Positions 1 to 64,000 of a DNA stretch of 64,000 nucleotides are shown one piece after another. Where the stretch lies: assembly GCF_001865995.1 (NCBI RefSeq), contig NZ_MLQQ01000042.1, positions 186,001 to 250,000 on the forward strand, written 5' to 3'. The stretch is from Anaerobacillus arseniciselenatis. Its GTDB lineage: Bacteria; Bacillota; Bacilli; Bacillales; Anaerobacillaceae. The position numbers were made by a program, and so were the translations under genes. The notes under the pieces are model-generated. The model did not search any database, was not told the origin of the DNA, and saw only the letters and a program-made list of their open reading frames with translations. Within the stretch, counting starts at the first letter, position 1; each line of letters begins with the position of its first letter.

Positions 1-1
1 C

Positions 2-352
2 GAAGAGCTAACAGCGAAGCTTAATCAACGGGAAATTGAAATTGGCCGCCTAGAAACAACGGTAAATTCAAAAGAAGAAGAAATTGAGTCGCTATTAGAT
101 GAAATTGATTTGCTTATGTCACAGCTTGCAGAATTACAAGATGCTCAACTAGAAGTATTCGCAGACTATGAAGAAATTGGGAAGTTATACGAAGCAATGG
201 CACCACAAAATGCCGCTAGAATTATTTCCGAACTTCCTGATGATAAAGCTGCTATCCATTTATCTTTTATGAAAACTGATACGAAGGCAGATATATTAGC
301 TCAGTTACCTCCAGAAGAAGCGGCACAGTTAATTAGTTTAATAAGTGAATGA
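2..352 (+). CDS. motE: MotE/YlxF-like flagellar protein, 3' part only
   Basis: The reading frame is already open at base 2, so the N-terminal part lies outside the window. The visible 116 residues start with a charged coiled coil of heptad-like E/L/I residues. They end in an MgtE N-terminal-like helical domain with the pattern YEAMAPQNAARIISELPDD and QLPPEEAAQLI, typical of MotE (YlxF), a chaperone-like protein tied to the stator and encoded just before fliK. The stop codon TGA at 350-352 falls inside the first copy of the dispersed palindromic repeat, so the last residues may have been set by that insertion. The family is identified by motif and by position before fliK. Confidence 0.85.
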   Translation, partial: EELTAKLNQREIEIGRLETTVNSKEEEIESLLDEIDLLMSQLAELQDAQLEVFADYEEIGKLYEAMAPQNAARIISELPDDKAAIHLSFMKTDTKADILAQLPPEEAAQLISLISE

Positions 353-464
353 ATTTCATAATCACCTAAACTTAAGCCTATCAAACTATATTTAATGGCG
401 AGTGAATTAACGCAACTACATATAGATACTTAATTGGTGATAATATTGAATGGTGAAATTCATT
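349..464 (+). repeat. Palindromic repeat family 1, copy A
   Basis: This 116-bp copy lies between motE and fliK. It begins ATGAATTTCATAATC and ends GGTGAAATTCATT, the inverted ends of the family. The right half of the central palindrome (CGCAACTACATATAG) is intact, but the left half is decayed. It contains the motE stop codon. Family 1 has nine further copies in this window. Confidence 0.85.
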
Positions 465-508
465 AAAGTAGCAATTAAAAACATTAACTTTGAAAGGGGG
501 TGAAAAAA

Positions 509-1774
509 ATGAATGCGATTAGTTTAATGCAAATGACAACTAAACAAACAACTCAAAATAAATTAGAGCCGTTAAGTGACTCTGTCGACCAAAAGGGATC
601 GTTTTTACAAATGTTAAATAGTTCATTAACCGATAAAGGCCTCGAGGTAACTCCTATAAATATGGTTGATGTAGAAAATGAAGAGCTTACTAGTTTACAT
701 AAGCTCATTATTAACCTTTTAGAGGAGCTCCCATTTAATGAGGAGTTAATGGATGAAGAGGCGTTATCGATCCCGTTTATAGACAATTTTATGAAAGAGT
801 TGCCGCTAGAACTACAAACTCATATTGAGCAGTTGTTTGAAAGTAACGAAAAGTTAATGGATATCGTTGGTAAAGGTGAAGGCTATTTACAAAATCCTGT
901 TGAGCTTCTTGCAGTTTTTCTTCATTTAGCTCAAGTTGATATTACAGAAGTGGAACAGCAGATTTCTGAAGTTTCTTCAAAGCTACAACACCATGTTTCA
1001 AACCTGTTACCGCTAATGTTTTCAACACAACAACATACTGATAAGGCACATTTGAAAGATATAAAAGTAAGAAATACTCTAAAGCAGAGCGCTGAACAAA
1101 TGACATCTAATTTACAATTATTATCTGTGGAAGACAAAATAAAGTTGGCTAAGGCTATCAATAAATACCAAAATAAAAACGATAGATCTCAACTAGTGTT
1201 AGCTGCTTTTTCAAGGAACTCCGTTGAACTTTTGAATGTTGTAAATCAAGGATTAAACCTAACAAATAGTCAACAGCCTATTTCACAATTACAACAATTT
1301 GTTTTACATGTTGGTGAAAACCGCGCTGATCAACAAACAACTGAACACTTTATGAGACAGTTTCAAAATATACTAGGTAGAAGCTCACTAGCTCAATTTC
1401 CAAATGGAGCAAATCAACTAACGATTAAATTATTTCCAGAGCACCTCGGAAGGTTAGATGTGAAGTTAACGCAGCAAAACAACGGAGTAATCGTTGCACA
1501 ACTTATTACTTCAACTCAAGCAGCAAAGAATGCAATTGATTCACAACTGCATCAATTGAGGCAAGCATTTATTGCTCAAAATATTCAAGTAGATAAAATC
1601 GAAATTAACACGCAGCAACAACAGCAGTCGCTCAACCAGTCTGACAAACAAAACCAAGAAGAAAAAAGTAATAGTCAGCAACATGGTGAACAAAAACAAA
1701 AACAAGGTATGGCTGACGATGAGGAAGATAGTTTCCAAGATTTTTTAAATGAATCGATTAACGTAGAGGTTTAG
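509..1774 (+). CDS. fliK: Flagellar hook-length control protein FliK
   Basis: FliK is the secreted ruler that sets hook length and switches export specificity. The C-terminal Flg_hook domain (roughly residues 300-375) shows the signature LTIKLFPEHLGRLDVKL followed by an amphipathic helix. The tail is glutamine-rich and low-complexity. The N-terminal half is poorly conserved, as is usual. I chose ATG 509 because the Shine-Dalgarno AAAGGGGG at 494-500 is eight bases upstream; an in-frame GTG at 500 overlaps that site and is unlikely. flgD begins eight bases after the stop. Length (421 aa) is normal for the family. Confidence 0.92.
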   Translation: MNAISLMQMTTKQTTQNKLEPLSDSVDQKGSFLQMLNSSLTDKGLEVTPINMVDVENEELTSLHKLIINLLEELPFNEELMDEEALSIPFIDNFMKELPLELQTHIEQLFESNEKLMDIVGKGEGYLQNPVELLAVFLHLAQVDITEVEQQISEVSSKLQHHVSNLLPLMFSTQQHTDKAHLKDIKVRNTLKQSAEQMTSNLQLLSVEDKIKLAKAINKYQNKNDRSQLVLAAFSRNSVELLNVVNQGLNLTNSQQPISQLQQFVLHVGENRADQQTTEHFMRQFQNILGRSSLAQFPNGANQLTIKLFPEHLGRLDVKLTQQNNGVIVAQLITSTQAAKNAIDSQLHQLRQAFIAQNIQVDKIEINTQQQQQSLNQSDKQNQEEKSNSQQHGEQKQKQGMADDEEDSFQDFLNESINVEV

Positions 1775-1782
1775 GTGATCGT

Positions 1783-2238
1783 ATGGTAAATTCAATTAAT
1801 GAAAGTTTATTTTTAGCTGACCGACAAACAAATGACCGAAAAACAGGGCAAAGTAGTTTAGATCAAGATGCATTTTTGAAAATTTTAATTACACAACTTC
1901 AAAATCAAGACCCGTCGAACCCAATGGAAGATAAAGAATTTATATCACAAATGGCGAACTTCTCAAGTCTTGAACAAATGCAACAAATGAATAAATCATT
2001 AACGAGTTTTATAGAAATGCAAAAAGATAGCCATTTTCTTTCTCAAAGTAATTTAATTGGAAAAGAAATAAAGTGGGAACAGACGGTAGCGGATACAAAA
2101 GGTGAAACAACAACGCGAATACAAGAAAGTTCCGTAAAGGCGATCAGCTTTCAAAATGGTAAAACAAAGTTAATTTTAGAAGATGGACAAGCGATCGATA
2201 CAAAACAAGTAATTCATATTGCTAAACAAATGGAGTAG
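1783..2238 (+). CDS. flgD: Flagellar hook-capping protein FlgD
   Basis: FlgD is the temporary cap under which hook subunits assemble. The N-terminal region carries the FlgD signature: LDQDAFLKILITQLQNQDP, then NPMEDKEFISQMANFSSLEQ (residues 27-66). At 151 residues it is a short FlgD of the Bacillus type, with only a small C-terminal domain after the conserved part. It starts eight bases behind fliK with a weak GGTGAT ribosome site and precedes the flg_new gene and flgE, the usual hook gene order. Confidence 0.93.
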   Translation: MVNSINESLFLADRQTNDRKTGQSSLDQDAFLKILITQLQNQDPSNPMEDKEFISQMANFSSLEQMQQMNKSLTSFIEMQKDSHFLSQSNLIGKEIKWEQTVADTKGETTTRIQESSVKAISFQNGKTKLILEDGQAIDTKQVIHIAKQME

Positions 2239-2267
2239 TAATAAGAAACAATAAGGAGGTGGATACA

Positions 2268-2648
2268 ATGGATCATCGTATTCAATCTCATCAGCTTCAC
2301 CAACTGCCTAAGCCAAAAATGGCACCAAAAAGGCAAGCAACTTCGACAACATCATTTAAAGACATGTTTCAATCACAAATAAAAGATAAAGTCGAGTTAA
2401 AGATAAGTAAGCATGCCGAAAAAAGGTTGAATGATCGTGGGATTGTGATTGACCAAAATAAATGGTCACAAATAAGTTCAAAAGTTCAGGAAGCGAAAAC
2501 GAAAGGGGTACACGATTCTTTAGTCGTTTTACGTGATGCTGCCCTTGTTGTTAGTGCAAAAAATAATACAGTCATTACGGCACTAGACCGTAAAGAGGCA
2601 AAAGACCAAGTCTTTACAAACATTAATGGAACAATATTAATTGATTAG
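2268..2648 (+). CDS. Flagellar operon protein of the TIGR02530 (flg_new) type
   Basis: This 126-aa protein sits between flgD and flgE, where many Bacillus and Clostridium fla operons carry the flg_new family. The conserved core is ISKHAEKRLNDRGI, followed by a region ending VVSAKNNTVITALDR and a C-terminal FTNINGTILID. There is no signal peptide or membrane segment. The exact role is not known; position suggests hook assembly or export. I use ATG 2268, since the in-frame GTG at 2259 is part of the Shine-Dalgarno AAGGAGGTGG. The family assignment rests on remembered motifs, not on a search. Confidence 0.8.
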   Translation: MDHRIQSHQLHQLPKPKMAPKRQATSTTSFKDMFQSQIKDKVELKISKHAEKRLNDRGIVIDQNKWSQISSKVQEAKTKGVHDSLVVLRDAALVVSAKNNTVITALDRKEAKDQVFTNINGTILID

Positions 2649-2715
2649 CAGCTGGACCGAAAGGAAGCTGTAGGCTGCGGACCGATTGAAGCAGCTCATT
2701 CGAAAGGAGAAAAAT
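2647..2715 (+). repeat. Duplicated ribosome-binding segment before flgE
   Basis: Bases 2647-2665 and 2690-2708 both read AGCAGCT, four variable bases, then CGAAAGGA. They match at 15 of 19 positions and lie 43 bases apart. The second copy provides the Shine-Dalgarno of flgE. The first covers the stop codon of the preceding gene. This looks like a local tandem duplication that left a spare ribosome site. Confidence 0.6.
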
Positions 2716-3930
2716 ATGCTACGTTCAATGTATTCTGGTATCGGTGGAATGAAAAACTTCCAAACAAAACTTGACGTCATCGGTAACAATATTTCAAATG
2801 TTAATACTTACGGTTTTAAAAAAGGGAGAACGACTTTCAAGGATTTAGTAAGTCAGCAACTAGCAGGTGCTAGTAATCCTACAGATAACCGTGGAGGAAC
2901 AAACCCGCAACAAATTGGTTTAGGTGGGACGATGGCAACCGTAGACACGATCCATACGCAAGGAAGTTTGCAAACAACGGGGCGAGCTCTCGACCTAGGG
3001 ATTTCTGGGGATGGTTTCTTTATTGTGAACGATGGTGATCTTTCTTATTACACACGTGCTGGAAACTTTTATTTAGATCGTGAAGGCACGCTTGTTACTG
3101 GTGATGGTATGAAAGTTCAAGGCTACCGCCCAGGTGAAGATGGCCAAATAGATATGAATGACTTTGGAGAATTAGCGATTCAGGCAGGGGAAGTAATACC
3201 TCCTCAAGCAACAACAGATGTTAGTTTGAAAGGGAATTTAGACGCAAATCCCGAACAACCTGTTACTGTTCAGTATAGCGTTGTTGATTCACTAGGAGGA
3301 ACTCATAATATTGAAGTAGTCTTTGAAAGGCAAGGAGAAAATAACTGGACATATACAATTAATGGACCAGAAGGGACAAATGTTAATAATGGCAATGGCA
3401 ATATCGAATTTGACGAAAATGGTCAAGTAGATAATCCAACTGATCCAATTAATAATGTTAACTTTACACCTGGGAACGGTGCTGGCCAATTGAGTTTCGA
3501 TATTGACTTTAGTTCTATTACCCAATTTTCTGGCTCAAACACAGTTGACATCGACGAAATCAACGGAAACTCTGAAGGCTTCCTTGAAAGCTTCAACATC
3601 TCACAAACTGGTGAAATTAACGGTGTATACACAAATGGTGAGGTGCGCGTTTTAGGTCAAATTGCGATGGCAACATTCAATAACACCGGTGGTTTAACGA
3701 AATCAGGTGATAATTTATTTCAAGTATCGAATAACTCAGGAGTTCCTAATATCGGGTTAGCCGGTGAAGGTCGAGGAGTTATGCAGGGAAGTTCGCTTGA
3801 AATGTCCAATGTTGACTTATCTGAAGAGTTTACAGAAATGATCGTTGCACAACGTGGTTTCCAATCCAATACGAGAATTATCACGACATCAGATGAAATT
3901 CTCCAAGAGCTTGTAAATTTAAAACGTTAA
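2716..3930 (+). CDS. flgE: Flagellar hook protein FlgE
   Basis: This is the structural subunit of the hook, exported by the flagellar type III apparatus. The N-terminal rod/hook signature MLRSMYSGIGG...LDVIGNNISNVNTYGFKK is followed by a variable central domain (about residues 150-290). It ends in the conserved C-terminal heptad region SNVDLSEEFTEMIVAQRGFQSN. At 404 residues it is as long as the enterobacterial hook protein and clearly longer than the roughly 264-residue B. subtilis FlgE, the difference lying in the surface domain. ATG 2716 follows GAAAGGAG by seven bases; an upstream in-frame start adds unrelated residues and was rejected. Older Bacillus literature calls this gene flgG. Confidence 0.93.
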   Translation: MLRSMYSGIGGMKNFQTKLDVIGNNISNVNTYGFKKGRTTFKDLVSQQLAGASNPTDNRGGTNPQQIGLGGTMATVDTIHTQGSLQTTGRALDLGISGDGFFIVNDGDLSYYTRAGNFYLDREGTLVTGDGMKVQGYRPGEDGQIDMNDFGELAIQAGEVIPPQATTDVSLKGNLDANPEQPVTVQYSVVDSLGGTHNIEVVFERQGENNWTYTINGPEGTNVNNGNGNIEFDENGQVDNPTDPINNVNFTPGNGAGQLSFDIDFSSITQFSGSNTVDIDEINGNSEGFLESFNISQTGEINGVYTNGEVRVLGQIAMATFNNTGGLTKSGDNLFQVSNNSGVPNIGLAGEGRGVMQGSSLEMSNVDLSEEFTEMIVAQRGFQSNTRIITTSDEILQELVNLKR

Positions 3931-3975
3931 TACAATAGTTATAGTAGATTAATAGATTAACAGGGAGGAAATGAG

Positions 3976-4087
3976 GGTGGTCCAAAACAGTTGACATACA
4001 CCGCTTTACAGCTACTACAGACATACACCAAAGCTTTTTGTCTACTTATAGTAGTATACTTGTTGTGTCAGACACTTTTGGGCCACC
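3976..4087 (+). repeat. 112-bp inverted-repeat element between flgE and flbD
   Basis: The left end GGTGGTCCAAAAC..GTTGACA and the reverse complement of the right end GGTGGCCCAAAAGTGTCTGACA match over about 23 bases with few differences. The segment could fold back on itself and has no coding capacity, as in a MITE. It lies directly after a strong Shine-Dalgarno, GGGAGG at 3963-3968, which is followed by ATG at 3971. It separates that site from the flbD start at 4103. It is a different family from the family 1 palindromes. Confidence 0.7.
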
Positions 4088-4102
4088 ATCAATATCTTTA
4101 AT

Positions 4103-4318
4103 ATGATAAAGCTTACTCGTTTAAATGGTCAACCGTTTATGTTAAATGCAATTTTTATTGAGCAAGTGCAATCATTTCCAGATACAACAATAACACTATC
4201 AAATGGAAATAAAATTGTTGTGCTAGATTCAGAAGACGATGTTATGCTAAAAGTAACGGAGTTTTATCAAAAGGTAGGAATAGTTAGGTTGACCAACAGC
4301 GATTTGGAGGGTTTGTGA
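4103..4318 (+). CDS. swrD: FlbD/SwrD family flagellar protein
   Basis: This 71-residue protein matches the FlbD family: [23 protein letters not shown], then [21 protein letters not shown]. In B. subtilis the orthologue (YlzI/SwrD) raises flagellar motor power for swarming. The gene sits between flgE and fliL as expected. There is no recognisable Shine-Dalgarno just before ATG 4103, because the 112-bp palindromic element occupies the upstream region. Translation may therefore be weak or may depend on RNA folding. The stop is two bases before the fliL start. Confidence 0.9.
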
Positions 4319-4319
4319 T

Positions 4320-4751
4320 TTGTTTAAAAATAAGTTAGTAAATATTATGTTAGTTATTTTAGTCGCCTTAACGTTAATAGGTGTTTTAACGATGGTCTTG
4401 TACAATTATTTTTACAAAACAATGGATCCAGATCGTGAGCCTACTATTGATGAAATTATTGCATTATCTGTGGATACGAATGAAATTACAACAAACTTGT
4501 TAACGAACGACTTTATTCGCGTTTCGTTTAAAATTCAAGTAGATAATCAAAGAGCGAAAACAGAGTTAGAAAAAAGAGATTTTCAAGTGAGGAATATCAT
4601 TATTCGTGAACTTTCAGGAATGCGCTCGAGCGATTTTACCGGATCAGAAGGAATAGAAAAGCTTGAAAATGCTATTCGGATAAAGATTAATGAATATATG
4701 CAAGAAGGCTATGTGGTAAATGTGTATACGACTGGCTTCGTCTTACAATAG
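4320..4751 (+). CDS. fliL: Flagellar basal body-associated protein FliL
   Basis: FliL is a single-pass inner-membrane protein around the stator. The sequence shows a short basic N-terminus, one membrane helix at about residues 7-30 (IMLVILVALTLIGVLTMVLY) and a C-terminal extracytoplasmic domain. That domain ends near EYMQEGYVVNVYTTGFVLQ, as in FliL proteins. It starts at TTG 4320, one base after the swrD stop, with GGAGG at 4306-4310 as ribosome site. Length (143 aa) is normal. Confidence 0.9.
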   Translation: MFKNKLVNIMLVILVALTLIGVLTMVLYNYFYKTMDPDREPTIDEIIALSVDTNEITTNLLTNDFIRVSFKIQVDNQRAKTELEKRDFQVRNIIIRELSGMRSSDFTGSEGIEKLENAIRIKINEYMQEGYVVNVYTTGFVLQ

Positions 4752-4834
4752 CATATAATTAAGAATAATTTTAAGAAAGTTCAGCTTTGCTTAACGAGTA
4801 AAAAGCAAAGTTTTACTATAGAGAGGTGAGGCAC

Positions 4835-5827
4835 TTGGCTGAGGTTTTGTCGCAAGGTGAGATTGATGCCCTCTTATCAGCATTATCAACTGGTGAAATG
4901 GATGCAAATGAACTAAAAAAAGAAGAAACTCAAAAGAAAGTTAAAGTGTACGACTTTAAGCGGGCACTTCGCTTTTCTAAAGATCAAATTCGAAGTTTAA
5001 CGAGAATTCACGAAAATTTTGCGAGACTTTTAACAACGTATTTTTCAGCTCAGCTTCGTACTTTCGTTCAAATTTCAGTTGCATCTGTTGACCAGCTGCC
5101 CTATGATGAATTTATTCGATCGGTACCGAAAATGACGATATTAAATGTGTTTGAACCTTACCCTTTAGACGGGCGCTTTTTAATTGAAGTCAATCCAAAT
5201 ATTGCTTATGCGATGCTCGATCGTCTTTTAGGAGGGAAAGGAACGGCGGTAAATAAAGTAGATAATTTAACAGAAATTGAAACGAGGATTATGACTCAAT
5301 TGTTTCAAAGAACGCTTGAAAGCTTTCAAGAGGCGTGGAGTTCTGTTGTCGATATAGATCCACATATGGATGATTTAGAGGTTAATCCACAATTTTTACA
5401 AATGGTTTCTCCTAATGAAACGGTTGTCGTCATTTCTTTATCAACGGCTATAGGTGAGGCTTCTGGGATGATTAACATTTGTCTTCCTCACGTCGTATTA
5501 GAAGATATTTTACCGAAATTATCGGTCCACTACTGGATGCAAACGAAAAAGAAAACTCGTTTACCAGAGGAAGTAGAAGCATTAGAAAAAAATGTTCGTA
5601 ATGCGCCATTAGTTGTCAAGGCAGAGTTAGGAAAATCAGAAATTACGATCCAAGAGTTTTTACAATTAGGTATTGGTGATACGATTGAATTGAATAGTTT
5701 AATCGATGATCCTTTAACCGTTAAAGTTGAAAATACACCGAAATTTTTTGGTCAACCAGGAAAAGTGAAAGACCAGATTGCTGTTCAAATAACGGACATG
5801 ATTGAGGAGGATGATAATAATGAGTGA
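4835..5827 (+). CDS. fliM: Flagellar motor switch protein FliM
   Basis: FliM is the C-ring protein that binds phosphorylated CheY and sets rotation direction. The N-terminal LSQGEIDALLSAL (about residues 5-17) is the CheY-P docking motif. A CheC-like middle domain and a C-terminal SpoA/FliN domain (about residues 250-320) follow. I use TTG 4835, nine bases inside an in-frame GTG at 4826 that lies within the Shine-Dalgarno; homologues begin at this position. The last eight bases overlap fliY, implying translational coupling. Length is 330 aa. Confidence 0.94.
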   Translation: MAEVLSQGEIDALLSALSTGEMDANELKKEETQKKVKVYDFKRALRFSKDQIRSLTRIHENFARLLTTYFSAQLRTFVQISVASVDQLPYDEFIRSVPKMTILNVFEPYPLDGRFLIEVNPNIAYAMLDRLLGGKGTAVNKVDNLTEIETRIMTQLFQRTLESFQEAWSSVVDIDPHMDDLEVNPQFLQMVSPNETVVVISLSTAIGEASGMINICLPHVVLEDILPKLSVHYWMQTKKKTRLPEEVEALEKNVRNAPLVVKAELGKSEITIQEFLQLGIGDTIELNSLIDDPLTVKVENTPKFFGQPGKVKDQIAVQITDMIEEDDNNE

Positions 5828-7085
5828 CATGCTTTCTCAAGATGAAATAAATGCATTGTTAAATGGACTTAACAATGATGATAATGAAGAGAGCGATGAA
5901 AATGGAACCTCTATTAATATAGAAGACTATATTTCTTCTATTGAGCAAGATGCGCTAGGCGAAATCGGAAATATCTCTTTTGGAAGTGCAGCAACGGCTT
6001 TGTCTACATTGTTAAATCAAAAAGTAGACATTACGACGCCGAAAGTATCGGTTATTCCTAAACAAGAGCTTGAAGAGCAGTTTCCAAAGCCACATGTTGC
6101 TATTCATGTGAAATATACTGAAGGCTTTGAAGGCATGAATGTGTTAGTTATCAAAACACATGATGCAGCTGTTATTGCTAATTTAATGTTAGGTGGTGAC
6201 GGTACGGAAATAGCTTCAGATGACTTAGGTGAAATGGAGATTAGCGCTGTTCAAGAAGCGATGAATCAAATGATGGGATCAGCATCAACTTCTATGTCAA
6301 CGATTTTTAATAAAAAAGTCGATATTTCGCCGCCTGGAATAGATTTAATGGATGTAAAAGAAGGGCAAGGAACGAAAAATATACCTGATGATGATATATT
6401 AGTAAAAATATCTTTCAATTTAAAGGTTGGGACTTTGATTGATTCGCAAATTATGCAATTAGTGACAGTTTCATTTGCAAAAGAGTTAGTAGATCAATTG
6501 ATGAACCCAAGCAGTGATGAAGAAGAATTGCTTGAAGAACCGGTAAGTCAAGCACCAAATCAAGGACATCAAGAACAAAATGAGCAAGTAACTGAGTTTG
6601 AACAACCGTCACAGCAAGCACCACAACAGCATGAGCAACAAGTACCTCAAATGCAACAATACGACGGAGCACCTCAAGGTCAATATTATGAACAACAACC
6701 GCCTACACCAAGGCAACCGCAAAGCTTTGGCGGACCTGCATACGCTAGTCAAAACCAAAGAGCGGCCAATGTTCAACCAGTTGCGTTCTCAAATTTTGAG
6801 CCACCAAGTTTAAACGACAACGAATCAAAGAATTTAAATATGTTACTAGACATCAATCTACAAGTAACGGTTGAATTAGGAAGAACGAAACGATCAATTA
6901 AAGAAATTCTTGAATTATCGCAAGGGTCAATTATTGAACTCGACAAATTAGCGGGTGAACCTGTTGATATTTTAGTGAACAATAAACTTATTGCCAAAGG
7001 TGAAGTGGTCGTTATTGATGAAAACTTTGGAGTCAGGGTAACGGATATTATTAGTCAAACAGATCGTTTGAAAAATTTACAATAA
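5820..7085 (+). CDS. fliY: Flagellar motor switch phosphatase FliY
   Basis: FliY is the Gram-positive switch protein that combines a CheC-type CheY-P phosphatase with a FliN-like C-ring domain. Residues 4-15 (MLSQDEINALLNGL) repeat the CheY-P docking motif of FliM. Two CheC phosphatase helices follow (EIGNISFGSAATALS and EAMNQMMGSAST). A long Gln/Pro-rich linker covers roughly residues 225-330, and the C-terminal SpoA domain has LDINLQVTVELG. ATG 5820 is chosen over upstream in-frame ATGs because GAGGAGG ends about ten bases before it. It overlaps fliM by eight bases. Length is 421 aa. Confidence 0.94.
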   Translation: MSDMLSQDEINALLNGLNNDDNEESDENGTSINIEDYISSIEQDALGEIGNISFGSAATALSTLLNQKVDITTPKVSVIPKQELEEQFPKPHVAIHVKYTEGFEGMNVLVIKTHDAAVIANLMLGGDGTEIASDDLGEMEISAVQEAMNQMMGSASTSMSTIFNKKVDISPPGIDLMDVKEGQGTKNIPDDDILVKISFNLKVGTLIDSQIMQLVTVSFAKELVDQLMNPSSDEEELLEEPVSQAPNQGHQEQNEQVTEFEQPSQQAPQQHEQQVPQMQQYDGAPQGQYYEQQPPTPRQPQSFGGPAYASQNQRAANVQPVAFSNFEPPSLNDNESKNLNMLLDINLQVTVELGRTKRSIKEILELSQGSIIELDKLAGEPVDILVNNKLIAKGEVVVIDENFGVRVTDIISQTDRLKNLQ

Positions 7086-7123
7086 AATTAATTATTATAG
7101 TTCAAATTAGAGGAGGACCAAAG

Positions 7124-7486
7124 ATGGCGCATAAAATATTAATTGTAGATGATGCAGCATTTATGAGAATGATGATTAAAGATATTTTAACAAAAAACGG
7201 TTTTGAAATTGCAGGAGAAGCAAATGACGGAGCACAAGCAGTAGAAAAATATAAAGAGCTATCACCGGACCTTGTGACGATGGATATTACGATGCCAGAA
7301 ATGGATGGTATTACGGCATTAAAGGAAATAAAAAAGTTTGACCCAAATGCAAAGGTGATCATGTGTTCTGCAATGGGGCAACAAGCAATGGTAATTGATG
7401 CTATTCAAGCTGGTGCTAAAGACTTTATTGTGAAGCCTTTCCAAGCTGATCGAGTAATTGAAGCGATTAAGAAGACGATTGGATAA
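7124..7486 (+). CDS. cheY: Chemotaxis response regulator CheY
   Basis: This is a single receiver domain of 120 residues. The acidic pair D9-D10, phosphoacceptor D54 (LVTMDITMPEMDG), a Ser/Thr switch in MCSAMGQ and the KPF lysine are all present. Phosphorylated by CheA, it binds FliM and FliY, and FliY and CheC dephosphorylate it. A strong AGAGGAGG site lies before the ATG. Its position between fliY and fliO is the conserved one in Bacillus. Confidence 0.95.
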   Translation: MAHKILIVDDAAFMRMMIKDILTKNGFEIAGEANDGAQAVEKYKELSPDLVTMDITMPEMDGITALKEIKKFDPNAKVIMCSAMGQQAMVIDAIQAGAKDFIVKPFQADRVIEAIKKTIG

Positions 7487-7489
7487 TTA

Positions 7490-8200
7490 ATGATGACAAA
7501 TAGTTTTAAACTTTTGTCTACTGTGAAAATTTTAGTATGTTTGATGATTATTTTAGTAACTTCTCATTCGCTTGGAGATATACATGTCCAAGCGAATGAA
7601 GAAGATAATAAATCAGTTTTGGATGGGTTCAACAATGAAGAAGGGCAAGCCCCGACTGAATCGGAAACCGATCATGATGAGCAACCAATTGTAGATAATC
7701 AAACAAGCGAAAATAATGTTGAAGATATTTTACAAGACCAAAGTTTATTTGGGATGTTTTTTCAATTATTTTTAGCTTTAGCCGTCATTATTATAATGAT
7801 TTATATGTTGATCCGCTTTATAGGGAAACGTTCCCAATCTTATCAATCACACCGGACGTTACAAAATATTGGAGGCGTTCATGTAGGTGCAAATCGCTCT
7901 ATTCAACTAGTACGAGTTGGAGAAAGAGTATTAGTCGTTGGTGTCGGTGAGTCAATTCAGTTATTAAAAGAAATAGACGATGAGACGGAAATAAAAAAGA
8001 TATTAGAAGATTATGAGGGCCAGCAAGTAGAACAACAGTTTTCTTCTATGTACAAATGGATGCAAACAAAAGTCTCCCCAAAAAATGAAGAAAAACAAAA
8101 TTCTAGTGTTTATTTTAAAGGGGTATTAGAACGTCAACTATCAGACGTGAAGAATGCACAACAAAAGGCCCATTCTGCCATTAAGGAGAAGGAACAATAA
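7490..8200 (+). CDS. fliO: Flagellar export gate assembly protein FliO/FliZ
   Basis: This 236-aa protein has an N-terminal signal-like hydrophobic stretch (about residues 10-25), an acidic extracellular segment, and one membrane helix (about residues 86-106, FQLFLALAVIIIMIYMLIRF). A FliO-type cytoplasmic region follows (GGVHVGANRSIQLVRVGERVLVVGVGESIQLL). Bacillus literature calls it FliZ. FliO helps assemble the FliP core of the export gate, and the gene overlaps the fliP start by one base. There is only a weak ribosome site, so coupling to cheY (three-base gap) is likely. Confidence 0.88.
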   Translation: MMTNSFKLLSTVKILVCLMIILVTSHSLGDIHVQANEEDNKSVLDGFNNEEGQAPTESETDHDEQPIVDNQTSENNVEDILQDQSLFGMFFQLFLALAVIIIMIYMLIRFIGKRSQSYQSHRTLQNIGGVHVGANRSIQLVRVGERVLVVGVGESIQLLKEIDDETEIKKILEDYEGQQVEQQFSSMYKWMQTKVSPKNEEKQNSSVYFKGVLERQLSDVKNAQQKAHSAIKEKEQ

Positions 8201-8877
8201 TGATATCAGTAAGCTTTATTCCTGCCTTAGATATATTTAGCGATGAGCCACAAAACTTAGCGGCAACGATTCAATTATTGCTATTGTTAACCGTGTTAAC
8301 GCTAGCTCCTAGTATACTAATTTTAATGACTTGTTTCACGAGAGTTATTATTGTATTATCATTTGTTCGGTCTGGTCTCGCTACACAGCAAATGCCTCCG
8401 AACCAAGTTTTAATTGCTTTAGCTCTATTTATTACTTTTTTTGTTATGTCTCCGGTGCTATCAGAGGTGAATGAAAATGCTTTGCAGCCACTTTTTAATG
8501 ATGAATTAACCCAAGAAGAAGCCTTTGAAAGAGCAGCTACACCGTTTAAATATTTTATGGCAGAGCATACGAGGGAAAAAGATTTAGCGCTTTTTATGGG
8601 GTATGCGGGAATGGAACGACCAAATTCGATCGAGGAAATTCCTTTAACGGCATTAGTACCGGCATTTGCGATAAGTGAGTTGAAAACGGCCTTTCAAATT
8701 GGGTTTATGATTTTTGTACCGTTTCTTGTTATCGATATGGTTGTAGCTAGTATTCTTATGAGTATGGGAATGATGATGTTACCACCAGTTATGATTGCAT
8801 TACCGTTTAAAATTCTGCTTTTCGTAATGGTTGATGGTTGGTATTTAGTCGTTAGATCATTACTATTAAGCTTTTAA
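8200..8877 (+). CDS. fliP: Flagellar export gate protein FliP
   Basis: FliP is the core channel subunit of the flagellar type III gate. The 225-aa product has four hydrophobic segments and the FliP signature FTRVIIVLSFVRSGLATQQMPPNQVLIALALF. The C-terminal part has MSMGMMMLPPVMIALPFKILLF. The ATG overlaps the fliO stop by one base (TAATG), a coupled start. fliQ follows after 13 bases. Confidence 0.95.
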   Translation: MISVSFIPALDIFSDEPQNLAATIQLLLLLTVLTLAPSILILMTCFTRVIIVLSFVRSGLATQQMPPNQVLIALALFITFFVMSPVLSEVNENALQPLFNDELTQEEAFERAATPFKYFMAEHTREKDLALFMGYAGMERPNSIEEIPLTALVPAFAISELKTAFQIGFMIFVPFLVIDMVVASILMSMGMMMLPPVMIALPFKILLFVMVDGWYLVVRSLLLSF

Positions 8878-8890
8878 AAGGGTGGTTTGA

Positions 8891-9160
8891 TTGAGTCAAG
8901 AATTTGTCATTACAATGGCAGAGAGAGGCGTATTTACTGTACTAATAATTGCTGGACCACTTCTTATGCTTGCATTAGGAATTGGGCTTTTAGTTAGTAT
9001 TTTCCAAGCGACGACACAAATTCAAGAGCAGACGCTTGCATTTATTCCAAAAATTGTTGGGGTATTGGTTGGTTTAATCGTATTTGGTTCTTGGATGTTA
9101 TCGAATATGCTTAACTTTGCGGAACAGATATTAAGTAACTTGCATAGGTTTGTTGGCTAA
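8891..9160 (+). CDS. fliQ: Flagellar export gate protein FliQ
   Basis: This small two-helix membrane subunit of the export gate has 89 residues and two hydrophobic hairpin helices. The loop between them contains the family pattern LLVSIFQATTQIQEQTLAFIPKI. It starts with TTG behind AAGGGTGG. The stop overlaps the fliR start by one base. Confidence 0.95.
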   Translation: MSQEFVITMAERGVFTVLIIAGPLLMLALGIGLLVSIFQATTQIQEQTLAFIPKIVGVLVGLIVFGSWMLSNMLNFAEQILSNLHRFVG

Positions 9161-9936
9161 TGCTAGAAATAGTAGAGTTCTTTCCGGCCTTTTTACTTAT
9201 TCTTGTTCGGATAACTGCCTTTTTAGTCACATTACCGCTCTTTTCATATCGGACCATACCAGCTATGTATAAAATAGGGTTAGCTTTTTTTCTAGCATGG
9301 CTAATGTTTTTCTCTATCGATCCGCCAGTGATGGAAATTGATTATTTTTATTTTATGTTAATATTTAAAGAAGTAATCGTAGGTTTAACCGTAGGTTTAA
9401 TTGCGATGGTATTGATGTATGCGATTCAAGTAGCAGGTGGATTTATCGATATAAAAATGGGTTTTATGATGGCGAATGTAGTCGATCCACAAACAGGGGC
9501 ACAAACCCCTTTAATGGGTGGATATTTGTACACTTTTGCATTACTATTTTTGCTTGCGATTGATGCGCACCACTTATTGTTAGATGGTGTTTACTATAGT
9601 TATCAATTTATACCATTAGATCAACTGATCATACCTTTTGGAAATGAAAACATTCTAATGCACGTCGTCACAACATTTAACACGATGTTTATTATTGCTT
9701 TTCAAATGTCAATGCCAATCGTTGGTTGTTTATTTTTAGTTGATGTTGCCTTAGGGATGATCGCCAGAGCTGTTCCTCAAGTAAACGTTTTTGTTATCGG
9801 TTTTCCGATTAAAATCTTTGTTGGCTTTCTCCTCCTTGTCCTAGTTATGCCAGCATTTTTTACGGTAACTAAACATTTAGTCGATCAAATGATTATTACA
9901 ATGCGGACGCTTATGCAGCTATACGGAGGAGTGTAA
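9160..9936 (+). CDS. fliR: Flagellar export gate protein FliR
   Basis: FliR completes the FliPQR pore. The 258-aa sequence has about six membrane segments. It contains conserved FliR pieces such as GGFIDIKMGFMMANVVDPQTGAQ-like text in the middle and FVIGFPIKIFVGFLLLVL near the end. The ATG overlaps the fliQ stop. flhB begins one base after its stop, so fliP to flhB forms a tight export cassette. Confidence 0.95.
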   Translation: MLEIVEFFPAFLLILVRITAFLVTLPLFSYRTIPAMYKIGLAFFLAWLMFFSIDPPVMEIDYFYFMLIFKEVIVGLTVGLIAMVLMYAIQVAGGFIDIKMGFMMANVVDPQTGAQTPLMGGYLYTFALLFLLAIDAHHLLLDGVYYSYQFIPLDQLIIPFGNENILMHVVTTFNTMFIIAFQMSMPIVGCLFLVDVALGMIARAVPQVNVFVIGFPIKIFVGFLLLVLVMPAFFTVTKHLVDQMIITMRTLMQLYGGV

Positions 9937-9937
9937 A

Positions 9938-11020
9938 ATGGCATTTTTACGAATGGATCTCCAATTTTTCGCTCAAGAAAAAACTGAAAAAGCGACACCG
10001 AAAAAACGCCAAGAGACAAGGAAAAAAGGACAAGTCGCAAAAAGTACCGATATTAATACAGCTATTATTCTTTTATTAGTATTTATTTTTCTTTGGTTAA
10101 TCGGTGGATTTGTAGGAGAACGAATTTTTATTTTTATGCAATATATGTTTCAAGAGTTTTTATTATTTACGTTAACCCCTGAAAATGTACAAAGTTTATT
10201 TTTAGAATTAATTAGTCAAGCGGTAATGATCGTTGCGCCAATAATGTTGGTTGCTTTTCTTGCAGGAGTTATTAGTAACTATGTTCAAGTAGGGTTTCTT
10301 TTTGCACCAGAAGCGATCAAGATGAAATTAAGTAAATTAAATCCAATTGAAGGCTTTAAAAGGATTTACTCGATTCGAGCAATTGTTGAGCTATTGAAAT
10401 CACTTTTGAAAATATGTCTCGTTGGATTAGTTACATTTACAATATTGTGGATCAGTATCGATCAGGTGCTATTTTTATCATTAATCCCTATTGCAGATTC
10501 CTTAGTTTTTGTCGGAACCTTAACTGTGACAATGGGAATTGCTGTTGCAATTTTATTACTTTTTTTAGCGGTTTTAGATTATATGTACCAACGTTATGAT
10601 CATGAAAAGAAAATTAAAATGTCAAAGCAAGATGTGAAAGATGAATACAAGAAAACAGAGGGTGACCCTCTGATCAAATCGAAAATTAAAGAAAAGCAAC
10701 GGCAAATGGCGATGCAACGAATGATGCAAGAAGTGCCAAAGGCCGATGTTGTGATCACGAACCCTACTCATTATGCAGTTGCCCTAAAGTATGATGGCGA
10801 GAAAATGGATGCCCCAGTCGTGATTGCTAAAGGGGTTGACTTTTTAGCCCAAAAAATTAAAGGGATCGCCAAACATAATGAAATTATTACTGTCGAAAAC
10901 CGACCTTTAGCTAGAGCTTTATACGATCAGGCTGAAATTGGAGATGAAGTTCCTGAAGATTTATTTAAAGCGGTAGCTGAGGTTTTAGCATATGTGTATC
11001 GAATAAAAAACAAAGTTTAA
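9938..11020 (+). CDS. flhB: Flagellar export switch protein FlhB
   Basis: FlhB switches export from hook to filament substrates by self-cleavage. The N-terminal membrane domain has four helices and begins with the typical EKTEKATPKKRQETRKKGQVAKS. The cytoplasmic domain carries the autocleavage motif N275-P-T-H278. The remaining C-terminal domain is intact to residue 360. The following flhA start is about 100 bases away, unusually far within this operon, because a small palindromic element lies between them. Confidence 0.95.
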   Translation: MAFLRMDLQFFAQEKTEKATPKKRQETRKKGQVAKSTDINTAIILLLVFIFLWLIGGFVGERIFIFMQYMFQEFLLFTLTPENVQSLFLELISQAVMIVAPIMLVAFLAGVISNYVQVGFLFAPEAIKMKLSKLNPIEGFKRIYSIRAIVELLKSLLKICLVGLVTFTILWISIDQVLFLSLIPIADSLVFVGTLTVTMGIAVAILLLFLAVLDYMYQRYDHEKKIKMSKQDVKDEYKKTEGDPLIKSKIKEKQRQMAMQRMMQEVPKADVVITNPTHYAVALKYDGEKMDAPVVIAKGVDFLAQKIKGIAKHNEIITVENRPLARALYDQAEIGDEVPEDLFKAVAEVLAYVYRIKNKV

Positions 11021-11022
11021 TA

Positions 11023-11098
11023 GGCTGTTGCAAAAGTCCGGTAATCATAGATGTCTAATTTCATCGTTGACTCTGATTATCCTCATTTTGAACACGCA
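11023..11098 (+). repeat. 76-bp imperfect inverted repeat between flhB and flhA
   Basis: The left arm GGCTGTTGCAAAAGTCCGG...TAATCATAG and the reverse complement of the right arm GCGTGTTCAAAATGAGGA..TAATCAGAG match at most positions. The 20 bases CAAAAGTCCGGTAATCATAG recur exactly upstream of ylmC near 50670. It has no coding capacity of its own and probably is a small non-autonomous mobile element or its remnant. Confidence 0.65.
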
Positions 11099-11120
11099 CT
11101 AAAAGTAAGGGGAGAAAGAA

Positions 11121-13157
11121 ATGTCAGCAAAAGATTTAAGTGTACTATTAGGAGTGATATTAATAGTCGTCATGCTTATCATTCCACTACCACCTGGTAT
11201 GCTGGATTTTTTGATTATTATCAATATATCTCTTGCCTTACTCATTATCTTAGTCGCGATGAATACGAAAGAGCCTCTACAATTCTCGATTTTCCCTACG
11301 CTCTTATTACTCGTTACGTTATTTCGACTCGGATTAAACGTATCGACAACGAGATCGATTTTAGGGAAAGGGGAAGCCGGGAATGTTATTGATACGTTTG
11401 GCTCTTTTGTCGTTGGCGGTAACGCTTTGGTCGGCTTTGTTGTCTTTTTAATTTTAATTATTATTCAATTTGTCGTTATTACAAAAGGTGCGGAACGTGT
11501 TTCTGAAGTGGGAGCCCGTTTTACGTTAGATGCGATGCCAGGTAAACAAATGAGTATTGATGCAGACTTAAATGCCGGAATGATCTCTGACACTGAAGCG
11601 AAAGAACGGCGTTTAAAAATTGAAAGAGAAGCTGATTTTTACGGTTCAATGGACGGTGCCAGTAAGTTCGTTAAGGGAGACGCCATTGCCGGAATAGTTA
11701 TTGTGATTATTAATATTATATTTGGTTTAATTATCGGTATGATGCAACAAGGGCTTGATATAGGAGAAGCTGCTTCAAAATATACGTTGTTAACCGTAGG
11801 GGATGGCTTAGTCAGTCAAATTCCCGCATTGTTAATCTCGACAGCAACAGGGATTGTCGTTACCCGTGCTGCTTCTGAAGGTAATTTAGGTGATGATTTA
11901 TCAAAACAATTACTAGCTTATCCGAGAATGTTATATATTGCAGGGGGAACAATCGCGTTACTCGGTTTTTTTACACCGATTAATTGGGGGTTGACGACCC
12001 CTATTGCGGTATTTTTAGTAGCGGGTGGTTATTTCCTTCTTAAAAATGAAGATCAAAAACTTGTTGAAACCGAAGAGGCGGCAAGCGAAGATGAAGCACA
12101 GGATGATATGAAATCACCAGAAAGTGTCGTCAACTTACTTCAAGTAGACCCAATAGAGTTTGAATTTGGCTATGGTCTAATTCCTTTAGCTGATGCGAAC
12201 CAAGGTGGGGATTTATTAGATCGAGTCGTTATGATTAGACGACAGCTGGCAATTGAATTAGGGTTAATTGTCCCTGTGATTCGAATACGTGATAATATAC
12301 AGTTACAGCCAAACGAATATTCGATTAAAATTAAAGGAAATGAAGTGTCAAAAGGGGAATTATTACTTGATCATTTTATGGCGATGAGTCCTGGTGTTGA
12401 CGATGAAACGATTGTTGGTATTGAAACGATGGAACCCGCTTTTGGAATGCCAGCACTCTGGATTAGTGAAGATATGAAAGAACAAGCGGAGTTATCAGGT
12501 TATACGGTTGTCGACCCGCCTTCTGTCGTATCGACGCATTTAACAGAAGTGATTAAAAGACATGCGCATGAACTGTTAGGGCGTCAAGAAACGAAGCAAT
12601 TAATTGATCATTTAAAAGAGGCTTACCCTACACTAGTAGAAGACGTAACACCGAACCCGTTATCTGTAGGGGAAGTACAAAAAGTATTAGCTAATTTATT
12701 AAAAGAAAAAGTATCGATTCGTAACTTACCAATTGTTTTTGAAACATTAGCTGATTATGGGCAAATGACGAAAGATACGGATTTAATTACAGAGTATGTG
12801 CGCCAAGCACTTTCAAGACAAATTACGAAACAATACGCTAATCATGATGAGCCATTATATGTTATTACAATGAGTGGTTCAGTAGAGAAGCTGGTAGCTG
12901 AAGGGGTACAACAAACAGAGCATGGTAACTTCTTATCATTAGATCCGAATTCTCAGCAATCGATTGTTGATGCTGTACTATATGAAGTAGAGCGTATGAA
13001 TGAAATGGGGCAAATGCCTATTTTATTATGCTCACCAGCTGTAAGAATGTATATTAGGCACCTTCTTGAACGGTATTTACCTCATGTTCCAGTTTTATCA
13101 TATAATGAACTTGAGCCAACAATTGAGGTTCAGAGTGTAGGGGTGGTGAATGTATAG
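11121..13157 (+). CDS. flhA: Flagellar export protein FlhA
   Basis: FlhA is the large export-gate protein that uses the proton gradient and docks chaperone-substrate complexes. The N-terminal half holds about eight membrane helices. The FHIPEP region reads RVSEVGARFTLDAMPGKQMS, followed by DADLNAG. The C-terminal half (from about residue 330) is the cytoplasmic docking domain. Length (678 aa) is standard. GGGGAG at 11109-11114 precedes ATG 11121. The TAG stop shares one base with the flhF GTG start. Confidence 0.96.
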   Translation: MSAKDLSVLLGVILIVVMLIIPLPPGMLDFLIIINISLALLIILVAMNTKEPLQFSIFPTLLLLVTLFRLGLNVSTTRSILGKGEAGNVIDTFGSFVVGGNALVGFVVFLILIIIQFVVITKGAERVSEVGARFTLDAMPGKQMSIDADLNAGMISDTEAKERRLKIEREADFYGSMDGASKFVKGDAIAGIVIVIINIIFGLIIGMMQQGLDIGEAASKYTLLTVGDGLVSQIPALLISTATGIVVTRAASEGNLGDDLSKQLLAYPRMLYIAGGTIALLGFFTPINWGLTTPIAVFLVAGGYFLLKNEDQKLVETEEAASEDEAQDDMKSPESVVNLLQVDPIEFEFGYGLIPLADANQGGDLLDRVVMIRRQLAIELGLIVPVIRIRDNIQLQPNEYSIKIKGNEVSKGELLLDHFMAMSPGVDDETIVGIETMEPAFGMPALWISEDMKEQAELSGYTVVDPPSVVSTHLTEVIKRHAHELLGRQETKQLIDHLKEAYPTLVEDVTPNPLSVGEVQKVLANLLKEKVSIRNLPIVFETLADYGQMTKDTDLITEYVRQALSRQITKQYANHDEPLYVITMSGSVEKLVAEGVQQTEHGNFLSLDPNSQQSIVDAVLYEVERMNEMGQMPILLCSPAVRMYIRHLLERYLPHVPVLSYNELEPTIEVQSVGVVNV

Positions 13158-14335
13158 TGAAAGTGAAAAAGTTTGTTGCGAAATCTATGTCGGAAGCGAT
13201 GAAGAAAATTCGCCAAGAATTAGGTAGCGACGCTGTCATTTTAAACTCGAAAGAAGTTGAAACAGGTGGTTTTCTCGGCTTCTTTACGAAAAAAAATATA
13301 GAAGTAATTGCTGCAGTTGATACAGCACCTGCTGTTAGAAGGCAGGTGCCTAAAAAATCAGCTCAGGCAAACAGAAGTAGTTCGAAACCGTCTGCGTCAG
13401 TAAAACCCCAGACAAACACGATAGAAAGTAACTTGAAACCTTCTTTAAAAGATGAAACGCTTGCAAGTGAAGTAAAAGAACTTAAAAACATTGTCAATGG
13501 AATTTCAAGTTCGATCGTCACGCAATTCGAGGACTATCCAGACGGTTTAAAAAAAATGAACCAGCGATTAATTGATCAAGATATTGATAGTTCGATACGT
13601 ACGGAAGTAATGAAAAAGCTTCTTAAAAAATGGTATATTTTAGATAAGGAAACAATGAATGAAGAAGAAGTAATGCATATAACAAAAGAGACTTTACTCC
13701 AGTTTTTAAACGAAAAAGATATTGATGGTTTTCAGTTTAATAAAAAATACTTAAACTTAGTCGGTCCAACTGGAGTTGGAAAAACGACGACGATTGCTAA
13801 AATTGCGGCACACTGTGTTTTAAAGCATAAAAAAAGGGTAGCTTTTATAACTACAGATACATTTCGGATTGCAGCGATCGATCAATTAAAAACGTATGCA
13901 AAAATTTTAAATGTCCCTGTGGAAGTCGTTTATTCTGTTGAAGATTTTAAACAAGCGAAAGAAAAACTCGCAAACTACGATTTAGTTTTAATTGATTCGG
14001 CAGGTAGAAATTTCTTGAATCAACTTTATATAGATGAATTAAAAAAAGTCATCGATTTTAATGAAGAAATGGAAACTTATTTAGTTTTATCACTAACTTC
14101 AAAATATAAAGACATGGTCACAATCTTTGAGCAATTTTCTAGGATCAACATTAATAAAGTAATATTCACAAAGAAAGATGAAACGTACTCAAGAGGAGCA
14201 ATGTTGAATTTGATTCATGAATATGATGTAGGGGTATCTTACATTACGAATGGACAAAGTGTTCCTGATGATATAGTAGAAGGCTCGGCGACTCAAATAG
14301 TAAATAGTATATTAGAGGTTGATGACTATGAATGA
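13157..14335 (+). CDS. flhF: Flagellar placement GTPase FlhF
   Basis: FlhF is an SRP-type GTPase that controls where flagella assemble. After a variable basic N-terminal region come the NG domain elements: P-loop GPTGVGKTT (residues 203-211), TTDTFRIAAIDQLKTYA, and the DSAGR motif. Toward the end, TKKDET occupies the guanine-specificity position. It starts at GTG 13157, overlapping the flhA stop by one base. Its 3' end overlaps flhG by eight bases. Length is 392 aa. Confidence 0.95.
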   Translation: MKVKKFVAKSMSEAMKKIRQELGSDAVILNSKEVETGGFLGFFTKKNIEVIAAVDTAPAVRRQVPKKSAQANRSSSKPSASVKPQTNTIESNLKPSLKDETLASEVKELKNIVNGISSSIVTQFEDYPDGLKKMNQRLIDQDIDSSIRTEVMKKLLKKWYILDKETMNEEEVMHITKETLLQFLNEKDIDGFQFNKKYLNLVGPTGVGKTTTIAKIAAHCVLKHKKRVAFITTDTFRIAAIDQLKTYAKILNVPVEVVYSVEDFKQAKEKLANYDLVLIDSAGRNFLNQLYIDELKKVIDFNEEMETYLVLSLTSKYKDMVTIFEQFSRININKVIFTKKDETYSRGAMLNLIHEYDVGVSYITNGQSVPDDIVEGSATQIVNSILEVDDYE

Positions 14336-15194
14336 TCAAGCGAGAAATTTACGAAAAATGTTGCATATGGCAAGTAATACAGAAAAAGAAACAAACGTTA
14401 TTGCTGTTGTTAGTGGTAAGGGTGGAGTTGGTAAGTCTAATTTTTGTTTGAATTTTGCTCTAGAGTTGAAAAAAACAGGAAAAGAAGTCATTTTATTCGA
14501 CCTTGACATCGGGATGGCAAATGTTGATATATTAATGGGGACATCCGCAAAGCATACGATCGTAGATATGATTGAACGAGAGTTATCGATTTGGGACATT
14601 ATTGAGCGTGGGCCTGATAACCTGTCGTTTATTGCAGGAGGGACAGGTCTATCCTCGATGTTTCAATTAAACCATCGAAAGTTTTCAAGATTTTTACAGC
14701 AATTAGAACTTGTCAACGGAAACTACGATTATATTATTTTTGATATGGGTGCGGGTGTTTCAAAAGATAGCCTACACTTTATTTTATCGGCAAATGAAGT
14801 TTTTGTAGTTACAACACCTGAACCAACCTCAGTGACTGATGCATATGCTATGATTAAGTATATTCAATTAAAAGATCAAGAGATTCCGATCTCATTGTTA
14901 GTTAATCGTGCCGATTCGAGTTCAGAAGGTAAAAAGACGTTTGAGAATCTAAATTTAGTGACGCACCAGTTCTTGCAGAAAGAAATCAGATTACTCGGAA
15001 TTATCCCTGACGATCCATCAGTACTAAAGGCCGTGAAAGCACAGACCCCATTTGTGATCCATGCGTCTGAAAGTAAGCCAAGTAAAGCAATCCAAGAAAT
15101 TGTGCAACAGTATACAGGGGAAAAGCGAGAAGAATTAACCCCTCCTTTTACTACATTTTTAAATAAGTTCAAAAAATATTTTACTGATAGATAA
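14328..15194 (+). CDS. flhG: FlhG (YlxH) MinD-like ATPase
   Basis: FlhG is a MinD/ParA-type ATPase that stimulates FlhF and limits flagellar number and pattern. The deviant Walker A GKGGVGKS is at residues 30-37, with FDLDIGMANVDIL and the Walker B-like YIIFDMGAG. The N-terminus has the FlhF-activating pattern DQARNLRKM. I use ATG 14328 with AGAGGT about eight bases upstream; the earlier in-frame TTG adds three residues. The eight-base overlap with flhF suggests coupled translation. Confidence 0.93.
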   Translation: MNDQARNLRKMLHMASNTEKETNVIAVVSGKGGVGKSNFCLNFALELKKTGKEVILFDLDIGMANVDILMGTSAKHTIVDMIERELSIWDIIERGPDNLSFIAGGTGLSSMFQLNHRKFSRFLQQLELVNGNYDYIIFDMGAGVSKDSLHFILSANEVFVVTTPEPTSVTDAYAMIKYIQLKDQEIPISLLVNRADSSSEGKKTFENLNLVTHQFLQKEIRLLGIIPDDPSVLKAVKAQTPFVIHASESKPSKAIQEIVQQYTGEKREELTPPFTTFLNKFKKYFTDR

Positions 15195-15219
15195 CGAATA
15201 GTAAGGGGGGTGAGATAAA

Positions 15220-16275
15220 TTGATTCGCGTGCTCGTAGTTGATGACTCCGCCTTCATGAGAAAAATGATAACCGATCTTTTAGAAGAGGACCAACGAATT
15301 GAAGTAATTGCCACAGCAAGAAATGGTCAAGATGCCATAAAGAAAATACAAGACTTAAATCCAGATGTGGTTACTCTTGATGTTGAAATGCCAGTTATGA
15401 ATGGTATAGATGCCTTAAAAAAGATTATGAAAACAGTACCGAAACCCGTCATCATGGTGAGTAGTACGACAAAAGAAGGTGCAGAAAACACAGTTTTGGC
15501 AATGTCTTTCGGGGCAATAGATTTTATTGCCAAACCGTCTGGTGCAATATCTCTTGATTTGCATAAAGTGCAACAAGAATTAATTGATAAAGTACTTCTG
15601 GCTGCAAATGTAAAATTGACAAAAGTGTTACAAAAAAAACAAGCGAATGAAGTTTCAAAGTCTCGTCCAACCGAAGTCACGAAGAGTCAGCCAAAAAAAT
15701 TATTAGATAAAAAGGTCATTGCAATTGGAACATCGACAGGTGGGCCTAAAGCCCTGCAACAAGTGTTAACAAAGCTTCCTGAAGATATTAACGTGCCCAT
15801 TTTTATCGTACAACATATGCCGGTAGGTTTTACAAAGTCATTAGCGTCACGACTTAACAATCTATCCAAAATTATGGTGAAAGAGGCTGAAGATGGCGAA
15901 GTTGTAAAAAAAGGGGTTGCCTATATTGCGCCAGGAGGATACCATTTAAAGATAAGGAGTATTGGGACAACACTTGCTATTCAACTAGATCAGACACCCC
16001 CAGAAAATGGGCATCGTCCATCCGTGGATACGATGTTGAACTCTTTAGCCAATATTAATCAATACTCAATTATCACCGTTATTATGACTGGGATGGGTTC
16101 AGATGGGACGAAAGGTTTATTAAAATTAAAAAACAATCAAGATGTGATTGCAATAGCAGAATCAGAGGAGTCAGCAGTTGTATTCGGGATGCCGCGAGCA
16201 GCCATTAACACGAATAAAGTTGATGAAATTGTTCACCTGAATGATATTGCAAAAGCTATTGTAAGTTATTGTTGA
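15220..16275 (+). CDS. cheB: Chemotaxis methylesterase CheB
   Basis: CheB removes methyl groups from chemoreceptors when phosphorylated. The receiver domain has D8-D9 and phosphoacceptor D54. The linker at about residues 130-165 joins the esterase domain, with the nucleophile motif GTSTGGP, the catalytic-region histidine in QHMP and aspartate in MTGMGSDG. It starts with TTG behind AAGGGGGGTGAG. cheA begins 17 bases after the stop. Confidence 0.95.
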   Translation: MIRVLVVDDSAFMRKMITDLLEEDQRIEVIATARNGQDAIKKIQDLNPDVVTLDVEMPVMNGIDALKKIMKTVPKPVIMVSSTTKEGAENTVLAMSFGAIDFIAKPSGAISLDLHKVQQELIDKVLLAANVKLTKVLQKKQANEVSKSRPTEVTKSQPKKLLDKKVIAIGTSTGGPKALQQVLTKLPEDINVPIFIVQHMPVGFTKSLASRLNNLSKIMVKEAEDGEVVKKGVAYIAPGGYHLKIRSIGTTLAIQLDQTPPENGHRPSVDTMLNSLANINQYSIITVIMTGMGSDGTKGLLKLKNNQDVIAIAESEESAVVFGMPRAAINTNKVDEIVHLNDIAKAIVSYC

Positions 16276-16292
16276 TAGAGGGGGTAGATGTC

Positions 16293-18353
16293 TTGGAAAA
16301 AAATCAATATTTAGACATGTTTATTGATGAAAGTAAAGAGCACTTACAGGCAATGAATGATCATCTATTAAAATTAGAAAATTCACCTGAAAACGTTGCA
16401 ATTGTTAATGAAATCTTTCGTTCTGCACATACGTTAAAAGGGATGGCAGCAACGATGGGCTTTGAAGATTTAGCTAGTTTAACACATATTATGGAAAATG
16501 TTCTTGACGGAATAAGAAATCATAAAATCTCTGTTACAAGTGAAATTTTAGATGTTGTATTTGAATCTGTCGATGACCTAGAAGCGATGGTATTTTCTAT
16601 CGCGGGTGGTGGAGATGGACGCCGTAATGTTACTAAAGTAGTCTCTCAATTAGAAAAAATCGAAAAGGGAGAAAGTCTTAAGGAAAAACAACTAAAAGAA
16701 AATTTATCGTCAACCGTTGAGTTAAATACATCAGAGCAAACGAGTACTACTGAAACATATGATGATTTTGAAGTCACAGTTTTAACTCAAGCAACAGAAC
16801 AAGGCTTTCATGTGAACCAAATTCATATTTCCTTAAGAGAAGATTGTATTTTAAAAGCAGCGCGCGTGTTTATGGTCTTTGAAGTATTAGAACAAGTCGG
16901 TGAAATTATTAAATCGACACCTACTGTAGATGTATTAGAAGAAGAAAACTTTGATTACGATTTTACGGTTACTCTCATTACGAAAGAGTCGAGTGAGGAT
17001 GTAAAAAATCGTATATTAAAAGTTTCCGAGATTGAGAATGTAGAAGTAACAGCCATTGATATAAATACTTATAAGAGTACTAGTAGCGCAGACCAACCTA
17101 AAGAGGAAAACCTTCCAGTCAAAGAAGATTTAGTAGAAGAAGGTAGTCCAAATAAACAAACCGTTAAAAAAGAAACTAATCAACAAGAAAAGGCGAATAA
17201 CTCAGCAAGTAAAACGATTCGTGTCAATATAGAAAGACTAGATATTTTAATGAATTTATTTGAAGAGCTAGTGATTGATCGTGGTAGATTAGAGCAAATT
17301 GCCAGAGATTTAAAAAGCTCAGAACTAACAGAAACGGTCGAGCATATGTCAAGAATTTCTGGGGACTTACAAAATATCATCTTAAATATGAGAATGGTTC
17401 CTGTAGAGCAAGTGTTTAATCGTTTCCCAAGAATGGTCCGTGGCTTAGCTAAAGATTTAAAGAAAAGAGTGAACCTCGAAATTATCGGCGCAGAGACAGA
17501 ATTGGATCGAACAGTTATTGATGAAATTGGTGATCCTCTCGTTCATTTGCTGAGAAATTCAATTGACCATGGGGTAGAAACTCCACAACAACGCTTAAGT
17601 GTAGGAAAAACCGAAGAAGGAAATATTACATTAAGAGCGTACCATAGTGGAAACCACGTTTTTATTGAAGTTTCAGATGATGGTGCTGGCATAAATCGTG
17701 AGAAAGTGTTAAAAAAAGCGATACAAAACGGTGTTGTTACAAAAGAAAGTGAAAAGAGTTTAACAGATCGTCAAGTGTTCGAATTATTATTTGCATCAGG
17801 ATTGAGTACAGCTGATCAAATTACAGATGTATCTGGGCGTGGCGTAGGACTAGATGTAGTAAAGAATAAAATTGAATCTTTAGGTGGTAATGTCACTGTA
17901 GATTCTGTTTTAGGTGAGGGAACTACGTTTTCAATTCAGCTACCATTAACATTGTCGATTATTTCAGTTATGTTAGTCGAAGTTCAAAGCGAAAAGTATG
18001 CAATTCCACTTTCTTCAATTATTGAAACGGCGATCGTAAAGGATGAGGATATTTTAGCTGCACATAATCAAAAAGTCATCGACTTTAGAGGCAGTGTCGT
18101 ACCGTTAATTAATTTAACTGACTTTTTTGATGTACCGAGAACTCGCGAAAGAGATGCTTATCACTCGATTGTCATTGTCCGTAAAGGAGAAAAAATGGCT
18201 GGATTGGTTGTTGATTCTTTCATTGGCCAGCAGGAAATTGTTTTGAAGTCATTAGGAAATTATTTAACGAATGTATTTGCAATTTCTGGAGCGACGATCT
18301 TAGGTGATGGTCAAGTAGCATTGATCGTTGATTGTAATGCGTTAATTAAATAA
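16293..18353 (+). CDS. cheA: Chemotaxis histidine kinase CheA
   Basis: CheA phosphorylates CheY and CheB in response to receptors. Domains in order are: P1 Hpt with H46 in SAHTLKGMAATMG; a P2 response-regulator-binding domain around residues 155-265; a charged linker; P3 dimerisation; P4 ATPase with HLLRNSIDHGVE, DDGAGI and GRGVGLDVV; and P5 CheW-like. I choose TTG 16293 because GAGGGGG lies at 16278-16284 and homologues start MxxNQYLDxFIDE. A longer in-frame TTG start at 16269 would overlap cheB. Length is 686 aa. Confidence 0.95.
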   Translation: MEKNQYLDMFIDESKEHLQAMNDHLLKLENSPENVAIVNEIFRSAHTLKGMAATMGFEDLASLTHIMENVLDGIRNHKISVTSEILDVVFESVDDLEAMVFSIAGGGDGRRNVTKVVSQLEKIEKGESLKEKQLKENLSSTVELNTSEQTSTTETYDDFEVTVLTQATEQGFHVNQIHISLREDCILKAARVFMVFEVLEQVGEIIKSTPTVDVLEEENFDYDFTVTLITKESSEDVKNRILKVSEIENVEVTAIDINTYKSTSSADQPKEENLPVKEDLVEEGSPNKQTVKKETNQQEKANNSASKTIRVNIERLDILMNLFEELVIDRGRLEQIARDLKSSELTETVEHMSRISGDLQNIILNMRMVPVEQVFNRFPRMVRGLAKDLKKRVNLEIIGAETELDRTVIDEIGDPLVHLLRNSIDHGVETPQQRLSVGKTEEGNITLRAYHSGNHVFIEVSDDGAGINREKVLKKAIQNGVVTKESEKSLTDRQVFELLFASGLSTADQITDVSGRGVGLDVVKNKIESLGGNVTVDSVLGEGTTFSIQLPLTLSIISVMLVEVQSEKYAIPLSSIIETAIVKDEDILAAHNQKVIDFRGSVVPLINLTDFFDVPRTRERDAYHSIVIVRKGEKMAGLVVDSFIGQQEIVLKSLGNYLTNVFAISGATILGDGQVALIVDCNALIK

Positions 18354-18392
18354 TTAAATTTGAAGGTAAGGCATATTGCTAGGAGGGTACTT

Positions 18393-18872
18393 ATGAGTGA
18401 AAGTAACTTAGTAAATGAAATAAAGGTTATTGTTTTTCAACTGAAAGATGAAGAATATGGTGTTGAAGTAAACCAAGTACGTTCTATTGAACGAATGCAA
18501 CATATTACAAGGGTACCTAGAACACCTGATTTTGTTAAAGGAGTCATTAATTTACGAGGTGTAGTCACACCAATTATTGAGCTTCGAAATCGTTTTGGCA
18601 TCGATGAAGTCGAAAGTAATGATAGCACTCGCATTATCATTGTTGCTGTAGGTGATATGGAAGTGGGTTTAATTGTCGATGCGGCTAATGATGTTGTTGA
18701 TATACCAAACGATATCATAGAGCCACCACCTGAAGTTGTTGGTGGTATTGAGGCAGAATATTTACGCGGAGTTGCCAAAATGGAAAAGCGCCTGTTAATC
18801 TTATTGAACTTAGCGAAAGTGTTAAACCCTAAAGAGATTAAAGAAATTAAGTCCATTGAGGCAAATGGATAA
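18393..18872 (+). CDS. cheW: Chemotaxis coupling protein CheW
   Basis: CheW links receptors to CheA. The 159-aa CheW fold is clear: VFQLKDEEYGVEVNQVRSIERM, then RTPDFVKGVINLRGVVTPIIELR, and GLIVDAANDVVDIP. ATG 18393 follows AGGAGGG; the longer in-frame start at 18360 has no ribosome site. Its stop shares one base with cheC. Confidence 0.95.
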   Translation: MSESNLVNEIKVIVFQLKDEEYGVEVNQVRSIERMQHITRVPRTPDFVKGVINLRGVVTPIIELRNRFGIDEVESNDSTRIIIVAVGDMEVGLIVDAANDVVDIPNDIIEPPPEVVGGIEAEYLRGVAKMEKRLLILLNLAKVLNPKEIKEIKSIEANG

Positions 18873-19513
18873 TGAGCTTCATTAATCGAATTCAACCCCA
18901 CCACTTAGATATTTTAAAGGAAGTTGGTAACATTGGTGCGGGGCATGCCGCAACGGCGTTATCTAAATTATTAAATAAAACGATCGATATGAAAGTACCT
19001 TCAGTTCGTGTTACTTCTTTTGATGGGATCACTGAGTTGGTTGGTGGGTCAGACAACGTAGTAGCAGCTATTTTCTTAAGAATTGAAGGCGAAGCACCTG
19101 GTAATATGTTTTTTATGCTTCCTGTTAATGAAGCCACTAGACTTATTCAATATTTAACAGGTGATGAAGACTTTGATTTAAATCACCCTCCATATTCAGA
19201 GTTAGGGTTATCAGCTTTACAAGAATTAGGAAATATTTTAGCTGGGTCTTATTTATCAGCTTTTTCAGATTTTACGAAACTTAACTTACAGCCGTCTGTA
19301 CCCGCTCTTAGTATTGATATGGCCATAGCGATATTGAGTTACGGACTATTAGAACTTTCACAAGTAGGGGATTATGCGATTGTCATTGATACAGAAATAT
19401 TAGAGAAAATAGATGAGAATTCGCAAAAGACTACTGGACATTTCTTCTTACTACCTGATCCTGGCTCTTACGAGAAGATTTTTCAAGCATTAGGAGTACC
19501 GATCAATGAGTGA
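18872..19513 (+). CDS. cheC: CheY-P phosphatase CheC
   Basis: CheC dephosphorylates CheY-P and acts with CheD in adaptation. Two phosphatase helices with the E..N pattern are visible: [18 protein letters not shown] and [18 protein letters not shown]. Length (213 aa) matches B. subtilis CheC. ATG overlaps the cheW stop. The C-terminus overlaps cheD by eight bases, fitting the known CheC-CheD partnership. Confidence 0.95.
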
Positions 19514-19994
19514 GATTGTCAAAGTGGGTATGGCGGATTTAAATGTGGCAAAACCACCACAAAAGATCCGCACATCTGGCTTAGGGTCGTGTGTGGGCGT
19601 AATAATTTATGATGAAATTTTAAAGGTTTGTGGCATGGCACATGTTATGCTGCCAAGTTCATCTTTAGCGAAAGCAGATTCGATGAATAAAGCTAAATAT
19701 GCAGACACAGCTCTTGAAGTTTTATTAGATAAATTAAAAAGCAATGGTGCTAATCAAACTCGCTTAAAAGCAAAATTAGCAGGTGGCGCTCAAATGTTTA
19801 AGTTTTCTACTTCAAGTGAAATGATGAGAATTGGCCCGAGAAATGTAGACGCTGTAAAAGAAAAGCTGAAAGAATTAAGAATTCGTATTGTAAGTGAAGA
19901 TGTTGGTGGTACTAGTGGTAGAACAATTGAGTTTGACCCTGAAACTAGTAAGTTATCGATTCGTACTGTAAGTCAAGGAGTTTCAGAAATTTAA
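19506..19994 (+). CDS. cheD: Chemoreceptor glutamine deamidase CheD
   Basis: CheD deamidates receptor glutamines and stimulates CheC. The catalytic cysteine lies in [14 protein letters not shown] and the histidine in MAHVMLP. Downstream LAGGAQMF and [20 protein letters not shown] are family landmarks. The 162-aa length is normal. Start and stop overlap cheC and the next small gene, respectively. Confidence 0.95.
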
Positions 19995-20311
19995 TGTTTA
20001 TTGGTTCTTGGATTATAAACTTTTTCTTTAGTATTACTGCATTTTTATTAGTATTTATAGGATCTATGACAACGAATACTGTTTTAACTTCTTTTATACG
20101 TGCTTGTTTTACTTTTGTTTCTTTTTATTTGATTACTTACTTCTTTCGTTGGATTTGGATGATAGCATCGAAAGATACTAAAGGTATGCAAATACAAAAA
20201 AGTGAAATAGAAGCTAAAGACGATGGAAAAGCTACGAATAATAAAGTTGAGTATACAGAAGTTGATATCGAGAAAGCTACTAATTATGTTAAAGATCTTA
20301 TAAATGATTAA
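19994..20311 (+). CDS. Small two-helix membrane protein of unknown function, between cheD and sigD
   Basis: I do not recognise this 105-aa protein. It has two strongly hydrophobic segments (about residues 5-23 and 32-55, the second aromatic-rich, ending FFRWIWMIA). A hydrophilic, probably cytoplasmic tail with many Lys/Glu follows. The ATG shares one base with the cheD stop. The stop is directly followed by the sigD Shine-Dalgarno, so it is co-translated with neighbours and is very likely a real gene. B. subtilis has no gene here. Position hints at a motility-linked role; nothing in the sequence proves it. Confidence 0.75.
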   Translation: MFIGSWIINFFFSITAFLLVFIGSMTTNTVLTSFIRACFTFVSFYLITYFFRWIWMIASKDTKGMQIQKSEIEAKDDGKATNNKVEYTEVDIEKATNYVKDLIND

Positions 20312-20322
20312 GGAGGATGAAA

Positions 20323-21093
20323 ATGCCTCGTATAAGAGAGAAGGACGATCTTGTTTGGAAAAGGTGGATTGAAGAACGAGATAATGACGCTTGCGATGAA
20401 TTAATACGAACTTATTTACCACTTGTAGATTATCATGTTCAAAGGGTATCGGTAGGTTTACCTCGGAATGTAAACAAAGAAGATTTAAGAAGCCATGCAC
20501 TACTTGGTTTATATGATGCTTTAGAAAAGTTTGATACTACACGTGATTTAAAATTTGATACATACGCTTCATTTCGAATTCGTGGTTCGATTATTGATGG
20601 TCTTAGACAAGAAGACTGGTTACCGCGTACGTTAAGGGAGCGTTCCAAAAAAGTCGATGCAGCCGTCGAGAAGTTAGAACAAAAATACTCTCGCTATGTT
20701 ACAGCTAAAGAAGTTGCTGACGTGTTAGAATTAACAGAGGATGAAGTTCTTCAAGTAATGAGCGAAAGTTTTGTAGCTAATTTACTCTCCATCGATGAAA
20801 AAACAACGGACTCAGATCGTGAAGATACTTATAAAAATACGTTAAAGGATCATACGACACTAACACCGGAAGAAGAAACATTAAAAAAAGCTACACATAA
20901 TGAACTTGTTCGAGTAATCGAAAGTTTAAATGAAAAAGAACAACTAGTCATTAGTTTATTTTACTTTGATGAGCTAACATTAACTGAGATAGGCGAAATT
21001 ATGGGGTTATCGACATCAAGAATTTCTCAAATACACTCTAAAGCACTTTTTCGACTAAAACAGGTGTTTTCGAAAGGAATGCCAGTCTTTTAA
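20323..21093 (+). CDS. sigD: Flagellar sigma factor SigD (sigma-28)
   Basis: SigD directs transcription of flagellin, motor and autolysin genes. Region 2 has FDTYASFRIRGSIIDGLRQEDW, followed by LPRTLRER at the region 3 border. Region 4 ends with LTEIGEIMGLSTSRISQIHSKAL, a helix-turn-helix. ATG 20323 is six bases after AGGAGG (20311-20316); the in-frame ATG at 20317 abuts the ribosome site. The protein has 256 residues. Confidence 0.95.
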   Translation: MPRIREKDDLVWKRWIEERDNDACDELIRTYLPLVDYHVQRVSVGLPRNVNKEDLRSHALLGLYDALEKFDTTRDLKFDTYASFRIRGSIIDGLRQEDWLPRTLRERSKKVDAAVEKLEQKYSRYVTAKEVADVLELTEDEVLQVMSESFVANLLSIDEKTTDSDREDTYKNTLKDHTTLTPEEETLKKATHNELVRVIESLNEKEQLVISLFYFDELTLTEIGEIMGLSTSRISQIHSKALFRLKQVFSKGMPVF

Positions 21094-21146
21094 CGTGAGC
21101 ATTAAGTACTTCTTCAAGGAAGTTTGGGTAGAGGGGATTTGATGAG

Positions 21147-22526
21147 ATGAGCCACCTAGATGACTTTTTTGAAATACAAGTAGATAAGAAAAAGTTGAAA
21201 GCTACAATTACTCAAAGAAAGAAACTAGAACAAGATGACGATTTAACTCTTGATGAATTAAAGTCTTTTGTTAATGAACATGGTATTGTATTTGGCGTGA
21301 AAGAAGAATTACTTCAAAAAATTACTTTAGGTGAGGCTACTTTACCTCTAGCTATAGCGGAAGGCCTTTCACCGGTAGATGGTGTAGATGCTTTCTTAAA
21401 ACCAATATTCCCTGAAACAAAAGAAATTGAAAATAAAGAAGACCTTCGTAAAGTAGATTTAAAACAGGTTTTAAATATCCCATCTGTGACACATGGGCAA
21501 ATCATAGGAGAAAAAATCCCGGCGACTGCTGGAACCTCAGGGAAGAACATTTTCGGTGAGGAAATTTCTGCAAAGCCAGGAAAAGATTTTAAGCTACGAA
21601 CCGGTAAGAATACTCGTATAGATGATAGTGGTTTGAAATTAATTGCCACGACTGATGGACAAATGTCTGTTGAACCAAAAGTAATTCACGTATTTCCTGT
21701 ATTTGAGGTGAACGGGGATTTAGATTTGAAAGTAGGAAACATATCTTTCATTGGCTCTGTTGAAATTCGTGGCAATGTTCCAGCAGGGTTTGAAATTAAA
21801 AGTAAAGGCGATATCAAAATTCATGGTACGGTAGAAAGTGCTATTCTTAATTCGGAAGGCTCTATTTTTGTATCAGCCGGAATCGTTGGTCAAGGTCAAG
21901 GCTTAATAAAAGCGAAAGGTGACCTACATACATCGTTTATTAACCAAGCCAATGTCGAAGTTGAAGGTGATATTAACGTTATTCAATCGATTTTACATAG
22001 TAACGTTCAAGCTGGTGGAAATATTTTTTGTAATAGAGGTAAAGGAAACATTGTTGGTGGAAATGTTTCTGCAGCGAAGAATATTACTGTAAAAGAAGTA
22101 GGAAACACACATAACACAAAAACCTCCTTATACTTAGGGGTAAACCATGAAATCATGAAAAAAGAAAAAATATATAGTGATCATTTAAAGAAATCTGAGG
22201 AAGATTTACAAAAACTACTCATTTTACTGAAAAACTTAAATGAAAAAGAAAAAAGTACGTCTTTATCTGCAAAAGAAAAAATTATGAAACTGCGTATTCG
22301 TAACACCATTAATCAAGCCAATGATACGATGATTGAAGCCAAGGAAAAGTTGGAGGATTTAAAAGAAATATTCTCGCAATCCGGTGGAGCGTTTTTGACG
22401 GTTGAAAATAAAATATTCTCAAATGTCGACGTCCACTTTGGAAAGTATCGACGAAAAATTGTTGCTAGTCATCAGTTTGTAAAGATTTATTTAGAAGATG
22501 GGGAAATTAAAGTTGGACCTTTATAA
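21147..22526 (+). CDS. FapA family (DUF342) protein
   Basis: This 459-aa protein has the DUF342/FapA layout. An N-terminal region includes PKTEIxN-like segments and GKNIFGEEISAKPGKDF. A repetitive beta-helix core (about residues 195-320) has turn patterns such as GDLDLKVGNISFIGSVEIRGNV and VEVEGDINVIQS. A C-terminal coiled coil follows (residues 330-430). There is no signal peptide or membrane segment. FapA proteins are polymer-forming cytoplasmic proteins with unclear roles. The gene follows sigD in the fla/che operon, so a motility link is inferred. B. subtilis lacks it at this locus. Confidence 0.82.
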   Translation: MSHLDDFFEIQVDKKKLKATITQRKKLEQDDDLTLDELKSFVNEHGIVFGVKEELLQKITLGEATLPLAIAEGLSPVDGVDAFLKPIFPETKEIENKEDLRKVDLKQVLNIPSVTHGQIIGEKIPATAGTSGKNIFGEEISAKPGKDFKLRTGKNTRIDDSGLKLIATTDGQMSVEPKVIHVFPVFEVNGDLDLKVGNISFIGSVEIRGNVPAGFEIKSKGDIKIHGTVESAILNSEGSIFVSAGIVGQGQGLIKAKGDLHTSFINQANVEVEGDINVIQSILHSNVQAGGNIFCNRGKGNIVGGNVSAAKNITVKEVGNTHNTKTSLYLGVNHEIMKKEKIYSDHLKKSEEDLQKLLILLKNLNEKEKSTSLSAKEKIMKLRIRNTINQANDTMIEAKEKLEDLKEIFSQSGGAFLTVENKIFSNVDVHFGKYRRKIVASHQFVKIYLEDGEIKVGPL

Positions 22527-22556
22527 GCCTTTAATGATGAAATTGGAGGGGATTTC

Positions 22557-22880
22557 ATGAGTTTAAAAGCTATTGAAATGCAAGTCGCTATACCTCGCAC
22601 CCAAAATGTAGGAAAAATCCAAGATCAACTTCAGCAAAGAGGCCAAGTTTCTCAAGCGAATATCGCTAGTGAACAAAATAAAACCGACGAGAAAAAGCGC
22701 AAACAAGTGTTAGAGACGACAGAAAGTGAAAGAAAGCGCTTAAATAATGACGATGAAAGACGTGGGCATTCTCAATCTCAAACGAATAAGGAAGAAAAGC
22801 AAGGGATGGAAGATAGTCCTCTCGAAGAAACGTATGCAATACATCCGTATAAAGGGAATCATATTGACTTTTCAGGGTAA
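22557..22880 (+). CDS. Small charged protein of unknown function, after the FapA gene
   Basis: This 107-residue product is rich in Gln, Lys and Glu and probably mostly disordered between residues 25 and 90. It has more ordered ends: VAIPRTQNVGKIQDQ near the N-terminus and HPYKGNHIDFSG at the C-terminus. Similar proteins with a PYKG.HID ending occur near sigD in other Bacillaceae, as I recall. GGAGGGG lies just before ATG 22557. No function can be assigned. It lacks a signal peptide or membrane segment. A strong hairpin follows the stop. Confidence 0.68.
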   Translation: MSLKAIEMQVAIPRTQNVGKIQDQLQQRGQVSQANIASEQNKTDEKKRKQVLETTESERKRLNNDDERRGHSQSQTNKEEKQGMEDSPLEETYAIHPYKGNHIDFSG

Positions 22881-22895
22881 TTATTATCTTTTAAA

Positions 22896-22946
22896 AATAA
22901 ATGAGTTAAGGGACAGAACTCTTGTCTTTTAACTCATTTATTCTTA
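22896..22946 (+). terminator. Perfect 14-bp hairpin inside the distal fla/che operon
   Basis: AATAAATGAGTTAA (22896-22909) pairs perfectly with TTAACTCATTTATT (22929-22942), with a 19-base loop. Only a short T stretch follows (TTCTT). It may act as a weak terminator or an mRNA processing site separating sigD-fapA from the SwrB-like gene and rpsB. Confidence 0.5.
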
Positions 22947-23127
22947 AAGGCGGGCGACTTGCGCTTTTTAAAAAGTTAAAGTTTAATATTTGAACTTTGA
23001 AAGTTGTCTAGCTTCAGGCGCCATCGGCTCGACCACTTCAGTCCTTCCCTTGCGGTCTAAAACCTGACCGCTACGGGCAGGTCTTCCAGTGGTTTTCGCC
23101 GATAGGCGGGCGCCTTGCGCTTTTCTT
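22947..23127 (+). repeat. GCGCTTTTCT-type repeat upstream of swrB (full copy plus extra tail)
   Basis: A complete copy runs from TTGTCTAGCTTCAGGCGCC at 23004 to GCGCCTTGCGCTTTTCTT at 23127. Internal complementary segments include CCGATAGG and GCCATCGG. An additional tail, GGCGGGCGACTTGCGCTTTTT, sits at 22949-22969. The type is common in Bacillaceae intergenic DNA. It ends four bases before the swrB Shine-Dalgarno. Related copies or tails precede rimP, rbfA, ribC and ymfC. Confidence 0.75.
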
Positions 23128-23140
23128 GATAGGAGGAAAT

Positions 23141-23656
23141 ATGGGTTATTTATTAGCAATCAGTTTTTTATTACATTTAATAACATTGTTTATCATTGTA
23201 GTACTAGTTCAAAAAGTTAATACAATGAAGCCTTCTTCTGGCACTGCTGAAAATGAAAAGATGAAACGAGAAATTGAAGATTTATTAATCGCATACACTG
23301 CAGAGATGAAAGAAGAAAATGAAAAGCTTGTAAATAAAATTATACAAAAAAGGAAAACACAAGAAAATTTACAATTTAACACAGTAAAAACGTATGAACA
23401 AACTCGAACAAAAAACACTGTGCAAGAAAAGCCGGTTAAGCAGTCTATATATTCAGAGCAAGACGAACTTAATAAAGATGTTCTTGAAGGGGACTATTTG
23501 CCACCACAAATAACGGAAACAGAAGATACTGTCGAGCAGTCAACGACTGGCCAAATTTTGTCATTAGCGAAACAGGGGTATTCAACGAAAGAAATTGCCA
23601 AAACGCTTAATATTGGTGATGGAGAAGTACAATTATTATTGAAATTTCATAAATAA
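23141..23656 (+). CDS. swrB: SwrB-like swarming motility protein
   Basis: This 171-aa protein has an N-terminal membrane helix (about residues 4-25, LAISFLLHLITLFIIVVLV) and a charged coiled-coil middle part. The C-terminal helix-turn-helix-like segment reads AKQGYSTKEIAKTLNIGDGEVQLLLKFHK. This matches SwrB (YlxL), which promotes assembly of the flagellar export gate, and the gene occupies the same place, last in the fla/che operon before rpsB. ATG 23141 lies five bases after AGGAGG. Sequence similarity outside the C-terminus is weak, so the name rests partly on position. Confidence 0.8.
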   Translation: MGYLLAISFLLHLITLFIIVVLVQKVNTMKPSSGTAENEKMKREIEDLLIAYTAEMKEENEKLVNKIIQKRKTQENLQFNTVKTYEQTRTKNTVQEKPVKQSIYSEQDELNKDVLEGDYLPPQITETEDTVEQSTTGQILSLAKQGYSTKEIAKTLNIGDGEVQLLLKFHK

Positions 23657-23669
23657 AACCATCTACTAC

Positions 23670-23698
23670 TTGCCATTAAAAACTGAGTATGGTATAGT
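23670..23698 (+). promoter_or_regulatory. Sigma-A promoter of rpsB
   Basis: TTGCCA at 23670-23675 and TATAGT at 23693-23698 are separated by exactly 17 bases. It lies after swrB and gives the rpsB operon its own start. A leader of about 120 bases follows. Confidence 0.7.
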
Positions 23699-23704
23699 AA
23701 ATCT

Positions 23705-23815
23705 CGGTGTTAATCACACACGTTCGTTAATTTATGTAAAGGTGCTACTTTGGTTATCTTAGTAGTCTTACGTAAAGAGGATGCGAGCGGAGGAAAAATA
23801 AAACCATAAAGGAGG
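23705..23815 (+). promoter_or_regulatory. Structured rpsB leader RNA
   Basis: TTTATGTAA (23731-23739) pairs with TTACGTAAA (23768-23776), with inner CTACT/AGTAG arms. A purine-rich segment and the strong GGAGGTG site of rpsB follow. A promoter with a folded leader before a ribosomal protein gene fits autogenous control by S2, but that mechanism is inferred and not shown here. Confidence 0.5.
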
Positions 23816-23823
23816 TGTGAAGA

Positions 23824-24522
23824 ATGGGCGTAATCTCCATGAAACAATTATTAGAAGCTGGTGTTCACTTCGGTCATCAAACTCGTCGTTGGAACCCAAA
23901 AATGGATCGCTACATCTTCACCGAAAGAAACGGAATTTATATTATTGACCTTCAAAAGACGGTCAAAAAAGTTGAGGAAGCTTACTATTTCGTAAGAGAC
24001 TTAGCTGCTCAAGGTGGTAAGGTACTTTTTGTTGGTACAAAGAAACAAGCTCAAGATTCTGTAAAAGAAGAAGCTGAGCGTTGTGGCATGTACTTTATTA
24101 ACCAACGTTGGTTAGGTGGTACTTTAACGAATTTTGAAACAATTCAAAAGCGTATTTCTCGTTTGAAAGAATTAGAAAGAATGCAAGAAGATGGCACTTT
24201 CGAAGTTCTTCCTAAAAAAGAAGTTATCCTTCTAAAAAAAGAAATGGATCGTCTTGAAAAATTCTTAGGTGGAATTAAAGATATGAAAGGCATTCCTGAT
24301 GCTTTATTCATCATTGATCCACGTAAAGAGCGCATTGCAATTGCAGAAGCTCAAAAATTAAACATTCCAATCGTGGCTATCGTTGATACGAACTGTGATC
24401 CGGATGAAATTGACTACGTTATTCCTGGTAACGATGATGCAATTCGTGCAGTAAAACTTCTTACTGGTAAAGTTGCAGATGCAATTATCGAAGCTAACCA
24501 AGGTGAAGAAACGTCAGCATAA
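23824..24522 (+). CDS. rpsB: 30S ribosomal protein S2
   Basis: S2 is a small-subunit protein at the head-body junction that recruits S1-like functions. The 232 residues show [36 protein letters not shown] and the C-terminal [24 protein letters not shown], all diagnostic. AAGGAGGTG lies nine bases before the ATG. Codon use is biased toward favoured codons. A strong terminator hairpin separates it from tsf. Confidence 0.97.
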
Positions 24523-24537
24523 TTTAATTTTGCTCTC

Positions 24538-24575
24538 AAAGGGTGGTAAAGGGTTTTACCCTTTACCACCCTTTT
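24538..24575 (+). terminator. Terminator after rpsB
   Basis: A perfect 16-bp stem, AAAGGGTGGTAAAGGG at 24538-24553 with its complement at 24559-24574, has a TTTTA loop and is followed by a short T run. The following tsf gene has its own ribosome site. The short T run may allow readthrough. Confidence 0.8.
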
Positions 24576-24656
24576 AAAAAAATGAAAAAATATCTATACT
24601 AAGCAGATGAACCATAAAGTCTTGTGATTTAGTACATAATTGAAGGAGGAAAAATA

Positions 24657-25535
24657 ATGGCAATTACTGCAAGCATGGTAAAAGAACTACGTGAAAAAAC
24701 AGGTGCAGGTATGATGGATTGTAAAAAAGCACTTACTGAAACTGATGGTGATATGGAAAAGGCGATTGATCTACTTCGTGAGAAGGGAATCGCCAAAGCA
24801 GCGAAAAAAGCTGATCGAATTGCAGCAGAAGGGTTAGCTTATGTTGGAGTTGAAGGCAATAAAGCGGCAATCGTTGAAGTGAACTCTGAAACTGACTTCG
24901 TTGCAAAAAATGAAAACTTTAAAAATCTTGTTGCTGACGTAGCGACTAGCATTCTTAAAAATGCTCCTCAAACAGTTGAAGAAGCTTTAGGACAAGCACA
25001 TGAAAATACAACTCTTCAAGAGTATATCAATACACAGATTGCAAAAATTGGAGAAAAAATTTCATTACGTCGTTTTGAAATTGTAGAAAAAACTGACAAC
25101 GATGTTTTTGGTGCCTATTTACACATGGGTGGAAAAATTGGTGTTGTTACGATTCTTGAAGGAACTAATGATGAAGAATTAGCTAAGGACGTAGCAATGC
25201 ACGTAGCAGCAATTAAACCTTCGTATGTATCTCGTGACGAAGTTTCTGAAGAAGAAGTGGCACGTGAGCGTGAAGTTTTAACACAGCAAGCATTGAATGA
25301 AGGGAAACCTGAAAACATCGTCGCTAAAATGGTTGAAGGACGCTTAAGTAAGTACTTTGAAGATATTTGCTTACTTGATCAACCTTTCGTTAAAGATGGA
25401 GATCAAAAAGTAGGGAAATATGTTAGTAACAAAGATGCTTCAGTGAAAGGTTTCATTCGTTACGAAGTAGGCGAAGGTATGGAAAAACGCGAAGAAAACT
25501 TTGCTGAAGAAGTAATGTCTCAAGTTAAAAAGTAA
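24657..25535 (+). CDS. tsf: Elongation factor Ts
   Basis: EF-Ts regenerates EF-Tu-GTP. The N-terminal UBA-like module reads [22 protein letters not shown], with the [15 protein letters not shown] core signature next. At 292 residues it has the standard Bacillus length. GAAGGAGG lies before ATG 24657. It follows rpsB as in most bacteria. Confidence 0.97.
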
Positions 25536-25543
25536 GTTGATTC

Positions 25544-25566
25544 AGGGGCACTCTGTGTCCCTTTTT
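25544..25566 (+). terminator. Terminator after tsf
   Basis: GGGGCAC and GTGTCCC form a short stem with a TCT loop, followed by TTTTT. It is compact and probably leaky, since pyrH follows closely. Confidence 0.7.
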
Positions 25567-25581
25567 CCAAATTGTTTTTGA

Positions 25582-26321
<740 letters not shown>

Positions 26322-26322
<1 letters not shown>

Positions 26323-26879
26323 TGAGTAAAGAAGTATTAAAATCAGCAGAAGAAAAAATGAATAAAGCGATCGAAGCATTACGTCGTGAACTTTCAACAT
26401 TACGTGCTGGTCGTGCTAACCCATCGATTTTAGATAAAGTACAAGTAGAATATTATGGAGTTCCGACGCCATTAAATCAAGTAGCGTCTGTTACAGTCCC
26501 AGAAGCAAGGTTATTATTAATTCAACCTTATGATAAAACTGCTCTTAACGATATTGACAGAGCGATCCAAAAATCTGACTTAGGGTTAAGTCCTTCGAAT
26601 GATGGGTCTGTGATTCGAATTACGATCCCGCCGCTGACAGAAGAAAGACGTCGTGACTTAGTAAAGTTAGTAAAAAAATATGCAGAAGAAGCTAAAGTGG
26701 CAATTCGTAATATTCGTCGTGACGCCAATGATGAATTGAAAAAAATTCAAAAAGATGGCGAAATTACAGAGGATGAATTACGTCGTAGCACTGACGATGT
26801 ACAAAAATTAACTGATAATGAAATTGCCAAAATCGATGAAGTGGCAAATAATAAAGAACAAGAAATTATGGAAGTGTAA
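26322..26879 (+). CDS. frr: Ribosome recycling factor
   Basis: RRF separates ribosomal subunits after termination, together with EF-G. The 185-aa sequence has [27 protein letters not shown] near the N-terminus and [20 protein letters not shown] in the C-terminal helix, both family hallmarks. It shares one base with pyrH. A terminator follows before the uppS promoter. Confidence 0.97.
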
Positions 26880-26911
26880 TATATTCCAATGTAAAATAGA
26901 ATAATGAATAG

Positions 26912-26940
26912 ACCCTCTATTTTTATCAGGGGGTTTTTTT
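26912..26940 (+). terminator. Terminator after frr
   Basis: ACCCTCT and AGGGGGT form a seven-pair stem with one wobble, followed by a run of seven T. It marks the end of the rpsB-tsf-pyrH-frr unit. Confidence 0.8.
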
Positions 26941-26965
26941 ATTCTTATAAAATACGTCTAAAACA

Positions 26966-26994
26966 TTGTGAAGAAGTTATTTATCATATACAAT
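26966..26994 (+). promoter_or_regulatory. Likely sigma-A promoter of uppS
   Basis: TTGTGA at 26966-26971 and TACAAT at 26989-26994 are 17 bases apart. They lie just after the frr terminator and about 45 bases before uppS, where a new transcript should start. Confidence 0.6.
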
Positions 26995-27041
26995 TGTTAA
27001 AGCGTGTAAAAATATAAGTAATTTCTATGGGGGACAACGAA

Positions 27042-27809
27042 ATGCTTGATAAGCTCTCAAAATGGAAAGCAAAAGCCGAACAAGGAAAAGAAATAGAAGG
27101 GGTCAATTTAGAAAATGTTCCGAAGCACGTAGCGATCATTATGGATGGAAATGGACGCTGGGCAAAAAAGCGTGGTTTACCTAGAATAGCTGGTCACCGT
27201 GAAGGTATGAGTGTTATAAATAAAATTGTAAAAAAGGCCAACAGTTTAGGAGTAGAAGTCCTTACTTTATATGCTTTTTCTACAGAAAATTGGAAAAGAC
27301 CTAAAAATGAAGTTGATTTTTTAATGCGTCTTCCAGAACGTTATTTAAGCGTTGAGTTACCTAAATTGATCGAAGAAAATGTAAAGGTACGTCTAATGGG
27401 GTGCAAAGATAGTTTACCAGCACATACCATTAATGCCGTCGATAATGCCATTGAAAAAACAAAATCGAATACAGGATTAGTATTAAATTTTGCTTTAAAT
27501 TATGGAAGTCGTGACGAGATCGTATCAGCTATACAACAAATTGCTGAAGATGTGAACACCGGCAAAGTTAATTCTCAAAGTATAAATGATGAACTAGTTG
27601 GACAGTATTTAATGACACAAGAGCTAAGGGATCCTGATTTATTAATTAGGACAAGTGGTGAAATTCGCTTAAGTAACTTTATGTTGTGGCAACTTGCTTA
27701 CACCGAGTTTTGGTTTACGGATGTTCTATGGCCAGACTTCACAGAACAACATTTCTTAGAGGCGATTGAAGTTTACCAACAGCGAACAAGACGCTATGGT
27801 GGTATATAG
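27042..27809 (+). CDS. uppS: Undecaprenyl diphosphate synthase
   Basis: UppS makes the C55 lipid carrier for cell-wall synthesis. The catalytic motif IIMDGNGRWAKKRG puts the essential Asp at residue 35. FSTENWKRP and the C-terminal LLIRTSGEIRLSNF..WQ..YTE.WF segments are intact. I choose ATG 27042 because GGGGG at 27029-27033 serves as ribosome site. The in-frame ATG at 27027 precedes that site and would add five residues. cdsA follows after 15 bases. Confidence 0.95.
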   Translation: MLDKLSKWKAKAEQGKEIEGVNLENVPKHVAIIMDGNGRWAKKRGLPRIAGHREGMSVINKIVKKANSLGVEVLTLYAFSTENWKRPKNEVDFLMRLPERYLSVELPKLIEENVKVRLMGCKDSLPAHTINAVDNAIEKTKSNTGLVLNFALNYGSRDEIVSAIQQIAEDVNTGKVNSQSINDELVGQYLMTQELRDPDLLIRTSGEIRLSNFMLWQLAYTEFWFTDVLWPDFTEQHFLEAIEVYQQRTRRYGGI

Positions 27810-27824
27810 AAAGGAGAACTTCCA

Positions 27825-28616
27825 ATGAAAGAGAGAATAATAACGGGGGTTATTGCTGGAATAGCATTTATACTGTTAGTCTTAATCGGTGGACTCCCAT
27901 TTACTTTAGTGATAATGTCGTTAGCATTAATTGCAATGGTTGAGTTGTTAAAAATGAAAGACATTCGTCCAACTTCGTTTGTTGGAATCGTTAGCTTATT
28001 ACTTTTGTTGTCTGTCACGATTCCAAATACGTTGCTTGAAAATACTTTCATACATATAAGTCGAGGAGAATTTATTTTATCAATTCTATTAATTTTACTG
28101 GCTCTCACTGTAGTAATGAAAAACACTATAACCTTTGATGATGTTGGATTTATACTAATATCTTCCGCGTATGTAGGTTTTGGTTTTCACTTTTTAATTG
28201 AGACGAGACTACTTGAACAAGGCTTAACATTAGTGTTTTTTATTTTGTTCTTAATTTGGTCCACTGATTCTGGCGCTTATTTTGCAGGTAGGTCATTTGG
28301 CAAAAGAAAGTTGTGGCCAGAAATCAGTCCGAAAAAAACAATTGAAGGTTCTTTAGGTGGGCTTTTTTGTGCGCTCGTTATCGGTCTTATTTATCATTCT
28401 TTTTTTATCGTTTTTGATGATCTCCTCAAGGTAATTTTAATGATCATTGTAGTTTCTGTAATAGGACAATTAGGGGACCTTGTTGAATCCGCATTGAAAC
28501 GTCATTACAGTGTGAAAGATTCGGGGCAAATTCTACCTGGGCACGGTGGAATTTTAGATCGTTTTGATAGTTTAATTTTTGTGATGCCAATTTTATACTT
28601 ATTTCAGTTTATTTGA
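27825..28616 (+). CDS. cdsA: Phosphatidate cytidylyltransferase
   Basis: CdsA makes CDP-diacylglycerol, the branch point of phospholipid synthesis. The 263-aa protein has seven to eight hydrophobic segments. The C-terminal signature reads SALKRHYSVKDSGQILPGHG, with the GGILDRFDSL that follows. Its TGA stop is immediately followed by family 1 repeat copy B. Confidence 0.96.
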   Translation: MKERIITGVIAGIAFILLVLIGGLPFTLVIMSLALIAMVELLKMKDIRPTSFVGIVSLLLLLSVTIPNTLLENTFIHISRGEFILSILLILLALTVVMKNTITFDDVGFILISSAYVGFGFHFLIETRLLEQGLTLVFFILFLIWSTDSGAYFAGRSFGKRKLWPEISPKKTIEGSLGGLFCALVIGLIYHSFFIVFDDLLKVILMIIVVSVIGQLGDLVESALKRHYSVKDSGQILPGHGGILDRFDSLIFVMPILYLFQFI

Positions 28617-28732
28617 GTGAACTTCATAATTACCAAAAATGAGCCACATCACGAAATATATAGTTTGCGAATGTTTTTGACGCAACTATATATTGATCTT
28701 GGTGGCGAGAATAATGAATGATGAAATTCATT
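28617..28732 (+). repeat. Palindromic repeat family 1, copy B
   Basis: GTGAACTTCATAATTACC at the left and ATGATGAAATTCATT at the right are the inverted ends. The central stem is of the second subtype (ATATATAGTTTGCG / CGCAACTATATAT). It directly abuts the cdsA stop codon and lies upstream of dxr. The remaining 58 bases before dxr hold an AGTAATT/AATTACT inverted repeat and the dxr ribosome site. Confidence 0.9.
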
Positions 28733-28790
28733 GACTTAAGTAGTAATTTACATATTTAAGAACGAATTACTAAAGTGTGAGGAGTTTAAA

Positions 28791-29942
28791 ATGAAAAAAA
28801 TCAGTTTGCTAGGCGCTACTGGTTCAATTGGTACCCAAACATTAGAGGTGATCGCTAGTCACCCTGACAAGTTTCAACTTGAAGCTCTTTCGATTGGGAA
28901 AAATATTGAGCTAGGCTTAAAACAAATTATTGAGTATAAACCTAAGCTTGTTTCAGTACAATTTAAAGAGGATTATGATAAACTTTTGAAGGAAGTTCCT
29001 AATACCGTAAAGTTAATGTATGGAAATGAAGGCATCGAAGAAGTTGCGGCTAACAATGACGCTGATATTCTCGTTAATGCGGTGTTAGGTAGTGTCGGCC
29101 TAAGACCGACATTATCAGCAATACGAGCAGGGAAAACAATAGCGATTGCTAATAAAGAAACGTTAGTAACCGCCGGTCACATCGTAACGAGTGAGGCTAA
29201 GAAATATAATACACAGTTACTCCCTGTCGATAGTGAACATTCGGCTATATTTCAATGTTTGCAAGGGGAGCGACTAAAAGAAGTTGAAAAGCTAATTTTA
29301 ACTGCGTCTGGCGGAAGTTTTCGCGATAAAGACCGTTCTGAGCTTAAAAATGTGACGGTTGATGATGCCCTAAATCATCCGAATTGGTCAATGGGTGCAA
29401 AAATTACGATTGATTCGGCAACAATGATGAATAAAGGTCTTGAAGTTATAGAGGCGCATTGGTTGTTTGACATGTCGTATGAAAAAATTGATGTATTACT
29501 ACATCAAGAAAGTATCATCCACTCAATGGTAGAATTTATGGATGGAAGTGTGATTGCTCAACTAGGGACACCTGATATGAAAGTTCCTATTCAATTTGCC
29601 TTAACTTATCCAGAGCGCCTACAATTAGAAGGTAAAAAGCGATTGAATTTATCAGAAATCGGGAAGTTACATTTTTCTAAACCATCATTTGATCGATTTA
29701 GATGCTTGGATTTTGCCTTTGAAGCAGGTCGCAAAGGTGGATCGTATCCGACGGTGTTAAATGCGGCAAATGAACAAGCTGTTTCATTATTTTTAGAGGG
29801 GGAAATTTCTTTTTTACAAATTGAAGAAGCGATTGAGCGCACTCTTGATGAGCACACATACATAGCTTCGCCTTCACTTGAAGTCATTCAAGACATTGAT
29901 TTCCAAACACGTCAACTTGTAAAAACTTTGATGGTAAAATGA
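28791..29942 (+). CDS. dxr: 1-deoxy-D-xylulose 5-phosphate reductoisomerase
   Basis: Dxr is the second enzyme of the MEP isoprenoid pathway, feeding UppS upstream. The NADPH site GATGSIG is at residues 8-14. The metal-site region includes [15 protein letters not shown] and [10 protein letters not shown]. The [15 protein letters not shown] segment is typical. Length (383 aa) is standard. It starts behind GTGAGGAG. Confidence 0.96.
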
Positions 29943-29944
29943 GA

Positions 29945-29970
29945 TCACAATAAAGTACCAATTATTGTGA
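29945..29970 (+). promoter_or_regulatory. Perfect inverted repeat between dxr and rseP
   Basis: TCACAATAA (29945-29953) and TTATTGTGA (29962-29970) pair perfectly across an eight-base spacer. An A run, not a T run, follows, so it is not a + strand terminator. It could be an operator or an mRNA hairpin close to the rseP start. Confidence 0.4.
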
Positions 29971-29993
29971 AATAAAAAAAAGGTTGTGGTTTA

Positions 29994-31250
29994 ATGAATA
30001 CATTTATTTCCATCATCATTATATTTGGATTGCTCGTATTCATCCATGAGCTTGGACACTTAATATTTGCTAAGCGTGCCGGAATTTTATGTAGAGAGTT
30101 TGCTATAGGATTTGGTCCTAAGCTTTTCTCATATAAAAAGGATGAAACCGTTTATACAATACGCCTTTTACCCCTAGGTGGATTTGTTCGGATGGCTGGA
30201 GAAGATCCAGAAATGATTGAAATAAAGCCGGGTTATCAAATTGGACTAGTTTTTTCGGCGACTGGAAAAGTGAAAGATATTGTTATCAACAATAAATCGA
30301 AACACCCAGAAGCTAAAGTAATTACGGTCGAGAAAATTGATTTAGAACATAAGTTAATGATCGAAGGTTATGCGGAAGATGAACAGCTTCAAACGTATTT
30401 TGTAGACCCGAAAGCTGACTTTATATATGATGAACAACGTACGCAAATTGCACCTTATAACCGCCAATTTGGGTCAAAAACATTAACAGAGCGAGCGATT
30501 GCTATTTTTGCTGGGCCCGCGATGAACTTTGCTTTAGCGGTTGTCATTTTATTTGCTTTTTCTCTTCTTCAAGGGATCCCCATTGATAAACCGATGGTCG
30601 GAGAAGTGATCCCTGAAGGTGCAGCAATTGAAGCAGGACTTGAAGAAGGTGATCTCGTTGTTGCCATTGATGGAAAACCATTAGAAACGTGGACAGATTT
30701 AACGAGCGTCATTCAAAGAAACCCTAACCAAGAGTTAATGTTTACAGTAGACAGAAATGGTAAAGTGTTTCAAGTACCAGTTACTCCTCATGAGCGTATC
30801 GGACCTAACGAAGAAATGGATGGTTACATCGGTGTATTTCCACCGACAGAGTTTTCTGTTCTTGGTTCACTGATGTTTGGATTCACGCAAACATACGAGT
30901 TCATCGTGCTTATCATCCAAAGTTTAGGAATGTTAATTACTGGTCAATTTACCTTAGATCATTTATCTGGTCCAGTAGGAATCTATAATTACACTGGCCA
31001 AGCAGCTGAAATGGGCATTTTAGTGTTAATGCAATGGGCTGCAATTTTAAGTATAAATTTAGGAATCATTAACTTATTACCATTACCAGCATTAGACGGT
31101 GGTAGGTTAATGTTTATCGGTTTAGAAGCAGTTCGTGGAAAGCCGATGGATCCACAAAAAGAAGGAATTGTTCATTTTGTTGGATTTGCATTATTGATGC
31201 TCTTAATGCTAGTTGTTACATGGAACGATATTAATAAATTCTTTTTATAG
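29994..31250 (+). CDS. rseP: Site-2 intramembrane zinc protease RseP/RasP
   Basis: RasP cleaves membrane substrates such as anti-sigma factors within the bilayer. The zinc motif HELGH is at residues 18-22 in the first membrane helix. A central PDZ domain (about residues 200-270) follows, then the LDGGRL motif near the C-terminus that supplies the third zinc ligand. Bacillus-type insertion before the PDZ is present. Length is 418 aa. The ribosome site is weak (AAAGGTTGTGG). Confidence 0.95.
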
Positions 31251-31283
31251 TAAAACTCAAAACTATATATAGAGGTGTTTTAA

Positions 31284-32993
31284 ATGAGGCAAAATCATTA
31301 TTTAAGTCCGACACTTAGAGATGTGCCATCTGATGCAGAAGTGAGTAGTCATCAGTTAATGCTACGTGCAGGGTTAATTAGACAAACAGCTTCAGGGGTC
31401 TATTCTTTTTTACCATTAGGCATGCGAGCACTTAAAAAGGTGGAAAACATCGTTAGAGAAGAAATGGATGCTGCTGGGGCACAAGAATTATTAATGCCTG
31501 CTGTTCAACCTGCGGAACTTTGGCAGGAAAGCGGACGTTGGGACGCTTATGGTCCGGAGTTAATGCGTTTTTTCGATCGTCATAAACGAGAGTTCGCATT
31601 AGGGCCAACACATGAAGAAGTTATTACGACGTTAGTTAGGGATGACGTTAAATCTTATAAACGGTTACCGATGACGCTATATCAAATTCAAACGAAATTT
31701 AGAGATGAGAGAAGACCCCGTTTTGGCGTTCTTAGATCACGAGAGTTTATTATGAAAGACGCCTATTCTTTCGATACTACCCAAGAGGGTTTAGACAAAA
31801 GTTATGAAAGTATGTTTGAAGCTTATACGAACATATTTAAAAGATGTGGGTTAGATTTTCGAGCTGTAGTTGCAGATTCAGGAGCGATGGGTGGTAAAGA
31901 TACACATGAATTTATGGTTCTTTCAAGCATCGGAGAAGATACGATTGCTTACTCAGATACTAGTAGTTATGCTGCCAATATTGAAATCGCACCAGTAATT
32001 TCAAAATACGAGAACAGTGATGAAAAAGAAAGTTCGCTTGAAAAATTCGATACTCCTCAGTTAAAAACGATTGATGAACTCCAAAGTTCATTAAATATAG
32101 GCAAAAATAAGCTGATTAAAGCGGTGTTGTTTATTGTTGATGAAAAACCGGTTCTAGCTTTAGTACGTGGTGACCACGAAGTAAACGATGTTAAAATTAA
32201 ACACTTTTATAATGCTCAAGTTGTTGAATTAGCATCAACGGAGGAAACGATCAAATATATGAATTGCGAACCAGGTTTTATCGGTCCAATTAATGACTCA
32301 CAAGAGGTTGAAATAGTAGCGGATAAGGCTGTTCAATATATCGTCAATGGTGTTTGCGGAGCAAATGAAAAAGATAAACATTTTAAAAATGTAAATCCCC
32401 TAAGAGATTTTTCTGTTAAAGAATATATGGACGTTAGGTTTATCCAAGAAGGAGATGCTTCTCCTGATGGAAAAGGCACCATTAAATTTGCTGAAGGAAT
32501 CGAAGTGGGTCACGTCTTTAAATTAGGGACAAGATATAGTGAAGCGATGGGTGCCGTATTCCTCGACGAGAACGGAAAAACAAAGCCAATGATCATGGGG
32601 TGCTATGGGATCGGTGTAACGAGAGTGCTCGCTGCTACAATTGAACAACATCACGATGAAAAAGGGATCGTTTGGCCAACATCTGTGGCACCGTTTGATC
32701 TTCACTTAATAGCAATTAATATGAAAAATGAAGAGCAAAAGCAGCTTTCAGAAGATTTATATAATCAATTGAAACAGTCAGGATTTGATGTCCTTTTTGA
32801 TGACCGTGCAGAGCGTCCTGGAGTTAAATTTACTGATTCTGATCTCATTGGCTTGCCAATTAGGGTTACGGTCGGTAAAAAAGCAGCTGATGGTATTGTA
32901 GAAGTGAAAAACCGAAAAACGGATGAAGTACTAGAAGTAAGCACTAATGAACTTATTAGTGTTTTACATGAATTAAATGATCGCTTAGCGTAA
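31284..32993 (+). CDS. proS: Prolyl-tRNA synthetase
   Basis: ProS is the bacterial type with an editing insertion. Class II motif 1 region ([24 protein letters not shown]), motif 2 ([17 protein letters not shown]) and motif 3 ([13 protein letters not shown]) are present. The YbaK-like INS editing domain lies between about residues 225 and 400. The anticodon-binding domain closes the 569-aa protein. It follows rseP by 33 bases. Confidence 0.96.
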
Positions 32994-33012
32994 TTAACTA
33001 ATGATATAATAG

Positions 33013-33126
33013 AAACTGGCTCATAAGTGTCTGTTACCTTAAGTGGATGCTATTTATAGAGATTTGTTTATTACAAAGTCTATGAATAGCTTCTTAAGTA
33101 ACTGACACTTTCCTTTTGAGTCAATA
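33013..33126 (+). repeat. Long palindromic element between proS and polC
   Basis: AAGTGTCTGTTAC (33025-33037) pairs with GTAACTGACACTT (33098-33110). Pairing continues inward through CTTAAG and GCTATT..ATAGA and outward through TGGCTCA/TGAGTCA. The whole element can fold into one hairpin of about 110 bases. It has no coding capacity. It is unrelated to family 1, which follows at 33144. Confidence 0.7.
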
Positions 33127-33143
33127 TTTTTGCCGTAAACTGA

Positions 33144-33258
33144 GTGAATTTCATAATTACCTAAAATGAGCCATATCAAACTATATGTAGTTGCGAGTGG
33201 TTTAACGCAACTACATATAGATGCTTAATGGCGATAATATTGAATTATGAAATTCATT
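33144..33258 (+). repeat. Palindromic repeat family 1, copy C
   Basis: This is a well-preserved copy. Its central stem is a perfect 15-bp palindrome, CTATATGTAGTTGCG (33181-33195) with its complement at 33206-33220. The ends are GTGAATTTCATAATTACC and AATTATGAAATTCATT. It ends 12 bases before the polC ribosome-site region. Confidence 0.92.
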
Positions 33259-33284
33259 AACTATTAATGAAAGGGGAGGAATTT

Positions 33285-36200
33285 ATGAACGAAGAAACAC
33301 AAATACGGAAAGAGCGACTTCAATTACTCCTCCAACAAATTTTGTTTCCTGAGGACCTCTCACAAAAGTATTTTCATGATGGACTTATACACAAACTATC
33401 TATTTATAAAAATGAAAAGAAGTGGCAGTTTGATTTTCAGCTACAAAGAGTTATTCCTTTTCAAGTTTTTCAACTTTTTAGTGAAAAATTGGGACAAGCA
33501 TTTGGTCACATCGCCCAAGTATCGTTTACCATTCGCTATATCGAGCAACAAGTTGATGAAAGAAGTATGGTTGACTACTGGCCGCATATTATTGATAGTT
33601 TAGAGGGAATATCGCCATCCATAATACAGTTTTTAAAAGGTCAAACACCTATTATTGAAGGTCAAAAGCTGATCATAAATGTGAGAAATGAAACGGAAGC
33701 AACTGCACTAGCTAGGAAACTAAAAGAACCTTTAAGAGAATCTTTTTTGAACGTCGGTTTTCCTTATTTTCAAATTGAGACAAAGATTAAAGAGTCTAAA
33801 AAAGAATTTCAACAGTTTGTGCAGCAGAAACAAGAAGAAGATCATTCGAAAATGGTTGCTGCGATGATTGAAAAACAAAAACAAGAAAAAAGAGCTGAAA
33901 AAGTTGGACAATCAGGTGAAACTCTAACGATTGGTTATCAAATTAAAGATGATATTATTCCGATTGAAAATATTGTTGACGAAGAAAAGAAGGTTGCTAT
34001 TCAAGGATATGTTTTTGATGCGGAAACGAGAGAGTTAAGAAGTGGGCGAACCCTTTTAACGTTTAAAATTACTGATTATACCGATTCAATTTTAGTGAAA
34101 ATATTTTCTAATGACAAAGAAGATGTAGCACTTCTCCAAGCTGTAAAAAAAGGAATTTGGGTAAAGGTTCGCGGAGGCATTCAACACGATACGTTTGTAC
34201 GCGACTTAGTGATGATTGCAAAAGATATTAATGAAGTTAAACCCGTTGAAAAACAAGACTTAGCACCAGAAGATGAAAAACGAGTTGAATTACATTTGCA
34301 TACTCCAATGAGTCAGATGGATGCGGTCACTTCACCTAGTCGCCTAGTAGAACAAGCGAGTAAATGGGGCCATAAAGCGATTGCCATTACAGACCATGGA
34401 GTTGTACAATCTTATCCAGAGGCTTATGGGGCTGGGAAAAAACATGACATTAAAATTATATTCGGTTTAGAAGCGAACTTAGTCGATGACGGAGTGCCGA
34501 TTGCTTACAACACTCAAAAAAGATCATTAAAAGAAGAGACGTATATTGTCTTTGACGTTGAGACAACAGGGTTATCTGCTGTTTATAATACAATTATTGA
34601 ACTTGCGGCCGTCAAAGTAAAAGAAGGAGAAATTATTGATCGTTTTGAATCGTTTGCAAATCCCCATGAAAAATTAACAAACACAATTATCGATTTAACA
34701 GGTATTACCGACGATATGCTTGTTGATGCTCCTGAAATTGATGATGTGTTAAAAGATTTTAGAGAATGGATTGGTGACGATGTTTTAGTCGCTCACAATG
34801 CTAGCTTTGATATGGGGTTTATTAATGCAGGGTTTCGTAAAATTGGTTTTAATGATTGTGCTAACCCCGTCATTGATACGTTAGAGTTAGCGAGGTTTTT
34901 ATATCCACAATTAAAAAACCATCGATTAAACAACCTTTGTAAAAAATTCGATATTGAATTAGTTAGTCATCACCGTGCGATATACGATGCTGAGGCGACT
35001 GGTTATTTATTATGGAAGTTAGTAAAAGATTGCCTTGAGCGTGATATAGAGTTTCATGATCAATTGAATGATAACATGGGAAAAGGTGACTTTCATCGTT
35101 TAAGACCATCTCATTGCATTTTAATTGCCAAAGATCAAATCGGCTTGAAAAACTTATATAAACTTGTGTCATATTCTCATCTTGAGTTTTTCCACCGTAC
35201 ACCGCGAATTCCAAAATCCTTATTACAAAAATATCGTGAAGGAATTATTGTCGGTTCTGGTTGTGACAAAGGGGAAGTCTTTGAAGGGATGATGCAAAAA
35301 TCGAGTGATGAAGTAGAAGAGGTTGCTAAATTTTATGACTACCTTGAACTTCAACCCCCTTCTAATTATTATCATTTGATTGAAAAAGAGCTAATTCGTG
35401 ACGAATTAGAATTAAAAGATATCATGACAAAGATTGTTGCGTTAGGAGAGAAATTAGACAAGCCGGTCGTTGCGACAGGAAATGTCCATTATTTAAATGA
35501 AAACGACTGGATTTATCGCAAAATATTAATAGCTAGTCAAGGCGGAGCTAATCCGCTAAATAAACAAACGTTACCACAAGTTCATTTTCGAACGACAGAT
35601 GAAATGATAGGATGTTTTCAATTTTTAGGCGAAGAAAAGGCAAAGGAAATTGTCGTAAGTAATACGCAAAAAATCGCCGATCAAGTAGAGGAGATTAAGC
35701 CGATTCCTGACGATCTTTATACACCGAAAATCGAAGGTGCTGATGAAGAAATCAGAAAGATGAGCTACGGTATGGCTAAAAGCATATATGGTGACCCCCT
35801 TCCTGAAATAGTTGAAGCTAGGATAGAAAAAGAATTGAAGAGTATTATTGGTCACGGATTTGCGGTTATTTATTTAATTTCTCATAAACTTGTAAAAAAA
35901 TCTTTAGATGATGGTTACTTAGTTGGATCGCGTGGTTCTGTCGGTTCATCACTTGTTGCTACATTAACTGAAATTACAGAGGTGAATCCACTACCACCAC
36001 ATTACGTTTGTCCAAACTGTCATCATTCACAGTTTTTTGACGATGGATCTGTTGGTTCTGGATTTGATTTACCTGATAAGGATTGTACGGAATGTGGGAC
36101 AAAGTATGTAAAAGATGGTCATGATATTCCGTTTGAAACGTTCCTAGGCTTTAAAGGAGATAAAGTACCTGATATCGACCTTAACTTTTCTGGTGCTTAT

Positions 36201-37589
36201 CAATCTCGAGCTCATAATTATACGAAAGAATTATTCGGTGTTGATAATGTATATAAAGCCGGAACCATTGGAACAGTTGCCGAAAAGACCGCATATGGTT
36301 ACGTGAAAGGTTATCAAAATGACAACGACTTTCAAATGAGAGGTGCTGAAATAGATCGACTCGTCTCAGGTTGTACCGGTGTAAAAAGAACAACTGGGCA
36401 GCATCCAGGTGGTATTATCGTTGTACCTGATTACATGGAGGTATACGATTTTACCCCAATTCAATTCCCGGCGGACGATAGAGAGGCCGAGTGGAAAACA
36501 ACACACTTTGATTTTCACTCCATTCACGACAATATTTTAAAGCTTGATATTTTAGGGCATGATGATCCGACCGTAATTCGGATGTTACAAGATTTAAGTG
36601 GCATAGATCCGAAGACCATTCCAACAGATGACCCTGAAGTATTTAAATTATTTAGTGGGACGGAATCTCTAGGGGTTACAGAAGAGCAAATTATGTGTAA
36701 AACAGGTACTTATGGTATTCCGGAGTTTGGAACAAGATTTGTTAGACAAATGCTCGAGGAAACGAAACCGTCAACTTTTAGTGAACTCGTCCAAATTTCT
36801 GGATTGTCTCACGGAACAGATGTATGGCTGAACAATGCCAATGAACTTATTTATAATGGGACGTGCGAGCTGAAAGATGTTATCGGCTGTCGTGATGACA
36901 TTATGGTTTATTTGATTTATAAAGGTTTAGAGCACTCATTAGCTTTTAAAATTATGGAAAGTGTCCGAAAAGGGAAAGGTTTAAGTGAAGAGTGGATTGA
37001 GGAAATGAAGAAAAACAATGTCCCTGATTGGTATATTGGATCTTGTTTGAAAATTAAATATATGTTCCCAAAAGCCCATGCCGCGGCATATGTATTAATG
37101 GCAGTGAGAATCGCCTATTTTAAAGTCCACCATCCAATTTTATTTTATGCTGCATACTTCACGGTTAGAGCGGATGACTTTGATTTGAATACGATGATTC
37201 GAGGTTCAGCGTCGATCCGTGCTAAAATTGAAGAAATTAATGAAAAAGGTTTAGATGCATCACCAAAAGAAAAGAGTGTTTTGACTGTATTAGAGTTAGC
37301 AATTGAAATGTGTGAAAGAGGGTTCTCATTTAAAAAGGTTGATTTGTATCGTTCAAGTGCTACTGAATTCCTCGTAGAAGAAGATACATTAATTCCTCCT
37401 TTTAATGCGATGACAGGCGTTGGTACGAACGCTGCGCTCAACATTGTCAAAGCCAGGGATCATGGGGAATTTTTATCAAAAGAAGATTTGCAACAAAAGA
37501 GTAAAATTACGAAAACAGTTTTAGAAAACCTCGATGAGCATGGGTGTCTTGAGGGGTTACCAGATTCAAATCAACTTTCATTATTTTAA
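33285..37589 (+). CDS. polC: DNA polymerase III PolC (Gram-positive replicative polymerase)
   Basis: PolC is the main replicative polymerase, with proofreading inside the same chain. Order of domains: N-terminal domain and OB fold (to about residue 330); PHP part 1 ([10 protein letters not shown], about 334); DEDD exonuclease ([10 protein letters not shown], about 420); PHP part 2; a zinc finger CPNC..CTEC near 908; the polymerase core with PDIDLNFSG near 962; and a C-terminal domain. Length is 1434 aa. ATG 33285 follows AGGGGAGG; the ATG at 33267 precedes that site and was rejected. A strong terminator follows. Confidence 0.96.
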
Positions 37590-37675
37590 TGAAATGAAGC
37601 ATAGTCACGACCCAACTTGCATAATTTCAGGGGTTATGTTATATTTTTGAGGTAATACTTATAATAGTTACGCGC

Positions 37676-37708
37676 AAAAAGAGTGGGGAAACCCACTCTT
37701 TCGTTTTA
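37676..37708 (+). terminator. Terminator after polC
   Basis: AAAGAGTGGG (37678-37687) and CCCACTCTTT (37692-37701) form a perfect ten-pair stem with a GAAA loop, followed by CGTTTT. This ends the polC transcript. Confidence 0.85.
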
Positions 37709-37933
37709 CTAAAAAAGCTTATGTGATGTTGCATAGTCTACCAAAAGCTAGTAAGTAAAATGAATGAAAGCTTGTAAAGTTGCGTATTTCTTGTATATAG
37801 ATGTCTTTTGTTTTGGGCATAATAGATCATAAAGCTATTGATATATAATATTCTCTACATACAAGTAATTAACTTAATCTAGGATACAATTTGAAAGCAG
37901 GCGCATACGCTTTTCTAGTAAGGAGGGTTTTTT
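37709..37933 (+). promoter_or_regulatory. Intergenic region before the rimP-nusA-infB operon
   Basis: This AT-rich stretch should hold the operon promoter, though no convincing -35/-10 pair with 17-base spacing was found; TATAATATT at 37845-37854 is the best -10-like piece. Bases 37892-37917 are a GCGCATACGCTTTTCT tail of the repeat family seen before swrB and rbfA. It lies directly before the AAGGAGGG ribosome site of rimP. Confidence 0.4.
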
Positions 37934-38404
37934 GTGAGTAAGAAAGTGACTACCACTGTAGAAGATCTTGTGACACCTATATTAACTGAATTAGAACTCG
38001 AGCTTGTGGATGTTGAATTTAAGAAAGAAGGGAAGAACTGGTTCCTTCGTGTGTTTATTGACTCTGATACAGGAGTAGACATAGAAGATTGTGGTATAGT
38101 AAGTGAACGTTTGAGCGAGCTTTTAGATGAGCACGATCCAATCCCGCAAGCATATTTTTTGGAAGTTTCATCACCAGGTGCTGAACGCCCATTAAAAAAA
38201 CAAAAAGATATAGAAAAAGCACTAGGAAAAAATGTTTATGTGACTACATATGAACCAATTGACGGTGAAAAAGCATTTGAAGGCAAGCTTGTAACCTTTG
38301 ATGGTCAGCAGTTGATAATTGCAACAAAGCAAAAAACTAGAACTGTTGAAGTAACTATTCCATATGAAAAAGTAGCAAGCGCAAGATTAGCTGTAGTTTT
38401 CTAA
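37934..38404 (+). CDS. rimP: Ribosome maturation factor RimP
   Basis: RimP helps mature the 30S subunit. The 156-aa protein shows [21 protein letters not shown], then the [19 protein letters not shown] and [12 protein letters not shown] signatures. It begins at GTG 37934 behind AAGGAGGG. It leads the rimP-nusA-rnpM-ylxQ-infB cluster in the common order. Confidence 0.95.
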
Positions 38405-38427
38405 ATTGAAAGGGGGAGAAAAGGTCC

Positions 38428-39570
38428 ATGAATAGTGACTTTATGGATGCATTAACGACGTTAGAAAAAGAAAAAGGAATTAGTAAGGAAATAATTATTG
38501 AAGCTATTGAAGCAGCTTTAATTTCTGGTTATAAACGCAACTTTAATCAAGCGCAAAATGTCCGGGTGGACATTAACCGTGAGAATGGTAGTATTCGTGT
38601 TTTTGCGAGAAAGCAAGTTGTGGAAGAAGTGTTTGATGCAAGACTAGAAATTTCTGAAGAGGCTGCAAAGGCAATTAACCCACAATATGAAGTTGATGAT
38701 ATTGTAGAAATTGAAGTAACACCGAAAGATTTTGGGCGCATTGCCGCACAAACTGCTAAACAAGTAGTAACGCAGCGAGTTCGCGAAGCTGAAAGAGGAA
38801 TTATATATTCTGACTTCATTGATCGTGAAGAAGATATTATGACGGGAATTGTTCAACGACAAGATAGTCGTTTTATTTATGTGGACTTAGGGAAAGTAGA
38901 AGCATTACTTCCGTTAAGTGAGCAAATGCCAAACGAAACATATAAGCATAACGATCGTATTAAAGCCTACATAACTAAGGTTGAGAAAACGACAAAAGGT
39001 CCTCAAATTTTAATTTCTAGAACTCACCCTGGCTTACTAAAACGACTATTCGAATTAGAAGTCCCAGAAATCTTTGATGGTACTGTGGAATTAATGTCAG
39101 TAGCTAGAGAAGCCGGTGATCGTTCAAAGATCTCTGTACACGCTCCGAATCCGGAAGTTGATCCTGTAGGTTCTTGTGTAGGTCCAAAAGGGCAGCGAGT
39201 TCAAACGATTGTAAATGAGCTTAAAGGAGAAAAAATTGATATTGTTCGCTGGTCAGAAGATCCAGTTGAATATGTAGCTAATGCTTTAAGCCCTGCGAAA
39301 GTTGTTCAAGTAAAAGTTAATGAAGAGGAAAAAATGACACAAGTCATCGTGCCAGACTATCAATTATCTTTAGCGATTGGTAAAAGAGGACAAAATGCAA
39401 GGCTAGCGGCTAAATTAACAGGTTGGAAAATTGATATAAAGAGCCAATCAGAAGCGGAGAGCTTAGGCTTATACAACCCGAATGAAAATGATGTAGTAGG
39501 CTATGAAGAAGAGACAGTAAATGAGGATCCTATCCTTAATGAAGAAAGACATGATGAGCTAGAACAATAA
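38428..39570 (+). CDS. nusA: Transcription termination/antitermination factor NusA
   Basis: NusA binds RNA polymerase and modulates pausing and termination. The N-terminal polymerase-binding domain (residues 1-130), S1 domain (about 135-200) and two KH domains (about 205-345) are evident. Landmarks are DPVGSCVGPKGQRVQTIVNEL and LAIGKRGQNARLAAKLTGWKID. It lacks the C-terminal acidic repeats of proteobacterial NusA, as usual in Bacillus. Length is 380 aa. Confidence 0.96.
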   Translation: MNSDFMDALTTLEKEKGISKEIIIEAIEAALISGYKRNFNQAQNVRVDINRENGSIRVFARKQVVEEVFDARLEISEEAAKAINPQYEVDDIVEIEVTPKDFGRIAAQTAKQVVTQRVREAERGIIYSDFIDREEDIMTGIVQRQDSRFIYVDLGKVEALLPLSEQMPNETYKHNDRIKAYITKVEKTTKGPQILISRTHPGLLKRLFELEVPEIFDGTVELMSVAREAGDRSKISVHAPNPEVDPVGSCVGPKGQRVQTIVNELKGEKIDIVRWSEDPVEYVANALSPAKVVQVKVNEEEKMTQVIVPDYQLSLAIGKRGQNARLAAKLTGWKIDIKSQSEAESLGLYNPNENDVVGYEEETVNEDPILNEERHDELEQ

Positions 39571-39585
39571 AGGAGTGGAGAAAGT

Positions 39586-39858
39586 ATGAAAAAGCGAAAA
39601 GTTCCACTTCGTAAATGTGTAGTTACAAATGAAATGAAGCCGAAAAAAGAGTTGGTTAGAATTGTGCGTACACCTGAGGGCGAAGTGGTGATTGATTTTA
39701 CTGGCAAAAAATCCGGAAGAGGAGCTTATGTGAGTAATAGTCAGGAATGCTTCCTTGAGGCGAAAAAAAGAGATGTTTTCTCTAAGCACTTAAATGTTAA
39801 AGTAAGCTCTGAAATTTACGACCAACTAATTAAAGATCGAACTGAAGGAGACTTTTAA
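39586..39858 (+). CDS. rnpM: RnpM (YlxR), RNase P modulator
   Basis: YlxR is a 90-aa RNA-binding protein of the DUF448 family. The core pattern is PLRKCVVTNEMKPKKELVRIVR, followed by GKKSGRGAYV. In B. subtilis YlxR/RnpM has been reported to bind RNase P RNA and modulate its activity. It lies between nusA and ylxQ, sharing one base with ylxQ at its stop. Confidence 0.92.
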   Translation: MKKRKVPLRKCVVTNEMKPKKELVRIVRTPEGEVVIDFTGKKSGRGAYVSNSQECFLEAKKRDVFSKHLNVKVSSEIYDQLIKDRTEGDF

Positions 39859-40157
39859 TGAAACAACCACAATGGTTTTCTTTGCTAGGGCTTGCTGCAA
39901 GAGCTAGGAAGCTAGTAACTGGGGAAGAACTTGTTGTTAAAGACATTCGTAAAAAAAACGTACATCTTGTTATTGTAGCTAATGACGCTTCAGATTTAAC
40001 GAAAAAAAAGTTACAAGACAAGTGTAAATTTTATAATGTTACTCTTAAGTTTGTGGCTGATCGGCAAGAACTTGGTATGGCCATTGGGAAACATGAAAGA
40101 GTGGTTATTGGCGTAACCGACCAAGGATTTGCACAAAAGCTCCTTTCAATTTTATAA
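39858..40157 (+). CDS. ylxQ: YlxQ, L7Ae-family RNA-binding protein
   Basis: This 99-aa protein has an L7Ae/L30e fold, with LGLAARARKLVTGEELVVKDIR near the start, VHLVIVANDASDLTKKKL in the middle and LGMAIGKHERVVIGVTDQGFA near the end. Members bind kink-turn-like RNA; its exact cellular partner is uncertain. ATG overlaps the rnpM stop. infB follows. Confidence 0.93.
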   Translation: MKQPQWFSLLGLAARARKLVTGEELVVKDIRKKNVHLVIVANDASDLTKKKLQDKCKFYNVTLKFVADRQELGMAIGKHERVVIGVTDQGFAQKLLSIL

Positions 40158-40211
40158 AAAAGCTTTTGAAATGCGGATGAACAAGTTGAGGTTCATAAGG
40201 GAGGAAAGCAA

Positions 40212-42332
40212 ATGAGGAAGATGCGAGTATATGAATATGCAAAAGAAAAAAACTTATCAAGTAAAGAAATTATTGAAAAACTAAAAGCGATGAACGTTGA
40301 GGTAACTAACCATATGTCTGTTATTACAGAAGATACGATAAAACAACTAGAAGGAACACCAAAAGAGGCTTCAAAACAGGTGAAACAAAAACCTGCGCAA
40401 ACAGCTCCAAAGGCTAATGATTCTAAGAAAAGTAATGCACAGCAAAAGCCAACCACAAAAAACAATCAAGGTGGAGCAGGAAATTTCAACCAAAAGAAAA
40501 ATGACAAAAAACGTAACAAAAACAAAAATAAAAATAATAACCATAAGCCACAAGTAGAAGTAAAGAAAGAAGTTAAAGAACTTCCTTCAAAAATTACATT
40601 TTCTGGTTCAATTACGGTAGGAGACCTTGCAAAGAAACTTAACAAAGAGCCATCAGAGCTTATAAAGAAGTTAATGTTTTTAGGGGTTATGGCTACTATA
40701 AACCAAGAATTAGATAAAGATTCTATAGAGTTGATTGCCAGTGACTACGGAGTTGAAGTAGAGGAAGAGATCATTTTAGAAACTACTGATTTCGAAAGAT
40801 ATGAGGAAGCTGATGATCCAAAAGACCTTCAAGAAAGACCACCAGTTGTGACAATTATGGGTCACGTTGACCATGGTAAAACGACGCTGCTTGATTCAAT
40901 TCGTCACACGAAAGTAACTGCTGGTGAAGCTGGGGGAATTACACAGCACATCGGTGCTTATCAAGTAGAAGAGGCTGGTAAGAAAATTACATTTTTAGAT
41001 ACACCAGGCCATGCCGCATTTACGACGATGCGTGCTCGTGGTGCTCAAGTAACGGATATTACCATTCTTGTTGTTGCTGCTGATGATGGAGTTATGCCGC
41101 AAACGGTTGAAGCGATTAATCACGCTAAAGCAGCAGAAGTCCCGATTATCGTTGCCGTCAACAAAATGGATAAAGAAGGTGCGAACCCAGATCGAGTGAT
41201 GCAGGAGTTAACAGAACACGGTTTAGTTCCTGAAGCATGGGGTGGAGATACAATTTTCGTATCGGTTTCTGCATTAAAAGGTGAAGGCATCGACGAACTA
41301 TTAGAGATGATCTTACTAGTTGCTGAAGTTGAAGAATATAAAGCGAACCCTAAAGCTTATGCAAGAGGAACTGTTGTTGAAGCGGAGCTTGATAAAGGTC
41401 GAGGAGCAGTAGCTACATTGCTAGTTCAATCCGGTTCGCTTCATGTAGGTGACCCAATTGTTGTTGGTAATACGTTTGGTCGAGTTCGAGCAATGGTCAA
41501 TGACTTAGGGAGACGTGTGAAAGTTGCTGGACCATCTGCTCCTGTAGAAATTACAGGTCTTAGTGACGTTCCACAAGCAGGTGACCAATTTTTAGTATTT
41601 AAAGATGAAAAGACAGCTCGCTCTGTTGGGGAAGCTCGTGCAACGAAGCAACGTGAAGCTGAGCGTTCTGAAACAAGTAGAGTTAGTTTAGATGATCTGT
41701 TTAATCAAATTCAGCAAGGTGAGATTAAAGAGATTAATGTCATTATTAAAGCTGATGTTCAAGGTTCTGTTGAAGCGATGCGTGGTTCATTAGAAAAAAT
41801 TGATGTTGAAGGTGTGAAGGTAAATATTATTCACACAGGTGTAGGTGCGATTACTGAATCTGATATTATTTTAGCGAGTGCTTCAAATGCGATAGTGATT
41901 GGCTTTAATGTTCGCCCAGATGTCAATGCCAAACGAACAGCAGATAGCGAAAAAGTAGATATTCGTCTTCACCGCGTTATTTATAATGCGATTGATGAAA
42001 TTGAGGCAGCTATGAAAGGAATGCTTGATCCAGAATTTGAAGAAAAAGTGATCGGGCAAGTTGAAGTTCGTACAACGTTTAAAGTATCTAAAGTAGGAAC
42101 AATTGCAGGGTGTTACGTTACTGAAGGAAAAGTTACTCGTGACTCTACAGTTCGTTTAATTCGTGATGGCGTTGTTATTTATGAAGGTTCGATTGGTGCT
42201 CTTAAGCGCTTTAAAGATGACGTTAAAGAAGTCGCAACTAACTATGAGTGTGGAATAACACTTGAGAAATTTAATGACATCAAAGAAGGCGATATTATTG
42301 AAGCGTACGTGATGGAGGAGATTAAACGTTAA
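40212..42332 (+). CDS. infB: Translation initiation factor IF-2
   Basis: IF-2 brings initiator tRNA to the 30S subunit. A helical IF2_N domain (residues 1-50) is followed by a Lys/Asn-rich linker. A second IF2_N segment comes next, and then the GTPase domain with GHVDHGKTT at about residue 216, DTPGHAAF and NKMDK. Domains II to IV complete the 706-aa protein. GGGAGGAAAG precedes the ATG. The stop shares one base with ylxP. Confidence 0.97.
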
Positions 42333-42610
42333 TGATTGGCTCTGTATCTTGTGAATGTTTAATTTACGATGCACAGTCCCTTAAGGGGAAACGGTCAGTT
42401 ATTAAAAGTATAATAACTCGGTTAAAGCAAAGACTAAATGTATCAGTTTCAGAAGTAGGCTATCAAGATTTATGGCAACGAACGGAAATTTGTATCGTTA
42501 CTGTCGCAAGTGATCGTGTTGTTGCTGAAAAAGAGCTTAACAAGGCATTAGCTTTAATCGATTCAACACCAGAAATTGAACGAACCATTACAAACTTTGA
42601 GTGGTTTTAA
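42332..42610 (+). CDS. ylxP: YlxP, DUF503 family protein
   Basis: The 92-aa product begins [22 protein letters not shown] and continues with RLKQRLNVSVSEVGYQDLWQRTEI, matching the DUF503 family found between infB and rbfA in Bacillales. The fold is ferredoxin-like, but no biochemical role is established. ATG overlaps the infB stop. A GCGCTTTTCT-type repeat follows before rbfA. Confidence 0.9.
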   Translation: MIGSVSCECLIYDAQSLKGKRSVIKSIITRLKQRLNVSVSEVGYQDLWQRTEICIVTVASDRVVAEKELNKALALIDSTPEIERTITNFEWF

Positions 42611-42641
42611 ATTTAATAAAGCTTTAAATTTAAACTTTGAA

Positions 42642-42718
42642 TGCTGTCTAGCTACAGCGCCTACGAGCTCGGTCATTTCAGTCCTTTCGCTCGTGACCAA
42701 GGCGCTTGTGCTTTTCTT
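42642..42718 (+). repeat. GCGCTTTTCT-type repeat upstream of rbfA
   Basis: The copy begins TGCTGTCTAGCTACAGCGCC and ends GGCGCTTGTGCTTTTCTT. Its middle contains complementary GGTCA/TGACC and AGCGCC/GGCGCT segments, so it can fold. It is preceded by AT-rich sequence ending AAACTTTGAA, as is the swrB copy. It ends two bases before the rbfA ribosome site GAGGTG. Confidence 0.8.
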
Positions 42719-42731
42719 ATGAGGTGATATT

Positions 42732-43079
42732 ATGAGTGTTCGTCCAAATAGAGTTGCTGAACAAATTAAAAAAGAAATGACTGAAATTTTACAAAGAGAT
42801 TTAAAAGATCCTCGAATTGGCTTTGTTACCGTTACGGGAGTTGATGTAACGGGTGACTTACAACAAGCTACAGTATATATTACTGTACTCGGGAGTGACG
42901 AGCAAAAAGAGTCAACATTACAAGGACTCTCAAAAGCAACTGGATTTATTCGTTCTGAAATAGGTAAAAGAGTAAGGTTAAGAAAAACACCAGAACTTCT
43001 TTTTAAGTTTGACGAGTCAATCGAGTATGGTAATAAAATTGCTTCACTTCTAGGAGAGATCAACCGTCAAGACGATTAA
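42732..43079 (+). CDS. rbfA: Ribosome-binding factor A
   Basis: RbfA assists late 16S rRNA processing. The 115-aa KH-like protein starts [20 protein letters not shown] and contains [19 protein letters not shown] and the C-terminal [19 protein letters not shown], all standard. It starts 13 bases after the upstream repeat. A terminator-like hairpin follows. Confidence 0.96.
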
Positions 43080-43093
43080 TAACGAAAACTTGG

Positions 43094-43136
43094 CAAAGGA
43101 AGGGGGATAGTATTCTGCTATCTCCTCTTTTCTTTG
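43094..43136 (+). terminator. Terminator after rbfA
   Basis: CAAAGGAAGGGGGATAG and CTATCTCCTCTTTTCTTTG form a long, slightly imperfect stem with a short loop. The T-rich right arm resembles an intrinsic terminator. Confidence 0.65.
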
Positions 43137-43169
43137 TTGACGGCCAAGGTTTTTCTAATTTCTACATTA

Positions 43170-43285
43170 ATGAATTTCATAATTCAATATTATCGCCATT
43201 AAGTAACTATATGTAGTTGCGTCAAAACCGTTCGCAAACTATATATTGTTTAGTGTGACTCGTTTTTGGTGATTATGAAATTCAC
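43170..43285 (-). repeat. Palindromic repeat family 1, copy D
   Basis: This copy is inverted relative to copies A-C. Its ends are ATGAATTTCATAATTC and GATTATGAAATTCAC. The left stem arm (CTATATGTAGTTGCG) is of subtype 1 while the other arm (CGCAAACTATATAT) is of subtype 2, so it looks like a hybrid. It lies between rbfA and truB. Confidence 0.9.
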
Positions 43286-43338
43286 TCACATAACTGTTTA
43301 TTTCAACTTTTCTAAATAAATATAAAGTGGTGATACAA

Positions 43339-44244
43339 ATGGAATTACAAGGTATTTTACCTTTGCATAAGCCGAAAGGAATGACCTCACATGATTGTGT
43401 TGCCAAGTTAAGAGGAATTTTAAAAACTCGCAAAATTGGTCATACTGGAACGCTAGACCCAGAAGTTACTGGAGTTTTACCAATTTGTATAGGGAAAGCA
43501 ACGAAAGTAGCTCAATATATGTCTGATTATTCGAAAACGTATGAATGTGAAGTTACGATTGGATTTTCTACGACAACAGAAGATTTCACTGGAGAAATCA
43601 TTGATGAAAAACCTGTAAAAGAACTTGTGACAATGAAACAATTAAAGGAAGTCGTAAATTCATTTGTTGGTGAAATCGAGCAAATTCCTCCGATGTATTC
43701 TGCGGTCAAGGTAAATGGGAAAAAACTATACGAGTATGCACGCCTCGGGCAAGTAGTCGAGCGCCCTAGTCGTCGTGTCGTCATACATAATTTGACTATC
43801 CTTACGGAGCCAGAGTTGTTCGATGGAAATAAGCTAAAGTTTTCATTTAGAGTCCATTGTAGTAAAGGAACTTATGTACGTACATTAGCTGTCGATATTG
43901 GTAAACAGTTAGGCTACCCATCTCATATGTCAGCTCTAGTACGAACAGCTTCTGGACCTTTTACATTAAAAGAGTGTATAACATTTGAACAAATAGAGTC
44001 TATGTTTAAAGCAGGGGATTTACAACAAAAACTTTTTAAACTTGAAGATGCACTATCATTTTTAAAACATATTGAAGTGAATGATACTCTCGCTTTTAAA
44101 ATTTCAAATGGAGCAGTATTACCATTTCCGGAGGGGATAGCTGAAAATCGTTTTACCGTTTATAATAAGAATGGAGAATGTTTAGCGATCTATCAAAAGC
44201 ACCCAACAAAAGCGGGGCTAATGAAACCAGAAAAGGTTTTCTGA
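43339..44244 (+). CDS. truB: tRNA pseudouridine55 synthase TruB
   Basis: TruB converts U55 of tRNAs. The catalytic-Asp region reads KIGHTGTLDPEVTGVLPICIGKATK. The PPMYSAVKVNGKKLYEYAR and CSKGTYVRTLAVDIG motifs follow. I use ATG 43339, where homologues begin (MELQGILPLHKPKGMTSHD). In-frame GTG codons at 43327 and 43330 belong to the weak ribosome-site region. Length is 301 aa. Confidence 0.94.
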   Translation: MELQGILPLHKPKGMTSHDCVAKLRGILKTRKIGHTGTLDPEVTGVLPICIGKATKVAQYMSDYSKTYECEVTIGFSTTTEDFTGEIIDEKPVKELVTMKQLKEVVNSFVGEIEQIPPMYSAVKVNGKKLYEYARLGQVVERPSRRVVIHNLTILTEPELFDGNKLKFSFRVHCSKGTYVRTLAVDIGKQLGYPSHMSALVRTASGPFTLKECITFEQIESMFKAGDLQQKLFKLEDALSFLKHIEVNDTLAFKISNGAVLPFPEGIAENRFTVYNKNGECLAIYQKHPTKAGLMKPEKVF

Positions 44245-44262
44245 GCAACGAAGGAGAAGAAT

Positions 44263-44289
44263 GTAGGCGGGCGCCTTGCGCTTTTCTTA
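44263..44289 (+). repeat. GCGCTTTTCT-type repeat tail upstream of ribC
   Basis: GTAGGCGGGCGCCTTGCGC followed by TTTTCTT matches the last part of the swrB-side copy. The rest of the element is missing. It lies between truB and ribC, ahead of the ribC ribosome site. Confidence 0.65.
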
Positions 44290-44315
44290 TAATAATTTAG
44301 ATTGAGGTGGAAACG

Positions 44316-45278
44316 TTGAAAACGATAATGCTGTCACATCCTCATCAGCTGAAAAAAGAAACGATCAAACCGACAGTTATTGCATTAGGCTTTTTTGATG
44401 GAGTCCATTTAGGACATGAAAAGGTTATATTAACAGCTAAAAAGTTGGCTAAAGAAAAACAAATGCAATGTGCAGTTATGACTTTTAATCCACACCCAAA
44501 AGAAGTGTTGCGTACAAGAAAAGAAAAAATGAACTATTTAAGTCCCTTACCTGAAAAGATTAAATTAATCGAACAGTTAGATGTCGATGTTCTATATATA
44601 GTAGATTTTTCGTTACCGTTTGCTAATTTAACACCACAACAGTTTGTCGATGATTACTTAATTGGTTTAAATGTGAAGCATGTTGTTGCAGGTTTTGATT
44701 ATTCTTATGGAAAATTAGGAAAAGGGACGATGGAGACATTACCTTTTCACTCGAGGAATGAATTTACACAAACGACGATTTCAAAAGTAGAGAAAAGTTT
44801 AGAGAAAATAAGTTCTACTCACATTCGCAATCTTCTAGCTGCCGGTGAAGTATCGCAAATACGTGAATTTTTAGGAAGATATTATGAAGTCGTTGGAGAA
44901 GTTGTTCATGGTGAGAAAAGAGGAAGGGAAATTGGCTTTCCGACAGCAAATATAAAGTCAGAAGGGTTCTTACTACCGAAAGAGGGAGTTTATGCTACTT
45001 TAGTAAAAATAAACGATAGGACGTATGAAGGAGTATGTAATATTGGCTATAAACCTACCTTTCATGGAGAAGGTAGCGCTGCACTTGCTGTAGAAATTCA
45101 CCTATTTAATTTTGCTGACAACATTTACGGTGAAAGTGTAACGGTTCAATGGATTGAACGTATTAGAAGCGAAAAGAAGTTTAGTTCGATCGAGCAATTA
45201 ATTGAGCAAATTCAAAAGGATAAACAAGAAGCACAACAAATTTTAAATAAATTAAACTTGTGTTCTTGCAATTTATAG
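44316..45278 (+). CDS. ribC: Bifunctional riboflavin kinase / FAD synthetase
   Basis: RibC (RibF) makes FMN and FAD. The N-terminal adenylyltransferase has ALGFFDGVHLGHEKV and the MTFNPHPKEVL segment. The C-terminal kinase has GREIGFPTANIK and GVCNIGYKPTF. TTG 44316 is six bases after GAGGTGG, and homologues start MKTI..(T/S)HPH at this point; an earlier in-frame GTG lies inside the ribosome site. The 3' end overlaps the rpsO promoter -35 region. Length is 320 aa. Confidence 0.95.
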   Translation: MKTIMLSHPHQLKKETIKPTVIALGFFDGVHLGHEKVILTAKKLAKEKQMQCAVMTFNPHPKEVLRTRKEKMNYLSPLPEKIKLIEQLDVDVLYIVDFSLPFANLTPQQFVDDYLIGLNVKHVVAGFDYSYGKLGKGTMETLPFHSRNEFTQTTISKVEKSLEKISSTHIRNLLAAGEVSQIREFLGRYYEVVGEVVHGEKRGREIGFPTANIKSEGFLLPKEGVYATLVKINDRTYEGVCNIGYKPTFHGEGSAALAVEIHLFNFADNIYGESVTVQWIERIRSEKKFSSIEQLIEQIQKDKQEAQQILNKLNLCSCNL

Positions 45279-45294
45279 CTAAACCATGTATTCT
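45266..45294 (+). promoter_or_regulatory. Sigma-A promoter of rpsO
   Basis: TTGCAA at 45266-45271 and TATTCT at 45289-45294 are 17 bases apart. The -35 box is inside the last codons of ribC. It provides rpsO with its own leader transcript. Confidence 0.65.
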
Positions 45295-45297
45295 TAT

Positions 45298-45377
45298 TAA
45301 TGTACGTTTGTACAAAACCGTTACTTGGCAAAATCGAATCACCGACGTTTGCTAGGTAATAGGGGATAATATAAAGG
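45298..45377 (+). promoter_or_regulatory. Structured rpsO leader (possible S15 regulatory RNA)
   Basis: GTTACTTGGCAAA (45320-45332) pairs with TTTGCTAGGTAAT (45348-45360), with an inner TCG/CGA stem. A smaller TGTAC/GTACA hairpin lies before it. A folded leader before rpsO fits the known autogenous control of S15 in bacilli. The exact binding motif cannot be confirmed by reading. Confidence 0.55.
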
Positions 45378-45389
45378 AGGTGAATTAGG

Positions 45390-45659
45390 ATGGCATTATC
45401 GCAAGAGCGTAAAAATGAACTTATTGAAACGTTTAAAGTGCACGATACTGACACTGGTTCTCCAGAGGTACAGATCGCTATCCTAACGGAGCAAATCAAT
45501 ACGTTAAACGATCATTTACGTACACACAAGAAGGATCATCACTCACGTCGTGGTCTTTTAAAAATGGTTGGTCAACGTCGTAACTTACTTACGTACTTAC
45601 GTAACAAAGACGTTACACGTTACCGTAACCTAGTTGATAAGCTCGGTTTACGCCGATAG
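45390..45659 (+). CDS. rpsO: 30S ribosomal protein S15
   Basis: The 89-aa sequence is a textbook S15. It begins [21 protein letters not shown] and has [43 protein letters not shown] and the [12 protein letters not shown] segment. AAAGGAGGTG precedes the ATG. A terminator follows eight bases after the stop region. Confidence 0.98.
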
Positions 45660-45663
45660 TAGG

Positions 45664-45691
45664 AAAAAGCGGGATTCGTCTCGCTTTTTTG
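45664..45691 (+). terminator. Terminator after rpsO
   Basis: AAAAAGCGGGA and TCTCGCTTTTT pair across a TTCG loop, followed by T residues. This is a classic intrinsic terminator. Confidence 0.85.
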
Positions 45692-45725
45692 TTAGATTTA
45701 TTTACTGGAAAATATTATTAATTGA

Positions 45726-45805
45726 GTGAATTTCATAATATTCAATAAACTAACCACATCAAGAGTTACATCTAGTGGTGCTAAATAACGATTATGAAAT
45801 TCATT
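45726..45805 (+). repeat. Palindromic repeat family 1, copy E (internally deleted)
   Basis: The ends GTGAATTTCATAAT and GATTATGAAATTCATT are intact, but the copy is only 80 bp long and lacks the central 15-bp palindrome. It is separated from copy F by 80 bases of AT-rich spacer that holds no recognisable gene. Confidence 0.8.
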
Positions 45806-45885
45806 AAAATATCGTATTTTAATTTGTTTGTTAAAATACTTTTTAATTTACATATTTAAGGAAATAATAAGTGTATAGTAAATGG

Positions 45886-45999
45886 ATGAATTTCATAATG
45901 ACCTAAATTGAGCCATATCAAACTCTATGTAGTTGCGAGCAGTTTAACGCAACTACATAGAGATACTTAGTGGCGATAATAATGATTATGAAATTCATT
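45886..45999 (+). repeat. Palindromic repeat family 1, copy F
   Basis: The central stem is perfect: CTCTATGTAGTTGCG (45923-45937) and its complement (45948-45962). Compared with copy C, both arms carry a matching change, so base pairing is kept. It lies 45 bases before pnp. Confidence 0.92.
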
Positions 46000-46044
46000 G
46001 AAATGAAAATTAAATTTTGAAAGACGAGAGGAGTACTCGTACAC

Positions 46045-48150
46045 ATGGAACATGAAACACAAAAATTTTCGATGGATTGGGCAGGTCGCGAGTTAACGTT
46101 TGAAATTGGTGAATTCGCGAAACAAGCAAATGGAGCAGTGATGGTAAGATATGGAGAGACGGCGGTGCTTTCTACAGCTACTGCTTCAAGATCTCCTAAG
46201 CCACTAAGTTTCTTCCCCCTTACTGTGAATTACGAAGAACGTTTATATGCAGCTGGGAAAATTCCTGGTGGTTTTATAAAACGAGAAGGTCGTCCGAGTG
46301 AAAATGCAATTTTAACAAGTCGATTAATTGACCGACCAATTCGTCCGCTTTTTCCAGATGGATTTCGTAATGAAGTACAAGTTGTCAGTATTGTCATGAG
46401 TAATGATCAAAACTGTTCTTCTGAAATGGCAGCAATGGTAGGTTCTTCATTAGCGTTATGCATTTCTGATATCCCTTTTGATGGTCCGATTGCTGGCGTC
46501 ACTGTTGGTCGTATTGATGGAGAGTTTTTAATTAACCCTACAACAGATGAACTTGAGAAAAGTGATATTCACTTAGTCGTTGCAGGGACGAAAGATGCAA
46601 TTAACATGGTTGAAGCCGGTGCGGATGAAGTTGCTGAAGAAGTAATGTTAGAAGCAATTATGTACGGTCATGAAGAGATTAAACGTCTCGTTGCTTTCCA
46701 AGAAGAGGTTATCCGTCAATTAGGACCAATTGAAAAAATGGAAGTAATATTACAACAAGTCGATGCCGAGCTTAATACATTAGTCCGTGAATTTGCTGAT
46801 AGTGATTTAAGGGAAGCTGTTCAAGTACAAGAAAAGCACGCTAGACAAGCTGCAATTGATTCAGTGATGGAAAAAACGATTTCCCATTTTGAAGAAAATG
46901 AAGAGATAGACCTTGATGAAGTAAAAGAAATTTTACAAAAGATCGTCAAAGAAGAAGTAAGACGATTAATTACGAAAGAGAAAGTTCGCCCTGATGGACG
47001 AGCTAAAGATGAAATTCGTCCTCTTTCTTCTAAAATTGATATTTTACCAAGAACACACGGCTCTGGTTTGTTTAAAAGAGGTCAAACTCAAGCATTAAGT
47101 GTTTGTACTTTGGGCGCATTAGGTGACGTGCAAATTTTAGACGGATTAGGGATTGAAGAGTCGAAACGTTTTATGCATCACTATAACTTCCCGTTATTTA
47201 GTGTTGGTGAAACAGGTCCGATTCGTGGTCCGGGCCGAAGAGAGATCGGACATGGTGCTTTAGGAGAACGTGCTTTAGAACCAATTATTCCGTCAGAGAA
47301 AACATTCCCATACACGATACGTCTCGTATCAGAAGTGCTAGAATCTAACGGTTCAACTTCTCAAGCAAGTATTTGTGCGAGCACTTTAGCGATGATGGCT
47401 GCAGGTGTACCAATTAAAGCTCCAGTTGCTGGGATTGCCATGGGACTTATTGCAGATGGCGAAGATTACACAGTTTTAACAGACATTCAAGGTATGGAAG
47501 ATCATCTTGGAGATATGGACTTTAAAGTAGCAGGAACAAAAGATGGTGTCACTGCCCTACAAATGGATATTAAAATTTCAGGAATTAACCGTGATATTTT
47601 AGAAGAAGCTTTGGAGCAGGCTCGTACAGGCCGCTTACACATTTTGGACAATATGCTTGAAGCTATTAATGAACCAAAAATTGAGCTTTCTCAATATGCT
47701 CCGAAAATTTTAATGATGTCTATTAATCCAGATAAAATCCGTGATGTTATTGGGCCGAGCGGTAAAATCATTAATAAAATCATTGAAGAAACTAGTGTTA
47801 AAATTGACATTGAACAAGATGGTACGGTGTTTATTGCTTCTACAGATCAAGCAATGAATGCAAAAGCGAAACAAATTATCGAAGACATTGTTCGCGAAGT
47901 TGAAGTGGGGCAAACATATCTCGGTACAGTAAAACGTATTGAAAAGTTTGGTTGCTTTGTGGAGATCTTTAAAGGTAAAGACGGTCTCGTTCACATCTCC
48001 CAACTTGCTGAAGAACGAGTAAACAAAGTTGAAGATGTTGTTTCAATAGGCGATGAAATTCTCGTTAAAGTAACAGAGGTCGATAACCAAGGAAGAGTTA
48101 ATTTATCGCGTAAGGCAATTTTAAAAGAACAAAACAAGCAAGAAAGTTAA
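46045..48150 (+). CDS. pnp: Polynucleotide phosphorylase
   Basis: PNPase is the main 3'-5' exoribonuclease of bacilli. Two RNase PH domains frame a helical linker: the first has [21 protein letters not shown] and [14 protein letters not shown], the second [16 protein letters not shown] ([20 protein letters not shown]) and S1 ([21 protein letters not shown]) domains close the 701-aa protein. The Shine-Dalgarno GAGAGGAG is somewhat far (about 12 bases) from ATG 46045. Confidence 0.96.
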
Positions 48151-48154
48151 TATT

Positions 48155-48192
48155 AGAGGCTGGGGCTTTTAGCCAGTCTCTTTTCCTTTTTT
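48155..48192 (+). terminator. Terminator after pnp
   Basis: GAGGCTGG and CCAGTCTC pair (one wobble), with an inner GGC/GCC extension, followed by a T-rich tract. Confidence 0.8.
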
Positions 48193-48208
48193 ATAAGTTA
48201 TGAATGTA

Positions 48209-48290
48209 GAGTTTTGAGTGTTGAGTTACTTTTTAGTTATTGCTGCGAAGCACTGCTTTCAACAACTCACCACTCAAAACTCAAAACTCA
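48209..48290 (+). repeat. Palindromic element between pnp and ylxY
   Basis: AGAGTTTTGAGTGTTGAGTT (48209-48228) is inverted at 48264-48282 (AACTCACCACTCAAAACTC), with one mismatch and a 35-base centre. The right arm partly repeats as TCAAAACTCA. It is non-coding and MITE-like, unrelated in sequence to family 1. Confidence 0.65.
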
Positions 48291-48345
48291 ATTGTTCTAC
48301 CTCGTCCATCCTTTGCATATTTTTTAGTACAAGGGGGGACAGTTA

Positions 48346-49332
48346 ATGATGAAGAAGTTTATTTTGCAAATGTGCACTTTTTTTATTATCCTTGTTTTAT
48401 CAATGGGGTCGATTCAAAATCCATATACAACAAATTACATACAAGAGCTTAAAAGAGACAGTCAGGCGGTAGCAACGTTTAACGATCCTCTTTTTATGGA
48501 ATTACAACAATATGCGGATCAAAAAAAGGTAGCCCCTATTAATGCTAAAGTTGATAAAGTGTGGAAAGCGATACCAGGACTTAATGGACTTGAAATTGAT
48601 ATTGAAGCTTCATACGAAAAGATGAGAAAAGATGGTACTTTTTTAGAAAGAAAACTAGTGTATAAAGAAACGTCACCTGAAGTTCATTTAAGTGACTTAC
48701 CACCTTCGCCGATCTATCGTGGAAATCCAGAAAAGCCAATGGTTACATTACTTGTAAATGTCGCTTGGGGGAATGAGTACCTACCTTCAATGTTAAAGAT
48801 CATGAATGCACATAGTGTAAAATCGACCTTTTTTTTAGATGGTTCATGGACGAAAAAAAATCCTAGTTTAGCAAAAATGATTGTCGATGAAGGTCATGAA
48901 ATTGGTAATCATGCTTATTCACATCCGGATCTAAAGAAATTAACGAACGCAAGAATTAAAGATGAAATAAGTAAAACGAATGAAGTTATCCATGCAACGT
49001 TGGATATTAAACCAAAATGGTTTGCGCCGCCAAGTGGAAGTTACCGGCAAGATGTCGTTGATATTGCAAGAGATATGGATATGTATACGATCCTTTGGAC
49101 ATTGGATACTGTCGATTGGCGAAACCCTGAGCCATCGGCCATGGCAAATCGAGTTTTACAAAAAGTAGAGCCAGGCTCGATGATATTAATGCATCCGACA
49201 GCAAGTGCTACCGGAGGGTTGGAGCAACTAATAAAAGGTTTAAAAGCGAAGGGGTACCAAATAAGTACAGTATCGAACCTTCTTAGTGAAGAAAGAACGA
49301 CGACGACTAATGAGTTCCCCGAAGCATATTGA
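48346..49332 (+). CDS. ylxY: YlxY, polysaccharide deacetylase-like protein, probably inactive
   Basis: The 328-aa protein has an N-terminal signal or anchor (residues 3-20) and a C-terminal NodB-like domain from about residue 130. The usual catalytic TFDDGP motif is replaced by VNVAWGNEY, while the HxxxH-like GNHAYSHPDL and the LHP-type ending (SMILMHPT) remain. This matches B. subtilis YlxY, a sporulation-linked deacetylase relative. Loss of the Asp pair suggests no deacetylase activity. GGGGGGA lies before ATG 48346. Confidence 0.88.
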   Translation: MMKKFILQMCTFFIILVLSMGSIQNPYTTNYIQELKRDSQAVATFNDPLFMELQQYADQKKVAPINAKVDKVWKAIPGLNGLEIDIEASYEKMRKDGTFLERKLVYKETSPEVHLSDLPPSPIYRGNPEKPMVTLLVNVAWGNEYLPSMLKIMNAHSVKSTFFLDGSWTKKNPSLAKMIVDEGHEIGNHAYSHPDLKKLTNARIKDEISKTNEVIHATLDIKPKWFAPPSGSYRQDVVDIARDMDMYTILWTLDTVDWRNPEPSAMANRVLQKVEPGSMILMHPTASATGGLEQLIKGLKAKGYQISTVSNLLSEERTTTTNEFPEAY

Positions 49333-49353
49333 GATATTAGGAGGAAAAATAGA

Positions 49354-50595
49354 TTGATACAAAAGTTTGAAACTCCAGATGGTTTACGAATCGTTTTAGA
49401 AAAAATTCCTACAGTTAGATCGGTTTCGATCGGTATTTGGATTGGTACGGGTTCACGTTTTGAAGAAAAAGAAGTGAACGGGGTCTCCCATTTTTTAGAG
49501 CATATGTTTTTTAAAGGGACAAAAAAACGTTCAGCACAAGAAATTGCCGAAGCATTTGACGGGATCGGCGGCCAAGTGAATGCATTTACGTCAAAAGAGT
49601 ATACGTGTTATTATGCAAAGGTGTTAGATGACCATGCAAATATCGCCCTAGATGTCTTATCGGATATGTTTTTTGATTCACAGTTTGAAAAAAGAGAATT
49701 AGAAAAAGAAAAAAATGTTGTCCTTGAGGAAATTAAAATGTATGAAGATGCTCCTGATGACATCGTCCATGATTTATTAGCACAAGCAAGTTACGGATCA
49801 CACTCTTTAGCCTATCCGATACTTGGAACACAAGAAACATTACAATCTTTTTCAGAAAGCACTTTAAGAGACTATATGGATGACCAGTATACAGCAGAGA
49901 ATGTTGTTATTTCTGTTGCAGGAAATGTAGATGAAAGTTTTATTGAAAAAGTAAAAGAAATTTTTAGTGCAGTAAAGAAAAGTGGGAAAGAGCGCCAATA
50001 TATTACACCCGCTTTCATGTCGGAAAAGAAAGTACGCCAAAAAGATACAGAGCAAGCACATCTTTGTCTTGGTTTTAACGGCTTGAAAATAGGACATGAC
50101 GACATATATAGTCTCGTACTATTAAATAATATTTTAGGTGGAAGTATGAGTAGCAGATTGTTTCAAGAGGTAAGAGAGAAGAAAGGTTTAGCCTATTCGG
50201 TTTTCTCTTATCACTCTTCATTTCATGATAATGGAATGCTGACATTGTACAGTGGCACTGCTCCTTCTCAACTAGATGAACTTTATGAAACGATCATGGA
50301 CACGTTAATGAATTTGAGGGAAAAAGGAATGACTGAAAACGAATTAAACAAAGGAAAAGAGCAGTTAAAAGGGAACCTCATGCTTAGTTTAGAAAGTACA
50401 AACAGTCGAATGAGTCGAAATGGGAAAAATGAATTGCTATTAAAGCGTCATCGCTCATTAGATGAAATTATTGATGAGATTAACGATGTTACTATAGACA
50501 GTACGAATAAATTGAGTCAAAAATTATTTGGTGAACCGTACTCATTAGCATTAATTAGCCCATCTGGTCAGCTCCCTAAAGGGGTAACACTTTAA
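49354..50595 (+). CDS. mlpA: M16 zinc protease MlpA (YmxG)
   Basis: This is a processing-peptidase-like member of family M16. The inverted zinc motif HFLEH is at residues 46-50, with the distal Glu region EKNVVLEEIKMYEDAPDD. The C-terminal half contains the pitrilysin-type VREKKGLAYSVFSY segment. It begins at TTG 49354 behind TAGGAGG. Length is 413 aa. It follows ylxY as in B. subtilis. Confidence 0.93.
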   Translation: MIQKFETPDGLRIVLEKIPTVRSVSIGIWIGTGSRFEEKEVNGVSHFLEHMFFKGTKKRSAQEIAEAFDGIGGQVNAFTSKEYTCYYAKVLDDHANIALDVLSDMFFDSQFEKRELEKEKNVVLEEIKMYEDAPDDIVHDLLAQASYGSHSLAYPILGTQETLQSFSESTLRDYMDDQYTAENVVISVAGNVDESFIEKVKEIFSAVKKSGKERQYITPAFMSEKKVRQKDTEQAHLCLGFNGLKIGHDDIYSLVLLNNILGGSMSSRLFQEVREKKGLAYSVFSYHSSFHDNGMLTLYSGTAPSQLDELYETIMDTLMNLREKGMTENELNKGKEQLKGNLMLSLESTNSRMSRNGKNELLLKRHRSLDEIIDEINDVTIDSTNKLSQKLFGEPYSLALISPSGQLPKGVTL

Positions 50596-50602
50596 ATAAT
50601 AC

Positions 50603-50633
50603 AAAAATACCACTCGATAGTGGTATTTTTTGT
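50603..50633 (+). terminator. Terminator after mlpA
   Basis: AAAAATACCACT and AGTGGTATTTTT form a perfect 12-pair stem with a CGAT loop and T tail. Symmetry means it could also work on the opposite strand. Confidence 0.85.
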
Positions 50634-50661
50634 TTTGTCCTCATAAAAATATAGTAGTAGA

Positions 50662-50689
50662 GGGTGTTCCAAAAGTCCGGTAATCATAG
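50662..50689 (+). repeat. Half copy of the flhB-flhA type element
   Basis: GGGTGTTCCAAAAGTCCGG continues into TAATCATAG. CAAAAGTCCGGTAATCATAG is identical to the left arm of the element at 11023. No matching right arm is present, so this is a remnant. It lies between mlpA and ylmC. Confidence 0.6.
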
Positions 50690-50726
50690 CATTCGAATAC
50701 TATAAAAATTGAAGGGGGAACTAACA

Positions 50727-50969
50727 GTGAGGTTAAGCGAGATTAGTGGAAAAGAAATCATCGATTATGATAAAGGTGAACGACTAGGAGTATTAGGACA
50801 AACAGATTTAGTTATTGATGAAGAGACAGGTAAGATTGAGTCATTTATCATCCCGTCGATGAAGTGGTTCGGCTTAGGAGGAAAAAAAGAAAAAGAAGTC
50901 ACCGTTCACTGGAGACAAATCATTAAAATAGGAACAGATATGATTATTATTGATGTTGATAAAGAGTAA
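50727..50969 (+). CDS. ymxH: YlmC/YmxH family PRC-barrel protein
   Basis: This 80-aa protein begins MRLSEISGKEIIDYDKGERLG, followed by VLGQTDLVIDEETGKIESFII. It is typical of the YlmC/YmxH PRC-barrel family, small sporulation-associated proteins of uncertain role. I choose GTG 50727 behind AAGGGGG (50711-50717), because the longer in-frame start at 50709 would include the ribosome site. The gene precedes dpaA as in B. subtilis. Confidence 0.9.
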   Translation: MRLSEISGKEIIDYDKGERLGVLGQTDLVIDEETGKIESFIIPSMKWFGLGGKKEKEVTVHWRQIIKIGTDMIIIDVDKE

Positions 50970-50986
50970 GAAGTTGTGCAAGCAAG

Positions 50987-51013
50987 AACTGTCACTAATG
51001 TGGCAGTTTTTTT
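50987..51013 (+). terminator. Terminator after ymxH
   Basis: AACTGTCAC and GTGGCAGTT pair (one wobble) with a short loop and seven following T residues. Repeat copy G starts just after it. Confidence 0.8.
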
Positions 51014-51018
51014 AATGA

Positions 51019-51134
51019 GTGAATTTCATAATTACCAAAAATGATCCACATCAAGAAATATATGGTTTGCAAATGGTTTTGACGCAACTATATATTGATC
51101 TTAGTGGTGAGAATAATGAATTATGAAATTCATT
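51019..51134 (+). repeat. Palindromic repeat family 1, copy G
   Basis: The ends are GTGAATTTCATAATTACC and AATTATGAAATTCATT. The centre is of subtype 2 (CGCAACTATATATTGATC on the right), with left-arm substitutions. It separates the ymxH terminator from the dpaA promoter. Confidence 0.9.
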
Positions 51135-51160
51135 GAATATTTTAAAATTAACTTCTTATT

Positions 51161-51189
51161 CACCGATTAGGGCGTTTATACATAATATG
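51161..51189 (+). promoter_or_regulatory. Likely sigma-K promoter of dpaAB
   Basis: CACC at 51161-51164 and CATAATATG at 51181-51189 are separated by 16 bases. This closely fits the mother-cell sigma-K pattern mACm-N16-CATAnnnTA. It lies 75 bases before dpaA, a gene pair known to be under sigma-K in B. subtilis. Confidence 0.65.
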
Positions 51190-51263
51190 ATTTTGAATTA
51201 AATAGAAATTATTCCCCCTGTAACGTTTAGGAAATGAAACGACAGTGAGAAAGGGGAGGAACG

Positions 51264-52166
51264 ATGTTAACAGGGAAACATGTTGCGGTAATTGGTGGAG
51301 ACGCCAGGCAGCTAGAAGTGATCCGCAAACTAATTGAACTCGATGCAAAAATTTCATTAATTGGCTTTGATCAACTTGATGAAGGGTTTGTTGGGGCTAG
51401 TAAAGTACAACTTGAGGATGTTGATTTTACAACCGTTGATGTTATCGTACTACCAGTAAGTGGCACAAGCAATGAAGGAGAAGTAGAAACAATTTTTAGC
51501 AATGAAAAGATTGTTCTAAAGGCAGAGCATCTAAAAGATACCCCTAACAAATGTAATGTATTTTCAGGAATTAGTAATCAATACTTGAAAAAAATTGTTC
51601 AAGAATCCGACAGAAAACTTGTAGAGCTTTTTGAACGAGATGATGTTGCGATTTATAATTCAGTTCCTACAATGGAAGGTACGCTTATGATGGTTATACA
51701 AAATACAGATATCACCATTCATCGTTCTAACGTTGTCGTTTTAGGGTTTGGCAGAGTTGGGATGAGTGTAGCAAGAGCGTTTCATGCGTTAGGAGCAGAT
51801 GTAAAGGTAGCGGCACTTGAGAGCGAACTTCTTGCTCGAATTTATGAAATGGGATTTGAGCCTATTGAATTATCGAATCTTAGTAATGAAGTTCAAGAAA
51901 CCGATGTTTGTATAAATACAATTCCTGCAAGAGTCTTAACAGCAAATATCATCTCAAAAATGCCTACACGTGCACTCATTGTCGATTTGGCTTCAAAGCC
52001 AGGTGGAACAGATTTCCGCTACGCTGAAAAAAGGGGGATTAAAGCTTTACTCGCTCCCGGATTACCCGGTATTGTCGCTCCGAAAACAGCAGGGAAAATT
52101 ATTGCCAATGTTCTTTCCAAATTGCTGCTTGAAGAACAAAACAATATTGAGGAGGAACAATCATGA
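51264..52166 (+). CDS. dpaA: Dipicolinate synthase subunit A
   Basis: DpaA (SpoVFA) with DpaB converts dihydrodipicolinate to dipicolinic acid in the mother cell, giving spores heat resistance. The N-terminus HVAVIGGDARQLEVIRKL and the Rossmann motif VVLGFGRVGMSVARAFHALGA (about residues 155-175) are present. The LIVDLASKPGGTDF segment is typical. Length is 300 aa. The last four bases overlap dpaB. Confidence 0.95.
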   Translation: MLTGKHVAVIGGDARQLEVIRKLIELDAKISLIGFDQLDEGFVGASKVQLEDVDFTTVDVIVLPVSGTSNEGEVETIFSNEKIVLKAEHLKDTPNKCNVFSGISNQYLKKIVQESDRKLVELFERDDVAIYNSVPTMEGTLMMVIQNTDITIHRSNVVVLGFGRVGMSVARAFHALGADVKVAALESELLARIYEMGFEPIELSNLSNEVQETDVCINTIPARVLTANIISKMPTRALIVDLASKPGGTDFRYAEKRGIKALLAPGLPGIVAPKTAGKIIANVLSKLLLEEQNNIEEEQS

Positions 52167-52759
52167 CATTAAAAGGTAAGCATATTGGATTTGGTTTGAC
52201 TGGGTCACATTGCACCTATAGTGCAGTGATCCCAGAAATGAAGAAGCTAGTAGAAGCTGGTGCAAAAGTAACGCCATTTGTCACTCATACAGTGAAATCG
52301 ACAGATACTAAGTTTGGCCCTAGCGACGATTGGATTCGGCAAATAAAAGAAATAACTGATGAAGAAATTGTTGATTCAATCGTCAAAGCTGAACCTTTTG
52401 GACCGAAAACCCCATTAGATTGTATGGTCATCGCACCGTTAACAGGAGCGTCAGCTAGTAAGTTTGCCAATGCGCTGACAGATTCACCGGTGTTAATGGC
52501 GGCGAAAGCAACGCTTAGAAATTTAAGTCCTGTTGTGTTAGGAATTTCTACAAATGATGCGTTAGGGTTAAACGGTATGAATATCATGAAACTAATGGCT
52601 ACAAAAAATATTTATTTTATTCCTTACGGCCAAGATGACCCGTTCAAAAAACCAAACTCTTTAGTTGCTAGAATGACTTCTCTTCAAGATACAATTGAAG
52701 CTGCGATAGAAGGAAGGCAACTCCAGCCAGTTATTATTGAAAAATATAAAGATTCATAG
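52163..52759 (+). CDS. dpaB: Dipicolinate synthase subunit B
   Basis: DpaB (SpoVFB) is a flavoprotein-fold partner of DpaA. The 198-aa sequence begins LKGKHIGFGLTGSHCTYSAV and contains the TPLDCMVIAPLTGASASKFAN signature. ATG 52163 overlaps dpaA by four bases and has GAGGAGGA upstream within dpaA. An intergenic region of 228 bases follows before asd. It holds short repeats such as ATACTCATA twice and a TTATACT/AGTATAA inverted repeat. Confidence 0.95.
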   Translation: MTLKGKHIGFGLTGSHCTYSAVIPEMKKLVEAGAKVTPFVTHTVKSTDTKFGPSDDWIRQIKEITDEEIVDSIVKAEPFGPKTPLDCMVIAPLTGASASKFANALTDSPVLMAAKATLRNLSPVVLGISTNDALGLNGMNIMKLMATKNIYFIPYGQDDPFKKPNSLVARMTSLQDTIEAAIEGRQLQPVIIEKYKDS

Positions 52760-52987
52760 ATTTAGTCCAATCAAGGCTTCCTAGAATAGACGTAACGTTT
52801 TCAATTGTAATAGATTATGATAAGATAATACTCATACTAATTGGATTATACTCATATGAAGTATAAGTAATAACAACTGTAAGGCTAAACGTGTTAATAA
52901 CATCGGAATTTAATAGAATCATAACACCACGTTTTAAAACAGTTAACACAACGGTCTATTTTTAACAAAAGAAGGGAGCCTTAAAAA

Positions 52988-54037
52988 ATGGCAACAGAAA
53001 CAGGATTAAATGTAGCAGTAGTTGGAGCAACAGGAGCTGTAGGGCAGCAAATGCTCCGTACTTTAGAACAACGTAATTTCCCAATTTCAAAACTTACTTT
53101 ACTTTCTTCAAAGAGGTCAGCTGGAAAAAAGTTAACATATAAAGGAGAAGAAATTGTTATCCAAGAAGCTACTCCGGACAGCTTTGAAGGAGTGCAACTC
53201 GCTTTATTTAGTGCAGGTGGTTCTATTTCCAAAGCATTAGCACCTGAAGCTGTAAAAAGAGGTGCGATTGTCGTTGACAATACGAGTGCTTATAGGATGG
53301 ACCCAGAAGTGCCATTAGTTGTTCCTGAAGTGAATGAAGAAGAACTCCGTAACCATAAAGGAATCATTGCTAACCCGAACTGTTCAACAATTCAAATGGT
53401 GGTGGCATTAGAGCCGATCCGCAAAAAATATGGTATGAAAAAAGTGATTGTTTCAACATATCAGGCCGTAAGTGGTGCTGGTGCTAATGCGATTAAAGAA
53501 ATGGAAGAGCAAACGAGTGCAATTTTAGACGGTAAGGAATTTACTCCTGAAATATTACCTTGTGGAAGTGATGAAAAGCATTATCAGATCGCGTTTAATG
53601 CGATTCCGCAAATTGATAAATTCCAAGATAATGGTTTTACTTTTGAAGAAATGAAAATGATTAATGAAACAAAGAAGATTATGAATATGCCTGAATTACA
53701 AGTCGCAGCTACATGTGTAAGAATCCCAGTCGAAACAGGTCATTCTGAATCATTATTTATTGAAGTTGAGAATTCAGGGTTAACAGTTTCTGAAATGAAA
53801 TCTATGTTATCAGAAGCTCCAGGGGTTGTTTTAGAAGATGACCCTGAAAATCAAATTTATCCTATGGCAGTTAATTGTGTTAATAAAAATGACGTTTTCG
53901 TTGGTCGAATTCGTCAAGATTTAGATAATGAGAAAGGGTTCCATTTGTGGGTAGTTTCTGACAACTTATTAAAAGGTGCAGCTTGGAATTCGGTTCAAAT
54001 TTCTGAGAGTTTAGTAAAATTAGGTTTATTAAAGTGA
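52988..54037 (+). CDS. asd: Aspartate-semialdehyde dehydrogenase
   Basis: Asd makes aspartate semialdehyde for diaminopimelate, lysine, threonine and methionine. The NADP site [13 protein letters not shown] is near the N-terminus. The catalytic Cys is residue 132 in NPNCSTIQM. The substrate-binding histidine region is ETGHSES. Length is 349 aa. Its TGA stop (54035-54037) lies within the first bases of repeat copy H. Confidence 0.96.
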
Positions 54038-54149
54038 ATTTCATAATTACGTAAATTGAGCCATTTCAAATTATAGGTAGTTGCGAACGGTTTGACGCAA
54101 CTACATTATAGATACTTAATGGCGATAATATTGAATTATGAAATTCATT
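54034..54149 (+). repeat. Palindromic repeat family 1, copy H
   Basis: This subtype 1 copy has the ends GTGAATTTCATAATTACG and AATTATGAAATTCATT. The central arms contain GTAGTTGCG and CGCAACTAC with flanking differences. It includes the asd stop codon. Copy I follows 161 bases later, and the two flank the dapG leader. Confidence 0.9.
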
Positions 54150-54178
54150 AATTAAAATAATAATTTGAAAAAAGTTTT

Positions 54179-54299
54179 GGAAGGCAGACAAAAAGTGCGA
54201 AATAGCCCATCATCTTTAAAGGAGTGGTGATCATTGATAAACAAATACGTTTATCTTGAGTGAGCTATCGGCTCTTTTATGTTAGCCTTCTCTTTTTTC
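54179..54299 (+). promoter_or_regulatory. Folded leader region before dapG with possible leader peptide
   Basis: GAAGGC (54180-54185) and GCCTTC (54285-54290) can close a long structure that ends in TCTTTTTT. Inside are ATAGC/GCTAT and GATAAAC/GTTTATC stems. AAAGGAG at 54218-54224 stands nine bases before a TTG codon that opens a nine-codon ORF encoding (M)INKYVYLE. A terminator-like end plus a small ORF suggests attenuation, but no known riboswitch class was recognised. Confidence 0.4.
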
Positions 54300-54310
54300 G
54301 CCATTAAAAA

Positions 54311-54426
54311 GTGAATTTCATAATTATCAAAATGAGCCACATCACGCAATATTTTAGTTTGCGAATGGTTTTGACGCAACTATATATTGATCTTAGTGGC
54401 GGTAATAATAAATTATGAAATTCTTT
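54311..54426 (+). repeat. Palindromic repeat family 1, copy I
   Basis: This subtype 2 copy has the left end GTGAATTTCATAATTATC and a slightly decayed right end AATTATGAAATTCTTT. It lies 53 bases before dapG. Confidence 0.88.
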
Positions 54427-54478
54427 AAATTAAATTTAAAAATAATTATGTGAATAATAAGGAACAAAGAGGTGTAAC

Positions 54479-55702
54479 ATGAAGGTCATCGTTCAAAAAT
54501 TTGGTGGGACCTCATTAAAAGATGAGGAATCTAGATTTCAAGCGGCACAACATGTTTTATCTGCAGTGAAACAAGGCTATAAAGTAGTCGTTGTCGTTTC
54601 AGCTATCGGTAGAAAAGGAGATCCTTATGCGACAGATACGCTACTGAGTTTAGTAAATGCCCACGAAGAAACATTCGTAGAAAAACGAGAACTTGATTTA
54701 TTAATGTCGTGTGGAGAATTAATTTCATCGGTTGTATTTTGTAATTTATTAGCAAGTCACAATTTAAAGTCGATGTCAATGACAGGTGCGCAAGCAGGGT
54801 TTCGAACAAATGAGGACTTTTCTAGTGCTAAAATTGTTGAAATGAATTGCGATAAATTATTAAAACAATTAACTACACATGATTGTGTAGTCGTTACAGG
54901 ATTTCAAGGAATGTCAGAAAATGGAGAATTAACTACTTTAGGTCGTGGTGGAAGTGACACTTCAGCAACCGCTATTGGAGCGGCGATTCAAGCAGAGTGG
55001 GTTGATATCTTTACGGATGTAGAAGGGTTAATGACAGCAGATCCAAGAATTGTTAGCGAAGCAAAACCCATTGATACAGTAACGTATAATGAAATATGTA
55101 ATATGGCTTATCAAGGAGCAAAAGTCATTCATCCTCGTGCAGTAGAAATTGCGATGAATGCAAAAGTGCCGATTCGGATTCGCTCTACGTTTTCAGATCT
55201 AGAAGGTACGTTAGTAACATCAAGCTTAAAACAACAAAAAGGCATGGATGTAGAAGAAAGATTAGTTACAGGGATTGCTTATGTTTCTAATGTTTCACAA
55301 ATTAAAGTGATCGCCAAAGAAGGGCAATACAATCTACAATCGCAAGTATTTAAGGCGATGGCGAATGAAGGTATAAGTGTTGATTTTATCAATATTAATC
55401 TCATGGGTGTCGTTTACACGGTCATGGATGAAAATACAGATCGGGCAGTCGAACTTTTAAGAGAGATGGGTTACGAACCGATGGTAACGAGAAATTGTGC
55501 AAAAGTTTCAGCTATTGGGGCTGGCATGACAGGAGTTCCAGGCGTTACAGCAAAAATTGTAGGAAGTCTTGCTGAGGAGAATATTTCAATTCTTCAATCT
55601 GCAGATTCACATACGACGATTTGGGTTTTAGTTAAAGAAGAGGATAAAGCAAAAGCAGTTAACGCATTGCATAAAATCTTTAAGTTGGATCAGGCCCTCT
55701 AA
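54479..55702 (+). CDS. dapG: Aspartokinase I DapG
   Basis: DapG phosphorylates aspartate; in B. subtilis it is the diaminopimelate-sensitive isozyme. The kinase domain has VQKFGGTSLKD, SCGELISS and LGRGGSDTSATAIGAA. Two ACT domains fill the C-terminal part from about residue 265, with INLMGVVYTVMDE. Length is 407 aa. It follows asd and precedes dapA, the usual set for spore cortex and dipicolinate precursors. Confidence 0.95.
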   Translation: MKVIVQKFGGTSLKDEESRFQAAQHVLSAVKQGYKVVVVVSAIGRKGDPYATDTLLSLVNAHEETFVEKRELDLLMSCGELISSVVFCNLLASHNLKSMSMTGAQAGFRTNEDFSSAKIVEMNCDKLLKQLTTHDCVVVTGFQGMSENGELTTLGRGGSDTSATAIGAAIQAEWVDIFTDVEGLMTADPRIVSEAKPIDTVTYNEICNMAYQGAKVIHPRAVEIAMNAKVPIRIRSTFSDLEGTLVTSSLKQQKGMDVEERLVTGIAYVSNVSQIKVIAKEGQYNLQSQVFKAMANEGISVDFININLMGVVYTVMDENTDRAVELLREMGYEPMVTRNCAKVSAIGAGMTGVPGVTAKIVGSLAEENISILQSADSHTTIWVLVKEEDKAKAVNALHKIFKLDQAL

Positions 55703-55741
55703 AACAACTAGTTTAACATTTATCTGAAAGGATTGATTAAC

Positions 55742-56605
55742 GTGAACTTTGGGCAAGTCGTTACTGCAATGGTAACACCTTTTGATCAAAATGGGCAAAT
55801 TGACTTTGACAAAACAACAGAGTTGATTGAACATTTAATAAATACTGGAACGGATGCATTAGTTGTTGCAGGAACAACTGGTGAATCTCCTACGTTATCG
55901 GCAAGTGAAAAAATAGCACTATTTGAACACTCTGTTAAAATAGTTGCCGGTCGTATTCCTGTAATTGCAGGGACAGGAACTAATAATACGAGTGGTTCGA
56001 TCGAGTTAACTAAACAAGCAGAAAATGTAGGGGTAGACGGGGTCATGCTCGTATCTCCTTATTATAATAAACCTTCTCAACAAGGGATGTATGCACATTT
56101 TAAAGCAATTGCAGATAGTACAACATTACCGGTAATGCTCTATAATATTCCTGGGCGGTGTATCGTAAACATGTCAGCAGACCTTGTTGTTGAGTTATCG
56201 AAAATCAAAAACATCGTTGCTATGAAAGAAGCTAGTGGGAACTTAGACCAAGTTACAGCGATTATTTCTAATACTTCTGATGATTTTTATGTATACAGTG
56301 GAGATGATAGTTTGACTTTACCACTCCTGGCTGTAGGTGGTCATGGTATCGTTTCTGTTGCAGCACATGTAATAGGTAAGGAAATGAAACAAATGGTTAC
56401 AGCATATAATAATGGTGAAATAGAGGAAGCAGCAAAACTGCATCAACAACTGTTGCCAATAATGAAATCTTTATTTATCGCACCAAACCCGAGCCCTGTA
56501 AAAGCCGCATTAGCCCTAAAAGGACTCAATGTAGGCGGAGTAAGGTTACCATTGATCCCACTAACAGAAATTGAAAAGGAACAGCTAGCAAAAATTATCA
56601 AGTAA
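55742..56605 (+). CDS. dapA: 4-hydroxy-tetrahydrodipicolinate synthase
   Basis: DapA condenses pyruvate with aspartate semialdehyde. The class I aldolase-like barrel shows VVAGTTGESPTLSASEK, YYNKPSQQGMYAHF and the Schiff-base lysine in IVAMKEASG. I choose GTG 55742 (MNFGQVVTAMVTPF) with AAAGGA eight bases upstream; the in-frame TTG at 55733 is too close to that site. Length is 287 aa. A terminator follows. Confidence 0.94.
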   Translation: MNFGQVVTAMVTPFDQNGQIDFDKTTELIEHLINTGTDALVVAGTTGESPTLSASEKIALFEHSVKIVAGRIPVIAGTGTNNTSGSIELTKQAENVGVDGVMLVSPYYNKPSQQGMYAHFKAIADSTTLPVMLYNIPGRCIVNMSADLVVELSKIKNIVAMKEASGNLDQVTAIISNTSDDFYVYSGDDSLTLPLLAVGGHGIVSVAAHVIGKEMKQMVTAYNNGEIEEAAKLHQQLLPIMKSLFIAPNPSPVKAALALKGLNVGGVRLPLIPLTEIEKEQLAKIIK

Positions 56606-56636
56606 TATTTTATGAGCATTTAATCAAATAGACGAC

Positions 56637-56695
56637 AAAGGAACCTAGATTATTTTTATACTTAGTAAAAGTATAAGAAAGCATGGTTCCTTTTT
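56637..56695 (+). terminator. Terminator after dapA
   Basis: AAAGGAACC (56637-56645) and GGTTCCTTT (56685-56693) pair around an inner TATACTT/AAGTATA stem, followed by TTTATTTT. It ends the asd-dapG-dapA unit. Confidence 0.75.
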
Positions 56696-56838
56696 ATTTT
56701 GCTAGAAAAATATTTTCCACTTCTACATAAATATTCTTGTGTTCTCTTTGGAACATAAGTTATACTACAAACAAGTGATTAGTTCGGATTAAACAATATA
56801 TAATAGATTATTCGGTTTGGCTAAGCTAAGCATAGAAT

Positions 56839-56953
56839 AATGAATATTATAATTCATTATTCTCGCCACTAAGATCAATATATAGTTGCGTTAAAACCAT
56901 TCGCAAACTATATATTGCGTGATGTGGCTCATTTTGTTGATTATGAAATTCAC
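56839..56953 (-). repeat. Palindromic repeat family 1, copy J
   Basis: This inverted subtype 2 copy ends GATTATGAAATTCAC, and its other end has ATGAATATTATAATTCATT. Its arms are ATATATAGTTGCG and CGCAAACTATATAT. The rest of the 425-base gap from dapA to rnjB holds the dapA terminator and AT-rich sequence with no recognised gene. Confidence 0.88.
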
Positions 56954-57030
56954 TCAGTTAGCTAAAACTATCAGAATTTTTTAATCGGAAGAAAGAATTA
57001 GAAAAAGTAAATTTGGGAGGAACAATTAAA

Positions 57031-58698
57031 TTGACAAAGCAAGGTTTAGAAAAAGTACGTGTTTTTTCTTTGGGCGGTGTAGGAGAAATCGGAAAAAACA
57101 TGTATGTTATTGAGGTGGGTGACGACCTTATTGTGATCGATTCAGGCCTAATGTTCCCTGATGATGATATGCTTGGGGTAGATGTTGTCATACCAGATAT
57201 ATCTTATTTATTAGAAAACAAACATAGAGTTAAAGGGATTATTTTAACACACGGTCATGAAGATCATATCGGTGCTGTTCCGTATGTAATAAAGCAGCTA
57301 AATGTGCCACTCTACGGGACGAAATTAACTCTCGGAATTGTCAAGGAAAAGCTAAAGGAAAATGGCTTAGATAAAAATGTTGATTTTAAAATCATAAATA
57401 ATAAAACGAAACTAATCATTGGTACGACAACAGTTAATATCTTTAGAACTAATCACAGTATTCCCGATTCTGTTGGCGTATGTATTGAGACAAACCAAGG
57501 GTCAATTGTTCATACAGGAGATTTTAAGTTTGATCAAAATCCAGTGGATGGTGTTTATTCTGATATAGGAAAAATGGCTGAGATTGGAGAAAACGGAGTG
57601 TTATGCTTACTTTCTGACAGTACAAATGCGGAAAGGCCAGGTGTGTCTGTCTCTGAGAGTGCAATAGGGCAAGGAATTACCGATGCATTTTACACGGCTA
57701 AAGGGAGGGTCATTGTAGCCACCTTTGCTTCGAACATTCACCGTATTCAACAAGTCGTTAATGCTTCCATTTCTACGAAGCGGAAAGTAGCCGTATCGGG
57801 TCGGAGTATGGAAAAGATCGTTTCGATCGCTATTGAATTAGGGTATTTGAACGTACCAACTGATACATTAATAAAAATACAGGATGTTGAACGATATGAA
57901 GATGACGAACTTACAATCTTAACAACGGGTAGTCAAGGAGAACCGATGTCAGCCCTTTCACGAATGGCTAAAGGGGCTCATAAACAAATTGCGATAAGAC
58001 CTACTGACACAATTATTATTTCTGCAACACCGATCCCGGGGAACGAAAAGTCGGTAACAAAAATTGTTGACTTACTTTATCGCACCGGAGCAGAAGTAGT
58101 TTTTGGACAAAAAAACGTTCATACTACGGGACACGGTTGTCAAGAAGAATTAAAGCTGATGCTAAATTTAATGAAACCAAAGTATTTTATTCCTATTCAT
58201 GGTGAGTTTCGCATGCAACATATTCATAGTCAACTTGCACATACATGTGGTGTAAAAAAGGAGCATACTTTTTTAATCGACAAAGGTGATGTCGTAGAGT
58301 TTACGAATAATGAAGCAAGAATTAATGGGAAAGTTCATTCAGGCAATGTTCTTATCGATGGAATTGGTATTGGTGACGTTGGAAATATAGTATTAAGAGA
58401 CCGACGCTTGCTTTCAAAAGACGGAATATTAGTTGTTGTTGTAACATTAAACAAAGCAAATAATGCAATTGTCTCTGGACCAGATATTATTTCAAGAGGT
58501 TTTGTATACGTACGAGAAAGTGAAACATTATTAGAAGAAGCGAATAAGCTGGTGACAGTAACGCTTAATAAATGTATCGATGATAATATTAATGAATGGT
58601 CTGCGTTAAAAAGCAATATAAGAGACGCGCTTAGTCGCTTCCTCTTTGAACAAACAAGACGCAGACCGATGATTTTACCAATTATTATGGAAGTGTAA
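57031..58698 (+). CDS. rnjB: Ribonuclease J2
   Basis: RNase J2 works with J1 in 5' end-dependent RNA turnover. The beta-lactamase motif is H74-x-H76-x-D78-H79 (THGHEDHIG). The beta-CASP domain, with the SVSESAIGQGITD and KAHNQ-like parts, occupies about residues 200-370. The C-terminal motif FVYVRESETLL is present. TTG 57031 follows GGGAGG by about nine bases and matches homologue starts. The gene is ymfA in older B. subtilis naming. Length is 555 aa. Confidence 0.93.
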   Translation: MTKQGLEKVRVFSLGGVGEIGKNMYVIEVGDDLIVIDSGLMFPDDDMLGVDVVIPDISYLLENKHRVKGIILTHGHEDHIGAVPYVIKQLNVPLYGTKLTLGIVKEKLKENGLDKNVDFKIINNKTKLIIGTTTVNIFRTNHSIPDSVGVCIETNQGSIVHTGDFKFDQNPVDGVYSDIGKMAEIGENGVLCLLSDSTNAERPGVSVSESAIGQGITDAFYTAKGRVIVATFASNIHRIQQVVNASISTKRKVAVSGRSMEKIVSIAIELGYLNVPTDTLIKIQDVERYEDDELTILTTGSQGEPMSALSRMAKGAHKQIAIRPTDTIIISATPIPGNEKSVTKIVDLLYRTGAEVVFGQKNVHTTGHGCQEELKLMLNLMKPKYFIPIHGEFRMQHIHSQLAHTCGVKKEHTFLIDKGDVVEFTNNEARINGKVHSGNVLIDGIGIGDVGNIVLRDRRLLSKDGILVVVVTLNKANNAIVSGPDIISRGFVYVRESETLLEEANKLVTVTLNKCIDDNINEWSALKSNIRDALSRFLFEQTRRRPMILPIIMEV

Positions 58699-58721
58699 GT
58701 AATTTAAAAGCTGAAATGTAC

Positions 58722-58778
58722 GAAGGTGTCCTAAATGAAGTTTTTTATAAGCTTCAAATATGGAAGCCTTCTTTTTTT
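58722..58778 (+). terminator. Terminator after rnjB
   Basis: GAAGG..TCC (58722-58731) and GGA..CCTTC (58762-58771) form a nested stem with an inner GAAG/CTTC pair, followed by seven T residues. Confidence 0.65.
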
Positions 58779-58782
58779 ATGA

Positions 58783-59125
58783 AAGTTGGGTTGTTGGTTA
58801 GTTGGAAAGTTGGAAAAAACCATTGAATATACATCTCAGATGGTGACGGCCGGCATGCCGCCATGAGAGTTTTGTATGAAAAAAGGCGAAAGATTTCGTG
58901 AACGATGCTCCTGCGTCTGCTAGTAACGCTTCGTAGCGGGCTTCCTCGTCGCAAAGCTACATGAAGCTTCTGCTTCGATGTGTCTCAAGGTGTAATCGAA
59001 GTCAGTTACTTGCCTTTGAGATTCGCAAGAAGGTCAAAGCGAAGTGAAGGAAATCATTCGCCTTTTCCATAATAAATGGTGGCGGAATGTCCGACATGAG
59101 TGTTTTGTATGAAAAAAGCACCCTC
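58783..59125 (+). repeat. Composite repeat region between rnjB and tepA
   Basis: The region starts with repeated GTTGG-type words (58787-58813). It contains at 58836-58910 a module with a palindromic GGTGACGGCCGGCATGCCG, then CCATGAG and GTTTTGTATGAAAAAAGG, ending GTGAACGATGCTC. At 59076-59119 a second partial module reads AATGGTGGCGG..CCGACATGAG with the same GTTTTGTATGAAAAAAG. A related module lies at 63662-63731. The middle part is rich in GAAGC/GCTTC words. No plausible gene was found. Confidence 0.6.
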
Positions 59126-59261
59126 CCTTTACATGTTCGATGATGACTATTAATCGTCATGAATGATATGTATGAAATTAAGCACATTTCTAAACAAAAA
59201 TTCATAATTACATTCAACTCTCCTCATACTATGAATAGCTTTTTAAAAGAGGAGGATATAA

Positions 59262-59996
59262 ATGGATTACCGTATGCAAGAAACACAACCAGATGATCAA
59301 AAAGGGCAAAAACAATCAAGTGTCGTAGAAAAAATACAACAACTAGGTCAAACGAACGTTCCGCAAATGGAGCAATCCAATATACATGTCGTTACTATTA
59401 TTGGACAGGTAGAGGGACATATGCAATTGCCACCACAAAATAAAACGACAAAGTATGAACATATTATTCCGCAACTAGTTGCTGCAGAACAAAACCAAAA
59501 ACTTGAAGGTATGCTCGTTATCCTAAACACTGTAGGTGGAGATGTAGAGGCAGGTTTAGCGATGGCTGAAATGATAGCATCGATGTCAAAACCGACAGTT
59601 ACTTTAGTGCTTGGTGGTGGACATTCTATTGGTGTGCCAATTGCTGTTGCGTCCGATTATAGCTACATAGCTGAAACGGCAACGATGACAATTCATCCAG
59701 TTAGGTTAACAGGCTTAGTTATCGGTGTTCCGCAAACATTTGAATATTTAGATAAAATGCAAGAAAGAGTCATTAATTTTGTAACTAAAAATTCCACAAT
59801 TACCGAAGATAAGTTTAAGGAATTAATGTTTTCTAAAGGCAATTTAACAAGAGATATCGGTACTAATGTTGTAGGTCCTGATGCAGTAAAGTATGGAATG
59901 ATAAATGAAGTCGGAGGTCTTGGACAAGCCATTAAAAAATTAAATGAATTAATTGAAGAAAGAAAAGGAAGTGAAGGAGGAGAGTTGGTGCAATGA
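59262..59996 (+). CDS. tepA: TepA, ClpP-family protein
   Basis: TepA (translocation-enhancing protein) is a ClpP/crotonase-fold serine peptidase family member seen next to spoIIIE in bacilli. The likely nucleophile is Ser122 in [13 protein letters not shown], with a His around residue 145 (TIHPVRL). The N-terminal 40 residues are Gln-rich and hydrophilic. ATG 59262 follows AAAAGAGGAGG. Length is 244 aa. It overlaps ylzJ by four bases. Biochemical substrates are not certain. Confidence 0.92.
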
Positions 59997-60202
59997 TTTT
60001 GTATACAACGGTTCCCCAAGAAGCTATTTTCCCTGAGGAAAATACACACGCAAAGCAAATGACGCTCGATATTAATGAAGGTCAATTAATAGTAGAACAA
60101 GTATCTGATCATGAACTTAGAGTCGTGCGCCTTATTAGCTCCGATCCTTTTGCTTATTTAAATGAAAGTTATACACCAGGAAAAATGATTTCTTTGTTAT
60201 AA
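59993..60202 (+). CDS. ylzJ: YlzJ-like protein
   Basis: This 69-aa protein begins [16 protein letters not shown] and contains [33 protein letters not shown], matching the YlzJ family beside spoIIIE. Its function is unknown. The start overlaps tepA by four bases with GGAGGAG upstream inside tepA. Confidence 0.9.
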
Positions 60203-60247
60203 ACCTTACTTTACCAACATTTCTTCTAGTTATTAAAGTTGTTATTA

Positions 60248-60256
60248 TGGTATAAT
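60248..60256 (+). promoter_or_regulatory. Extended -10 promoter element before spoIIIE
   Basis: TGGTATAAT is a full extended -10. A poor -35-like TAGTTA lies 18 bases before TATAAT. It lies after ylzJ and about 125 bases before spoIIIE, so it probably drives that gene. Confidence 0.5.
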
Positions 60257-60286
60257 AAGCATATTCAAGAAAGAACTAGCATATTT

Positions 60287-60308
60287 AGCAGCCGTTAATA
60301 CGGCTGCT
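60287..60308 (+). promoter_or_regulatory. GC-rich hairpin in the spoIIIE leader
   Basis: AGCAGCCG and CGGCTGCT pair perfectly across TTAATA. Only TCTTC follows, a poor T run. It may be a leaky terminator for ylzJ or a 5' UTR structure of the spoIIIE transcript. Confidence 0.5.
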
Positions 60309-60379
60309 TCTTCATTCAATAAAGTTCTTATGACAGTAACTTGAAAATATATAGATAATTAGCCTATAGAGGTGAAACA

Positions 60380-62725
60380 ATGGCTAGAAGAAAAAAACAA
60401 AAGAAAGTAGAGTGGAAGAAACAGCTAACCTTTGAACTTATCGGATTATTCCTTATCGTACTCGCTTCAGTTGCTTTTGCGAAACTTGGAAGTGTCGGAA
60501 TAGGGTTGACTCATTTGTTTAGATTTTTTCTAGGTGAATGGCACGTAGTCATAACGATCGGTTTATTTGTAACTTCACTTTACTTAATGATTAAAAGAGA
60601 AATTCCGAACTTTTTAACGAGAAGACTTATTGGTGTTTATTTGCTCATTTTTGCGATTGTCTTATTAAGTCACATTCGTTTATTTGATCTTTTTTCACAA
60701 CAAGGGGAGTTTGTTGACCGATCGGTTATCCGCAACACTTGGGAATTATATTGGTTACAATTGACGGGTGACACCGCCATTACAGATTTAGGTGGAGGAA
60801 TGATTGGGGCAGTAGGTTTTGCTATTTCTCATTTTTTATTTGCTGCGAGTGGGACGATTGTTTTTTCATTATTTATTATTTTAACGGGCATTATTTTAAT
60901 TACTGGAAAATCAATAACTGATTTAACTTTAAGTTTTATTACTCGTTTTGGTTCTGCATTCACCACTGTTAATGACAAAATAAAACAGTATTTATTAAAT
61001 GTTAAACAGAAATTTGTAAACAAATGGGAAGAGAAAAAACAAGAGCAGAAACAAAACACAACTCCTACTGTAGTTGTAAATGGTGAGAGTGGGAAATCAT
61101 CTGATAACGATTCAAGAGAACCGGAACCTATTATTTATGATTTTACTAGTAAGTCTTCCTATGAATCTGACACAGCTGAAAATGTTCCTACTGAAAATGA
61201 AACTACTCCCGGTGGCGGTGTTGAAGATACTGTTGAAATGGACGCTGTTCCAACAAGAAAAGCGCCATTGATCGTTGTAGAAGAAACGAATGAAAATTAT
61301 ATTATACCAACATTAGAGTTACTACATAGCCCCAAAAAAAATAACCAGTTTCAAGAACGGCAACATATTTCTGGAAATGCTAAAAAGCTTGAACAAACGT
61401 TAGAAAGCTTTGGAGTGAAAGCTAAGGTGGCTAAAGTTCACTTAGGACCAGCTGTTACGAAATATGAAGTTTATCCTAATATCGGCGTGAAAGTTAGTAA
61501 AATCGTTAATCTTGCAGATGACTTAGCATTAGCATTAGCTGCTAAAGATATTCGTATTGAAGCACCAATTCCAGGTAAATCTGCGATAGGTATTGAGGTT
61601 CCTAATCAAGAAGTTGCTATTGTTACTTTAAAAGAAGTTTTAGATGCAACTAGCTCATTAGCAGATGCTCCTAAACTTTTAATTGGGTTAGGAAGAGATA
61701 TTTCTGGCGACCCTATTTTGGCTGAGTTGAACAAAATGCCCCATTTATTAGTTGCCGGTGCTACTGGTAGTGGAAAAAGTGTGTGTATTAATGGGATCAT
61801 TGTTAGTATTTTGATGAGGGCAAAGCCTCATGAAGTAAAACTAATGATGATTGATCCAAAGATGGTAGAACTAAATGTTTATAACGGGATTCCCCATTTA
61901 TTAGCGCCGGTTGTTACTGAACCGAAAAAAGCATCACAAGCGCTAAAGAAAGTTGTTAATGAAATGGAACGTCGTTATGAACTGTTTGCACACACAGGAA
62001 CAAGAAACATCGAGGGTTATAATACGTTAATCAAAAATGAAAATGAAAATAGTGAAGCAAAACAACCATTACTACCGTACATTGTCGTTATTGTGGACGA
62101 GCTCGCAGATTTAATGATGGTTGCCTCTAGTGATGTAGAAGATTGTATCACGAGACTTGCCCAGATGGCTCGAGCTGCAGGTATTCATTTAATTATAGCG
62201 ACTCAACGACCTTCGGTAGATGTTATTACAGGGGTAATTAAAGCGAATATTCCTTCGAGAATAGCTTTCGGGGTTTCCTCACAAACAGATTCAAGAACGA
62301 TCCTTGATATGGGGGGAGCAGAGAAACTATTAGGAAGAGGAGACATGTTATTTTTACCTGTTGGGGCTTCAAAACCAATACGTGTTCAAGGGGCATTTCT
62401 ATCAGATGACGAAGTTGAAAATGTTGTTAATTACGTTATTGCTCAGCAGAAGGCCCAGTATCAAGAAGAAATGATTCCACAAGATGAAGAACAAGTAACT
62501 ACAGAAGTTGCCGATGACCTGTATGAATCGGCCGTTGATTTAGTTGTGGAAATGAACACGGCATCAGTTTCGATGTTACAACGTAGATTTAGGATTGGAT
62601 ATACACGGGCAGCTCGTTTAATTGATGAAATGGAAGCGCGTGGGATTGTTGGTCCATATGAAGGAAGTAAACCTAGGGAAGTACTTATTTCAAAAAAAGC
62701 TGAAGATGATGTTTCATCAGGATGA
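60380..62725 (+). CDS. spoIIIE: DNA translocase SpoIIIE
   Basis: SpoIIIE pumps the chromosome into the forespore. Four membrane helices lie in residues 15-185. A charged linker follows, and then the FtsK motor with Walker A GATGSGKS at about 459-466, Walker [13 protein letters not shown] at about 565-575 and the RPSVDVITG region. The C-terminal gamma domain (about residues 710-775) with [18 protein letters not shown] recognises orienting DNA sequences. Length is 781 aa, normal for the family. Confidence 0.96.
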
Positions 62726-62801
62726 AAAGTGAAGACATAATGCATAGCTTTTGATAAATAATAGTAGTAGATAATAAAACGTTGGTGTATATTTAAATTT
62801 T

Positions 62802-62845
62802 TGAAGTTGGAGAGCTTTCTAGCTCCAAGGCGCATGCGCTTTTCT
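62802..62845 (+). repeat. GCGCTTTTCT-type repeat remnant upstream of ymfC
   Basis: AGTTGGAGAGCTTTCTAGCTC continues into CAAGGCGCATGCGCTTTTCT. Both conserved ends are present but the middle is gone. It ends a few bases before GGGGGTG, the ribosome site of ymfC. Confidence 0.65.
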
Positions 62846-62862
62846 CGTTAGGGGGTGATGTT

Positions 62863-63583
62863 GTGATAAAGGCTGATCATAGACCATTGTATTTACAAGT
62901 AATTGATAAGATCAAAAGTGATATTGAAGCAGGGGTATACGAAGCGGGACAGAGGCTTCCTTCTGAGTTTGAGTTATCGAAGCAACTTGGAATTAGTCGT
63001 GCAACTCTTCGTGAAGCTTTAAGAATTTTGGAAGATGAGAATATTATTATAAGGCGTCATGGTGTCGGGACATTTATTTGTAGTAAACCATTATTTAGTT
63101 CTGGAATAGAGGAGTTATTTAGTATTACAGAAATGATCAAACGTGGGAATCAAAAACCGGGAACGATATTTTTATCATCGAATATTGAAATGACCACCAA
63201 TGATGACTGTGAGCGATTTCAATTAGATGAGCTAGAAGAGCTAACCGTCGTTGAGAGGGTTCGAACAGCTGACGGTGAGCCAGTTGTTTATTGTTTTAGA
63301 TAAAGTTCCAAAAATATATTTACCACATGATGAATCACATCACGAGCAATCGATTTTTGATCGACTTGAAAAAGCTGGTACAACCATCGCATATGCGATT
63401 ACACAAATTGAACCTCTAGGTTTTCATGAAAAAGTGTCTGAAATTTTATCATGTGATCCTGAGTCTTCGTTATTAGTTTTGAAACAAATGCATTATGACG
63501 AAGAAGAACGACCAATTCTTTATTCCATAAATTATTTTCGTGCAGATAAATTTAAGTTTCATGTATTACGAAAACGTGTATAG
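62863..63583 (+). pseudogene. ymfC: GntR family regulator YmfC, disrupted by a one-base frameshift
   Basis: The N-terminal winged helix-turn-helix is typical Gnt[29 protein letters not shown], then [21 protein letters not shown]. The frame stops at 63303 after EPVVYCFR. The effector-binding UTRA domain continues in the +1 frame from about 63290 ([13 protein letters not shown]) to 63583. Removing one T from the run at 63294-63297 would restore [14 protein letters not shown]. This is either a real mutation or a sequencing error in a homopolymer. Start GTG 62863 has GGGGGTG upstream. Position after spoIIIE matches B. subtilis ymfC. Confidence 0.85.
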
Positions 63584-63592
63584 ACTAACAAT

Positions 63593-63623
63593 AGAGATCC
63601 ATATTCCAAGGGTCTCTTTTTGT
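63593..63623 (+). terminator. Terminator after ymfC
   Basis: AGAGATCC and GGGTCTCT pair (one wobble) with a nine-base loop and a following TTTTTG. Confidence 0.75.
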
Positions 63624-63904
63624 TTGAAAGTTGGTTAGGACCCTCGCGCGAATTTCTATGTTAGATGGTGGAGGGCTACCGCCATGAGGGTTTTGTTTGA
63701 AAAAAGGCGGATGATTTCGTGAACGATGCTCGTCAGTATACCGAATTTTCCCATGAAATATGGTGGTATCGAGCTATTTATGAAGTTTTTATGATATTAT
63801 TTCTTTAAATATTACAATTTTAGGGAATAATATATGGCAGATAATATCGACTTTATGTCTAAATTTAAAAGAAGAGCTTAAACAAGTGAAGGAGTGAGGA
63901 AAAT
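63624..63904 (+). repeat. Composite repeat module and leader region before ymfF
   Basis: Bases 63662-63731 match the rnjB-tepA module: ATGGTGG..CCGCCATGAGGG, then GTTTTGTTTGAAAAAAGGCG and GATTTCGTGAACGATGCTC. Bases 63749-63765 (TTTTCCCATGAAATATGGTGG) resemble the second partial module there. The rest is AT-rich. It includes a 15-codon ORF at 63834-63881 that ends before the ymfF ribosome site. Confidence 0.55.
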
Positions 63905-64000
63905 ATGAATAATGAAGTGAAAGAAACCGAAGTTAATGGGATCAATCTTCACGTTGTTGAAACAAAAAAATACAAAACAAATACGATTGTATTACATATT
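63905..64000 (+). CDS. ymfF: YmfF-like M16 family peptidase, 5' end only
   Basis: ATG 63905 is preceded by GAAGGAGTGAGG. The 32 visible residues include VNGINLHVVETKKYKTNTIVLHI, which fits the start of YmfF, an insulinase-like (M16) protein encoded after the ymfC region in B. subtilis. The zinc-binding region lies outside the window. B. subtilis has ymfD and ymfE between ymfC and ymfF; they are absent here. Confidence 0.7.
   Translation, partial: MNNEVKETEVNGINLHVVETKKYKTNTIVLHI

Follow-up and report, generated by a model that had tools for sequence, protein, structure and literature searches.

The closest described counterparts of the element analysed here are found among the intrinsic terminators of Bacillales, the attenuators of the aspartate family, and the hairpins that separate the same two genes in other bacteria. 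Bacillales terminators of the type GGCTGAC...AAAAG/CTTTT...GTCAGCC resemble its outer palindrome, and terminator-like palindromes of this type recur in unrelated Bacillales genomes (L083, L085, L087, and L093), the short versions being ordinary terminator-like hairpins. The element differs from them in the conserved blocks that its loop of about 70 nt contains and in its occurrence at one fixed locus. The lysine riboswitch (RF00168) and the aspartate-family attenuators are similar in would-be design, a structured RNA with a terminator before a lysine-pathway gene, but the element has no match to the RF00168 model. Strong hairpins are also located in the asd-dapG spacer of other Bacillales families (L187, L188, L189, L197, and L069), and these are simple stem-loops unrelated to the element in sequence. 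Known riboswitch classes are usually distributed more widely than one genus.

The window analysed is a stretch of 64 kb from an Anaerobacillus genome (G000), where the element occupies the spacer in the locus spoVFA-spoVFB-asd-element-dapG-dapA, with the dipicolinate synthase subunits encoded upstream of asd and dapA downstream of dapG. Three lysine riboswitches were identified with the RF00168 model elsewhere in the same genome, ahead of a second dapA, lysC, and lysA (gene names taken from the translated products). Since these riboswitches precede other genes, the lysine branch that they control is separate from asd-dapG-dapA. No convincing strong conserved promoter was detected between the element and dapG, and thus dapG probably depends on read-through. 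A literature search found nothing on the asd-dapG element locus.

Structure of the asd-dapG spacer

The following features were assigned in G000 (helices are numbered P1 to P4; block identities are those of the seven Anaerobacillus genomes).

52988..54037, + strand: asd, aspartate-semialdehyde dehydrogenase (Pfam Semialdhyde_dh and Semialdhyde_dhC)
About 54033-54150 and 54308-54430: flanking copies of a palindromic repeat family of about 118 bases
54180..54290, + strand: conserved structured RNA element, P1 to P1' (model R1, identity)
54181..54189, + strand: P1 5' arm AAGGCAGAC (identity 0.94; high pairing probability)
54191..54195, + strand: P1b 5' arm AAAAG, invariant (identity 1.0)
54203..54208, + strand: TAGCCC, 5' arm of P2 (identity 0.87)
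54209..54231, + strand: P3 hairpin ATCATC/GGTGAT, enclosing the SD-like AAAGGAG (from the fold; lost in G005)
54234..54263, + strand: TTG ORF with nine codons, considered incidental (not conserved)
54236..54255, + strand: P4 hairpin GATAAAC-loop-GTTTATC (identity of arms 0.92 and 0.96; 98% of cells paired; loop of 3-6 nt)
54262..54274, + strand: alternative mini-hairpin GAGCT-ATC-GGCTC, then TTTT, terminator-like (terminator scan)
54274..54278, + strand: P1b 3' arm CTTTT, doubling as the U-run behind the mini-hairpin (identity 0.92)
54281..54289, + strand: P1 3' arm GTTAGCCTT (identity 0.84)
54291..54298, + strand: U-tract TCTTTTTT behind P1 (from sequence; not kept in all relatives)
54479..55702, + strand: dapG, aspartokinase (Pfam AA_kinase plus ACT domains)

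An earlier note on this DNA had described nested stems, a ribosome-binding sequence with a short ORF, and a terminal T-tract between two repeats, and all of these can be read directly: GAAGGC (54180-54185) opposite GCCTTC (54285-54290), ATAGC (54202-54206) opposite GCTAT (54264-54268), GATAAAC (54236-54242) opposite GTTTATC (54249-54255), AAAGGAG at 54218-54224, TTG at 54234 with the stop codon TGA at 54261-54263, and the T-tract CTCTTTTTT at 54290-54298. The minimum-free-energy fold of the segment (-35.8 kcal/mol) contains all these stems and exceeds the stability of dinucleotide shuffles (-24.2 +/- 3.5; z -3.3), none of 200 being as good. The proposal of a structured RNA ahead of dapG is thus borne out, the more so as a counterpart is found at the same place in relatives.

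The judgement that the RNA is neither a lysine riboswitch nor a T-box also holds. None of 4227 Rfam families reaches its gathering score within the window; RF00168 gives no match there, nor at a relaxed threshold in the element, and the T-box model RF00230 has no match above the gathering score in the window. With relaxed thresholds, the element and its counterparts in relatives gave chance-level Rfam matches only.

The two flanking copies are real and belong to a palindromic family with the ends GAATTTCATAATT/AATTATGAAATTC, which is shared by all seven Anaerobacillus genomes. For G000 the count of scored copies is at least 40 (373 first-look candidates), and the window has about ten, e.g. 33146-33255, 43172-43283, 45888-45996, and 51021-51131. 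The repeat is MITE/REP-like and forms a long hairpin; one copy adjoins the lysine riboswitch upstream of lysA (L203; G000:C1:564620-564744). The six relatives have no such repeats in their asd-dapG spacers, where the element stands alone. Judging by this comparison, the flanking copies most probably arose by recent insertion and do not belong to the element.

Conservation and phylogenetic distribution

The genus set obtained by a dapG search consists of seven Anaerobacillus genomes (G000-G006), and each has the element in its asd-dapG spacer, matching the R1 covariance model in a single copy with 80.8-112.5 bits. The element has a mean pairwise identity of 0.62, as against 0.315 in the downstream spacer and 0.373 at the fourfold sites of dapG, which are near saturation. 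The conserved blocks are P1 (AAGGCTGAC/GTCAGCC), AAAAG/CTTTT, UAGCCC, GATAAAC/GTTTATC, and GGAGCUA (block identity 0.79), whereas identity falls to 0.29-0.58 in the joints, in the loops, and in the region of P3. The element is a genuine intercistronic RNA under selection and apparently specific to the genus. In the six genomes that lack the repeat insertions it starts 8-19 nt past the asd stop codon and ends 49-97 nt ahead of dapG. The suggested dapG leader does precede dapG, yet in these six genomes it adjoins the end of asd, and thus it belongs to the 3' side of asd as much as to the leader of dapG.

The shared fold comprises P1, P1b, and P4, with P2 in most genomes. The RNAalifold consensus energy on a hand-made structural alignment is -20.2, compared with -2.1 +/- 1.9 for 300 column shuffles. 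On a MAFFT alignment, 90% of cells pair, as opposed to 30-50% with the arms slid, and the z-scores of single-sequence folds range from -2.4 to -6.2 across the seven genomes. There are several exceptions: G005 has lost P3, G002 has a different P2, and in G006 P4 contains mispairs and is not predicted to form. Covariation support is weak. The sole pair changed on both sides (C-G to U-A in P1 of G002) is a count reached by 150 of 500 shuffles, with seven sequences only; several other pairs change to G-U, and covariation does not rise above shuffles. On the asd-dapG strand, most wobble changes of P1 and P4 read as G-U where the opposite strand would have A-C, which mildly favours the sense strand as the RNA. 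A reading of GATAAAC/GTTTATC as a DNA operator is disfavoured, since the P4 loop varies from 3 to 6 bases.

When the covariance model was run over genomes of the order (299) and of the class (398), strong matches came from Anaerobacillus only. All others were weak; most of these are short terminator-like hairpins whose outer palindrome is of the same kind, and a few are longer, equally weak matches at other loci. Scanning 84,980 species with a DNA pattern yielded only two Anaerobacillus records confirmed by the model, the pattern being too strict for the motif versions near that of G000 and like that of G002. Among 83 asd-dapG spacers examined from other genera, 30 do not reach 30 nt in length, and unrelated strong hairpins, mostly lacking U-tracts, occur in several. 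One spacer from another family (L150, genome G043) scored 15.8 bits (E 0.15), which is not convincing; on its minus strand, positions 96-189 form a nested hairpin with AGGCTG/CAGCCT ends. From these sequence comparisons, a hairpin at the asd-dapG boundary recurs, and the RNA of the G000 type appears to be confined to Anaerobacillus.

Termination features and the alternative hairpin

The U-tract behind P1 is strong in G000, G004, and G006, weak in G001, G002, and G003, and absent in G005, where a separate terminator-like hairpin AGCTCTAGAAATCTAGAGCTTTTT is situated downstream of the element. As the tract is poor in four of the seven genomes, P1 does not count as a conserved site of termination. 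The sole terminator-like site found by scanning positions 53900-54600 of the window is GAGCTATCGGCTC-TTTT (0.1 in shuffles). A comparable mini-hairpin with a stem of 3-5 pairs before a U-run occurs in six of the seven genomes, individually with weak significance (0.03-0.11 of shuffles).

The mini-hairpin and the P1b and P2 helices are mutually exclusive. Full-length folds are dominated by P1/P1b. In truncated transcripts the mini-hairpin is predicted for G004, G005, and G006 and not for G000, G001, and G002. Similarly, in relatives the AGCC within TAGCCC has the GGCU of P1 as a second possible partner, and this alternative appears in the truncated-transcript folds of G003, G004, and G005. A consistent two-state switch was rejected, the alternative folds being seen in some truncated transcripts only; as far as these predictions go, a two-state attenuator is possible.

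Possible function of the element

The reading that we prefer, to which we give roughly an even chance, is that of a structured RNA that acts in cis, is specific to Anaerobacillus, and restricts read-through from asd into dapG-dapA. According to this model, the nascent RNA would fold into P1/P1b, and either P1/P1b with the U-tract or the inner mini-hairpin with UUUU would stop a part of the polymerases. Such a partial stop might protect the 3' end of asd and lower read-through into dapG-dapA, whose level could thereby be set apart from that of asd and the upstream sporulation genes. Against a plain terminator stand the approximately 70 interior bases with their conserved blocks, which it would not need. 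Because UAGCCC, P4, and GGAGCUA are conserved in this interior, the sequence suggests that they are bound by some factor or that the RNA switches between P1/P1b/P2 and the mini-hairpin.

Such switching is central to another explanation, in which a metabolite (diaminopimelate, dipicolinate, or an aspartate-family compound) or a protein would bind the interior and control dapG-dapA by shifting the RNA between the P1/P1b/P2 fold and the fold with the mini-hairpin, or with GGCU/AGCC. It is consistent with the conservation of UAGCCC and GGAGCUA, each pairable in two mutually exclusive ways, with the mini-hairpin in six genomes and in the truncated folds of three, and with the fact that other lysine-branch genes of G000 have riboswitches and dapG has none. 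However, the full-length folds are mostly P1/P1b, the truncated transcripts of G000, G001, and G002 lack the alternative, and the RNA is known from one gene context in one genus; from the modelled folds we regard such a sensor as a possible but doubtful explanation. Unlikely, in our estimate, is a purely post-transcriptional role, in which a hairpin at the asd 3' end would serve for stabilisation or processing and give the asd and dapG mRNAs different half-lives without termination. The proximity to the asd stop codon, the poor conservation of the U-tract, and the unrelated strong hairpins lacking U-tracts in the same spacer of several other lineages agree with it, while the proper terminator U-tract in three genomes and the mini-hairpin with UUUU in six argue against it.

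The earlier note had proposed attenuation that depends on a ligand or is coupled to translation of the nine-codon ORF, and the form of an intrinsic terminator is indeed present in G000, as are the SD-like AAAGGAG and the TTG codon. The coupled leader itself fails: the ORF is absent or altered in the six relatives, with a counterpart of four codons in G004, one of seven codons lacking an SD sequence in G001, different readings in G002, G003, and G006, and no start codon in G005. AAAGGAG is present in G000 only, and a single Lys codon is found among the nine. Since the ORF, its frame, the SD sequence, and the start codon are not conserved across the seven genomes, the leader-peptide model was rejected and is hardly credible. 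Descent from a decayed gene or mobile element, for instance from a BsrG-type type I toxin mRNA or from the flanking repeats, is very improbable. The BsrG model (RF01412) does give weak matches of 15.6 and 19.8 bits, but these are far below the gathering score of 55 and no toxin ORF was found. In addition, the element is a single copy at one syntenic site in seven genomes, its arms are conserved there above the neutral level, the repeats are missing from this site in the six relatives, and no phage, plasmid, or viral-contig match to it was found. A relation to Hol_Tox-type toxins was likewise rejected, the sole confident Hol_Tox match of the genome being at another locus (L009, positions 1501-1605), a small-protein gene above the Pfam cut-off. 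A further proposal is that of an undescribed class of metabolite- or protein-sensing attenuators of dapG-dapA with two mutually exclusive terminator-like hairpins, which we consider quite unlikely.

The element limiting read-through, as preferred here, is a conserved RNA without an Rfam family, situated at the boundary between asd, which is common to the synthesis of lysine, threonine, methionine, and dipicolinate, and the aspartokinase of the diaminopimelate branch. If it is regulated, it would illustrate how a spore former keeps the supply of cell-wall precursors apart from the upstream sporulation-linked genes, in a branch outside the reach of the lysine riboswitch. If it is passive, it would exemplify well how elaborate an intercistronic hairpin under selection can be.
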